This document shows positions 1 through 64,000 of a stretch of 64,000 bases of DNA, one piece after another. Where the stretch lies: contig NW_001799533.1 in assembly GCF_000165425.1 (NCBI RefSeq), positions 189,127 to 253,126 on the forward strand. Reading direction: 5' to 3'. A program made the translations under genes and the position numbers. This stretch comes from Paramecium tetraurelia (taxonomy: Eukaryota; Ciliophora; Oligohymenophorea; Peniculida; Parameciidae). Every line of letters begins with the position of its first letter. The first letter of the stretch is position 1. The notes below the pieces were generated by a model, which ran no database searches, was not told the DNA's origin, and was given only the letters and a program-made list of their open reading frames with translations.

Positions 1-1512
1 ATAGGTAGTAACATTATTAATTATTTATAGTGAGATCTTTCAGGAAATCCCTCTGACCAAATGTACCGATTTCTAATTTAGTGATCCTTCTTTGAATGCT
101 TACTTCGATAAGTCGGATCAAATCTGGTATTGTTTAGACTGGAGTTCCATTCGTCAAATTGTGATCGAGGGAGGTTTGGAATCCTCCAAAGACTAATCAT
201 TGTAAATCATAGTTAAACAATGCACTACAATGTATATGATTAATTTAAGCCTAGTACCTAATGTACATATCCAAATATATTAGATAGTGATTAATTCATA
301 TTTAAAATGACATCAGCCAACACAGACATATCTAATTTCAAAACACCTGCATCTCTCATTGGCAAAACCTTCAGTCTTACATCTCTGACCAACTTTGCCA
401 AAAAACTCAATATCATTCTTTAACCACAACAAACACAAACTGATAATGGATACATCATTCAAGACTAGTATTAGGAAACAATTCTTTCTATTTCCAACTA
501 TTACGAAACTATCCTGGATAAAGATTCTGATAAACATATCTTTGAAATCAACATTTCACTGGATCAAAAAACCTTGGTTACTTAACGATCCTACCCAAGA
601 GTCTATCAATTCTTGGGAGATATTGGAGGTTTCTGGGAAATCATCTTTCTTTGTTCCCTCTTGTTCATTATGCCTTTCAATAATTTGTCATATAGAGTGG
701 CTTTATTAAATGAACTATTCAATTTTGAATTAGATTACGACAATAAAATACATCCTGAAAATAGGGGCAGTACAAAAGTTAAGGAAATCTTATCTAAATC
801 TGTTTAACTTGAAAAGTTCAATAGGATGTCCAAAGTGGCAGATCATGATGAATAATAAAAATCTAAATTACTAGATTAAATCTCTAACGATATTACCCAA
901 TTTTTCTAGGAATAGGAAAGCAAACTAGATCTAAAATTTTTTGATTATTTTGGATGTTGCCAATGTAAAAAGGGAGGAAAAAGAGACCTCATTAATTTCT
1001 CCATGGGCAAAATCACCCACACTCTGGATATTACTTACATCATTAAAAAACTACAAGAAATCGATAAATTAAAGCTGATTTTATTGAATTCCGATTAAAT
1101 CAAACTTTTTGATTATTTGCCTAAACCTAAATTAGGGTTGCATATGAAACCAAGTGAAAATGAATATTGCTCCATCCTAAAGCCAGAACTATCTGATCTA
1201 GACAAGGCATTAGAAGCTTAGAAAGCCTTCCAAGCCCTACAAGATCACCAAGATGACATCACACCTAAATTGGTAAAACTCTTAGATGACGATCTTGTGT
1301 CCCTATTCAAATTATAACTAAATAAAGGTGTAAATCGGTTCGTTAAAAAACCAGCTTAATTGGCTGATGCAGTTTAGTAATTAATGCTCATGAATGCTAA
1401 GGAAAAGGAAAAACAGAACGAGAAAAAAAAGGACAAAAAATAAAAAAAGAAGAAACAAGATGAATCTAGCGATTCCCAAAATTCTGCATCATCTGGCTCT
1501 GAAAAGGAATGA
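1..1512 (+). CDS. Ciliate multi-exon transmembrane protein, 5' end outside window
   Basis: This is the 3' part of a gene read with TAA/TAG as Gln. Exons are 1-4, 31-231 and 255-1512, separated by introns of 26 nt (5-30) and 23 nt (232-254); splicing the second removes an in-frame TGA at 308. The N-terminal part seen here is Cys- and aromatic-rich, like an extracellular domain. A hydrophobic segment follows around 630-690 (FWEIIFLCSLLFIM). The rest looks cytoplasmic, with a CCQC motif near 955 and a Lys/Glu/Ser-rich tail. The layout resembles the large Paramecium/Tetrahymena families of putative transmembrane proteins with a C-terminal helix and long charged tail; that is an impression, not a database match. 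Function unknown. Stop is TGA at 1510-1512. Confidence 0.75.
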
Positions 1513-1770
1513 AAAACTATATAATCTATACATCATCACATTTAATAATCTTTTTATAATTATCATTTACTAGCTTCTTTTTATATTAAATTATTCACTT
1601 TTGATTATCTATTTATGGTTTATACAAACATAGTTCAGAAATAACCAAAATTATATAATATAATACTTTATATATAAATATATATATAAAATTTATATTT
1701 TTTCTTATCAATCCTATTGTTCCATATAAAAATGATAGAATTATTAAAATAAATTTAAATGTATATATAT

Positions 1771-2364
1771 ATGATGAAATTAATACTTCAATAAAATTAA
1801 GAAAAAGAATAAAATAATATTTCAGAAACAAATAAGTCACAAGGAAGCAATATTATTGCTAAAGTCACATGTATTGGAGTGGCTTCAGCATCAAGTTTGG
1901 TTGCAGGATATGTACAAGTAATAAGACCAATAGGTCCCCACTTTTCTAAACGGAATTTGATGTAAGGATGTGTAGCAGGAGGGATGGCTGGAAGCATAAC
2001 AGGATTTATTTTTGGAACTTTAGAAGGATGTGCTTATAAATTGATTGGACACTAAGAAACAAATATTTTTGAAATAAGTAAAAGTAGGAGTAGGACTGGT
2101 GCTAACTGCTGGATGTTTGGCCTTATAGGAGAATTTATAGGAGAAGTTTATGCCACATTATTGGAGGTAATATTCGATGCAGCAATTGAAAGAGGGAAAC
2201 TTAAATATAAAGTACCAGAAGAGAAAAAGGAAATTGAGGAGAAAGAAGAATTTGAAATTTTATAGATAGAAAGCAATATGGAGGATGATGATGATTTTGA
2301 AATTCTTTAAATAGAAAGTAATAATGAGGAGGAGGATAAAAATAAAATAAATTAATAAGATTGA
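1771..2364 (+). CDS. Small glycine-rich membrane protein with acidic repeat tail
   Basis: A 197-codon frame opens at ATGATGAAA and closes at TGA 2362-2364 with internal TAA/TAG as Gln. The first 30 residues are Gln/Asn-rich. Two glycine-rich hydrophobic stretches follow (CIGVASASSLVAGYV and GCVAGGMAGSITGFIFGTLEG), which look like a glycine-zipper membrane hairpin, then a third around 2110-2190. The tail is Glu/Asp-rich and holds two copies of an FEILQIESN unit about 15 residues apart. Near 2083-2127 another frame also reads as hydrophobic, so an unrecognised splice there cannot be excluded. Function unknown; glycine-zipper hairpins occur in pore-forming and mitochondrial inner-membrane proteins, but nothing more specific supports either. 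Confidence 0.6.
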
Positions 2365-2401
2365 TATTGCATTTAAATTAGTACTACTTAATACTTTATA
2401 T

Positions 2402-3361
2402 TCATTGCAAAATTTCTTAAAGTATATTTTTTATCAACTTAATACATTCCTCCAATAATTTATCATAGGATTCGTATTATTATTTATCTTGTCTTACATT
2501 AGGAAATAGCTCTAAAACTTCACTAATTTTTTTGGTTAGTCTTTCGATTTTGTTAGAAATTATGTCATTTTAGTAGAGCTATTCATTATCAATAATATTG
2601 TTAATTAAATCTTAAATTTCTTTGTTCTGTAGTGACACTTAAGTTGATTTTGATTTATGTTGTAAATTCAAATATAAAATTACTAAAAAAGTTTATCTAA
2701 AATAAATAGCATTTATTACATTTAATCTAAATGCATAATTTTGGCTTAGAGTAATTACTAAAAGTCTTTTAATTCTCCATCTTTGTTTCGCTATATCAAC
2801 CAGGATGCTTCATATAATTTCTTAATTTTTTAAAAATATCCTTGTTCAAGAATTAGTTGTGGGTCAATAGTTTAAATTATATGACTAAAATTTTCTTGTG
2901 TTTCAAGGAATTTAATCACAATATCATTCTTGGGTAATTGCTTTTTGATATCATTGAGGTAAATTTAAAATTTCTCCTTTCTTAAATTTAAAACCTCTCG
3001 ATTCTCTTGAACATAGCTCTTTAAATAGTAAAATCCCGATTCCTTGGGAGGAAGCAATTTTTATATAACTTCAGGATTTTTTTTAAATAAATATTCTGAG
3101 AGCAATTCGAAATCGCCATATCTCCTTAGTACAGTAATGTTCCCGGATTTGATTGGGTAATAATAATGAGAGTTTTGGTAAACTGGGTCATCAACTAAAA
3201 TAACTTAAGAAATCTCTTATTGCTGCTCTGTCAATAGATTAAAGAGTTCCTTATTGGAAGAATTATTCTAAAGTATGTCTTTCATTCGATTATTAATCAT
3301 GGCTTCAATTTTCTGAGCTAAATAGTTGAAAAATAGATTTACAATTGAGAAGGTTATCCAT
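2402..3361 (-). CDS. PX-domain protein (sorting-nexin-like)
   Basis: Minus-strand gene with two introns (3318-3342, 25 nt; a 23-nt intron near 2710) giving 303 residues. The middle carries a PX-type core: VLRRYGDFELL, then LLPPKE and an ENREVLNLRKEKFQIYL helix. These correspond to the RRYSDF, PPK and R..xLxxYL landmarks of phosphoinositide-binding PX domains. The C-terminal half is helical and probably coiled coil, as in sorting nexins, which bind PI3P on endosomes and help sort membrane cargo. I chose the start at 3361 because an upstream in-frame ATG at 3478 lies inside the last exon of the Rab gene, only 49 bp away. That spacer is mostly a TA repeat. The exon sum is divisible by three. Confidence 0.75.
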
Positions 3362-3410
3362 ATGTAATACTATTAATTTATATATATATATATAATAGGG
3401 TAAAAATATT

Positions 3411-4131
3411 TCATTAAGATTTAGCACAGCATTGATTATTTTTAACTGCTGCTGGTTATTAGAATTATTTGAGTCCATTCTGATCTAGATGAACGGGTTT
3501 TCTGTTGGAGGCCACTGTTTACTGTTCAAATTATGATTAATTAACTAAAAGTTAATTGAAATAAGAGTACCTTATGATTATGTTATGAGTAGAGAGTGCT
3601 CAGTGGGCAATGCCAAACAAATTTATTCCATGGCTTCTTCGATTCCCTTACCTGTCTTGGCACTCACTTCATAATAGAGGATATCTTTTTTGATGGCATA
3701 TTCCCTAGCTTCATCTGCACTGACCACTCTTTCTGCATCTATTTTATTTCCTAGAATGACAATGAGAGCTTCATTGCCTCTTGTTTATTTCACTTCTTTG
3801 AACCATCTATCCAAACTTTCGAATGAATGTCTAGCTAAGAATATTAAAATATATTACATGTGACATCAAAAACGATAACAGCGCATTAAGCATCTCTGAC
3901 ATATCCAGGAATCAATGAATGAAATCTCTCTTATCCAGCAGTGTCCCACAACAATAAGCGCATAGTTTTTCCATCAATAGTCATATTTTTGCTTATGAAA
4001 TCAATTCCAACAGTGGGCTGAGATTTTGGATCGAATGTATTTTATACAAATCGTTCGATTATACTTGTTTTACCCACAAACGAGTTTCCCAAAAAGACTA
4101 ACTTTTACTTTTATCTTGCTTCTGATTACAT
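3411..4131 (-). CDS. Rab-family small GTPase, Rab6-like
   Basis: Three exons (introns of 23 and 26 nt) encode 223 residues. All G motifs are visible: P-loop GNSFVGKTS, switch I with TVGIDF, WDTAGQERF, GNKID (for NKxD) and SAKTG. The IDFISKNM and RSLIP-like HSLIPGYVRD segments are closest to Rab6, which controls retrograde Golgi traffic. The C-terminus is a Gln/Asn-rich variable region with a double cysteine followed by four more residues (CCAKSQ), so geranylgeranylation is plausible although the CC is not terminal. Splicing the second intron is needed to reach this tail; without it the frame would run into the neighbouring PX gene. Subfamily assignment is by motif recognition only. Confidence 0.9.
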
Positions 4132-4260
4132 AATATATTATTTTAGTATTTAATTTGAAATACATCACTCAAAATTCTAAAAAGAAATTTAATTATCTCT
4201 AGGATTTTTCATCGAGGTGTATCTTAAGGTAATAAAATGTGTAACTTTAAATTAAATATA

Positions 4261-6024
4261 TCACAAGATTCTTAATTCACTATATTAATTCCAAATGTAA
4301 GATTTTACGTTTTCAAATATATCCCCAACTTTTCTTAGTTTCATGTAATAAAATCCATTAATTAGTATAAGTTCATAAAGATACTTATATTGTTCAGTGT
4401 TCAATAACTCGTGTTCAGTCATATTGCAAAACACGCAAACAACCTAAATATAGATCTGCAATTTACCTACACAATTAAATTGATTGACGTGATGTATATG
4501 CCAAAAATCATCCCATAATATGCGATTTATTCGACAATACTAATGTTTGAAAACAAGGGCAGGAAGTAAAATAAAGTAATACTAAAATTATTATTCGATA
4601 ATGTATAAAATGCAGTGTAGACATTAATTACAAACGTTATGAAGTAGGATAACAATAAGATGACATAGAAAAAATGATTTGTGTTGTTTATGCATTTATT
4701 CAAGTAGATGGAGTGAAATTGAAATCCTTTGACCTAGATAAATGAGATTATTTTTTACACATAAATTACAATGATCACAATGGTACACTTGTGCTTTTTA
4801 AACTATTTTGCATTTTGGACAAGTCCTTGTTATTTCGAAAGTCAAAAATTGCTCATCCTTCTCAAAATGCAATTTGACTGCTCTCAACAATTCTGATAGA
4901 TTCTATGAATTCCCATATTCCACATCATCTTGATTTTCTCCCAAGTTGATCTCCTCTTCCAAAATGTGATGTCTATGTTCCCCATCCCCATGGTGATGAC
5001 ATTCATAACTTATCTTGGGATGTCCCAAACCCTTAGATATCTTTTTGCCTTCCTCCTGTCTGCTTGTAGTTTTAGATATAAATATAATGCAATAAAATAA
5101 ACTGTAGAGTGTCAGAATTAAGGAAATTAAGGAAATGCTATATCCATAGACGTCATCATTTTGCAATCTCCAAAAATTGTTCACAACAAGAACCCCAATT
5201 ATAAAATAAACTACACCTATAAATGAATATTAAACGAATCTCGTATTGTGCTTTTTTATGAATTATTGGTACTTCACAGTTTCAACTATCTTTTTTATGG
5301 CTTAAGTCTTTAAATCTATTTCCTTATTAGGCATAATGTCTGGGTATGTCCTAAGCAAATATTCGACAGCATCGTTCGAATAATTAGAAATTGCTCTTAT
5401 CAATGGAGTCTTGCCCTTAGAATCCTGCTGATTATAGGATTTATCGCCTTCAAAATATTTGAGCATATACACATCATTTGTATAGGCAGCCCAATGCATT
5501 ATGGTACATCCAGCATTATCTTTGACATCTGTGTTGGCTTGCAGAGCAATCAAGTAGAGTGCAATCAAGTGGTGGTTACATTTGGTGGCATAAAGAAGAG
5601 GAGTAAATTATAAATTATCTTAATCGTTGATCTTGTTTCCTAATTCTATAAAAAGCTAAACCAACTCTTGGTTTCCAAAGTGACAAGCCATCATTAAACA
5701 GCTTTATTCAATTTGAGATTTATTCAAAGGATTTGCACCCTTGACAAGTAGGTATTTGATAATGTCCTATCTTTCGAATGAGATTGCATGATGAATTAAT
5801 GCATAGCCTGTGGAATCTAGTTCATCCAAATTCTCAGGAGTATGCAATACCAACAAATTAAAGTTTCCAGATTGAATTTCTTATTCAAAAAAGATTGGCT
5901 ATTATCTGATTATGTCCTCTAAGTCTTCTTGTACATATTGCTATGGCTGAGGTATCAATTTAGAATCATGAGATTCACTATTCAATTCAAGAGACTCATA
6001 TTCGTCCAAAACATTATCACTCAT
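4261..6024 (-). CDS. Ankyrin-repeat DHHC-type membrane protein with lost catalytic motif (QFHS)
   Basis: Three exons (intron 4734-4758, 25 nt; a 23-nt intron near 4450) encode 571 residues. Residues 60-260 carry ankyrin repeats (for example GYALIHHAISFERQDIIKYLL). About four membrane segments follow, with a cysteine-rich domain between the second and third. That domain matches the palmitoyltransferase spacing exactly: C-x2-C-x9-HC-x2-C-x2-C-x4-[DHHC]-x5-C-x4-N. The DHHC position, however, reads QFHS (4710-4721), so the acyl-carrying cysteine is a serine. A MTEHE segment past the last helix resembles the TTxE motif. Architecture is that of HIP14/Akr1-type S-acyltransferases of Golgi or plasma membrane, but this copy is probably not an enzyme of the standard kind. 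It may bind or retain substrates. Confidence 0.85.
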
Positions 6025-6082
6025 TTTAATTAATATAGTCCTATAAAACTTAGAATTATATATAAAAATATTAAAATTTAAT

Positions 6083-6516
6083 ATGCGGGGATTTTTGAGC
6101 CTTGCCAAGACCATTGTTTATTCATCTTCGATTGTTAAGCCTACCTAATAAATAAAAATGCAGTTTCGATTGTATAGAAACATTGATATGTTAGGGCAAA
6201 TCAACAATTGGCTTCTTAATTCAGGTTGTGTTCCACCATTCAAATTTTGAGATTGATCAATCTACAAGGAGTTTGTTCAAATTCACAATTAGAAGAAGCA
6301 GATGGTATTTAATAAATCTTGATAAATAGAACAAGATTTGGAGTCAACCATTTCCAAAATACTTTCAGTAACTCTAAAAAGCAATACCGAGAAGCATCAA
6401 TCCATAACTAAATGATAGCATATTTGGTTTATATCTAAGATTAAATCAAAATATAAATTAAACTGCATTTTATATCTAATTATATCTTTATGCAAATAGA
6501 CGATTTATAAGATTGA
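6083..6516 (+). CDS. Small protein with putative mitochondrial presequence
   Basis: Two exons joined by a 23-nt intron (6172-6194) give 136 residues, with an exact multiple-of-three exon sum. The first 45 residues lack acidic residues and are rich in Arg, Lys, Ser and hydrophobics (MRGFLSLAKTIVYSSS...), which looks like a mitochondrial targeting sequence. The remainder is Gln/Asn/Ile-rich with no motif I recognise. It sits between two minus-strand genes, convergent with the CK1-like gene and divergent from the ankyrin/DHHC gene. Nothing identifies a reaction. It could also be a fortuitous frame, though the intron has the right size and borders. Confidence 0.45.
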
Positions 6517-6580
6517 AAATAAAATAAATAGTTTTGAGCATTACATTCACACATTTTTGAATCCACTGGATGCCTTTTAT

Positions 6581-7947
6581 TCATTCTAAGGGTGATGTCT
6601 AATTAAATAGGAGAATGTACATCTCTATATTCTATTTCTTTAAGTGATTATATCTAGTAAACAAAGTATCGACGGCATCATCATCCTGAGATATGTAATC
6701 CTACTTTGAGTCACATTCATTTGCCATCTGACTCAATTAATAAGTATTTTCTATTGACTTATTTAAATCATCCGGTTTTAGTAACTAAATTTACGAGATA
6801 TTTTAAAACGATTTCTTTCTCTCCTATAAAATATCCTGAGTCGATGGTACTTTCAATGAATGACTACGATAATCCAAAAACATTACCATTTATTCGTTTT
6901 AGAAAAAGGTGTCTTCTCAAACTATTGCAAAGAGGCAACCTATATAATTTGGTTTTCTTATTTTTGACTAATACTATTAGGGTTGTTATTCTAAATTGTC
7001 CAATCATAAACATCATCGTAATCAATCTTCCTAGACTGTGCCAATTTCCTAAACAACTAAATCAAGTAGTCATAGTCAGGATCACTCTAATATTACAAGG
7101 ATCTTATATATCTATTTTATAATTATTGTCATTATGTACTCTAATGCTTTTGCAAATTCTATCGGCAAGTCTATGCAAATTTCTTAAGGTGTCATTTTGA
7201 TTTTCTTTTCACCCACCTATTTTTGGCGTTCCTTGTTATTCTAGCCTAACATGTTTTACCATGGCAAAGATCTAAATTCTAAGTTAACCATTTTAGTTTA
7301 CCCTTTCAACATGAGAATATCAATATATATTATTGATTCCAAATCATCCTTCCTTCCTATTTCGTATCCCTTATGCGCTGCTATAGGAGCATACCTTGTC
7401 GTACCCACAAAAGATCTCCCATCTTTAAATGGACTAAAATCAATCGAAATTATTACACATGCTTTAAATTATTATCTCTATACAGCTTACTAATCCCAAA
7501 ATCCACAATATATATCTGTTTAGAATGGTACATTATATTTTCTGGTTTCAAGTCTCTGTGCACTACTGATTTGTTATGAATTCGCCTTATAACTTATAAT
7601 AAGTAATCAGTTATTATTAACACTGTTTTTAGTGAAAACTTTCTAAACTCTTTGAGATAAGCCCCGATATCCTTACTCAATAACTATTACACTAAAACAT
7701 TTGAATTATTGTCAGTTCCACTCCAGATTAATTTAGGAACTCCTTAAGTACCCTATAATCTTGTCAAAATATGTATTTCCCTATCCAAAGTTGAATTCTT
7801 CTCCTTTTTCTCTATTTTCACAGCAACCATCTGATTTTTTATAATGTCCTCTGCTTCAAAAACCACCCCATATGACCCTGCTGACAATTTTTTCTTCAAA
7901 CGGAATTGGTTGTTAATCACCCTATTTGGACTGCTGGGAGAATTCAT
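6581..7947 (-). CDS. Casein kinase 1-like protein kinase
   Basis: Five exons (introns of about 23, 30, 28 and 23 nt) encode 420 residues. Kinase landmarks: LSAGSYGVVFEAED (glycine loop, ending in the less usual SxGSYG), VAVKIE with the ATP-anchoring Lys, HRDLKPENIM, VDFGIS in place of DFG, and CK1-type KHVPFKDGRSFVGTTRYAP with RKDDLESI and SLPWQNM. The KHxPxxxxxxxxGTxRYA block and LPW motif are diagnostic of the CK1 family, which phosphorylates acidic or primed serine/threonine sites in many pathways. The last 120 residues form a Gln/Ser/Asp-rich tail without a known domain. Start is the first ATG of the open frame. Several CK1 paralogues are expected in Paramecium, so no orthologue is claimed. 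Confidence 0.9.
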
Positions 7948-8765
7948 ATTTTTAATAAATTAAAAAAAATAAAAATTCAACTTTAAGCTTTTTCTAAGCA
8001 TACATCAATTAATGAATTGACCTATTTAGATAACTTAATTCAAATTATAATTAAATCTAGCGATTTACAATTAATTGTTAATTTTCTCAAAACTTATATC
8101 ATACTCACTAATCCCTCCCCTTCCTTAAAATAAACATCTTCTCAACCTCAATCACCCATTATTCATACTTAACAATAATTACTCGCTTATCTGGACGTAA
8201 ATTAGTTAAATATTACTTGATTTAATGTATTTAAAAAAAGAATGGTAATAATTTACAAGTATGTAAATATAGATAAAATTTATAATCATAACTAATCGAT
8301 TATATATGGATAAATCATATTTCATCTAAATTTAAACTATTAACATTTTATCAAATCCTGATTAGTCAACAATAGAAATGATCTTCTTTGTCTCTTACAA
8401 CTAGTTCATACTTATTTTTCAGATGTTCGCTAAACAATTAATCAACTTACTTAAACCCCTTTATAGAATAATTATAAATTATGCTATTAATTATTAAATT
8501 CTACTAATTAATATATGTAGAAACAATAAAAGTGAAATGTTAACTAATGATAAAATATTCTTTCAATAATTTTAACTACTTATTTTCCTCATCAACAAAA
8601 TTTTAATTAATGTTATTTGAGACTTTTTAGCTTAAGTTATTTTTTAATTATTTTTGTGGATCTAAATTTAATTGCTATATATTTCTCATTAATTCTTTCG
8701 ATATTTTTTTCATTGTTTTTCAATTGAACTTTTTGTTTTTAGATTCTGTTTTAAGTTTTAATCCA
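7948..8765. other. A+T-rich stretch upstream of the CK1-like gene; no gene seen
   Basis: Very A+T-rich sequence with short homopolymer runs. No frame with coding-like composition or plausible splice structure stands out on either strand. It contains the upstream region of the CK1-like gene. Confidence 0.4.
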
Positions 8766-9170
8766 ATGGCAGGTAATTAATAAATTAAATTTTTTTAGAT
8801 CTACATCTATTATAATAGCGAAATAGGGGGAAGTAGGAGGATTAACAGATGAAGGTTAATTCTCATCAATCAATCAACTTTAAATGTGAATGATAATTAA
8901 GAAAAAGCATTTAAACTAATGTAAATGAGTAAAATAATTATTATGTATTTTAAACTCAGAGTGAGGAGATTGATCAAGCTTGGCTTTATATTGGCATTCC
9001 AATTTATTGAGATTCAAGCAGGGTTTAATCGAGGAAAAATGCTTTGATCATTGGATTTTAAGCATGTAATCTACATCTTTCCAATTGTAAATTCCAATCA
9101 CTCTACTTGATTTAGATTTACGGTTTTGGAATTCTTAGCTATTTTGAACTATTCATTAGTGAGGTTTTAT
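8766..9170 (+). pseudogene. Possible decayed small gene with two in-frame TGA codons
   Basis: ATGGCAG at 8766 is followed by a good 26-nt intron (8773-8798). The spliced frame then stays the same for about 370 nt, broken only by TGA at 8891-8893 and 9008-9010. The pieces between look protein-like (for example EEIDQAWLYIGIPIY, then ALIIGFQACNLHL). Either this is a relic, or a 32-residue peptide ends at the first TGA, or I have missed introns. No family is recognised. Confidence 0.25.
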
Positions 9171-9534
9171 TTTTTTTTTATTTTTTTTTTTGAAATAATC
9201 ATTTTATTTATTTCCTTTTATATTATAATATATTTAATAGAAGGCTTTTAATTATGGTTTATAGCTTTTCTGTATATCAATATTTCTGTTTATTGCTAAT
9301 TAATTGATATTAGTTTTTAGTAGAATTTAAAGCAATAAATGTATAATTAAATTAAACTATTGTTGTCTCAAGAAAAATTTCTAATCTCAACTACTAAAGT
9401 TAATTTGACGTATCTCAATATTAAGAACCAAAGCTCTGAACCTTTATGCACTGATATTAAATTTAATTTCAATAGTCTGATAAATTATTTAAAGGTTATT
9501 GTATATTAAATATATATATTTAATAATTTCTTGA

Positions 9535-12500
9535 TCAAACTCTACTACCAAAAATAGAGCTTAAGGGTCTTCCAAATTGACTGTGTTCTTACTCGGCATC
9601 AGCATACGGATCCTCGATACCTTTTTCTTTAAGAATCTTTTTGAAGTTTTTAATCATCGATTCATTGGCTTGCAATTAGTTAAGTGCAATTTGCAATTAA
9701 TTTTACAATTCTACGTTCTTTTAGAATTCAAATGGTTGTAATTTTTATTTATCGAAATTGGGGCCTCTCAATATTTTACCCATTTTATTATTCTTTTATG
9801 GGAGCGATTATAATCTAGCTTAGGCACTTCCTTATTTGTTGATATTCAAAGCTTAAGGCAATATTGGTTACTAAGATTATTACATTACGTCTTCGTTCAT
9901 CATCTCTACATTTTACTTAGGTTATTTAAGAATATAAATACTTCTCCAATATTTTTACCAAGTTTAGTTTGTAAAACTTTAATTTCTTATTTAAATTTTT
10001 CATTTTCTTTTTTATATTTGTCATTCTCAATTTTCAAATTCGATTTTTCAGTTTCATAATCCTTACATTATTTCCTAATTTCATTTAATTCATGGATTAA
10101 TTGTTAATTCTCACTAGTTCTTTTATAGATTTCTTTTTCTCTTCTAACCATCATTTTTTCTGTACTAGAATTAATTTGAATGGCACTCTTTTCTAAATGA
10201 TTAATATGTCTATTCATTTCTTCAATAGAACGAGGATCATTAGAACTTTATTTAATTTCTTATTGTAGCACATATCTTTAATACAATTTGGTCATTTCTT
10301 TTTTCCATTCCTAAAATAATAAAATCATATTACCTTATCATCAATATAATGAACACAATTGTGAATGTCTCTGGTAATATTTTAAATGATATTTTCCTTC
10401 TTTTTTGTAGTTTAAATTTATAAATTTAAATCATGAGTAAGAGCATTAGTTTTGCTACTTTCTTCATTGATTTTTGAGTTTAATTCGCTATTTATTTTTA
10501 ATTACTTTGCAAATTCACTTTCTAATCTAAATAATTCTTCCTTTAATTTTTCAATTTAAGCTTCCTTTGGTTCTAGTGACTTCTTCATTTCAGTGGTTCT
10601 AAATGATAGAACATGTTTAGATTTTTGTAAAACATTAATTTTATCTTTGTATTCTGAAATCTTTTTATCTTTTTTCTTCAATTAATCATCCTTATCTTCT
10701 AAATCCTTGCATTAAACATCAATTTTGGTTTCAGCCTCTTTAAGGTTCTTTTCTAATAACTAATAAGCTTGTTCCTTCTCTTACAATCTTTTGTCTAACT
10801 TTTCATTTTCTAATCTTAATTCCTATACTAATTTCTGCTCTTATTTAAACTTCGAGTCTTTTTCAGCAAGTAAACATTTAAGCCTATCAATCTCTTTTTT
10901 CTATCTATCATTCAAATCTTTAATTTCAAATTCATGATCTTCTTCTTATTATGCTAAAATCTCTTCATAAGTTGCCTTCAATTGATCTGCCTAATTCTAA
11001 TTATTCTCCAAAGCCTTGGCTGTGATTTAGAAATTCTTATAAAACTTTTCTTTCAATTCATCAATATATGATGTATGTTTCGATTCAAATTCTTTGGCTT
11101 AAGCTTGATTTCTTCTTCTTTCCTCCATCAAATCCTATTCCAATTATAGGTATTTTTCATTTTCAAATGCTAACTTTCTTTCATATAAATTTTCTAACTC
11201 TTCAACAGCTTTTAAATGGTTATTTTCTACATTTTTAAATAAATTAGCAGATTCCTTTTCTGCAGATGACTTTTAAGCCTTTAACTAATCATAACGAGCA
11301 GCCCAGGCAGCAATTTCATTATTCATTTACTTTTCAATTTCTAATTTCTCCTTTTCAACTTTTCTTTTCTCCTCCTACACTTTGAAATCTGTCTTCTAAT
11401 CAAGATCTTACAAATCATTATGTAGTTTCTTCATTTCAGCAATATAGGTTTCAATCTCATTTCTAGAGACTAACAGAACATCAGCTAAATTTTCATCAAC
11501 AACTCCAGCCTTAGGATTAATTTTATCTATATCATCCATCTATTCTTTAGCTTCTGCTCCAGTCTTGGAGGCATAGATTTAACCATCATTCGAAATTTCA
11601 GAGACTTAATATATGAAAAGAGCACCATCAGATCCAGTTGAAAACACATATCTGCCATCTGGACTGCATTTAATTCTAGTAATCTCTCCTTGATGGACAG
11701 GCATGGTTTCAAAAGCCATCTGATTAAATATATAGGAATATATTTTGATTTAGCCATTTTCTGTACCTCCAATAATTCCAAATTAATTATATAAGGATTA
11801 AATATAAGCTAATTAAGTTAATTTTTATTGGCCAAGATCATGGAAATGATGATCCTTGCCAGTGCTTATTCCATTCTAAACAATCCTCTATTCTCTAACT
11901 ATGTATTTGGTATCAATCTTGTCTTGTTCTGTTTTATCTTTAGTGCTTTCAGTTCCTGCAGCTATCAACATTCCAATTGGAGGATCATAAATCAAGGATG
12001 TATACTTATTAGTATTATAAACATAATCCTTCCTGGACCAATCATTGGGACTCCACTCAAAGATACTACCATCTAATCCACAACTGGCCAAAAAGGTATC
12101 TTTGATTCCCCAAATCAAATCAGTTATTTGATTACTGTGTCCTTTTAAAGTGTGCATGAATTCCATCGTGTAGGCATCATAGATATTAATATAATAATGA
12201 TTGCTTTTAGCTCTTGGATATGCAACTGCCAACATATGACCTCCTTGACTAAATTTCACTTAAGTGCAACACTTCACAGCCATTTCTTTATAAGCACGTA
12301 ATTCACTATGCAGAACATGGAAAATACGTAACTTATCTTAAAATCCTGCTGCCAAATAATAACCTGTTGGATGAAAACCTACTGAACATAAAGGTGAAAT
12401 GTCTTGGGTTGTACTTTAATTTTCTTTTGTTCCCAGACCTTATTAATTACCATCATCTCCTAAATAAAATTTACGAGCCAATTCGCATCTAGGATAGGCA

Positions 12501-13822
12501 TAATTCCATATTCTAATTGTGCTGTCATACTTACTTGCCGTCACTATCAATGGTCTTTATAAACAGACATCTAAATGTGTAATTGGGGCATTATGAAACC
12601 CATTAAATAAAAAATCAAATTTAACTTCTCTCTTTAAGAATTTCTCATTATTTTTATATGATTCCAAACACTTCAGTTGAGTTTGGCAATACTTGCCCCA
12701 TTTCAATTGTGCAGATATCATTGTTTGAGAATGCTACTGCAACTAAATCTTCTTGTTTTGTTATATCCATACTGACAACCTAACTCTTTCTTTCGCATCT
12801 CCATTTTTTTAAGAATTGTAAATCCATTACAACTTCAATACCATCTTCTGTCTTCTATTTATCATGATCGTCACCTCTAATCCAAAGTGCAAAATGTCCA
12901 CTATCTGATCCAACCAAGAAACCTTTTGAAAAAGCAATCAAAGAAGAAACTCCAGGGCCTCTAATGTCATTAAAAGCATTATTTATATATTGTCTTACAT
13001 CATTATCATGAATGATGAAAATTTCAGCCTTGTCATTTGCCAATATCACTTTGTTCTCTTCAAACCATGCATGGTCAGTAAATGTCTAAATCGGAGCCAA
13101 TCTCTTAATTTAATCAGTTAATGAAATAAAGGAGTTTTCTTAAACTCTTAAAATTTTAAAGTAATTTTTTCCACTTACAGCCACCATATGATTGTCCTTA
13201 GGAGAGATCGAAATTCTGGTTAGTTCCTATCCTATTGCAGATAAAGCTAAATGCTTCATTCTAATCAAATCTACAAAAATCAATAAATAATCAGGAGGTC
13301 CTGTCAAACAAAGCAAGAATCTAATTGGGATTCAATATTTAAATATTACCTTGAATCCGTATGAGAAAATGCCATACTAATAAATGTTGATGATTTAGTA
13401 TCTAAATATTTATACGGTTTTTTCTCCGCTTCCATTTTACTAGGATGAGCTTTCAAATTATAAATTACTAACTATGGAACTGTTTCATTTTTCATTTTTT
13501 CTGCAACTGCTAATGTCCTAATAAAATTAAATAGTGTTTTCAATACCTCTTGTTTGGAGCGACAGTCATGCAGGAAACAATATCTAAGTTATCCGATAGT
13601 CTGATAAATTGAGTATCAGGTTTATCAATAAACTTCTAGGCTATGAATTTACCAACTGGATATAGTAATCTTCTTTATTCATCTAATAACTTAATATGTT
13701 CATTCACTACCCTCTATTATGCTTATGCTGTCTTTAAATTTCGCTGAACATAAACTACCATATGATTATATCACATCCAATTTAAGTCTTCTATCTTCAT
13801 TTCTTCGTTTCTTATCATCCAT
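9535..13822 (-). CDS. CFAP57: CFAP57/WDR65-like axonemal WD40 coiled-coil protein
   Basis: A long multi-exon gene. The 5' two thirds encodes WD40 repeats: SPNRRYLA-like MTVAPNKRTLAVAE near the start, then PGVSSLIAFSKGFLVGSDSGHFALW around 12.9 kb and HTLKGHSNQITDLIWG and LASCGLDGSIFEW around 12.1 kb. The 3' part (about 11.4 to 9.6 kb) is an unbroken charged coiled coil. This order, length near 1,400 residues and the motifs fit CFAP57 (FAP57, WDR65), a cilium axoneme protein involved in assembling inner dynein arms. Introns I could place include ones of 31 and 29 nt near the start, 23 nt near 10.33 kb and 26 nt near 9.92 kb. The protein ends SSIFGSRV. The start exon depends on the 31-nt intron, so the first 16 residues are less certain. 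Confidence 0.85.
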
Positions 13823-13850
13823 TTTAAAAATAATTATTAATATTATAATC
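13823..13850. promoter_or_regulatory. 28-bp divergent intergenic spacer (shared promoter region)
   Basis: Only 28 bp separate the start codons of the CFAP57-like gene (minus) and the secreted-protein gene (plus). The spacer is pure A/T apart from two C/G bases. It must hold at least parts of both 5' leaders, so promoter elements probably extend into the genes or the two are co-regulated; no specific box is visible. Confidence 0.5.
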
Positions 13851-14389
13851 ATGAAATCAGAGATTATTCTAACTTTATTATTCGTTTCAGCGTTGGCAAC
13901 TGTTGAGAGAGATGCAAATCAAGAAGCACTAGAAGGAGTCTGGTCCTATTTTAATAAAAAAGGACCATTTACAGTCTCCAAATGCGGCTCTGACTAAGAC
14001 CACAAGGATGCCTTTTTATTTACAGGTTATTTCTTAAGAAAAGCAGACATTGGCTCAACTTCTGAAATTAATCCATTGATTGCCGAAGCTGAATAATTCT
14101 ACTATGTATTAACTCAATCTAAAAACATTAGTCTTTGCCACTTGAGACCAGAAACTGCTTTGAAAGCAACGAAGAAGCAATTGAACTTGGCAAATTCTTG
14201 GGACTTGAGTAATATACTCAAGATGAACTAAAAGATAAGGTATCTAGTTGGGTAGGAAGTCATTTCTTTATTTATAAAAGACTAATCAAAGCAGCTGGCA
14301 ATGATTGGAATAATTGGAAAGATTATAAATTAACCGGAAAAGACTTGGCTGAATTATTACAAAGAATTCTAACTGACTCTATAGAATGA
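13851..14389 (+). CDS. Small secreted protein, unknown function
   Basis: Two exons joined by a 26-nt intron (14106-14131) encode 170 residues; the exon sum is divisible by three. The first 18 residues (MKSEIILTLLFVSALATV) form a classic signal peptide. The mature part has two cysteines, several Trp/Phe residues and no further membrane segment, so it is probably secreted or lumenal. Without the intron the frame after it loses its composition bias, which supports the splice. I do not recognise the family. It is transcribed divergently from the CFAP57-like gene across a very short spacer. Confidence 0.7.
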
Positions 14390-14702
14390 GTCATCATCAT
14401 AATAAAAATAAATATGTTAATATTTATCTATTTTATTCTATCTTGCATAGATATATGTTACTTTCTCCTCCATACAATATTTGTTTTAATATTTTATTTA
14501 GATACTTCTTCATATTCATAATATCCAAAAATCTATATAGAATATTTATATTTTTTAAATTTCACCTCTTATTTAAGAAACTTCCATTTGGTGTTCCCAC
14601 CATCATAATTCTTTCATTGTATTTAATTTATTGACGAAGAAAACTGCTTTTTGATATTTATATAGAATAATAAATATATAATAAGTTGCATAAATATTAA
14701 AT
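14390..14702. other. Convergent intergenic stretch; nothing recognised
   Basis: About 310 bp of A+T-rich DNA between the 3' ends of two convergent genes. A plus-strand open frame here lacks coding-like composition. No RNA gene or repeat is evident. Confidence 0.4.
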
Positions 14703-17700
14703 TCATTATTAATCCATGTAATCTTCCTCTCCTCCTTATTCTTCTATTTAAAGTGCTCGACCAAATGGGAAAAATTTAGTCTCTTTTTCTTGTATACATT
14801 TATTTACATATTTCTCCAAAGAATTACAATCATTCGCATCTTTATTTTTAATATAAATGATGTAATATAACATATGATACACATTATGTTCTAAGTAAAT
14901 ATGATAATGCCAACCTTTTGTACCTCTAATATGAAGATAATTGAAATTGTTACTTTGTATCAATATCATTTTTCTCTTAGCTACAAATAAAGCACTTTCC
15001 TTCGATTTCCTTAACCAAAGCTTGTCTTTCATCTCTTAATTCGCCAAAGGTATCCAATATGATGCCGAATATGATTTAGATAAAAAGAATATTGAAAATG
15101 ATAAAGAAAGTAAAATCGAAGAAGTATCTGCCCCAATATATTGTGGGATCATCATAAGCATCAGGATATTTAGTCAAAGATTCACCTAAGCCACCACCAT
15201 TTCTCAATCCAAAATTGATTGTTGAAGTAACAGCAAGAATAAATGTCTAGCCATAAACTCCACTTTCATCATCAAACATTGAGTCAAAATTAGAGAATGC
15301 AATTATAGCATAAACTAATAAACCAATTAATCCTAAGAATGAAAATATAGCTAAATTTCGACCATTGGATGTTATTGATCTAATGATATTTTAAAGATCT
15401 TCAGATCGTTTGATGATATCTAATAAGAGTACAGCATAGATGTAAGGGTTAAAGAAAGCATATACAGTAAGGCCAAAAATGCAAATCTAGCATAGATGAA
15501 TATAACTTACATTGTAAAAATTATCAAAGTCAAAAAATATCACCAAAATTAACTGCTTTATTGGATTGTGATTCACTTTATCTTCTTAAAATGCAGATTC
15601 AAAGTATCCTATTAAACTATAATATTTCATCGTCAACCATGAAATCTAAAATCCTGCTTCCTTTTTTAAGATTTAAACTCTTTTTGCATTTGTCTGGCCT
15701 CTATTATATGTAATAGAAATAGGATATCTTTCAATGGCACAAAAGAACACAATAATTAGATTTAAAACCAATTAAACGATAGTAATTATCTAATATAAAA
15801 TAAAAATTCTATACATTATTTAAATAACTAACGAAGCTTTCTCCAGTTGTCACATCAGTATCTTCAGGGGCTTCAGTATTAGATCCTATTTTACTATTTA
15901 TTACAGTATCATGCATAAATATAAGTAGAATTACAAATATTAGACATAAAAGGAAAGATATATCCTTTAACAATCTCCAATACACAGCACCGAAATGCAT
16001 AACTTTTTTATTATTAATGTATTAAGAATGCCTCATTTGAACCTAATAGAATTCAGAAAACTCAATCAATCCTAACATTCTATCTTCATCTGTTTCTCTG
16101 TTGATTTCATAGATCAAATGTTGTTTAATATTTGGAGTTATAAAATTGCAAACAAAAGGTTTTTAAAAGTATACTTTTTCTAATTAATTGAATTCATTTT
16201 GTATCTCTATTCTTCCAGTAAATTATCTATAAAATTTAAAAAACCTTTGAGTTCTATCAAATTAATAATTTTTGTCCTTCCTTACATCCATCATGATATT
16301 TTTAAAGCTTAAATCATTAAATTTCATTTCATCTTTATGCAACAATCCATCAACATCTTCTTAATTATAACCACATTAGCTTCCTTAGTTTAAAGGTAAT
16401 ATTTTTGAAATAGGCAGAATGTTTTTTCTTTATTGTTCCTCTTCTTGGATATCATCTAAATCCAACAGGTCTTCTTATTCTTCTTACTCTTCATCAAATT
16501 TGAACAAGTCCAATTATTTATCCTGTGGAAAATGTTCTGATAATTTCAGACATATGGTAAATATATTAAACCCAGTTTATATTAAAAGATTATCTTCATC
16601 TGTTCTTAATCCAAAATGGCATAAACTATTAGTACAATATCTATGAATTCCTGTTTCTGATTCATCACAAATGTTATCTAAAATTATGTTCTTTTATTTT
16701 GATTTGATTCTTTCTTCATATATAGATTTGCATATTCTTATCAAAATACTAATATCAACAGTTTTTAAAATAAATTCTAATGATTAAATATCCGCTCTTC
16801 CTTAGGTCAATAAAAGGAGTAGTTTAATAAATGATTACAATGTCTAATATAATCCATATTTCTTTTTTCCTTCTTCTGAACCAATCCGATTTGTATCTAT
16901 CACTACTTCTTCCTCCAATGATTAATTCATTAGTTGTCTTTCCTTTAAAATCATTTTGTTTTCTTCATAAAGCTAACTGAAGCTTGTTAGGTCTTATTTT
17001 TGCAAAATTGAATTTAGTAAAGTAAATAATCTTGTGTTTTTACATAATTCTTTTTTATTTTCCACATAACCTGTAGAAAATTCAACTAAACTCTCTAAAG
17101 CTTATCTGTAGATATCTTATAACTTATAAAATACTTTATATCCTTTTTCTAAAAGATCAGCTAATAAACTAGCAACTTCATTTACAATATTGATATTTGC
17201 TTAATAAGAATCATCATCATATTAAAATACTAGAAATTTCTGAAATTCAATGTTTACATTTTCACACATAGCTTAGAGTAATTATAGGACTTTGAGACAG
17301 AGTAGTTTATATTCAGTAGTATCATTTTCAATTAATTCTAACTCTTTAATTTTTACATCTAAATCAGTCAAAAAGAATCTTCTTAAAAATATTAAAAACT
17401 TTTATTTCACATTTTCTCCCTGTAACAATTTGTAAAATTTCCTTTATATATATTCATTTCCAAAATCTAATAAATGAATAAGAAAAGATAATGCTTCAAT
17501 TTTATATTGATCATCATCTGTTTAATTCAGCATATCTAATGCCAATATATCAAGTTAACCATCAGCCATAGCCCTTTAAAATTTTATATATATATCTTTT
17601 TTTTCTCTCACAGCTTATTTAGATTGTTCATCTTTTGCTTCAACCAAAGAATCTATTTCATCTTGAGTAGGTCTTTTAAGCTATAAAAATATTCTGCATA

Positions 17701-20700
17701 ACTTGATTAGATAAATTTCTTTATTTAAAAATATTTCTTAACATTTTTTCAAAAAGTCTTTTAGATGATCTATGTTAAATACATTAGTTTATTACTTCTC
17801 TAAAGTTTTTATCAATAATTCTATTTACACATCTTCAGAGATTAAATTTCCGCTTAATTCAAGCTAACCTCCTAATTTTTTATAATATTTTGCAATTAGT
17901 CTATTAGTAGATAGTTAAAAATCTTTTTTCAAGCTGTCTAAACTTTCTTATTAACGTTAATATACTTAAATTTAATAAGAAGGAGTATGATTTGTATTAG
18001 ATTTTCTTTCAAAATATTCTCTCATTGCTTATTTAAACAAATCCCAATTCACAAATACCTTGTTTCTATTATTCACAGATTCTTAATTTTTGATTCTAGC
18101 AACATCATTTTAATATATACTTTCAATATCCTTTAATTAAATATACTATTTATAAATGTTGCAAGTCTTGAGAATCTTTCTGGATTTTTCATAATCAGTT
18201 AATTCTAAAGAATCTTTTTCAATAAATTGAAGAAATTGTACAATATTGACATTGTATCTCATCATATATATTTTAAAATTTCTCTTAAATTGGTTTTCAA
18301 TCCTCTCCACATTCTCTTATTCTTGAAGCTTTTTATCTCCAGTTTGATCTTCTTTTAAAGTATCATATTTATTAAATAATAATTTATCTGAATTGTTTTC
18401 TTGTATAAATCCAATTCTGAAATTCTTTCCAAATTTAGTAATTTTCCTTTGAGGTATAATTTCTTCAATTGAAATAATTAGTTCTCTATAATCATCTAAG
18501 TCCAAGTCTTCTTTTTTTAATCGAAAATCCCTTTCAAGAACATTAAATATTTCTTTGATTTTCTAAACACTTTATTTGATAATTGCAAATTCATCCGATA
18601 AATTAGAAATTTCAAGGTTTTCTATATCAATTCTATCCTTCATTTCATCGTAAGTGAAGACTAAAAAGTGAATAATTCCATTTTTCCTCAAATATGTCCA
18701 AAACTCACTACAATCTCTAACAATTCCTAATACTTTATCAGGTGCTGAATCTAAAGATAATTTCTTTTCAAAATAATTCATCTTTTACCTTACCATCTAT
18801 TCTCTCAAATCCCTTTGAGTAACCTTCTTATTCTTATCAAAGTTTATTAATTTAGCGATTCCTTCTAATAGTTTGCATATTTATTTCTAATCTAATTCAG
18901 GTATAATTATTCTTGATAAAATGTCTCTTACTTCTTCAATTTCGATGGTATCATTACTAAACTCTCCTTCTTTTGCTTTATTTATATATAATTCAAATAA
19001 GCACTATAAGTAAGCTCTCTTAACAATGTATTCAGCATCTGAATTTAAAAGAATCGATTTCAATTATTCGTATAATATAATTCTTTACATTTCTTAGATT
19101 CCTAATCTATTATATGAACAACACTCTGTAATTAGAATTATCAATTAAGCATGCAACTTTATTCTATGGTAATATAAATTATCATTTCCATTCTAATTTT
19201 CAATTATTTTATCAGGAATTAATATCTTACTATAGTAATTTACTGGTTACAATACTATTGTCAAAAATTAAGTTTTTAAAATGGAACTTAAAATCAAATG
19301 TTTATTGAGAGGGGATTGCTAAGCCGGAGTTTCAAAAGTTTTAGTAAAACATCTTAAGATTCTTAAATATTGGATTAAACTAAAATAAGCCACAGCATCC
19401 TCATGTTATTTTCTTGGAGTGATCTTCATTTCTTATTAATCATCTTTAAAACTGATGGCTTTCGCAAAAAACTCTTAACTCTTCAATAATTCATCTCCTA
19501 ATTTTTATATTCTATCAAAAACATTCAGAATGAAGTTATCATGTTCGATTTTTGGAATTGTGGATACTAATTAAACTATTAGTTTAGTAACTTTAATTGG
19601 AATGTAAAACAAATCCTCAGCTCCTAATTGATCAATTTAAATTAAATCAAGTAGTTTATACAAATAACTGTTTTAAGCTAAAATTTCAATATTGGTTTCA
19701 TTATTCTTAATGAAGTATTCAAAAAATACAATTAAACTTTTATAAAATTAAACTATATCAGGAGAACTACACACAGTTTAGGGTTTTATTAAAAATTATA
19801 GAAATACCAAATGAACTCCTGCATTTCTAATAATATTTTAAAATGATTTTAAATATTACGCTTCTTAAGAATTTGATTTAAAGAACTACTCAAATTATTC
19901 AATTATTTTTGATTGATAGATCTTTAGTTATTCAAATGGTGTAATACGCTATTAAGCATTTTTTTCCCTTTTAGTGCTTTGAATGTATTTTATAGCTCTT
20001 TTTGTTAAAATTTATGCTTCTTTAGGACTAATAATCTAAAATGCACTTGAATTTCCATTAATTATTGAAAAATACTTTAGTTCCATCAAATTATCAATAA
20101 TTTCTACTTCTTTGATTTCATATGTTGAATTTTTGGGAGCATTAAAGTTATGTATCAAACTTTAAAGCAATTCTTCATTTAATTTATTTCTTTTTTCTGA
20201 GGAAAGTAAACAAGAAAACAATAAAGCACTAAACTTATTACCATCTGGTTCCTTAAAAACATTGAAAATGGCTTTCTGTAATGGAGGTTTTTGTTTTTGT
20301 ATCCAATAGCCTTAATCATACTTTGGAATTTCATTCAAGTCAAATTCATCAAGAATTTTAGAGTTTGAATTACTTTAATTTGATTCATTTTATTATTATT
20401 TACTAAATAAGAACTCTAATATTTAAAGATTTAATTTTAAATTACTAAATATCTTTAAAATTTGAAGACCTTCTAAATAAATTTTCATTTTTAATAAGTC
20501 ATCATTGCAATATTGATATGTCCAAATCAAAAATTAAAGGATCCAATTTCTTTAAAATTAAATATCTTATTTAATTGTTTAATCTGATTATTATTAGCTT
20601 TTATTTTAATTTTTATGCTTAGATAATTTTTATTCTTATAACTATTGAAGAGTTGGTAAGTAAGTTGTGACCCACACATTGCTTTCAATAGATTAATTTA

Positions 20701-23700
20701 ATTTAAATAAATTGCATTCAAAATTTTCATCATCGTTAAATTTATAGATCTTTTCATCTGGTCTTTATTGTAAAATTAATGCTACAAAAATATTTGGTAA
20801 TATTGCAAATATTCTTTAATTTTCATCCAATTAATTATATCCGAAATCAATACTATTTTTTACAATCTATAAAATTCCCAAAAAATATTCTAATTAATAA
20901 TTGGCTAATCTTTAATAGTTAATGTTAATTTATTTCATTGTAGAATTAAAAGGTTAAATTATATTGTTATTAAATTCTAGAACTTTGAAATGGTCAGGAT
21001 AATCTATTTAAGTGAATAGTTCTAAATAATAAATCCTTACATCACTTATTTACTTTCTAGTAAGCATTTTCGAGGCAAACTATTTCAAATATTGATGTTC
21101 TGCTTTTGCCTCTTTTGAATTTATAAATTTCTTATATTCTTCGTTTCTTTTCAATTATTTTGAAGCATTTTTTTCGTAGAAATAAATTCCTGATTGATTC
21201 TAAATGTCAAACTGATCTAAATCATCATTCAAATAGCATTTATTATCAAATGATGAAATTTTTATTAAAGGATCAATATCTAAATATAAATTACAAAATA
21301 ATTCAATTAAAGTTCTCTCAAATCTCAGTTCCGTTTTTATTTTTTATTGTCTTTTCAAACATATTTCTAAGAAATTTTCATTTAAAAAGCAATTTTTCAT
21401 CAAACATTTAATGCTTTTTTAATTTCTCCCCTTACACAATGATGAGTATAAATCCATAACATTCATTAAATAGTTTTCATATTTTACAAATATTGGCAGT
21501 ACTACTTTATAATCTTCTTGTCTCACCAATTGGTTTTCCTTTAGCGTTTCAGTAGTAAAGAAATCAATTGTGACATCTACCAAAGGAGGTCTTGTTTTCT
21601 GAAATCTTTATGTTGATTTAATTTATTTTTCAACAAACCTTAAATATAATTGACAAAATGTTGGATTATTTGATCCAAACTGATGTGATAAAAATAATAG
21701 TGTTTCTTTATCTCTTTTTGGAGAAAATTGAACAACCGGATAATAATTTTAGTTTTCTTCATAAATATCTAATGCAACTAAAGCTTTTTAAAAAGGAAGA
21801 GACTAACTAGATTTAAATTTTGTTCCGAATAATAATCTTCGACAAGTATCTTAACACATAGAATTTGGATTTTCGTAAGGATCGATCATCATTAAACTTA
21901 AGATTTCAATATATAGGGCTTAATCCTCAATGTTATCTTCGGTTATTGGCTAAAGTTCATTAACCCATTTCTTTAAACTACTTTTAGTATCGCTTATATC
22001 TGTATAGCGTACGCTTTCTTTGATTAGATTGGAAACTTACTCTCTTTAATGTTTCAATTATTAGAGCAAGAAATCTAAAATACTCTCTTTATTCATCTCC
22101 AGGCTTAATACATAATAGCTTGTTTCTGGATTACTTTAAACACAAAGATTCAAAACAGAGTAAATTTCTTTTATGCAATTCATTTTTTGAGATTAAGTAA
22201 CCATTGGATCTAATTTCATTTTGGCAATTTTTTAAGGACTTTTTTCTTATAATGGTTGAATATTTTGTTTATCATTTCCATAGATCATACAATTACATAA
22301 TCTTTAAATTGCAAATAGCAAATTGATAATATCATTATCCATTAACGTCTTTTATTTAGTCGATTATTATTCAATTGACTAAGGCTTGCCTTCATTGGTT
22401 AAATACATTGTAAGATTGTCCAAAGTTTGAAATAGTTGTAATATCTCATCAAATAATAACTTTTAGTTATTGAAAGCTTCATAATATTCGTAGATTCGTT
22501 TTTCTTCTTAATTTTATTCAATCTATTTAATTACCCCCCAATCTTATAAAAAGATATAAAATTAAATTAAGTATTCTTGAAGAGAATTAATTCTAAATGA
22601 TATTTTTTAAAGATCCTATGATGTTGATCTTAATAGAAAAGTTGCTCTTTCAATGTTTTACTTTTAGCTTTTTCTTTAGACCGCAACTTTATTTTCATCC
22701 AAGCAAACCATAACTACTCCTTCTAATGCGACTAAACCATCAACTGAATGGTTTAGGGTCGATTAAATTTTACAGGCCTCACTATAAGAAATTGGATCAA
22801 TTTATGTTTTTTTAGATTTCAGATTAAACTAGCATTCCAACTTTAATCCATCATAGGTTAATCCGACTCCATTATTAGTTATTTACAAAAATAATCCAGT
22901 GCAAACATGCCTTATCAAAAATACATTTTCATAAGTAGACCTTGAATATATTAAACTATCTACATGCTAAAATTACCAGAGAGAATTTAAGTTTTCATCA
23001 GCTTTAGGTGTAGTATCAACATATAATTAATACATTTAATTAATTTTTTCATTTCTTATTTTATCTACATCAAAATAAAACTAATTAATTGAATAATTGA
23101 TATTCGTTTCATAATCTTTAATAATTAATTTTTTCTATTCCAATTCATCAGTAATTCTTTTTTTTCTCTTAATACATAAGTACCCTCCCAAGTATCTGTT
23201 TTTTATAGTTACAACGTCACCATTCTATAAGTACTTTCCTTTAATCTGTAATTTATTAATTTCTTCTTCTGTTTTATTATCAATGTAGCTTGAAATTTTC
23301 AATGGATAAGCTTATTCTGATGCATTTACTTCTAGCCCATCTTTCTTTTAAAACTTGACGGATGGCTATTGTATACCTACCTTCCACTGTGACTAATTAG
23401 AATTTTGAACAATAATTTAATCTCCATACAAAATAGGTTCTCCTGGATTTTTAACAGAGTTTAGAGATAGAATTCTAAAGTTTGAAGTTTAACTTGGTTT
23501 TTCTTCTAGGGATAGTTCTCTACAGCAATTTTCCTTTGCTAAAATGTCACTATTTAGAGAAAGTGTGCATCCAGAATAAATATGTAATAACTATATTTCT
23601 TAACCATAAACAAAATTAGATCCATATAAACGATTGTATAATCTTTCGTTTTCATTCATTTCTTCTTCACATTTCTTCCTATATTCTTCTAATCTTTAAT

Positions 23701-24190
23701 CATAATCAGAAGTCAATTTGCCCAACTCTCTAGAGTATGTCTCAATTTCAGCGATATCCCTTAATTAATCTATTGGTTTCTCTCTTTCTTACTTATATTA
23801 ATTTTAATATAAGTATTTTTTTCCTGTAACAATTTAAAATAAACATTTTTAGAATGACAAGCTGCCTACTTTGTACTATACGCTTTTTTATGATTAGGTG
23901 TCTAAGACTTTATTCTTACCTAATATCTGTACACATTCTAATTTATTGCTTGCAATTCCATCACCAGATATTACTCCCTTAAAATCATCACTTAAATAGG
24001 ATTTAAAATAGATGATATCACCAACTTTCAGGTTGAAGTTTCGCCTTTTATATATAAAAACTTACTTTTAATGTTTTAAATTCTCTCCATTTTAAGGTAG
24101 TTGAGTAAAATTATAATTTTGAGCCATAAGATTGTCAGCACCAAGCCAAGTCTGTTATCTCAAATTCAGAATCGGGGGTAATTCAGTCAT
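14703..24190 (-). CDS. IP3-receptor/ryanodine-receptor-type intracellular calcium release channel
   Basis: A single long minus-strand gene of about 3,100 codons with scattered short introns. The N-terminus (LKVGDIIYFKSYLSDDFKG) matches the start of the IP3R suppressor/MIR region, and an LIRHVCTGLFLQ MIR-type motif lies near 22.9 kb. A long helical middle follows. Six membrane segments occupy roughly 15.1-16.0 kb. The pore loop at 15181-15210 reads GLRNGGGLGE, the counterpart of the animal GGGVGD filter, followed by a long S6 (FGIILDTFGELRDE). A C-terminal CFIC...H..H zinc motif is present after splicing a 28-nt intron near 14.94 kb. Known channels of this class release calcium from the ER, alveolar sacs or contractile vacuole system; Paramecium has many such genes. 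Ligand specificity cannot be read here. Confidence 0.9.
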
Positions 24191-24771
24191 TTCTAATAAT
24201 TAATTGAAATTATGTATAATGTTAAATTATATCAGATTTAAATCTCAAAATCGATTTAAATATCAATGGATATTGATAGAAAATAATAAACAATCATTAA
24301 ATGAAATTTTTAATTAATGATGTGTTGTCTATTCTTTTTTTAAATACTAAAATGAAATTTTCGCACTCCTCCAATTGATATTCATATAGATTAAAAAAAA
24401 AAATTTGTCAACATTATTTTTAGGAATTTCTCAAAATAATCCTTAACTTGATTTCAGAATATATTTATTTCCCATTTTCACCCAATATCATATCGCTTAG
24501 TTAAAGGTTTGCTTCTTCTCAATTTAACTGTTAATTTTAAAAATTTATATTTAATTTACCTTGGTTTTCATAAAATCTTAATTAATTCAATAAAAAATTA
24601 ATAATATGAAAATATTATATGATAAATAATTTATAAATTGCACCACTAACTGCTCTTCACAAATTACTATCAGTTAATAAGACAATAAAATTTAATGATA
24701 AACTTCATGAATCATAGAAATAAAAGAGTCTTTAAAAATCTATTTAAAATTTAAGTAGCAGTTAATGCGAG
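24191..24771. other. Divergent A+T-rich intergenic region
   Basis: 580 bp between the start of the calcium-channel gene (minus) and the next plus-strand gene. It is extremely A+T-rich with poly-A/T runs near 24390. No frame, hairpin or repeat stands out; promoters of both genes presumably lie here. Confidence 0.4.
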
Positions 24772-25580
24772 ATGATGAATGTTAAAATGAAAAACAAATT
24801 GCCTACTCCTAAAAATACAATTGATTCATCTTTAAGACAAAGTCTTGGCAAAATTAGTAACAATAATGATAGTGGAATCAAAACTAATAAAAATATCAAA
24901 AATGAGCTTATCTCAGTCCTCAGAAAAGCATAGAGTTAATCTAAAAAAACAAATAATTTAGAAAAATTATTAAGCACATCTAGTGCTCCTAAATAATTTA
25001 GTAACTTAGAGAGTTTTAAAATGAAAAGACCTCCTTTGCTCTAATATTTAGGTGAAGAAAATGAGAAATTAAAAATTCAAAGTGCAAAAAGTGCTACCGA
25101 AAAAAATAAAAGTCCTGAAAATCGATATTCATCTGGTATTCATTTCAAATATTTTAGGATTCTTTACCAGCACTAACCAAAGGTAATAACTATTTGGGTC
25201 TTTGAATGAAGTATTGAAATAATATATCCAATGCAAAAGCTAACAGAAGTGTAAATAAATTTATTAATTTAGAGGCTGGAACTGGAGAAGGCATCAAAGT
25301 TTGTAAATCTGCACGAAGTACGCAGTAGCAATTATTAATGAATGAGCCAGATAATCAGGAGAAATACTTCCCTAAGCAAAAGTCTGATTATTCCAAAGGA
25401 AAATCAAAAGTACTTAACGAAAATTTACACAATTTATTTTTAAAGACTCAGAATGTGTTAGCCAAATACTAAGCTAAGGAACTTCAATGGAAAAAATAAA
25501 AAAAATAATTAAGAGATGAAATTAGAAATCTCAAACAATTATTGAAATAACAGCAATTATAAAATTAAATATATCACTGA
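24772..25580 (+). CDS. Basic Ser/Asn/Lys-rich protein with C-terminal coiled coil
   Basis: Three exons with two 22-nt introns give 254 residues and an exon sum divisible by three. Residues 1-170 are low in hydrophobics and rich in Lys, Ser and Asn, so probably disordered. The last 60 residues form a Lys/Gln/Leu-rich helix (QWKKQKKQLRDEIRNLKQLL) with coiled-coil character. I see no catalytic motif. Similar small basic coiled-coil proteins are common among ciliate cytoskeletal proteins, but that is only a suggestion. Removing the second intron avoids an in-frame TGA. Confidence 0.65.
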
Positions 25581-26038
25581 TATTATTAATGTATTTATCA
25601 AGTATTACTCCTTCAAATAATTTCTTATTGTGTCAACTAATTTTAATACATATTTTAAGAATATTAAATTTTTAAGATAATAACATTATAAATTTTTTAC
25701 TCCAATACTTTTAGCAACTAATTGAAATTCCGATTATCTTAAGAAAATAAATCAGAAGTTTATAATCTAAATAAGATACATACTATACTATAAATTTAAT
25801 TTTAGTCTCGACTGTCTATTTTATTAAAGGTAAAATTAAAAACGCACTAACTTTCAATAAGAATAATAAATTTCTACTAAAATAAGAATTTCTAATCGCA
25901 GAGAACTATCAGAATAAAAATTATGATTTTGTAGAATTGTGCCTAAATTTGATCTAAAAAAGACTCGATTATAATAAAGGAGTTGAAAAATATATTGATA
26001 TTTTACTATATTAATAAAAAATACACTAAATTATAGAT
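25581..26038. other. Convergent intergenic stretch; nothing recognised
   Basis: About 460 bp of A+T-rich DNA between convergent 3' ends. Short open frames exist on both strands but none has a convincing start, splice or composition. Confidence 0.4.
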
Positions 26039-27385
26039 TCATTAAATTTCCTAAAATTTTTTATTTTTGATGCACTATTTACATATTCTAAAGTCACAAT
26101 AGGTACATTAAAAGGCAATTGGTTATATCATGTCCTCTCCTTTTTTATCACAGACAGAACACCTAAAATTATCTGTTATTTGAAGCAAATAATGTAAGGC
26201 GGGACACTAAGGTTATGTTGGTTATTTTTCCATTTTCAATTCAGGATAATAACATTTGAAGCACATGAAAATTTTACATTATTAACAAAAATATCTACAA
26301 GTCGTGTTTTACTTTAGACAATTAGAACATATTTTTTTTTTTTCCTCCCCACAAGGCTTTTTCCAAAATTTTAATTTATGATTTTTTTCACAAAAGGTTT
26401 AAATGCTATCAACTAACTCTCCTTTAGTAATAGGTTAATTTTATTACTGTTATTATTGTTATTATTATTATTATTGTTGTTGTTGTTATTATTGTTATTG
26501 CTATTACTGTTGTTATTGTTGTTGTTGTTGTTATTACTGTTACTATTATTGTTGTTGTTATTGTTAATATTATTACTATTATTGTTATTAATATTATTGT
26601 TATTATTTTTATTAATTTTCTATTTAAACCTTTGCTTAATTTATTTTTTCCTGGTTTTCTTAACACATCTTTTACTTCATTTATAATTCATTTTTTAATT
26701 ATTTATTTTCTTCTAATAGAGCTAAAATTTATTATTTTGATAAATTTATTTCAGTAGTTCTTTAATTCTATTAATTTTTCATTTCTAAAATAGAAAAATT
26801 TGACTATTCTTTATAATCTTAAAATTTCTCCTAAAATTATATGACCATTTTTTAGAGTTCAAATAGACATTTATGACTCTTTAGATCCTCCAGTGTCAAT
26901 TATTATTAACAAATAAAACAATTTTATGTTTTATGAAATTAGCACAAATTTTTCTTAATATTCTTAAAGACATACATGTGATTCTAAGTTTCTTCTCTAA
27001 AATTTTTATCCGCATTTGCATGTAATTTATTGATAAAGACATTATGACATATGTTTAATTACATTATCTTATGCCATCTCAGTTTTGCATCCTTCATTAT
27101 GATTTATACATTTATAAGTTATTTTTGATAGTTAATCTCTTATCATGCGATGAGGCTATTTGGTTTGAAAGGGGCCATTGCAATTTTCTTCTGGGCATCT
27201 TAAAATCATACTTAATGGTACTTATCATTTTATGATTTAGATAGTTCATAGCATTCTTTGCAATAAAGGTTTTCGCACTAAGTACATTCAACAGGATCGA
27301 TAGTAAGATCGTTACAAATTTTGCAAAAAAGGGTTTAATCGAATGTTCCAATAGGAATATAAAGTTACCTTTGATTAATTTACAT
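26039..27385 (-). CDS. TRAF-like RING/zinc-finger protein with long polyglutamine tract
   Basis: Three exons (introns of 23 and 22 nt) encode 433 residues, with an exact exon sum. Order: RING-type start (FCKICNDLTIDPVECTQCENLYCKECY), then TRAF-type fingers (YKCINHNEGC...HMSQC; CKCGQKFQRRNLESH; CFICQQQLTLEDLKSHKC), a coiled coil, an uninterrupted run of 42 Gln codons (26441-26566), and a C-terminal cysteine-rich region (CSNCLK ... CSVCDKK ... CTYCDFRICKQC) like a DC1/ZZ-type double zinc motif. RING-TRAF proteins are usually E3 ubiquitin ligases or signalling adaptors, so ubiquitin transfer is a reasonable inference. In other frames the Gln tract reads as poly-Leu or poly-Asn, but only this frame joins it to both zinc regions. 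Confidence 0.85.
26441..26566 (-). repeat. Polyglutamine-coding tract using CAA, CAG, TAA and TAG
   Basis: 42 consecutive codons on the minus strand all read as Gln under the ciliate code; a few more Gln runs broken by two Tyr codons adjoin it. All four Gln codons occur, in mixed order, so the tract is not a pure trinucleotide microsatellite. In the standard code it would contain dozens of stops. Confidence 0.9.
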
Positions 27386-27426
27386 ATTAATAAATAAATA
27401 AATAATATATCATAGTAAACGAGTGT

Positions 27427-28740
27427 TCACCTATAATATAAATATGCTTCAGCCTCCAAACACTTAAATCTTGACTAATTACTTATTTTCTGGAATTTGC
27501 CCAACCTCCTTTCACAATCATTAATTTTAGCTAATAAACTTTAAGGTTGTTCGAAATCCAAAGATAAATTAGTTTAATCAATTATGCTTCCATTTAAAAT
27601 CAATTTATTTTATATTGCTTTTACCTACTTCTATTTGATCTAATCTTGTAAATTGATATTGAAATAATTCAATTTGTTTAAGTAGTCGTAATCAAATTTT
27701 AATGACTCTAGTGCTTTTTATAACAGTTCTTCAGGTGATAGCAATATCGATTGCATATCAGGTGATAGAGCTTCTCGATTTAGCAACTTTTCTATTGTTT
27801 AATCTAATTCCGGTTCTACTCCAATGATAAACTTAGAGATAATGAATGATTTAGAGATATTTCTTCTTAGTTTAAAATGATATTCAAATTACGAAATGTC
27901 ATTAGGACAATTAGGTTTAATTTCTTTAAAGAATGTATGAATGATTTTTCTTGTTTTATAATAAAACTTACTTGCTTAAACCTTGGGTTTTTAAGATAAT
28001 TTTAGTGATGGTTTTTTCAATTCGAAATATTTATTTAAGAATCTCATAGTTCATAACTACTTATTCAATCATATATTTGGGATCTTGCACTTAACGATTA
28101 TTATCTAGGATCAAATCATTAAAAGCAATTTTATCATCTAGAACATATTCACATAAAAGATTTCTTAATGCTTTCTCTGTCTAAAGCTATTAAAAATCAA
28201 ACGGATAAATACATTAGGTCTTTTTTTGGGACTCTCAGTTCTACTCAATTTTAAGAGAATACTAGAATTTAGACTTTATGATTTTCCATCATTCATCTAT
28301 TCTTAAAGTGCCTTTTTAATCTCTTATATTCTTGGAGATTGTCCATTGATCGATCTATTTTAATAAAATGCTTGATTCCATTAATCGAAATCATGTTGTC
28401 TTTTCGAAATATTGTTTAATACTTTAATCCTCTTTTTTGTTTTATTCAATTATTCTGTCTAAGTTTTTTATAAATTTATTTTTGGAAGAACTTAATTAGA
28501 TTATGACATTTCAATAGGTTTTATTGGTGATGAAATTCTATCTAAATAAGATTCTTCTTTTTATTTTTTTCTCGCCGATGATTTTTATAACGTAATCAGT
28601 TCACCATGTAAAATTTAAGAAACTGATCGACTCTTAATTAGCTATTACATTGGCATATTCATACAAAACACTTTTTTCTGTCTTTGCACTTGTAATGTTT
28701 CAAAAGTACCAAAATCTTGATCTTAAATATATTTTAACAT
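27427..28740 (-). CDS. Gln/Lys-rich helical protein, unknown function
   Basis: Three exons (introns of 26 and 22 nt) encode 421 residues; the exon sum is divisible by three. I extended the start to 28740 because the frame is open upstream of the ATG at 28662 with coding-like composition. The N-terminal third is basic and Ser/Gln-rich (likely disordered). The C-terminal half is Leu/Glu/Lys-rich helix with short repeated LLSPEELL-like pieces. No enzyme motif is visible. Its 3' end is only 41 bp from the start codon of the TRAF-like gene on the same strand. Confidence 0.65.
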
Positions 28741-29049
28741 TAGAAAGTGCAATTAATATTTTATTAATTAAATTATACTAAAAAATACTGTATTCAATTC
28801 ACTTAATATATTTTGGCATCCTAAAGTCTTTAAATAATTATTGTTTTTTGCTTTAAAATTTAAATTAAAGAGAAAACCTATCCAAAAAAATATTTATTTA
28901 AAAAACAATTTGTTTGAATGAAAATAATTATTATTCTTCAACTTTATGTATCGGTAGACTATATATATATGGATAAATAACACTAATATTAATTAATACA
29001 ATTAATATTATATTGAGATTAAATTTATTAAGAAAAATTATAATTAGTA
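28741..29049. other. A+T-rich stretch; nothing recognised
   Basis: Intergenic DNA with a TA dinucleotide run near 28960. No gene or structured element is evident. Confidence 0.35.
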
Positions 29050-29222
29050 TCAATTATAGAGGTAAACAACAGTACCAACAGATACTTTATCAGTAAGATC
29101 TTAAGTAATAGGTCAATCATAATTGAATATTTCACCTGTAATTATTAAACAATAATGTGAATGATTAGAAATAACAAAACTAATTAAAAAAATCGTCTTT
29201 CAAAGTTTATTAAGAAAAACAA
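29050..29222 (-). CDS. Possible 3' end of a gene truncated by the gap
   Basis: The minus strand has a possible last exon ending TGA at 29050-29052 (…DKVSVGTVVYLYN). To keep the frame open, a 36-nt intron (GT..AG) must be spliced between about 29093 and 29128, which is at the long end for this genome. Just upstream the frame meets TGA, at a spot that looks like a T-rich intron acceptor. The rest would lie inside the N gap. No family recognised. Confidence 0.25.
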
Positions 29223-29372
29223 NNNNNNNNNNNNNNNNNNNNNNNNNNNNNNNNNNNNNNNNNNNNNNNNNNNNNNNNNNNNNNNNNNNNNNNNNNNNNN
29301 NNNNNNNNNNNNNNNNNNNNNNNNNNNNNNNNNNNNNNNNNNNNNNNNNNNNNNNNNNNNNNNNNNNNNNNN
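29223..29372. other. Assembly gap (150 N)
   Basis: 150 consecutive undetermined bases. The flanking genes on both strands appear to run into it. Confidence 1.
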
Positions 29373-30205
29373 AAGATCTAAAAAATGCAAACTCTCTATA
29401 ATATTCTACTATTTAAGAAGCATTTCAATTGATTTTAAGATTGGGTGGAATTTATTATAGTAATAGTATAAGCATATTTAAAACTCCAAAAATAGGAAAG
29501 TCTCCTGGAATAGTTTCTAAAGATATTGTGTAATCATCATTTTTAATTATTTTAGAACAGAAATGAATATCCAGAATTAATAATTAATAATGATAATATA
29601 AGATTTATGAACTCAAATTACTGGCAAAGAATATTGTAAGACAATACATTTATTATAAACGAAGATAATGAAAGATTGTTTATACTAATTAAAATATAAA
29701 ATAAAATTATCATAAAAATTTCAGAAATATCCTCAAAACGATTTTTATTAAATGAATTAAGTGTAAAGTAAAATAGAAGCAAAATGATTGAGGCCGCTAG
29801 CTAGTTATAGGTTTTAAATTAGAAAAACTTATTTAGAACTTAGAATTTTCATTTTATTATCAACTAAGATTGTCATAGTTGAAATTAGAACTGATCGCAA
29901 AATAATAAATCAAGTCAAATGGATAGAGCAAAGGAGATGCAAATGAAGACATAAAATTATTAAAACTCCAATAGATTCAAATGTGTTACAAATTTCCATT
30001 TAATTAATTGAAAAAACAATAAGAGCAAAATGAATATGAAGAGTTAAATTAAAAGAATAGCGTTACTTTCTATAGATTTTCATTTGGACAATAACTCATA
30101 AGCTGCATCACTCAATAAGCTTCATACGAGAGTTGGAGGAGTCACCAAATAATTGAAGATAAAAATATTTAAGAATTAATAATAATAATAACCGAATTTT
30201 AGTGA
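29373..30205 (+). CDS. Unknown protein, 5' end in the gap
   Basis: The frame is open from the last N (GAT CTA AAA AAT...) and continues through two introns, a 28-nt one near 29528-29555 and a 26-nt one near 29812-29837, to TGA at 30203-30205. The product is Ile/Asn/Gln-rich, with a helical stretch (QLRLSQLKLELIAKQQ) after the second intron. No motif is recognised. A further plus-strand frame at about 30237-30550 ends in a strong membrane segment (LFLTAIFIFLFIFY); it could be a separate small gene or further exons of this one. The true 3' end is therefore uncertain. Confidence 0.4.
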
Positions 30206-30776
30206 TTCAAAAAAAAAAATCAATTTCTAAAATGAATGGAAAAATCGTAAATAAAATAAAATAAAATTATACAGTAATAGATAATATATAATTAGTTAAC
30301 AAATGTGAGGAATAGAAACAATTCGCCTAAATGCAGAATCTAGAATAAATAACTAAATGATTAAAATTCGATGGATAATTTAGATGTAAAGAAACTGAAG
30401 TCTAAGTCTAGTGTTTAAAGTAAGTTATTCTTAACGGCAATATTTATATTTCTATTTATTTTTTATTCCGTGTAATTTATTGAATAATATAATATTAAAA
30501 GAAATTTAATCAATTAAATAAGTAGAATATTTAGTTTGATAGACACTATTTGAGTAATCATGAAATTATATATAATATTTCAGAGTAATTATTTCAAATT
30601 GTGAGAATTTATGTTACATGTTAAAATTAAATATATCCTTCAATTAGGCTAAATTCCCATCAGTTTTCATATTCTCTCAATCGGAATTTCTTATTTTAAA
30701 CTTATCTATTTTTCCATAAATTAATAATCTAGGATTATCATCAAATTAGATCAAGTGATATAACTAATTTACATTT

Positions 30777-31187
30777 TCAACATTTAAGCCAGCTTAAATG
30801 ATCTTCAATATAATAGTAATTTGTTTGTGAAATATATTTTACATTAGTCCTAAAGATTTTTGTTTATTTTCCTTGAATTATTCCTCTTTTATCTTTATAA
30901 ACCATAGATAAATTGTCCATCTCAGAATTCATTGCTAAAATTAACTTTATAAAGCATTATTGTACTCACTTACATTTTTTCTATTTCTGATTAATTGATC
31001 ATTCTTTCTGAATACTACTAATATGTATTTTTAGATTAAGTTGTTATTTTAATGATCACATATAATTGATTACTCTTATAATATTTGTTAATAACATGAC
31101 TTTGACTACCTACATTAACTAAAAGTCTTACCTTATATCTTGAACTAGTTTAATAATTTATCTTTATGAAAAAATGAAATATACCAT
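30777..31187 (-). CDS. Small protein of unknown function
   Basis: Three exons (introns of 22 and 29 nt) give 119 residues, and the exon total is an exact multiple of three. The protein starts MVYFIFSQRQIIKLVQDI and has an IQKYILVVFRKNDQLIR strand-like stretch in the middle. The last part is polar. It resembles no family I can name; the short hydrophobic N-terminus followed by helix is seen in small trafficking (longin-like) proteins, but support is weak. Divergent from LSM6, 101 bp away. Confidence 0.5.
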
Positions 31188-31288
31188 TATTGAGATTTAT
31201 TTATTTGAAGTTAACGAATAGATATGTAAATCCATAGGGTTTCATGATATTAATATTTTTTAGTTGCCATAAAAATTAAAATTATTAA

Positions 31289-31579
31289 ATGTCTCACGAA
31301 AAAAGAACATCAGCAGACTTTTTTAAGTAGGTATTTGGAAGAACAGTGAATGTGAAATTACATAATAGAACAGAATATATTGGAGTTTTGGCTGCATTAG
31401 ATGGAAATATGAATCTTGTATTGGAATAATGGTAATTTGTAGGATGATTAAAATATAGTGAAGAATATTTGGAACAGAAGTTAATCAACAAATATGGATA
31501 AATATTATTGAGAGGAAATAATGTGCTTTACATTAGTGCTAAATTTAATCAAAAATAATAACAGGAGGAAGAAGTTTGA
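31289..31579 (+). CDS. LSM6: U6 snRNA-associated Sm-like protein LSM6
   Basis: Two exons joined by a 27-nt intron (31432-31458) that splits a TGC codon give 87 residues, close to the usual 80. The Sm fold is clear: SADFFKQVFGRTVNVKLHN, then YIGVLAALDGNMNLVLEQ (Sm1, with the D-x-x-MN motif) and KYGQILLRGNNVLYIS (Sm2, RGNNV). These are LSM6-specific signatures, including the SDFLKQ-like N-terminus and the NKYG stretch. LSM6 is part of the LSM1-7 ring in cytoplasmic mRNA decay and the LSM2-8 ring that holds U6 snRNA in the nucleus. Only 26 bp separate its stop from the next plus-strand gene. Confidence 0.95.
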
Positions 31580-31605
31580 TTTATTGTATATTATTTTTAT
31601 TTTAT

Positions 31606-33415
31606 ATGGATTAAGAAATAAACCATTTCAATTTGCCTGATATTAGAGATAAAGATGATTCTGATGATCAAGAAGATTATAATCCATTTATCTATCATCA
31701 TTAATAAGAAGGATATCATTCATTTGAAAAAATATTTTAGAATCATTTTGATGTTGTAAATAACAGATGGATCACAATTCCAAGAACTAAAATCTATTTA
31801 CTCAGATCAGCTATGCATAAATTGAAAAAATGGTTGCTTTATTTAAGGCAGGAGCATAACATGATTTAATCTATTGTTAAATAAAATGATGATCTCAAGA
31901 CTCAACTAAAAAGGAACCAAGAATAAAATGCTAATCATTATCTTGTTGAATAACAGAGGACAAATCAAGTATTCTAAATAAATTATTACTAAGTTTTATG
32001 AGGAAATTAGGAAATTGAGATAGGAGTTAAAAGATAAAGTTATGTAAATGAATGATTAAATCTAATAACTTAAAGATACAATAGCTGAAAAGGATAAAAA
32101 GATTTAAAGATAAGAATTAACAATACAAAGATTAAATGAAGTGAGCAATGGGTATGAAAATCAAAACAAAAATTTGCAGCAACAAATAAACAACCTCTAG
32201 AGAGATTTTACATATTTTAACAATATAAAGAGGTAAGGCTTCATTGATGAGAAGGCGTTAATTGGAGGGAGTTTGACAACTTTTGAGTTGGTTTTGGCAT
32301 CAAAAGTGAAAAGTAAGATTTTATAATTCTTGTCCTTAAAGGATTATCAAAGTCTAATGATTTGTAATCGCAAACTCTATCTTTCCTTAATATCCCATAA
32401 TATAATAATTCCACATGCCGTAACATCCCTCAGTAACAAATTTAATCATTAGTACAAGTTATTGCAAAGTGTAAATGAGGAATTCAAAGTATTCAAATTA
32501 AAAACATCATATAATAGAGTGTTATTAAATAGAGTGATGATCCAAAACTTAGAGAAATCATGATAAAGTAGTTTGAATTAAAGGTAAATTTCTCTGAATA
32601 TATCATTCCTACTTTACGAGAATGCTAATCTTTAATAGATGGTGATAATTTTATAGGGTTGAAGAATAATTAACACAATAAAGATTGTAAAATATACATC
32701 ATTTAAATTAGTGATGGATCTATTGGAGGGCTATCTAAGTCAATAGGCTTAAAGTTATTAGGCAGCATTATAGAGTTTGTTATAGGAGAAATTTCCTTGG
32801 AATCAGTTCTTTCCAAAACCCTAAACTACAATCTAATAAGTTTAATTCTAGAGGAAATAATTTCCAACAACTTCGCAAATGTTTGCCTAACAAATCATCA
32901 CTAGATTGTATGATCTGAGTACAGTGTGTGCTCAAGACTCTTCGATATTTGGGATGTTTTTATCATAATTATAGCGTTGCTTAGCTTCACTGTTTGTTTA
33001 TGGATAGCATTTGACTTAGGAAGTAAATGATTTATAGTCACTTAATTATTACATAATGACCAAATTTTTCTTTTTGTTGAAGGAAAAGAAATAAATTGAA
33101 GATCAATATGAAGATTTTAAAACTTAATTAGGGTTGTATTCTGATGCAAAACGATTCTTAAAGTATTTAAATTATAATAATTAATATAGTGAGAAAGTGT
33201 AGGATTTAGAAAAGGTGATCTTAGATAAGAATGAAAAAATTAGTAGCATGAATCAATAACTCTATATGAAGGAAAGTTAATTAAAACAAAACTAAATTAT
33301 GGTCTAAAAAAACAATGAGTCAATTCGTTTGTATTAGGATAAACTTAAAATTCTGGCCAGAGAAGTTTATGGAGGTCAGAAGAAAATATAAAAATACTTG
33401 TGTGGAATACAATGA
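31606..33415 (+). CDS. F-box-like coiled-coil protein
   Basis: Four exons (introns of 25, 29 and 25 nt) give 576 residues; the exon sum is exact. Residues about 70-190 form a coiled coil. Around 32290-32390 lies an F-box-like helix set (KILQFLSLKDYQSLMICNRKLYLSL). The C-terminal half is again helical and Gln-rich, ending YGGQKKIQKYLCGIQ. F-box proteins link substrates to SCF ubiquitin ligases through Skp1, so a role in ubiquitylation is possible; the match is weak and made by eye. It could instead be a structural coiled-coil protein. Confidence 0.6.
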
Positions 33416-33526
33416 AATAGTGTCGAGGTTTAATTTGTTAAAGATTTAATTAGAGAAAATGGAAAAGCATTAAAAAAATTGAGTATAAAAATTATATTAA
33501 GAAAAGTATCCTTTATTTAAGATAAA

Positions 33527-34320
33527 ATGTCTTCTTCAAGTTCGTCGAGGTCACGATCACCAAAGAAGAATAAGAAAAGAGTATATGTTACAGGATATTC
33601 TCTTAAAGAGGATTAACATGACATTAAAAAACTATTCAAAAAATTTGGAAAAATTGAAGAATTTGCTTGGAAAGGGAAATATTGTTTCATTGTACATATA
33701 ATGAATTAATTGTAGGAATTCAAAGATCCTTAAGATGCAGAAAAAGCTGTTAAAAAAATGAATAAGGAAGAAGTAAAAGGATCAGTGTTATAGGTCGAGA
33801 TGGCTCGTGGAAATAAGCCGAGCAAAAATAACGGCCTATGCTATTCATGCGGTCGCTCTGGACATTTGTAAGTTTAACTAAAGCATTCATTCACTTTTTA
33901 TAGAATACGATTTATATTTTGTCTTATTCATTTACCATTTTATTAGCGCTAAAAACTGTAGACATAGATCGTCGTCATCCAGTTCATCTAGCTCTAGTAG
34001 GTAATGAATTAAACATAATAAATTTTAGTGAGTCTAGAAAAAAACACAAGAAGAAACATAAAAAAAAGAAGAGCTCATCCAGTTCGGATTCCTCATCAAG
34101 TAGTTCATCAAGCAGAAAGAAAAGGAATAAGAAGAAGAGTACAAAAAGGAAATCAAAGTCCTCATCAAGAGGCTCTTCAAAAGACTCATAACATTCAGAG
34201 TCTTCTGCCGGCTCGTACTTTTAAAGTTGAATTCTGTTTAGCATTAATGACGAAAAAAAAGAAGAAAAAAACCCTATTGAAGAAGAGAATCAAGGAAATG
34301 AAGGAGGTGGTAAGTAATGA
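33527..34320 (+). CDS. SR splicing factor with RRM, CCHC knuckle and RS domain (SRSF7-like)
   Basis: Five exons encode 211 residues. An RRM spans about residues 18-85 with RNP2 VYVTGYS and RNP1 KGKYCFIEF (the latter across a 24-nt intron). A CCHC zinc knuckle CYSCGRSGHFAKNC follows, then a Ser/Lys/Arg-rich tail and a short acidic end. RRM-CCHC-RS is the order of SRSF7/9G8 and RSZ proteins, which bind exon enhancers and recruit the spliceosome. The knuckle is reconstituted only by removing 33868-33946, a 79-nt intron, far longer than others here; the remaining introns are 28 and 27 nt. The exon total is divisible by three with this model. Confidence 0.85.
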
Positions 34321-34525
34321 AGTACCCGTGATGTTATAAATAAAGTTGGTGTCCAATAATATTCTTATTATAAATAAATATTATCAAAAATTATTTTAAT
34401 TCATTTACTATCTATTAATTTACTTAAATTCATTTATTACTTGACTTTATTTCGTTTAATTTTATTGATAGAATTATTCGTAATTGGTCTATGAATGAGC
34501 AGCATTATAGAAAGACATAGGTTTT

Positions 34526-36264
34526 TCAAGCTTATTATTAGAAATTTCTAATTAAATACAACAAATTACAGCTAAGTTTTAATGCTGGAACTTAATGAAC
34601 TTATTCCTACTACTTAGATAATTTCAATAAGCATTCTTTTAGGTTTTCTATTTCATTCTTATGTAATTCAATTTCAAGTTTATGCTACTCATTTTCATCC
34701 TTTAATTATTGATTAATTATTCCTAATGCTGCATAATCATTCTATGCCTTTTAAATTTGATTGGATTATTTTTCATAATTAACCAGGCTTTATTCATTTA
34801 ATTAATTCAATTGCTATTAAAATTATTTAATGGTTTCTCCTTACCTTTTAATTTATTATTAAGCAGTAATTAATTAGTTTTATACTTCTTCAAATTTAAG
34901 TTCTTAATCAATTTTGTGTTGTTATAACTTGAAAACCTCCATATCCCTTAAATCATGCACTTATTGTAAATGATTAATATTATTCTTTAATTATTTGATA
35001 ACATCTTCATAATGTTGATTGATATCTGATAATTTCTTGATTTCCAAGTCTCTTTTTAAAAGTAATTTATCCTGTTCTTTAAGACTCTCCTATTATGAAC
35101 TAGCAGTAGTTTAATTAAATTGGTTTGTAGTGTGTTGATTATTTAAGATCTATTTTTAATTGACTTATTGTTTCAACCTTTCTATTTCTTATTTTAATTC
35201 TTGATTTTTTTGCCTCTATTCAAATAATTAATTATTTATTTGTTCTTTTTCCATTATATGCGCATTAATCTCAGATAATAATTTCTCTTTTTCACTTATT
35301 ATTTATGTAAAATTGAATATTTAATTAGAAAATGCCCCTCTGCTCTTGCCCAAATATTTTGACTCTTATAGAAGTTTTCTTTCCATTTGAACTATTGAAG
35401 TTGATTTTAATTTATTAGAAATTTCAATTCCCAATTTACCCTATTTCATCAAATCAAGGGCATTCTTCCAAATTTATGGATAAGTCTTTGTAGTTTATAA
35501 ATTATGTTTTGTTTAAGTATAATAAGTCTTTGTTAAAATGCTTTAAACCAAAGGAAGATCAGTTTTTTATCCATCCTATATATGTTCTTTAATAACTGAA
35601 GCGCATTCTTCTAGCATCTCTTTAGGTGGCTTATTTCATTATAGTTATAGTTACCCTTTAGATTTGCTGATAATTGATAATTTTCTCAAATGTGAAGTAT
35701 GATATGATAGGAAATTTAACATTCATAATAGAAAGTCTCTCCTAAGCAATTTTATACAAACTCAATTTTCCAGCAACTGTATCAATTGGAAACCATTTAC
35801 TCCATACCCATATACTCTCCAATGTATAACGATGAAAATTTAATCCAACTTATTCCAGCTCTTTTATTTATTCATACTTTTTCTTAGAAGTAGTTGACTA
35901 AAGAAATAACATTTTGCCACGTTCATCGTCTTTACTCTCTTTTTTGAACATTGCATAATCTTCTAAAATAGGCAATATATTTTTTTGAGTTATTTCTATC
36001 CATTCATATTCCTATAGCTCCAATAATTCATTGATAAACTAAATTTACAATTAATATATACTTTCAAACACAAGAATTTCGGATAATGGGGTCCTTGTTG
36101 ATCACTAAGGTAATTGATTATTACATCAGCACATACCTTCATAACATCCCTGAAAATATTCAATTGAATTACATTCTTTGCTGTTAAACTGCTTCCAGAT
36201 ATTGCTTGACTCCAATATATGTACTATTAGAACTTAGAATTTTTGTCAATGATTCATAATCCAT
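34526..36264 (-). CDS. Long coiled-coil protein
   Basis: Four exons (introns of 23, 23 and 25 nt) encode 555 residues, exact in frame. The N-terminal 230 residues are globular-looking with aromatic residues (for example HRYTLESIWVWSKWFP). The remaining 320 form an almost unbroken Gln/Glu/Leu/Lys coiled coil containing QLNQLNEQ-type heptads. This suggests a cytoskeletal, basal-body or tethering role, but no family can be named. It ends 205 bp from the SR-factor gene, convergent with it. Confidence 0.7.
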
Positions 36265-36367
36265 TATATAAAGTTTAATATATTAAAACTTATTAAATTA
36301 TTACTTGTTTATAAGATATTACATAAATCTAGATAGTTTTATATGAATATGTAAAGGAATTCAATTT

Positions 36368-36721
36368 TCAGACACCTAAGGCAAATATATTTACTATTGC
36401 AACAGTATTTTCACTCTCTTGTCTTATTGCTACCGATCCGTCAGTATTATTATCCCAATAACAAGAGGCAGAGAGGTTTATAATATAATCAGCTTTTTAA
36501 AGTATAAGGCAACTAACTATGAATTTAAACTGCTTATTATTATTTAAGTCTTTTAATTTGATCAAGATTGTATCGCATATTGTATTACTTTTTTTTTGAG
36601 CATTACTTAAATTATCGTATTGATAGATTTTTATTTCCTAATCCAGTATCCCTTGAGAAATCTTTGTTACTTCTTCTTTCAATAAATAATCAAAAGAATC
36701 TTTTTTTTCCAAATTAGACAT
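36368..36721 (-). CDS. Tctex1-type dynein light chain
   Basis: An intronless 117-residue frame. The C-terminal half carries the Tctex1 signature: KFIVSCLILQKADYIINLSA, SCYWDNNTDGSVAI and TVAIVNIFALGV, matching the animal pattern of YIVTCVIMQ, SCFWD...DG and a closing hydrophobic strand ending in G-[IV]. Length is normal for the family (about 113). Such light chains dimerise on the dynein intermediate chain in cytoplasmic and outer- or inner-arm axonemal dyneins; which complex this paralogue serves cannot be told. It reads 103 bp upstream of the coiled-coil gene on the same strand. Confidence 0.92.
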
Positions 36722-38830
36722 ACTTTAATTATTTTATATAATTATTATATTTTCTTTAAGAAAAATCTAAACATCCAGCAAATAAATTTGATTCAAAGAT
36801 TCAATAAACATAAAAATTACTAGACTATATTTTTTATCCTTTTCATAGTTCTGAATTCTATTTGATTTTTATCGATTAATTGATTCAGATATAAACCCAA
36901 ACTATTTAAATTAAACCTAAAATTTAGTTTCATTTTTATTTCACTTCATTTTGTATAAGATTGCATTCATTTTTAGCTTAGATATCAAATACATTTTTTT
37001 AGATCCCTTCTTTTCACTTAGAGTAATTAGTTGTAATCTATGTTCATCAATATTTGAAGCTCTTCATTTAAAATTAGTAGATTGATAAAATATTTTATGT
37101 CAAATATAAATCCAACTATTTTTATTCTGATTAATTCGGTTTTAATATTTATTATTTTTATCAAACCCATAATTTAAAACTTTTGACTTTTATATTTAAG
37201 AAGAAATTAGTTATTTAAAAATTCAATTGAAAATATAAGTAACTTACTAAGAAGAATTTTTAAGATAGCAAGAAGTGCATTTTGGAAAAGATTTGATATT
37301 AATTATATGGATGCATTTATAAACGCTATCTATATACCTATAATAATTTAAAATTGAAATATTAATTCGGATTCTAAGTGGATTTCTCAAAATAATTACA
37401 AGAATATATATATTTTAAAGAAAAAAAAAGTGTTTAGTAGTAATGTGTTAGAAGATTGGCATTTTAGAGTTTGGAAAATATCTTTTGGATGCGTGAAACT
37501 GAAAAAAGAAATTTAAAAACACTCTATATGTCAGAAAGATCTTTGTATTGTACCTAGTTTGTTAAATTATTTCTCGAATTATTCTTTTAGAAGATTATTA
37601 ATACCCTTTAAACCTTTAGAATACCAAATTATTAATTATTGTATACCATATTATTTATATGATTATGAAAATGCTTTTCATTGAAAAAATGGAACATTTA
37701 CTAATTACTTTTAAAATAATTTTAGAAATTTTAACATGATTCCAATTAGATTGAAAATCTAGAATAGTTTTAGTTTTTTTCCCGTTTAAATATAGAATTG
37801 TTTTAAAATTAAAATGCCACTATTTGTTATAAAAATAAGATTTGAATAACAAATGAAATTTCTTATAGAGTTTTTCAAAAGATTCTTAATTGTCCTTATT
37901 ATTGAAATAATTTTTTTGATATTTGGAACTTTGGAATGATTCTAATATGTTTATCGAAAATATGAAGTATTTGGATTTAAGAATCCTTTACATAATTCTA
38001 TTAGTAGATTATCTATTGCTTTAAGAATTAGATTCTTAATCGAGACTAATTAAAAACAATTAATTTATTAATTGACACTTAAAAAATGCCTTAAGTAAAA
38101 ATAGTAGTAGAATACCTTAGAAATAAAAAGAATTACTATCATTAAGATTATATTAATTACCTAATAAGATCCCTAATAATTAGAATGAGAAAATTAAATT
38201 CAGAACAGGAATTCAGAAATATTAGAAAAACTTTTTGAATTTTTTGGAACTTTTAGAACTTTTAGAATACTTAATGTTTTGGAAAATATGATTGGAATTT
38301 AATCTCTTAATTAATTAGATTGCTTAGTCTATTTTAGGATTATGACTTTAATAAATGAAGTTTTATATTAGGTACTAAGGGATTATGTTGTAAAATATTG
38401 AAAAAAGTGTTTCTTTTTGATATTTTATGATATAATAAATTAATATTTAGTATAATTCATGAAATTTATGAAGTTGAATCAAAGACTATTATCACCCTGC
38501 AATTTAAGTTTGTTGTTTTATGTATGAATTTTAAACAAATGAAGTATTCATAACGTGTTTAAGTACAATGTGATGTCCAACAGAAACTAAGACTGACTTT
38601 GTTTAATTCCTGATATTTGTTCAGATGAATAATTCAAGTAGATTACTTTATAATAGGATTCCAATCTTGGTTTCTGTTTCAACTTAATTTTACCAATATC
38701 TGTTGCTAGTGCTCATTGTATTTACTAATACCATGTGGAACATCACAAGATTTTGAACAAAAGATTATGCAAAATGAAAAAGAATGTAGTTAACTTAATT
38801 TTAGGATAAATAACTTGAATTTGAAGAAAG
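36722..38830. other. Gene-poor A+T-rich region, no intact gene
   Basis: About 2.1 kb without a convincing gene. The frame around 37.2-37.95 kb on the plus strand is open except for two TGAs and yields Ile/Phe/Lys/Asn-rich peptide, but runs of that length arise by chance with a single stop codon in A+T-rich DNA. Several phrases recur (for example TTTAGAACTTTTAGAA near 38255). Confidence 0.45.
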
Positions 38831-39420
38831 AAAAACTAAAGAGAAAATAATAATTCAAACCCATAGAAAATCAGAAGAAGAGAGATTTATTCAAATATAA
38901 TGGAATGAAGAGATTTAAGAACCTTAACTACAATTATAAATCAACAACCAAAATCTTACATATTGACGTAGATAGATTATTATTAGGCTACGTCGCTGGA
39001 GTAGTAGTGTTTTATCAAGACCCCTGAATTATACCTAAAAAATAAAAGTTAGATCTGAACCTAAGATACTCTTAATTAAATTGAAGTAGATAAATTAATT
39101 TTAGGTTCAAATGCTTTGTTACTCATGTTGAACTCTTAAAAAACTAAGAAAAATCAATCAAAAATTTTCAAAATTTTATTACATTCAAAGAAGATCTAAA
39201 TTAATCGAAGTAACTAACCTTATTTTAGATTCCTCACCTGATGTATGATTAGAAAACTTTGATTAATAAATGTGAATTAGATCTCTAAAAAATTCTAAAC
39301 AAAGAAACATGTGTTTGAATCTTAGTATTGAATTCTAATGATAATTTTGAATATAAAGAACGTGTCAGAATACAAAATAGCTTATAAAGAAGATCTATCC
39401 TTTATATTTATCAAGTAATG
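38831..39420 (+). pseudogene. Possible relic of a beta-propeller-like repeat gene
   Basis: Three related segments about 120 bp apart (starting near 38965, 39083 and 39207) each translate to a similar phrase: IDVDRLLLGY, IEVDKLILGS and IEVTNLILDS. The first continues VAGVVVFYQ, reminiscent of a WD40-type strand. TGA codons and frame changes interrupt the reading. This fits a decayed repeat-protein gene, but the units are very diverged. Confidence 0.3.
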
Positions 39421-40740
39421 GATTCTATATTAGATTCACTGACTGTGTAGTACTTTTAGAAGAATTAATTGAAGCTTTAGAAGAGTAAAGACTTTGTTTT
39501 AAAGTATTTATTTTAACAAAATCAGAAAATAAATTGTTGATGTTTTGACTCCTTGTTGAACCAAAAGATCCACCCTTTAACAAAGATGAATTCTTTTCTT
39601 TCGATTCCAGAACCGCGAAGATGATAGAACTAAGGAATAATGACCAACTTGCCAGAGACACACTAAAGAAGATTAAGACTTAAGACAATATCGAGTAGCC
39701 AAATGAGATCCAATAGAGACAGAGAGACTATCCAGAAAGACATAGAAGTTTCTACCTTGTTCTTTTCCAGTTGAGCCAATTATCAATATTTCTTGAGAAC
39801 CAAGTGGTCCACCCATGAGACAAGACTTAAGATAGAAGACATCCAAAACTTCTTTACCACGGAGAACGACAAGACTATTTTCAGATTTCCAAAAATTCTC
39901 TTCTAAGAAATAAGATTCCCTTTACAGAATGATTCCTTTACTTCCGACTTGACTTGATACCCAAGATCAACAATTCAGACTCAGACAAATCTTTCTAAGA
40001 TCCCTTTTCCTTTTAATTTGCAGACCTATCACGAAGATCAAATATTGTGGACCAATCTCAGATGCCAACCCTTTTATATTATCATATTAAGACAACCTTG
40101 TTGAGTTCCCAGATTTCTCTATTACTTAAGCAAAGACAATTTCCTTTAACTAAGAGACGATTTCCTTTAACTCAGAGACGATTCCTTATATTTTAAGAGC
40201 GAATTCAATGAGAATATTTCTTATTATCAATTTGTTTTTGGAGCCTTACTTGAAGAGCAAACAGAATTCCTTTTTAAGAACTATAAGACAGACAGACAAA
40301 CAGACCTTCGACAGAATTTATATTAATAATGCAGATGCTTTTTGTTATTTAAGTGCCTTTGTTGACTACTCGAGAATCCCTATTTATTCTAGATAATGAT
40401 TTGAAGTGCCATCCATTATTTCCTGAAGACCCCAATAAGACCCTGTTTTCTAATTTAAAATTCTTAACTATCCCTTTGACGAAAAGACCTTTTAAATCTG
40501 TTTTAAGATCACTATTTTTGATTTGATGATGCTTTTTTTTGGAATAATGAATTCCCTTGTGTCCTTCCTTGAAATGAACTGATAATTTGAGTTTGAAAGT
40601 GCAACCCAATTAAAGAGTAGAGCCAATCAATTAAGAGTTGTGCCTTCCCCTTTATTGAGTTGTGACTTGAGCCACCAAACCAAATTGGAAGTGTACACTT
40701 TGTGATAATTGCCCCCCTCCCCCGTTGCCCCTCCGGAGAT
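39421..40740. other. Compositionally odd region with degenerate frame and short tandem repeats
   Basis: G+C is visibly higher than in flanking genes. On the plus strand a frame from about 39.45 to 40.2 kb is interrupted by only a few TGAs and gives a polar peptide (EIQQRQRDYPERHRSFY). A 21-bp unit is repeated about three times at 40134-40196, and an AGAC repeat occurs at 40287-40305. No domain is recognised and no start or splice structure is convincing. Confidence 0.4.
40134..40196 (+). repeat. 21-bp tandem repeat, about three units
   Basis: Units begin at 40134, 40155 and 40176 (AGACRATTTCCTTTAACT then AAG or CAG; the third is diverged after AGACGATTCCTT). The period is a multiple of three, so it would encode heptads (RRFPLTQ) if translated. 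Confidence 0.75.
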
Positions 40741-40870
40741 CCAATTTGTGTCCAATGAATATTAATTCATGGAAAATTGGTCCCTTTCCCATAAATTTTA
40801 TGGTTGCCTTAGAATTGTGTATGTGCAATTAAGTCCCTTCAACACATTGATGTGTTTGATATATAAAAAA
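40741..40870. other. Cluster of three imperfect hairpins followed by a TATATAAAA box
   Basis: Hairpin one spans 40741-40780: outer arms CCAATTT and AAATTGG, inner arms ATGAAT and ATTCAT. Hairpin two is 40789-40803 (CCATAAA/TTTATGG). Hairpin three is 40841-40856 (AACACAT/ATGTGTT). TATATAAAAAA follows at 40860-40870. They lie just downstream of a C-rich run (40709-40735) that is exceptional in this window. This could be a structured RNA, a promoter or part of a mobile-element end. Confidence 0.45.
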
Positions 40871-41298
40871 CCCTTGGGCTTTGCTAAGAGACGTTAGACA
40901 TGCCGATTAGAGGAGAGAGAGCACCTAAAGAAAGAGAGGCGGAAGAAATAAACAGAGGGCGGACTTTGAGCAGGCTTAAGACAGAAAAGGAAAACTTGGA
41001 ATCAGAAAATGGATATGGAATTTGAGAACATGAAACTAAAGTTGGAAATGGAATCAGAAATTGGAATTGGATGAGACAAAGAAAAAGCGAAAGAAAAGAG
41101 AAAAAGGGCATGAAATCACAAATTATGCTTACAGGTAAATATTTATTAATAGGTACTCAAATCATAATGAAATGAAATTGGCATAACAGAATTGATTCAG
41201 AGAACTTAGACCACGGAGTGGAAAGAGAGTTTTGGATCAAGTTTGGATGTGAATTTTATACATTTGTACATAATTTAAATACAAACAAACAAAAAATA
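40871..41298. other. Purine-rich stretch downstream of hairpin cluster
   Basis: 40900-41110 is strongly purine-rich on the plus strand (GAGAGAG, AAAGAAAGAGAGGCGGAAG). A short plus frame from ATG 40901 gives a charged peptide ending at TGA near 41020. I do not call it a gene. Confidence 0.35.
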
Positions 41299-42810
41299 TC
41301 AATTTTCTTAATCATCTTTGAGTTAACCTTTTTTCTTATTGCTATTATTTTTGGCTGGAGTAGCTACCTGCCATTCAGGATAAGAGGAATCTCTATCATG
41401 ATGCAAATAACTAAAATTTTTAGAAGATATTACATCCATATTTTCTTTTCTTAATCATATTTAACACATGGGTCAGTAGATTAATGCAATCTGTCCAAAG
41501 CTCCTGAAATGATAGAACTCATTTTCTCTTCTGGTAAATTCTCATTTATGTATTGCGAATCTCTAACTAAATTGACAATATCTGCTCTTGTTCCAAATCC
41601 TTTTGGCAATCTTGCTGAAGCATCTCTTACTAGAGATAATATTGTAACATAGGTAGGTCTTTCATTCTTAAGCAATTCATGTTATCTTGGTTTTTAACTT
41701 GATCCTGATATTAGTTTCTTAGCCACGGGAGCCACTGTTACTTTAGAACCATCTATGCATGTAAAAGTATAAGGTTGGAGGGGATTTTAATATCTTTCTC
41801 TTTCTTATTTCCAATAGAATTCTAACCATTCTCTGTTGGTTTATCCATTAGGAATGTTAGACTCTTAAACATTTTAGGTTTGATTTTTATTCTATTACTT
41901 TATTGATTTTTTAGCTTGCATCAAAGCCAAAGTCATGGCAGTTGTAGCAATTGATGTTGATGTTAATGGAGCCAATGGTGTTATTGGAGTTATGATAAAT
42001 AAGGATTGGGCTGATGGTATAAATTACTATTGGATCTGAGGTTGAGGCTACAAAGAATATTGCTGAACATTAGCTGAGGATTATGATTGTGATGTTTATG
42101 TTGAAAATCCCTCCTCTTCAAATTCTTCATTATTGTCATCTAACTTCATTTATTTACTTATTTCATCATCATCTGAAATTGATGATGGAGATCTTTAAAA
42201 TATGATTCTTTTCTTCCTTTAAAGTGCATTCTAAATTCTGTTCTGATCTTTATGAAAACTATCATATAGATTTGAATAATATTCATTCAAATGATTTCTA
42301 GAGATCTTCTGTTCCAATTTATCACATATTTCTTTATTCCTTGTGAAATATCCACTTTTCATTTTTGTCAGGAAAATATTTAATGGGCTTCCGAATTGAA
42401 AATTTTTAGTGCCTTCTATCACATCTTGGAATAATTGCAAATCTGCCTCAGGTAATAGGCAACATAAAGAATCAATTTCTTGTTTTGTGAAATTGTCAAC
42501 AGAAAAGACCTATTATATAAATCTCATTACATTTTCCAAAGATGACAAGGCCATAATACTCAATGGGAAATTATATTATTGACCTTTGTAATACAGAATG
42601 ATTTTGTCTCCCTAAAATACTAGAAATTATTAACACAACATTTACTCACTTTATTCTTCATCTTCTCCTTCATCACTTGAAAACTATTTATAATTGTCAT
42701 ATAGCATTTCTAACAATATTATTCACACAATTACATTATTCTACAAACTACTCTAGGTTCTTCTTATTGATTTAATAGGTCTTTTGATAATGATCAACAC
42801 GCGAATTCAT
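41299..42810 (-). CDS. NFRKB: NFRKB-like subunit of the INO80 chromatin remodeller
   Basis: Four exons (introns of 25, 30 and 23 nt) encode 477 residues, exact in frame. The N-terminal part holds a DEUBAD-type domain: LPEADLQLFQDVIEG, NFQFGSPLNIFLTKMKSGYF, matching the NFRKB pattern of LPExD...FGNPL..F...LxxGYF. The C-terminal part holds the NFRKB winged-helix: VTILSLVRDASARLPKGFGT, SGALDRLHQSTDPCVKYD and IYLHHDRD, where the last phrase is completed only by removing the 23-nt intron. NFRKB sits in INO80, a nucleosome-sliding complex, where its DEUBAD inhibits the deubiquitinase UCH37. The middle is Pro/Thr/Ser-rich. The animal protein is much longer, so this is a compact version. Confidence 0.88.
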
Positions 42811-42854
42811 TAACAAATTTAGAATATAAAAAATAAGTTATTATAAATTCAAAT

Positions 42855-45492
42855 TCATGGTTCTTTTGAATTCTTTACTTCATTAATTACAGAGATTATA
42901 TCTATAATCTTGATTGGCTTTGATACAAAAGCATCGAATCCTTTCTATTGGCATTTCTCTTTTTCTTTTAAATCATCATATCCAGTCAATGCAATAATAT
43001 AGCTTTTTGGAACGAGATTGTTGTTCTCCTATACTTTATTATATTTTATCAATACCAGTAATCGAATTTATTCAGTAGCTTCGTATCCATTCATTATGGG
43101 CATAGTCAAATCCATGAATATATATTGATATCTTTGATCATTAGTAATACCCGATTTTATCTTTTGAAGCGCTTATTCTCCATTGTAAGCTTCTTCAACT
43201 GTTATAAAATCGTATTTGGTTAAAATCAATCGAAATGCAATCACATTGACAGGGGAATCATCTACAACTAAAATTGTACAAGGTTCTGGGAATAGCTTTT
43301 TCATCATGTCATCAATAGATTCGGTTATTTATAAAGGTTTGCGTTGTCTATTCTAAAGTGGGGGTGATTCCATACTATCAATTTGATACAAAGGAGTATT
43401 CAAAGAGCTATTAATATCAACTTACTTATTGATTTTCTTAATCAACTTGGCATGAGTAAGTTCGCTATTTAATTCAAGATACTATTCCATGTTTTTCTAT
43501 TTTGAATGATCTGAATCTTCAACACTGCATATATAGCAGAGATTGCCAAAGTTCCCTTGATTTTCATGTTTAACTTAACACTTTTTTTAGGTCTTCTTTC
43601 TCTGAACCTTTCTGAGTTAGTAAATTGAATTAGACAATTTTCTATCTTGAATTTCTTGTAGAGTTGAAATACCTTTTTTATTTAGTTTCTTTTGGTTCTG
43701 CATTGGAGGTGCCAATAGAGATTAATTGAAAATAGTAAATTAGGATGTTAGTAATTAATTAGCAGAATTTTGATCATCTGATATCTATTTTGTATCCTGT
43801 TTATAAAAGTTTGTCATCTCTTTTGAATTGGTAATGGTGGTCAGATTTCTTTAATCATTATTAATATAAACATCAAAACTAAATTTAGAACCCACTCCAA
43901 CTTAACTTATCAAATCAATATTATCAGTTGGTCCTAATAATCCAACCAATTTCTTACAAATAACTAACCCCAATCCAATGCCATGCTTATTTGAACCATT
44001 ATTGGTGAAATCAAATGTTCCATACATCTAAAATAACTTAGGTTTCACATTATCGGGAATGCCCACTCCTGTGTCTGAGACACTTATGGTGATAAGTCTG
44101 ACTTACTAATTTTCAATTTCACTATTTTTATAATCAACAACTATGTCGATTTTGCCCTTTTCTGTAAATTTTAGAGAATTACTTAAAAGATTCAACAAAA
44201 TTTATTTGATTCGATTAGGATCAGAATACATCAACCTATCTCCAAAAGTAATCTTCTTTTGCACAATTATGCCCTTCTGATTTGCTTAAAGGGAGACCAG
44301 ATCAATGATTTCTTAGACGATGGCTTGGATGTAGAAGGTTGTATTGGTTAATCTTAAGTTGTTCTTTTGTATCCTCGAAAAATCCAGGATGTCACTGATC
44401 ATATACAATAATAATTGAGCCCACTTTTTTAGTATAATTAAATAATTAATCTCCACTTAATCAACGACTATTCTACAGAAATTATTAATATAAATACTAT
44501 TCTAAATATTATACAATGGCAACAATTCCATTTATGGGAGTCTTGAAATCATGTGACACACTAACCAAGAGGTCATCTTTATATTGGTCTCTCAATTTTA
44601 ATTCTTCTATTTATTATAACTATTGCTTTTCGGATTGCGATTAGAAAATCAACATGATGGCTGGCTACTATTCCCAAATGACTTCAAGGACATCAATATC
44701 AGCAGGAAAGTAGTTTTGGATTTACTCCTTTTGTTATATTGTTGTTGAGTAAGTTTCAAGAGTGCAATGTTCAAATCGTTTTTTGCTATGATATTGATAT
44801 GACCTGTTTTTTAAAAACTTTTTTTTATTTAAGTAGGTTGCCAGACATTCTTTGTTTGATTTAGATGTAATATTCTTGATAATTTAAGGCGTAAGTCCGT
44901 GATAATCAATTCTAAATTAATTTGTCATGAACTTGTATTCTAGCATTAAATCATATCATGCACTCATCTTAAATGATGCAAACAGATATAGGAAGGGATT
45001 CTTAGAAGAAATCAAAGATTTAGCCAATCTGATGTTTCTCATCGCTTGGGGTTTTATGCTTCAAATATAGGGCTATATGATTAATTCAAATTAATACATC
45101 TCAGAATCATGATCAAATATCCAAATATGGTGAGATAAGCCAATGGTTACGAGCTAAAATGACTCCTAAAAAGGATGTAAAAGAAGCAAAACACAAAATA
45201 TATTATTTTCTATGTGTCAAGTAAAATGAAAGCGCTTAATAACAATCTCATACTTAGATAAAAACCTAATATCTAATATAACAATGGTTTTTACATTTTC
45301 ATCTGCGTCCAATAATTCATTTGATAGACATACACTCCCTATAAGCAAAATTAATAAAATTTTTTGTCCGAAACATCCAAATATCAATAGTAAATCTATT
45401 AACAAATAGTAATTATCTGTTTAGTCAGTAACTCCATTATAAATTGCTAGTACAACGGATTATAAAATCAATGTGCCAATAATAATTATCAT
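42855..45492 (-). CDS. Membrane hybrid histidine kinase with C-terminal receiver
   Basis: N-terminus: several membrane helices (45.1-45.5 kb), then a linker possibly of PAS type. The dimerisation helix has the phospho-acceptor VSHDFKTPINGI. The ATPase domain has LSNSLKFTEKG (N box), DTGVGIP (G1) and GIGLGLVICKK (G2). The receiver has paired acids LVVDDS, phospho-aspartate MDLTMP, ALTG and SKP. All residues needed for His-to-Asp phosphorelay are present. A 22-nt and two 25-nt introns plus a 27-nt one in the receiver can be placed. One problem: near 44951 (TGA) the frame shifts by one nucleotide, and no intron of normal size fixes it; a 52- or 53-nt intron would, or the sequence carries a frameshift. 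The gene is otherwise intact. Confidence 0.85.
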
Positions 45493-45739
45493 TTATTTTA
45501 ATTAAATAATTATATATGTATATTTCTTATTTCTATTCCTAGACTTCCACATACATATATTATATATTAATAAATATATAACAAAAATATTATTTCTAAG
45601 TATCTTTTTTTCATTCTTTAATGCCGATAGATTTAAACAAGAATTCGTTATTCTTTATTTGTCTGTTATTTCAATATTTAATATCAAACCACTGCACATA
45701 ATAATGATAAAGACATATTCATCTGTTATATGTACTATA
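45493..45739. other. A+T-rich upstream region of the histidine kinase
   Basis: Short A/T-rich stretch with TA runs. Nothing beyond a possible promoter is seen. Confidence 0.35.
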
Positions 45740-46008
45740 TAAATCTTTGCTGCCTTTATACCCATTAACAATAGGCATGTCAATATTCATGGAATGAATC
45801 TATTCTACAACTAGGTAGTATCAGATTAATTATTCTTCACCATTCCTAAGGTCTTGATTCCCTCATAAGTTCGATCATATTTGATGATAAAATAATTTAA
45901 GATCATAATAAATGCTAAATGATTGATATGGATATCACTTAGAATCAGCAAATATTTTATGATATTATATGTTAATCTTGCTTTTCTGAGGGACCTAAAC
46001 ACATTCAT
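45740..46008 (-). pseudogene. Decayed response-regulator receiver domain
   Basis: On the minus strand, 45946 to 45830 reads DIHINHLAFIMILNYFIIKY, which parallels DSPVNVIAFRLILTKYDF in the intact receiver of the neighbouring kinase gene. After a frame change and a TGA, 45790-45743 reads NIDMPIVNGYKGSKDL, parallel to MDLTMPIMNGYEATEQI. Order and spacing match one receiver domain on the same strand. TGA codons and the frame shift show it is no longer functional. The remaining kinase parts are not recognisable upstream. It is probably a relic of a duplicated hybrid kinase gene. Confidence 0.55.
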
Positions 46009-46870
46009 TAGTTATAATTACAAAAACGAACTCATTATGATGGATTTATACTCAAATTTGTGATTATACATTTATAACATCTTAAATATTCGAGAATGGA
46101 AACTTTCTTTTTTATGATTGAACAATAGTTTTCTGCTTTGTAATTAGAATTTGTTATGTTTTGATTATAATTCAATTCAATGATTTTGAGTTATGTATTT
46201 TTTATAAATTATGTAAAAAAAAGTGATGTAATACAAGCTATAAAATAGAAATTGCGAATACAAAAAATATAAAATTGAGTAAATTCTACAAATCAGGCTT
46301 GGAATTGATATAAATAAATTATACTTTCTTTTCAGAGAATATTTAAGTTTTACTGTTTAATAATTTATTTATTTCCTAATCAATTATAAATTTACGTGTG
46401 AGAATATCAAGAAAATAAATAATGTAAATAGAATTACACCTTATCCTAATCTATTAATTTTGAAACTTGAAAAGGAATAGTTCAAAGTTGCTATAATAAA
46501 AAGTGTAAATAAGTTATCATAGAAGCTAAATTTGAAGCATTATAATTTTGAACTATTTCCAAAACCAATTTGGATTCAGCTCAATCAATATGATTAAATA
46601 ATAAAATTAGAGGCTGATATTATTTATATAAATATCTCAATAGAAACCTATACCAATAGAATGTTTAAGGGAATATATTCTCCTATGCTTTACTGCTTAT
46701 ATGCTTTAATCGGGTTATTCAAATAAGTAATATGAACTAAAAAACCTCATTAGAATTTTAGGCTGAAAATAAAAATAGAAATTTTGATTTTAAATGATTA
46801 TTTTCTTTTAGGATAAAAATAATAATAATGGGTACATCATTCAGGGGGTTGCTAGTAATAAAATTATTCA
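46009..46870. other. Intergenic region with one long plus-strand open frame
   Basis: A plus-strand frame from about 46350 to TGA 46732 is open for over 120 codons (includes LNLKHYNFELFPKPIWIQL). It lacks a clear start and has no recognisable domain, so I do not call it a gene, though a small exon-containing gene is possible. Confidence 0.3.
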
Positions 46871-47500
46871 TCAGACATTTGCCTACGTTTAAATTATTGG
46901 GCTGCTAAATAATGATTGGTGTTTACATGATATCATTCTTCCTGTAGATCTAGTTTCAAGGGATTTCCTAGCTAAATCATTATAGTCTTGATTGAGTTCT
47001 AAAATAATAAGACTGAAATATTACTTGTCCTCTTTAATATAATTTATTTGTATATTTCATTCTTTTCATTATCATGGTACCAATAATTTTTGTTATAAAT
47101 TGACGAAGCTGATTATAGTCGAGAGAGAAACTTTTGATTTTCTTAGTTAATTTTGAATTTCTCGAATTTTCGTTAGTTAAGATTGCTCACATGTGATAAA
47201 GATAATGGCAATTATCCAGAACTTTAACTTCTTAAATTTTATCTCTAAATATCCATCATTTTAGATAGCAAAATATTATTTTGATGCATGATTTTATTCT
47301 CCTCCTCTTTGTTAATTTTTATATATTAAATTACAATGACTATATTTGTTGTTAACTTTCGATAACGAATGAGATGGTTTCCATGGTTCTCCATTATTGA
47401 TTGTCTTCCTCACGTTTTTACAATTTAATAATAACCTCTCCTAATCAGAAACCAATTTCTTTTTCTAACATATTGGATTAATTGAGATTATATTCCACAT
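46871..47500 (-). CDS. CFAP97-like (KIAA1430/Hemingway domain) protein
   Basis: Three exons (introns 47307-47334, 28 nt, and 46999-47024, 26 nt) encode 191 residues; exon sum exact. The core phrase FKINQENQKFLSRLQSASS followed by YNKNYWYHD fits the KIAA1430 pattern of I..EN..LL.RL...... Y....W. Flanking regions are Asn/Gln/Ser-rich. KIAA1430-domain proteins (CFAP97, CFAP97D, fly Hemingway) are needed for building or stabilising ciliary axonemes. The assignment rests on this one short motif. The stop is the first of two adjacent TGAs. Confidence 0.65.
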
Positions 47501-48003
47501 TATAATTAATAAATTAATATATAAATCACCCCACTTACACATTCGCATATTTTTTCCTCATTCCCTTCATAATTTCTATTCCAAATCTCCATCTCCTGCG
47601 TATTACTATGCTGCAACCTAGAAAGACAATAAAATAATTAATGCCAAATGTGAAAATAACTTCTACTAATAATTATGATTGAAAGTCTAAGAATACTTCA
47701 TTTATTGAAAAGAGACTTAACTTTTATTTGTTCATTTTAATTAACTTATTATCCTATTTTAGGATTTTTTCAGTTATTCATGTTGAATTTTCAATTTATA
47801 TTCCATTATTGTATTATTAGTTTTAGAATGTAAAATGATAAGTTAAAATCGAATAGTCGCATTAGTTAGTTACACATTACTTATTTAAGATTGAAATAAT
47901 AATGAAATTTACAATTATATTTCAGTATTGTTGATAATTTTATAAATTTTAATTATTTTGCAAAATAAGATGAATCGAAAAGGCTGATGGAAGTGAAGAA
48001 GAG
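47501..48003. other. Divergent A+T-rich intergenic region
   Basis: About 500 bp between the CFAP97-like start (minus) and the next plus-strand gene. No repeats or RNA genes noticed. Confidence 0.35.
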
Positions 48004-48532
48004 ATGATAATTATTTAAGTTGAATTACTTAAAAATTCTTATTTGGTGGATGGGAAAATAATTGTAATATTTTAATTAATTATCATTTAGTGTATGGAAT
48101 GTGAATAAATCAATGAAACTTTGGCTAATTTCGGAACACATTTGATTGGTTAAAAACATAAAGGTACCTGTAAGTGAATGCTTAAATAGATTGGAGAATG
48201 AGGCATTTATGGAATAAACACTAGGAAATAAATTAGCAAGACAATAAATAGAATGAATAAATAAGGAAGTGTATTTTGAATTTGCAGAATTTGAGCAAAT
48301 AACTTATAATAAAAGTTATTAAAACGAATTGCCTGAAGATAATAAAAATAGTTAAAGGATTAACTTGAGTAAACAGATCAAGAAATTGTTATTTAGATTG
48401 AGAAATGGATAGTCAAAAAAAAGCGAGAGGACTTTAAAGAATATAAATTTGAAATAAAAGAAGGTCGAAATTGATTTTGAACAAGCAGGATAGCTAGAGT
48501 CAATTGAATTAGAAGTAAGAGAGTAAAATTGA
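48004..48532 (+). pseudogene. U1/matrin-type zinc-finger gene (ZNF830-like), apparently broken
   Basis: From ATG 48004, across a 27-nt intron, the frame gives a U1-type C2H2 finger: CMECEQINETLANFGTHLIG then QKHKG (C-x2-C-x12-H-x5-H), and stops at TGA 48175-48177. One nucleotide out of frame, coding-like sequence continues (KVPVSECLNRLENEAF) to an in-frame TGA at 48254-48256, then a helical Lys/Gln-rich stretch runs to TGA 48530-48532. Finger plus C-terminal coiled coil recalls ZNF830, a nuclear splicing-associated protein. Either this is a pseudogene with two lesions, or the sequence has errors, or a 50-residue finger protein ends at 48177 and a second gene follows. I found no intron that repairs the frame. 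Confidence 0.4.
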
Positions 48533-48554
48533 CAAATTATATAATATAATTAAT

Positions 48555-50175
48555 ATGTTAAATTTATAAACTGTTTTAAGGGGATTTGAGGAGAATGGAT
48601 TAAAATAAGAGTAATATTTCAGTCAGGATGAAATTTTACATAAATTGGATATAATGGCGAAACGGGAGTTCGATCGAGGAATTGGTGAATAAATATTTGA
48701 ATAATGTCAACCTATCTAAGAGAATTTGAAATTGTTATTTAGACTAGCAGATGTTAGTTAAACCTTGGTTGATGCTAGTTTAATATTGAGTGAAAAGATT
48801 AAAAAAGCAGAACTGTAATTAAAGCTAATCTCTTAGAATAAGACAATTTGCGAGAAATAATTAGATGAAACATGTTTGCTATCATCTTATAATTAGCGGT
48901 TTACTCTGATACAAGATACTTGTTTTTGACATTATTGTGCGCAAAGAATATACCATTAAAGTTAAAATACTCTAATTGCCACATACAATTGACTTTGGGT
49001 GTAACAAATTAAATAGCAAGACCAGAATAATAATATGATAGAGTAAATCCAGAATTCAATTAAGATTTTGAATTGTAATCAAAATATACTTAACCTTAAT
49101 TTTAAGTTAAATCCCTCCAACGACAACATCCCTTTCGATTCAGTTTTACATTCAGACTAATGCAGCTCCAGCAACTTTATGGGGATAAGCATATTTGCAA
49201 ATTCAGCAATTAGATGATTCAGCAGTAAGAGATCTAGAACTGTAATTGAAGGATCCTTAAGGCAGAGAACTGGGAGCTAGCATCGAAATAGAAGCCTAGA
49301 TAGTATTGAATAAAGTATTCCTGTCAAAGATAGTTAGCATCAATATCTGTAAACTCAATTGCAGAAGTTTGAATAAAAAATTTATACCCTTGAAAATGAT
49401 TTGAATGAGTACAGAACCGATTTGGATGTAGTGGAGAGACCATTTAAGATTAAATTATTTAAGGAGTAGAGTTTCAAGGACTAAAAGAATGATATGTTTG
49501 AATAATTCGATCAGCAATAAATGATGAATGAGATGGATTAATAGAACCCCAATTAATTATAGGCATCTGAACACAAAGATTAAATAATATCTGCATTATA
49601 ATCAGAAAAGCTCTTAGATAAGTTTGATGAAACACCAGATGCTCCTGAGATCCTGCAACATGGTGTCATCATATTCACTATTTATGGTTTGATCACCTTA
49701 TTTGTTTGTTCTGCTAAACCCTCTTTCTTAGATGTAATTGTCTAATCATTTTGTAGGTCTTGGTTTGCCATGGTCTCATGTTCACAATCTTCATGGACAG
49801 ATTCGAGCCATTCCATTTAAAGCTTGTTGGAGGAGGCCTAGTAGCTTCCATCTTTTATGATATCTTATGGATGAAATAATACCATGTATGATAGATCTCA
49901 TTTCTAGTTATGGTGGGAAAGCGATGATCAAAACAATCCAGAATGGGGATTGAAGGCACAAACCTTACTAAGATTTGTTTTAGTTTTTACTTATATCCAA
50001 TTCTTGTATAAAGTATTATACCTATCATTATTAATAGTTTGTTGTCTGTTATTATATATATTAATTTCATAGAGAATCTATTGATCCCACCAAAAGATAC
50101 ATTTTTACAATTTGGAGAATTTAATATAAAGTAGGTAAAAGTAGGGGTGAGAGTTCAACCTGGTAATCAATGTGA
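48555..50175 (+). CDS. C2-domain coiled-coil protein with C-terminal membrane helices
   Basis: Seven exons (introns of 23, 32, 20, 23, 22 and 25 nt) encode 491 residues; the exon sum is exact. An N-terminal helical region is followed by a C2 domain: YLFLTLLCAKNIPLK, CHIQLTLG, RVNPEFNQDFEF, then LSIQFYIQT. The order of strands is right, but few of the calcium-binding aspartates are evident. A coiled coil follows, then at least three hydrophobic helices (HGVIIFTIYGLITLFVC, VLVCHGLMFTIFMDRF, LLRFVLVFTYIQFLY) with an LWWESDD...WGLKAQ loop before the last. Membrane-anchored C2 proteins often tether or fuse membranes. The exact family is not recognised. Confidence 0.75.
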
Positions 50176-50661
50176 TCATATTTTTATATTTAAGTTTATT
50201 ATTTCACTTGATAACAGAATAATAAGATAGAAATGTATTGAAGTAGAAAAAATTAGAAAATATTAATCTTCAAATTTATATGGCATTCAAAATTTCATTC
50301 TCTTTTCCATTAAGCATTCTCAGATTTATTCTCTTTCAATTCACTATGTCAAATTTTAATTAGATTCTTAAAATATTCTCTTTGATTTAAAAATCTGCCA
50401 TACTATATATTTTCTCTTCATTTCAAAAAAATATTCATTTTTAATATATATCAATAAATAAACTAAATGACATTATCCTCATTTCTTATATAATTATTTA
50501 ACGTATTTGTTTCACTTCTAAATTAATTTAAAGAAATTCTTCAATTTATATTTCCAATCAAATTTCAAACGAAATGCTATTTTTAAATAGGAGATGGCAA
50601 GATTTTTAGAACTTAAATATATTCTATTATTTTGTATAAATAATTAAATTATTTATTAATA
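50176..50661. other. Convergent intergenic stretch; nothing recognised
   Basis: About 490 bp of A+T-rich DNA between convergent 3' ends. No gene, repeat or RNA element is evident. Confidence 0.4.
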
Positions 50662-51954
50662 TCATGACTATAATTATTATTATTATTAATTTTCTTATTA
50701 CTAATCCAAAATTTCTTATTCTGCCTATCTAGCAGCTTCCTCTTCAGCTAATCTTTAATCCTCGATTTCCTTAAGTCTTCTTTCCTCCTCCATTCTTTTT
50801 TTTTCTATCTTCTCTCTTTTTTTTCTAGCAATTTCTTCGTATTTGTCATCTATCTGTTATTACCTTCTTTTCAATGAATTCGAATGTTCTATAGTAATTG
50901 TTTCTTCCATATTATTTAATATATCTTGATAATATGAATGACTTACTATTAAAATTGGAAGCATTGTCATTTTCATCAACTAACTAACTTAACACATTTT
51001 CATAAACCCATGGTATATACTCATATAATAAGGCTGTTTCCAGGGGATCTCGAAAAACACCCAAATCCTATAACTTCTTGATTGTATTTTATTTAAGGGG
51101 ATTTATAAGAGATTTTGATAGATTTCTGCAAACTATTTTTTAATGGCTTTGCTTTTATATTTTTAAAAAAGTTTCATATTGCAATTTTCTTCTTGCCTCC
51201 TCTTAATCTAATCTCTATTAAACGGCCTCCAATCTTTGCATTTCTGATAATACAGAAGTCTTTTGTTTTTCATGTTATTTCTATTAGTGTTTCATTAACT
51301 TAATTTCTTCTTCTTCTAAGACTTCCATTCTCGACTGTTCCAATATCTTATTCATTAAGACCTATAAAATTGGTTCTACTTCCTAATCAAAATCAAAGAG
51401 ATCTCCTTCCCAAATTTGAGTTTCCTTACAATTATAAGTATTTATACTTTATCTATGCCATTCTTCTTGGGAACAAATAATCTATCAGGTGGTTTATCAA
51501 TATAGTAGTCAGTTTATGCATCCATCTCTTATTCAGGTGGTTTATCTGTCAATATTTCTAAATATTCATCAGTTTAGATATCAATGTTAACACGATTTTA
51601 AAATGGTCTAGGAGTGCTTGGATGTAAATAGGTTGTCTATGGTTATTAAGCCTATGGTCATAAATTTAATATGTAACTGCTTTTTGTTATGGTTTTTTGA
51701 ATGATTTAAGTGTCATTAATTTCTTATCACCTTATGTTTACACACTTGCATAAGTATTTCCCCTGACTACCCTTTTATCAAACATGATATTGCTTCCCAA
51801 CAATGAACTTAATATAATCATCATTTACCAACCTGTTTTTTTGATCATCCGAAGATTATAAAGGTTATTGTCTGTATTTTGGTTTGGGTCTCACAACTTC
51901 AGGAGCAGCTTTGAATTCGTAATTCTCTCCAGCCAATGCCTAAGCTTATGCCAT
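50662..51954 (-). CDS. RSP3: Radial spoke protein 3
   Basis: Five exons (introns of 25, 26, 23 and 22 nt) encode 398 residues; exon sum exact. Hallmarks in order: KYRQQP then SNIMFDKRVVRGNTYAS (the RSP3 signature), NIDIQTDEYLEILTDKP with AQTDYYIDKPPDRLFVP, TQIWEGDLFDFDQEVEPIL, and a Glu/Arg-rich helix. DPLETALLYEYIPWVYENV and a long charged coiled coil follow, ending in a Gln run. RSP3 forms the dimeric backbone of radial spokes that dock on outer doublets and pass signals from the central pair to dyneins; it also anchors PKA through an amphipathic helix. The MFDKRVVRGN block appears only after splicing the first intron. Confidence 0.95.
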
Positions 51955-52018
51955 TATAATTAAATTATATTAATAAACATGTATTATTATATAAATTAAA
52001 TAAAGCAATTCTCACAAA

Positions 52019-53107
52019 TCATTCAATTTTTGAATTCTTTGCTGCAACTTGAATTGCTTCAATCATTTAGTTCCAAAATTAGTCAACTACTACTTTTCTT
52101 GCAAATTGTAAGGTGGGCTCTTATCCAAGAATTCCTTATTTATCAATAACAGTTCTCCCATAACACAATTTAGATTCGCAATCAACTGCACAATACACAG
52201 GCTTAATTACATACATTTCTGGATGTAATGCATAAAACACAGCAACAGCTAAACTTAGGATCAAAATATTACGATCATGAATTGGAGGATAATCGAATTC
52301 TTAGGCCTTGTATGCTGCCTAATATTCCTAGAGCATTTCCAAACACCAATCAGAAAATTTGGTGTTTATGCTTTTAATTCTTTATTAAAGGGGTTCTAAT
52401 AATTAACATGTCTAATATTTTTGTAAATTAATGTATAGTACGTATGTTAAATCCAACGAAATCATAACCAATTTCAATGAATGCTATTTGCATGTATCAA
52501 TGACGAATTGGGCAGCCTCAGGGTCTGAGTAAATGTTGTATTCTGAACTTGGTGTTACATTCCCAAATCCTGATGTACCGCCCATAAATACTATCTCTTA
52601 AATTTAAGGAATTATGTCCTCGTGATCCCTAAGTAACTTAGCAATATTAGTCTATGGGCCTGTTATGACTATGACAAACTAATTTATTGTATTTTAATAC
52701 TTCTTGATCCCCAGCAGTCTACTTAATCAAATCGTATAAATCCATGTCTTCTATTGGCTTGAAGGAAGAAATCAATTTATCAACCGAGTACAATCCTAAT
52801 ATTTATTTATTAGTCAATTTACCTTAAGTGCCATGCATTTTAGTTGTAGCTCTTGTAGATTTTAAAGAAAATTCTGCTCCTTTATACACTGGTACATCAG
52901 TTCTTCCTAATGAACTAAGCAATCGAATCGTATTATTTGTGCAGTTTTCAAGACTATTTTCAATACAAACTCTTACCTTGTGTTTCCAAAACAAGTGGAA
53001 ATTCCAAGTAGATTAGATTTTGGATGAAACAAAGCTAAAATGAGTGCCATGGCATCATCATTACCAACATCACAGTCTAACCATATATTGACCTTTTCTG
53101 TGTCCAT
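52019..53107 (-). CDS. Inosine-uridine-type nucleoside hydrolase
   Basis: Four exons (introns of 23, 27 and 22 nt) encode 338 residues, the usual size; exon sum exact. The N-terminal calcium-binding motif [14 protein letters not shown] corresponds to DxDxGxDDAxAL. Other family blocks: [14 protein letters not shown] (for HGxxG), [44 protein letters not shown], and the C-terminal IHDRN in place of the catalytic HDP region. The enzyme family cleaves the N-glycosidic bond of ribonucleosides to base plus ribose, a purine-salvage step important in protists. Substrate range cannot be read from sequence. Its 3' end lies 64 bp from the RSP3 start on the same strand. Confidence 0.9.
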
Positions 53108-53905
53108 TATTGATTATAAGATAATAAAAATAATAAAATCATCTCTTGTTTTCAACATAAAATTTCGTAATTCATTAATAAATTACTATTTTTCTATAAT
53201 TTACATCTGAATCACTTTCTATATTACTAAACAAAAGCCTTGATCATTGACAATCATTTTCAAATCAATTTCTCTCTTCAAAGGATCCTTCTCAAGTTAA
53301 AAGTATCATGATTATTACTATGCTTTCATATTTGTCATATGAAAATATGGTCTACCATTGAAAATTTATTATTTCCTCTTTTGTCAATAAGAATTTCAAA
53401 TAAGTTGATCATATTCTATATTACCGTTTTCTCCTCTTTTTAATAACACTTGTTATTCATAATTTTTTAGGTTAATAATGTTCAAGAGGCTTTGAGCTAT
53501 AATTCATACAAAATTATATATATTTAACCTAATTGCTAATTGGCAATTATGCCGTATAACAAAATTTCAGTTTTAACTAAATACTATGGAATATTAGTTT
53601 GAAAAAAATAAAATTTTCCATATAATTATTTTTTTTTATTTTACAGCAAAAATGAAATCTGTTTCCTTTAATGGGTCAAATAAAGATAGAATCTATTTGA
53701 TCAAAGTGAAAAAAGATGTTTAGACATTTTTAATGTATTTTAATTTTGAACTCCTTTTTAATCAATAACTTCTAGTACATTCCATTTGAAGATATTATGA
53801 TAAATCTAATTTAATTTTTCAAATTTCTTGCAATTTCGAGGAGGTAATGAGATTACTTTCAAAATAACTGAAATAAAAGACATAAAGACTACATATTTTT
53901 AATAA
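53108..53905. other. Intergenic region upstream of the nucleoside hydrolase
   Basis: About 800 bp of A+T-rich DNA. A plus-strand frame from ATG 53652 (MKSVSFNGSNKDRIYLIKV) is short and ends in TGA after some 45 codons; I do not call it. No repeats seen. Confidence 0.35.
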
Positions 53906-54436
53906 TCATTTCGAGATCCCCTTTGCTAATATTTATAGATTAGAAAGGCTGGTTTTCTTTGATTTTTAAGACTTGAATTTTCGGGCTTTTTTGCGTATTT
54001 GGTGGTTTTCAAGGTTCAAAGAATTAAGATAATTTATTTCATCAATTTGGACTAGATGAAAACAGTCTTAGGATGCCTCTTAGACATAACTATTATCTTC
54101 GATTTATGATTTTACTTCCGATTTCTCGCTTTTCCCAGTTGATTTAAAACTAATCATGGTTTGTTAAATTTTGAGATTATTTAAATCACATATATAATAG
54201 AAATCCCCCATTTGTTACTTATTTTTTTTCCTTGCTCCGATTATCTCAATTGTGTCTTCTAATTCATCCGATATAGTCATTCTTTTGAATTCGAAACAAA
54301 CAGATTCATCAATTTATTTTTGTTCCTCTAAATTTTGAAAATATTGTTCTTCTTAATCATCCTCTTAGGTAAGAGTCTACAAGGGTTTCTTTCTTTATTT
54401 TATTTTCAAATATGTTCTAGCAGTTGTTTCATTCAT
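53906..54436 (-). CDS. Hydrophilic basic protein, unknown
   Basis: An intronless frame of 176 residues (another in-frame ATG at 54448 adds four). Composition is Gln/Glu/Lys/Ser-rich. The N-terminal half is acidic in places (TQEDDQEEQYFQNLEEQ), and the C-terminus is basic (RKKARKFKSQKSKKTSL). There is no membrane segment or known motif. The basic tail may be a nuclear localisation signal, which is a guess. It is divergent from the exchange-factor gene. Confidence 0.55.
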
Positions 54437-54634
54437 TACGCAAAACATCGTTTAATAAATAATAACAATTTATCTTCTTTATTAAGGGACCCTTATATAA
54501 TATGTGAATTTCTATTAAAAAATGAATTGAGAATTTTATTATTTTGAATAAAAATATTTTTCAAAATTATTTCCTCTCAACAAATACTTTTTGTATTAAT
54601 AATTTTAGATATTGGATATAGAATAATAAATATT

Positions 54635-57530
54635 ATGGATAAAATATTAAAAAAATATAAATTAAAAAAACCTACAAAATAATAGTAAATATATTAAGCC
54701 CTTAGCAAGCTTTATAAATAGAGAAGGTACATCATAAGGGAAATATATTAAACAGAGAAAAATTATGTGGAAGACTTAAAGATGATTTGTGAATTGATCG
54801 TCGATAAATATATATAATAATATGGAATCGAAGAGTCGAAAAAGTTGTTTTCAAATATCAAAGAAATTGTAGCAGTTAATGAATGGTTTTATGATAAGTT
54901 GACCGAAAGAATTTAATTAGAAAATCAGAAATACTAAAAGAATTATAAATTAAAGAACGAATTAAAGGATCAATTTGGACATGAAAACAGTTAGTTGTTC
55001 TATTTTTAAAATTAAGAGAGTTTATTATCCAAATTTGAATGTTATTATTTGTATTGCGAAAGATATAGCACTATGAAAAATTATATTTTGAAAATGAAAA
55101 ATGAGAATGAAAATTTTCGATAATTTATAATGGAAGCAGAAAAAAATCCATTAATGAAATCTAATTAATTGGATGATTACTTGATTAAACCAATACAAAG
55201 ATTACCTAAATACATATTGCTTCTAAATGATTTAAAAAAGAACACTCCAACTTAAGCCAGTAATACCTTATTTAATGGCCTTGATTACATTCAACATCCT
55301 GATTATGAGAATATTTGTAAATTATTAAATGTCTTTGAGAAGGTCAATGATAAAAATAATGAAAAGATTGGTGAATTTTAAAATCTATAAAAAATGAAAG
55401 ATGTACAAAAACAATATGGAAGTGCTAAGTTGATTATTGATAACAATAAAAGAGTGTTTGTTTTTCAGGAGAATCTTGAATATTATGTGAATGCTTATTA
55501 AAAAAAAAACATTTAATTGTTGTGTTTTAGCGACGCTATTTTATTGATTGAACTTGAGTACTCTCTATTTGGTCCAAAACAGAAATGTATTGCAATGAGT
55601 GAATTTTCACTGGCTTCTGAATTCAATAAAATCAACTCCAAATAAGGGTTATTGTTCAAAATAACAACCAAGTAGAAGGTATTCATTTTTATAGCAAATG
55701 ATAATAAGTAATTGGATAAGATAGAGAAACTATTTAAAATCACTATTGATAAATTTATTCAAGAAAAAAAGAGTATGCTTGATGAAAGTGGAGGCAATGA
55801 AGATACAACTTGGGATTAATTATAAATATAAGTAAGAATTGAAGGAACAGAAGAATACAATTAAGCATCCCTTTAAAATTACACAGTTTACATTATATAG
55901 ATCTAATTGAAAGACATAGGATGGAAAATATATTTGAGATACTCATAGGTTTCAGCAATATTTTCTTACATTAAAAAGTGTGATTCAGCCAATAATGTAT
56001 TGAAATTGCAAAAAAGTAATTGGCTACAGAGTCATCAAAATAAATACTTAGATTCTCTTAAAATTAATATAGAAGGATTTATTCAAAGTATTTTTCAATG
56101 GAAAAATTTTGAGTAATTTAAAAAAAAAATTTTAATCAAATTAGGTCTTCCTACAAATTTTAATATTTTACCAAGATTTATGGGTGGTCAGAATGAATAA
56201 AAATTGGTTAGGAATCTCTCGGTGATTAATGAAAACCAAGACTCGATTGATACTTTAGCTGAAAAGTTAAATTAACAATTCTTAGAAGAGTTAAAGATTT
56301 CTCATATGTTAAAATCTTATATTAATTAATCAGATGAGAAAACTATATCATTTAGTATCAGAGTGATTTTACCTAGATGTTTATAAGTAAAGGAAGAGAT
56401 CATCAATGATCCTAACAGTAAAGTAGAAAGTTGGATAATTAATAAGATAACAAAGTGCGGTGAAATCATAGTAAAGATTGATAACTTAACCAAAGCAATG
56501 GAAATGTGTGAAATTATTGCCAATGCTATATAACTTTCAGAGTTTTATGATTTTAGATTATTTGTAATTGATACAAGAGGAAATAAAAGGTCATTGGAAA
56601 ATAATTAAATTGTTTTATAATCAGTGCCAGCAGACAAAAATATATTTCCAAATTAGAGTTTGAAAATCTTCACATTATTCGATGAGCCTTACCGACTTGA
56701 ATTCTGTAAGTACATATTCTTTCCCTAAACTATTGAGTCATATTTATATAAGTAAGACGAAACCAGATTAAAATTGCTAGTGGAAGGGTTTTTAACGGAA
56801 GTCAAACATGCTCATTTAACTCCAAAAGTATATTCAATTATTTATACTTTATATATTATAATTTATAAAGAGAGTGATTAATTGGTAAGGTACAGTAATA
56901 TTTTGGATAAGGAAATTATGGACGCCCTTATTTTATCTTATATTAGAAAATCACAAACAAATATAACTTGGATTGTAATCATTTGTATTCTTAAATTAGA
57001 ACTTGGTGAGAAAGTAGATGGAATCAATATACCCTGAGATTAAAACTCTTGCTGCATAAAATGAGGAATTGTGTATCCAATAACAATTGGATTTGAAGTA
57101 ACAATAAATTTTCACTAATATCTAAAATTTGGCTAGGATTTCAATGATAAATTTAGCCTATCAAATACCTCTTTGGGGAATTGTGACCTTTTATGTTGGG
57201 ATCAAAGTCACGGAAGAAACAAATAAGATTTTAAAATCAATATTATAAAATGAATTGCCTAATCTCTATTTAGGTATATCATATAATAAGTTCTAACTGT
57301 TAACTCCTGGAAGAAAGAAGATGCTTTGCTCTACTAAGTTAGCTTAGATCACTAATATTACTGTAGAACCTATCTATATATACATTTAAATAAAAAATTT
57401 TCTGTAGGAAAATGATAATTAAAATATTGTGTTGAAATTCAAAACAATTGAAGGATACAAAATATCAACTTTGATTAAAGAATATCAAAATCTAAATTAA
57501 TAATACCCTTAATTATCACAAATCATATGA
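54635..57530 (+). CDS. Rho/Rac-type guanine nucleotide exchange factor: DH, PX and FERM-like regions
   Basis: Two exons around one 25-nt intron (near 56975-57000) encode 956 residues, exact in frame. A DH domain begins about residue 30 (REIYQTEKNYVEDLKMICEL) and contains the family's best motif, LIKPIQRLPKYILLLNDL. A PH-like stretch follows (about 55440-55760), then a PX-type region: KDIGWKIYLRYSQVSAIFSY with a trailing LPTNF. The C-terminal 450 residues have a FERM/MyTH4-like feel (ISFSIRVILP, LKIFTLFDEPYRLEFCKYIFF). DH domains load GTP onto Rho-family GTPases to control actin. The DH call is firm; PX and FERM-like calls are by pattern and weaker. Confidence 0.8.
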
Positions 57531-57545
57531 ATTGAGAATTGAGAT

Positions 57546-58262
57546 TCATTAATATGCATATTAATTAATCAAATATTCATTAATAAATTTTTGTATATCC
57601 CAATTTTATTTCAATTTGTTTAATTCTTCTTGAGTAATAGCCTGTTGCGAATTAGAATGTGTCTTAACAAATTGTTAGATTTTAAGTAAATTGTTGATTT
57701 AATTTGTTGCTCTTTGAATTTTTGGTTGCATCATTAACTCAGATTTTTATATCACAGGATCAGATCCTTTTCGTTTTCCTCTCTTTTCCGGTAATAATTA
57801 TTCACTAACATCAGAGGTTGTCGATTGATTTTCTATTTTCGAATAATAAGTTGAGGATGTGTCTGCAGTGTACCATCTAGTATATTTATTTTGCTTTTAA
57901 GGGAGAATTCCAATAGCCTCACTTAGTATTTCATCGTTTTCATTGGTTATATCATCACTATCATATTATTATTCAGATTTAGTAGCTTAGAATTCTTCTT
58001 GGTATCTTAAGAATCTGTCTCTATCAACTTGGGCGTTGAAAACATAGACTTCGGCTTTTAGATTTAATTATTTGCAGATAAGATAGTGGTTACCAGGTTT
58101 GCAATCAAAGATGTGTTATTCACCTAATTTCAATTTCTTACTTTCTTCTTATTGGAATGTAAATGATAATCCGTGCTCTTATTCATTCCTAAGAACCAAT
58201 TTTTCTTATTTCAAAAGATATAATCTATTTGGCATCAATTCATCATTACAAATGGTAATCAT
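57546..58262 (-). CDS. Unknown polar protein
   Basis: An intronless frame of 238 residues with TAA/TAG as Gln. The first 90 residues look folded, with a GEQHIFDCKPGNHYLICKQL phrase and a beta-rich feel. The middle is acidic/Ser-rich and the last 70 residues are Gln-rich helix. No family is recognised. It is convergent with the exchange-factor gene; the stops are 15 bp apart. Confidence 0.6.
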
Positions 58263-58532
58263 TAATTAAATATTATAAAATTATAAACTATATATATATA
58301 TTTTACTAAGCATCCTAATATTTATGATGTCATTAAATTTGTTCTTTGCCTGATATTTTGCAAAAGCGAAAATAATGAATTAAAAACGAAACTCATAATA
58401 TAAATTTTGATAATTCAATATAGAAAATATAAATTATCTATTAATAAAATGCAATTTGGGATGCTGAAATATCCAAGGTGATATAAAAATGAGCAAGTAA
58501 AAATAATGTCAATTATGAATATTTTTATAAGA

Positions 58533-60236
<1,704 letters not shown>

Positions 60237-61008
60237 TATATAATTATTAAATATATATATTCATAATCAAAGTGATTACTTCAAATTCCAATCAAATATC
60301 TATCTCCAACCCTCTTAACTACCCTTATTTCTCCGATTTCCTTTACGAAATTCCATATTCCCCTAAACATTTTGTCAATATTTTGAATTCAAAAATCTCC
60401 TTCAATTTCCTAATTATTTACAAATAACTTTGTTTTTCTAATCTAAATAACAAATTTTTTTCATTTCCTTTTCTTTACAATTATGCAAATTATTTAAAAA
60501 TCTTAAAAATTAAATAATTTTTTTATTTTCTTTTAATACCCTATTAGAAATACATGTACTCTTTCTCACTTAATGTGATTTCATATAATTCACATCTCAT
60601 CGTAGCTAATTTTTGATACTTTTAATAAAGATTTTTTATACTATTTATTATAAGGCTGTAATAAATTAAACTTGATTATATATTTAATATCAATATTGTA
60701 ATATTTAGGTATTAGATTGACAAATATGGATGTAACCATCATTTTTATTATCATTAATTAATTTATCATTATTTATTATCTTCATCATTTTACTACCATT
60801 ATTTTATAAAAATCAGTTAAGATTATAGATATTATTCATATTATTTATAAGGAAGTAATAGATTTTGGCTGTCTGCAAGCATACATAAAGCTAGAATGCA
60901 TTTTTAATCAAGGATAGATCAACTGTTTCTGATGTAATACGTCATTGACTAAAATATTTAAACAGACCAAATTATGAATAGTTAATATTAAATATTAATT
61001 TAAAAAAA
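60237..61008. other. A+T-rich divergent intergenic region
   Basis: About 770 bp, extremely A+T-rich, with simple TTAT/ATCATT runs near 60740-60800. No gene or RNA element is recognised. Confidence 0.4.
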
Positions 61009-61247
61009 ATGGGATGTACTAGTTCTAATTAAACAACTGATCAAGTTATTTAATAAGTTTCTAAACCTCAAATAAGAGAAAATGTTAAACTTAGAATAGG
61101 AGTCAACTTTGATGTATAAAATTCTGAGGCTAGAATGTATTCGATTAAAAAAAATCCCATTGTGTAAAGAAGAATTCTCAAATCAATAAAACCGAAAGTT
61201 TCGTTATCAAAATAACAAACAGATGAAACATATGGATCATTTTATTG
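61009..61247 (+). CDS. Small putatively N-myristoylated protein
   Basis: ATG 61009 opens MGCTSSNQTT, with Gly2, Cys3 and Ser/Thr following: a typical dual-acylation start for peripheral membrane proteins. The unspliced frame ends at TGA 61245-61247 (78 residues, basic, KIKPK-type stretches). A 25-nt GT..AG segment at 61199-61223 could be an intron, which would change the C-terminus. Degenerate-looking coding sequence continues downstream (to about 62.1 kb), so this may be only the first exon of a longer or decayed gene. Confidence 0.4.
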
Positions 61248-62200
61248 AAACTCACTTTTCACCCAATCCTCAAAAATGATATATAAATCTATATACTTTA
61301 ATTTAATTGTCTTATTTGATTAAATCACCCAGTCTAAAACAACTTCCAATACAATTCAAAAGTGATCCCTCTTTATCCAATGAATAATCAAGATATTTTA
61401 AAATAAAGAACACGTAATTAATATGAAAAAAAACTAATCATCCTTTTTTATTTCGAGAATCACTAAAATATGCTTGGGTAACATATAATATTGAATTGAA
61501 TTCTTAAACTTTATAGATACACAATGAATTAAAAATAAGTTCAGTTTGCGAACAAAATTTAAAATTCAGTAAATAAAGAGCCAGGTTTGAAGAAGTTAAT
61601 TAGTTTTATGAAGAGATAATAAAGTCATCTAAAATGTTTGATAATATTTATCATACTTATTTTTTGTATAAAATTATGAAGAATTACATATAAAATATAA
61701 ATTCAATATTTCAGAACTTAAAAGGATATTTACCAGCTAAGATTTATAAATTTGCAATTTTTTAATCATAAAACCCATATGAATAGCAATTTTATTAGAT
61801 GTAATAAAATGGCATTCTTGTGATCAGGATAGTTAAATTATCCTCAACACCATAGTCAATTAATACAAGATTATGGACTTGAGGAAGAAGAAATAATGAA
61901 TGATAACCAAGGTGGGAATACCATAATTTTCAGTAATTTTGATAATTTCACATACCATATAAATAATATAATAATCAATAAGTATTTATAATCAAATAAA
62001 ATTTATATAAGAAGATACATCTAATTTAGGATAAATAATAGATCAAAACGAAAAACTGAAGAGCAATAAGATGGCATATTTAGAAGATTTAGTATTGATA
62101 CTTGATAAGGTTCTTAAATTTGAAATATATTATATAATTTATGATTTTTAAATATTTCCCATATATCTATTATGAAAGAACTAAAGTGTCAGAATAGGTT
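61248..62200 (+). pseudogene. Coding-like but interrupted sequence
   Basis: One plus-strand frame from about 61320 (SPSLKQLPIQF) continues past TGA near 61408 into a long open stretch (YAWVTYNIELN, RARFEEVNQFYEEIIKSS, LKGYLPAKIYKF) up to about 61850. The reading then moves to another frame (YPQHHSQLIQDYGLEEEEIM) with no intron that I can place. Composition is protein-like throughout. It may be a decaying gene or one with several introns that I failed to resolve. Family unknown. Confidence 0.35.
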
Positions 62201-62329
62201 GGTTTTGATTAGATATTAAATTAAATCAGCAGTGGCTTCACCTAAGTGAGCTAGATTGAGTATTAAATAAAATAGTTTAATTCATTAATATTAACAATTT
62301 TTTATTGTGATAAATATAAATATATCATC

Positions 62330-64000
62330 ATGGGAAATATTTGTAAACCTTAGGTTTAGTTACCAGAAGAAAATGAGGTAGATTTAAATAAAAAAGTTGA
62401 AATTGAGGAACAAAGGAAAAAAGCAAATCATAAATAAGATAATGTAAATGACTAAAAATAAGACTCTATAACCGACGACCAAAAGCAATAATAGGACAAC
62501 TAGGATGGATAAAAGTTGAGGAGTGAAAATAATCAAGAAGTACTTTATAAAAATAGTTCTTTAGTTAAAAAGAAGAGAAAACAAAAAGATGGCATAAATA
62601 GCAGCTGTTATTGATTAGGAAGTAATATATGAAAATATCTAAAAACAAGATAAAGTGAAAAGTCCTTTTGATTATTAACTATTATTGAATGCATTTTCTA
62701 ATAGTTTCATATTTGCTCAGTTGTAAGGCGACGACAAGTATCAAAAATTGAATATTATTTTGAGTAAAGGTTATTGATAAAATGTTCTATTGTACAGTGA
62801 AAGATTAGGAGATGGTATTTAAATAAGGAGATAAGGGAAGCTCATACTTTTTGATTGAAAGAGGCTAATGTTAAATAATAATAAATAATGATGTAAAGAA
62901 AACCTTGAAATCTGGAGAAGCATTTGGAGAATTAGCCTTATTGTACAATGCTCCAAGATCTGCTTCAGTGAAAGCTATTGGAGGTACTAAAATTCTTAAT
63001 ATTTAGACTGTGCCTTTTGGGCCATAGACAGAAATACAGTTAGGAAAGTGATAGAGGAAATCTCGTTGAAGGATTACGAGTAGAATAAGGAGTTTATACA
63101 AAAAGTTCAATTTTTTGGTATTAAAATTAAATAATCAAATAGAGTCACTTACTGATGAGTAAAGAACTGCAATTACATCTGTTCTGATAACTCTTAACTT
63201 TAAAGCAGGCGAGATAATTGTGAATGAAGGTGATTAAGCCGATTCATTTTTTATAATAAAAAAAGGAGAGATTGAAATATCTAAAGGAGGCAAATAGTTG
63301 AGGATCATGCAATAGGGAGATTCTTTAGGTGAATAGGCATTGTAAAGTAACTCTGTAAGAGGGGCAACAGCCAAAGCACATAAAGATGTCATACTATTGG
63401 CATTGTCAAGAGATGATCTGACTAGAATATTGGGAGATAAAATATAGACTATTATGTTCTTGAATTTATAAAGATGGGCATTCGAGCGTCATCCTATATT
63501 GAAATAACTTACTAAACTTTAAGTAGAAAGGATAGTAAGTAGTATGGAATAAAAATAATTTAAATAAGGAGAAGTCATTTTGGAGAAAGGGTAATAATGC
63601 ACTCATTTGATCGTTGTTCTTACGGCTAATATGTAGTATGGATAGCAATCGATTGAGAAAGGGTAAATGTTTGGTGATAAGTTTTTGGAATAATAAAATT
63701 AAAATTTAACTGATTCTTTGACAATGAAATCAGACGGATTGATAAGTCAGATATAAATTAAAGTCTTTTTTGAAATTATTGGTGGTACTTTAGAACAAAT
63801 CTTTTTAAAAAATGAGAAAGCACATGATAGATTCATCAAAAAAGAAGAAGGGTAAAAGAAAGATTAGTATGATCATTTTAAATTAGATGAATTAATCTCA
63901 ATTAAAAAATTAGGTCAAGGTTAATTTGGTAATGTCTATTTAGTTCATAATAAAACAGATAAGAAAAATTATGCTCTTAAATGCATATCAAAATTTTAAA
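62330..64000 (+). CDS. cGMP-dependent protein kinase, 3' end outside window
   Basis: Introns of 25, 28, 23 and 25 nt join the exons. The protein starts MGNICKP, a myristoylation/palmitoylation-type N-terminus like that of protist PKGs, then a polar linker. At least three cyclic-nucleotide-binding folds follow: FGELALLYNAPRSASV and LGEQALQSNSVRGATA keep the Arg that binds the cyclic phosphate; a third (FGDKFLEQQNQN) has lost it. The kinase domain opens at the right edge with LGQGQFGNVYLVHN and YALKCISK. Ciliate PKGs control ciliary beating and exocytosis in response to cGMP. PKA-type R subunits are excluded because binding sites and kinase are in one chain. Confidence 0.9.

Follow-up and report, generated by a model that had tools for sequence, protein, structure and literature searches.

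The stretch of DNA analysed here (the window), 64,000 nucleotides of Paramecium tetraurelia contig NW_001799533.1, encodes on its reverse strand a protein in which ankyrin repeats are combined with hydrophobic segments and a DHHC-type cysteine-rich domain (Table 1). The gene is read with genetic code 6, wherein TAA and TAG specify glutamine and TGA serves as the stop codon. An earlier, sequence-only reading of the same DNA had proposed the first of its two introns; the removal of this, along with the shorter second intron that was absent from that reading, yields the product of 571 residues under this code. The start, the stop and both intron places are those of a second copy of the gene on contig C134. 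The position of the first intron is common to the window gene (25 nt), the C134 copy (26 nt) and a related gene on contig C166 (25 nt) and is not found in that on C223; the second position recurs in the C134 copy (24 nt).

Table 1. Features of the ankyrin-DHHC-like gene in the window, with the basis or extent of each.
Feature	Position	Strand	Remarks
Whole coding region, ankyrin-TM-DHHC-like protein	4261..6024	-	571 aa + TGA, genetic code 6
Exon 1	4759..6024	-	422 codons: N-terminus, ankyrin repeats, TM1-2, first half of cysteine-rich domain
Intron 1	4734..4758	-	25 nt, GTA...TAG, phase 0, right behind sixth Cys of the domain
Exon 2	4467..4733	-	89 codons
Intron 2	4444..4466	-	23 nt
Exon 3	4261..4443	-	60 codons + stop TGA
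Ankyrin-repeat part	5305..5889	-	aa 46-240, limits set by us; Pfam Ank_2
Hydrophobic segment TM1	5182..5238	-	aa 263-281, hydropathy
Hydrophobic segment TM2	5080..5136	-	aa 297-315, hydropathy
DHHC-type cysteine-rich domain	4659..4821	-	aa 402-447, interrupted by intron 1
QFHS replacing DHHC	4710..4721	-	aa 427-430; reading, C134 match, codon comparison
Hydrophobic segment TM3	4617..4673	-	aa 443-461, hydropathy
Hydrophobic segment TM4	4429..4508	-	aa 498-516, interrupted by intron 2; hydropathy
TEHE at the TTxE place	4408..4419	-	aa 520-523; Asp-contacting Thr of zDHHC20 is Glu here

Profile searches recovered the ankyrin part with the Pfam Ank_2 model (84.5 bits, the best stretch being residues 77-169) and the DHHC domain with PF01529 (71.1 bits over residues 397-526, as against a curated cut-off of 28.7). 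Among the sequences of solved structures, the window protein matches ERF2 (E 3.7e-8) as well as ZDHHC20, ZDHHC9 and ZDHHC5 (E 9e-6 to 3e-4). Hydropathy, a measure of limited precision, points to four hydrophobic segments with the cysteine-rich domain placed between the second and the third; the C134 copy displays the same four along with a marginal fifth peak (1.64 at a cut-off of 1.6). Exon 1 folded alone, without an alignment, gave a mean pLDDT of 41.1, and this fold was not used.

The succession of N-terminal ankyrin repeats, membrane helices and a DHHC cysteine-rich domain is that of zDHHC17/HIP14, zDHHC13/HIP14L and the yeast Akr1 and Akr2. With respect to the hallmarks of this AKR/HIP14 group, we recovered the N-terminal ankyrin repeats but not six helices: six transmembrane segments are given for zDHHC13, zDHHC17 and Akr1 in their descriptions, in contrast to the four in the window protein, a count that shares the limited precision of hydropathy. 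A further difference lies in the tetrapeptide that gives the family its name. As described, zDHHC17, zDHHC13, Akr1 and Akr2 keep its cysteine (in the form DHHC, DQHC or DHYC) together with activity, whereas the window protein has QFHS.

The QFHS tetrapeptide and its surroundings

The spliced translation of the domain reads CPKC-KIVQKAQVY-HC-DH-C-NL-C-VKGF-QFHS-IYLNK-C-INNT-N. Codons 427-430 encode QFHS, just as the sequence-only reading had stated, with serine in the place of the acyl-accepting cysteine; both copies read QFHS, and this cysteine is absent from them in any of the DHHC, DQHC or DHYC forms. That reading had further held that every other position of the domain is kept in exact spacing, of which the spacing stands while the completeness does not. 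With reference to the consensus given in PMC4192757, (R/K)PxR is QKAQ in the window protein and QKPQ in the C134 copy, and xW(V/I)xNC(I/V)G is IYLNKCIN in the window protein; likewise, the TTxE motif found after TM4 in active enzymes is replaced by TEHE in both QFHS copies. The DPG motif was looked for after TM2 and occurs in neither of them. The eight positions of the two zinc sites (six cysteines and two histidines in fixed spacing) are kept in both copies; seven of these we take to be ligands, and the second histidine is assigned from the zDHHC20 literature.

When TTxE is aligned by its preceding asparagine and its terminal glutamate, the region reads NMTEHE in the window gene, NLTEHE in C134, NMTRNE in C166 and NKTYFE in C223, and the intact ankyrin gene L059 has NRTTFE. 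Intact genes themselves vary at this place: several have TT (TTKE, TTYE), but L053 reads TAIE and L052 CTLD.

The mechanism described for zDHHC20 assigns distinct roles to these residues: Asp153 polarises His154, His154 deprotonates Cys156 and His155 coordinates zinc (PMC10622425), while Thr241 of TTxE touches Asp153 (PMC10622425, PMC7586229). The aspartate, first histidine, cysteine, second histidine and threonine of zDHHC20 correspond to Q, F, S, H and E, respectively, in the window protein. As judged from the sequence, the loss is specific: the catalytic set is replaced, with the structural zinc histidine and the other zinc-ligand positions staying in place. The deposited sequences 7khm (zDHHC20) and 6bms read DHHS, which indicates that the fold accommodates serine in place of the cysteine.

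The motif lies only four codons past the first intron, so that the QFHS reading hangs on that intron, and a sequencing error, a wrong intron choice or another exon carrying DHHC might have created it. The sequence-only reading had itself named a splice restoring DHHC and a sequencing error at the motif as dangers to its proposal. Over 4601-4800, we found no reading with DHHC after the sixth cysteine, either unspliced or with any one of 10 GT...AG stretches removed, and translation of 3301-7300 in all six frames, without splicing, yielded no DHHC-like tetrapeptide; none of the splices tried restores the motif. A sequencing error is very unlikely because the second locus, C134, carries the identical QFHS, and the intron place agrees there as well. 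Hence, on the agreement with C134 and the splice trials, we rejected an artefact, a possibility to which we accord next to no credence.

A syntenic duplicate and the selection acting on it

Apart from the window gene itself, a search of the genome at the DNA level recovered a single copy, that on contig C134, with 78% identity across the whole gene; the two proteins are identical at 455 of 567 aligned residues. The similarity extends to the neighbourhood: a comparison covering window 1-16000 placed six pieces of 3-10295 along 10 kb of C134. These matching neighbourhoods indicate that the two genes are products of a larger duplication, as we would expect from a whole-genome duplication. Within the duplicated blocks, window 3366-4193, which contains a reading frame named by eye as a Rab-like small GTPase, lies in reverse relative to its match in the C134 block, with its flanks in the same orientation in both, apparently owing to a one-gene inversion between the blocks. 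An open reading frame on the reverse strand at window 2668-3525 includes a stretch that by eye resembles a PX domain.

Selection on the pair was estimated over 567 codons with a codon model of the Goldman-Yang type, implemented in a script of our own. It gave a dN/dS of 0.07 at a dS of 1.5, and dN/dS = 1 was disfavoured with a likelihood-ratio statistic of 347; a dS above 1 is imprecise, and the conclusion of a low dN/dS is independent of its exact value. Purifying selection is strong and bears most heavily on the ankyrin part (dN/dS 0.024) and the cysteine-rich domain (0.028 over residues 399-447), followed by the N-terminus (0.06) and the remainder of the protein (0.064), with higher values in TM1-2 (0.22) and the loop following them (0.29). 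The QFHS codons themselves differ twice between the copies, both times synonymously.

Decay is a common fate of duplicated genes, and Trichomonas is described as having poorly conserved DHHC sequences (PMC4109852); both points could be cited in favour of the window gene being a decaying duplicate without function. Such a gene is hard to reconcile with a dN/dS of 0.07 at a dS of 1.5 and a frame that is open in both copies. Neutral decay, another danger that the sequence-only reading had named, was rejected on account of this low dN/dS, so far from 1, between the window and C134 genes, and we regard it as extremely improbable. The presence of a QFHS duplicate under low dN/dS shows instead that selection preserves a probably inactive form.

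Loss of the catalytic set and possible roles

Taken together, the window gene is probably a conserved pseudo-palmitoyltransferase that has lost the acyl-transfer residues while retaining the zinc ligands, the hydrophobic segments and the ankyrin part. At the level of sequence, it is a homologue of an enzyme family that is without the catalytic residues and is kept by selection, as befits a pseudoenzyme. The protein is very probably non-catalytic, as had been proposed: the case for it is stronger than the sequence-only reading held because the aspartate, the first histidine and the threonine of TTxE are missing along with the cysteine. The parts that it had listed as kept, namely the eight zinc-ligand positions, the ankyrin repeats and the hydrophobic segments (four by our count), are all recovered.

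The known diversity of the family cautions against reading too much into any one replacement. Yeast Swf1 and Pfa4 are described as having partial activity without the DHHC cysteine (review PMC8107437), and zDHHC13 is active with DQHC, i.e. without the first histidine (PMC4192757, PMC8059564); hence, neither the loss of the cysteine nor that of the first histidine alone proves inactivity. The third-position histidine is likewise not invariant in eukaryotes, with Akr1, Akr2 and Pfa5 having DHYC (PMC8107437, PMC4192757). Single losses are thus inconclusive, but in the window protein three catalytic residues and the TTxE threonine are lost together, and acyl transfer by the known route without the cysteine, the histidine base and the aspartate is very unlikely. 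One may conceive of a residual or unconventional acyltransferase, in which acyl-CoA is bound and the client cysteine attacks it directly with no acyl-enzyme step. The retention of the zinc ligands and of the Pfam domain match would suit such an enzyme; however, with the cysteine, first histidine, aspartate and TTxE threonine all gone, (R/K)PxR altered in both copies and mutation of the first histidine in Erf2 described as abolishing palmitate transfer (PMC10622425), we consider it unlikely.

If the window protein is instead a pseudo-palmitoyltransferase, then in the simplest model its ankyrin repeats might hold a client protein, with the DHHC body anchoring that client at the membrane, probably beside a partner enzyme, be it an active DHHC transferase or a different membrane enzyme. 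The protein would then act as a client-presenting or sequestering adaptor. This proposal draws on the general behaviour of ankyrin domains and on a precedent from insects that is devoid of ankyrin repeats. With regard to the former, the ankyrin domain of zDHHC17 is described as binding clients and, when fused to zDHHC3, as bringing the latter a new client (PMC8059564, PMC8107437). The latter, the nearest precedent, is Drosophila GABPI (CG17257), which naturally has DHHS and was judged likely inactive (PMC4192757); it has been called non-enzymatic, with a role as a substrate presenter being suggested (PMC9374236). Compared by description, GABPI is like the window protein in being a member of the DHHC family with a natural serine for the cysteine. 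It differs in that the change described concerns the cysteine only and in having no ankyrin repeats, whereas the window protein also lacks the aspartate, the first histidine and the TTxE threonine. That the window protein is specifically an adaptor or client presenter appears to us quite possible, if a little short of probable.

Related genes across the genome

The genome searched comprises 69 Mb in 231 contigs. A search for the DHHC family returned 127 matches at E <=0.001 and 145 at E <=10, which we condensed by eye to about 115 places, as compared to the 23 DHHC genes given for human (PMC8107437). We examined 54 of these places, a non-random set consisting of the 20 best matches, 14 weak or last-listed ones, 10 matching the window protein, the window gene itself and nine further ankyrin-linked places; 52 were readable, and about 61 were left unread. 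The tetrapeptide is DHHC in 44 of the 52 and of the form xxHS in the remaining eight: QFHS (window, C134), HFHS (C166), QMHS (C223), HHHS (C215, C187), DFHS (C222) and EFHS (C156).

In every one of the eight variant genes the cysteine is serine and the zinc histidine and the next zinc cysteine are kept, with the first histidine changed in six, counts to be read in light of the genes not being independent of each other, the splices having been ranked with a model favouring DHHC, and the second histidine and later cysteine lying outside the final search pattern but being favoured by the scores or model used in that ranking. The first six ligand positions were demanded by the search pattern, and their conservation among the rows is by construction. 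PMC4192757 describes the aspartate as absolutely conserved in its comparison of DHHC proteins from yeast, worm, fly and human, yet it is replaced in seven of the eight variants here. A single genome thereby separates, by evolution, catalytic from zinc positions within the same tetrapeptide: the fourth position is always changed, the first and second mostly and the third never, which furnishes an independent check of the mechanism based on the zDHHC20 structures.

The consistent change from cysteine to serine (8/8) raises the prospect that serine is selected and not merely tolerated, and both HHHS genes, two of the eight, keep the second-position histidine. These features might be expected of a serine-based acyl-enzyme or O-acyltransferase forming an oxyester on the serine and acylating another class of targets. 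However, serine is near-isosteric with cysteine and a single base change from a cysteine codon, and in the QFHS pair neither the aspartate nor the first histidine is left beside it; we deem such an enzyme highly improbable.

A multiplied DHHC family with members varying in the conserved motifs has also been described in Trichomonas vaginalis (PMC4109852). By that description, the HC, C and DHHC parts show strongly correlated conservation there, unlike in the genes described here, in which zinc ligands are retained and catalytic residues lost.

Ankyrin-DHHC genes were called by eye wherever ankyrin and DHHC matches share a strand with the ankyrin match upstream, a feature that the intact and variant genes have in common. 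With 150 of 377 ankyrin candidates scored, we count at least 16 such genes in the genome: 12 with DHHC and four with xxHS (window, C134, C166 and C223). The 12 intact genes (those on C206, C108 and C36 and nine others) all read DHHC. An intron lies right behind (N/D)NC in six of the nine; two carry one slightly past it plus a second early in the domain, and the ninth lacks an intron there.

We built a tree from the cysteine-rich domain, omitting its tetrapeptide (51 rows by 60 columns; the 43 rows other than the variants read DHHC), leaving out L069, which reads DHHC, L073 and the weak place L074 on C91, in which no DHHC domain was seen. On this tree, a weak one, the xxHS ankyrin genes form a group of four (91/80) separated from their 12 intact counterparts (92/87), with the AU test rejecting neither a single ankyrin clade (p 0.194) nor a single xxHS clade (p 0.161). 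Three changes of the cysteine are needed on this tree and four on an earlier one of 42 rows, both trees having few columns and long branches, above all those of L068 and L072. Considered along with the intron places, the grouping indicates that the dead ankyrin genes are probably a lineage of their own rather than members of the intact group that lost catalysis recently. A separate loss is hinted at by the DFHS gene on C222 (L066), which the tree places with two intact DHHC genes (89/87).

To our knowledge, pseudoenzymes are well studied among the kinases and hardly so among the palmitoyltransferases. A DHHC protein with serine for cysteine, GABPI, and poorly conserved DHHC copies, in Trichomonas (PMC4109852), are already on record. 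In the accessible parts of the open-licence literature, we found neither an ankyrin-DHHC group devoid of the catalytic set and the TTxE threonine with its zinc ligands kept, nor a report of several such genes in one ciliate genome; no ciliate pseudo-DHHC gene is described in the available parts of PMC4109852 and PMC3567180. A broader proposal, which we regard as speculative and on the whole rather unlikely, is that the ciliate lineage has pseudo-palmitoyltransferases of several origins, constituting a standing class of at least eight genes with serine for cysteine and the zinc histidine. These would include the ankyrin clade that lacks the catalytic network, and would act as non-catalytic partners presenting clients to, or withholding them from, active transferases. 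If this were true, the class would work toward active transferases much as pseudokinases do toward kinases. The genes, being conserved, lend themselves to probing the non-catalytic roles of DHHC proteins. Domain scores alone would label the window gene a palmitoyltransferase, a label that is probably wrong.

Certain individual genes show further peculiarities. The HHHS pair (L021 on C215 and L022 on C187) has histidine for the aspartate and serine for the cysteine with both original histidines kept; the codons around the motif are nearly identical in the two, and the second-position histidine remains near the serine. A gene on C211 (L073) reads EAHC, having kept the cysteine with the aspartate and the first histidine changed, a provisional reading in that the splice behind the motif is unsettled. 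The EFHS gene on C156 (L072) has an intact DHHC gene as a neighbour, at a distance of about 2 kb.
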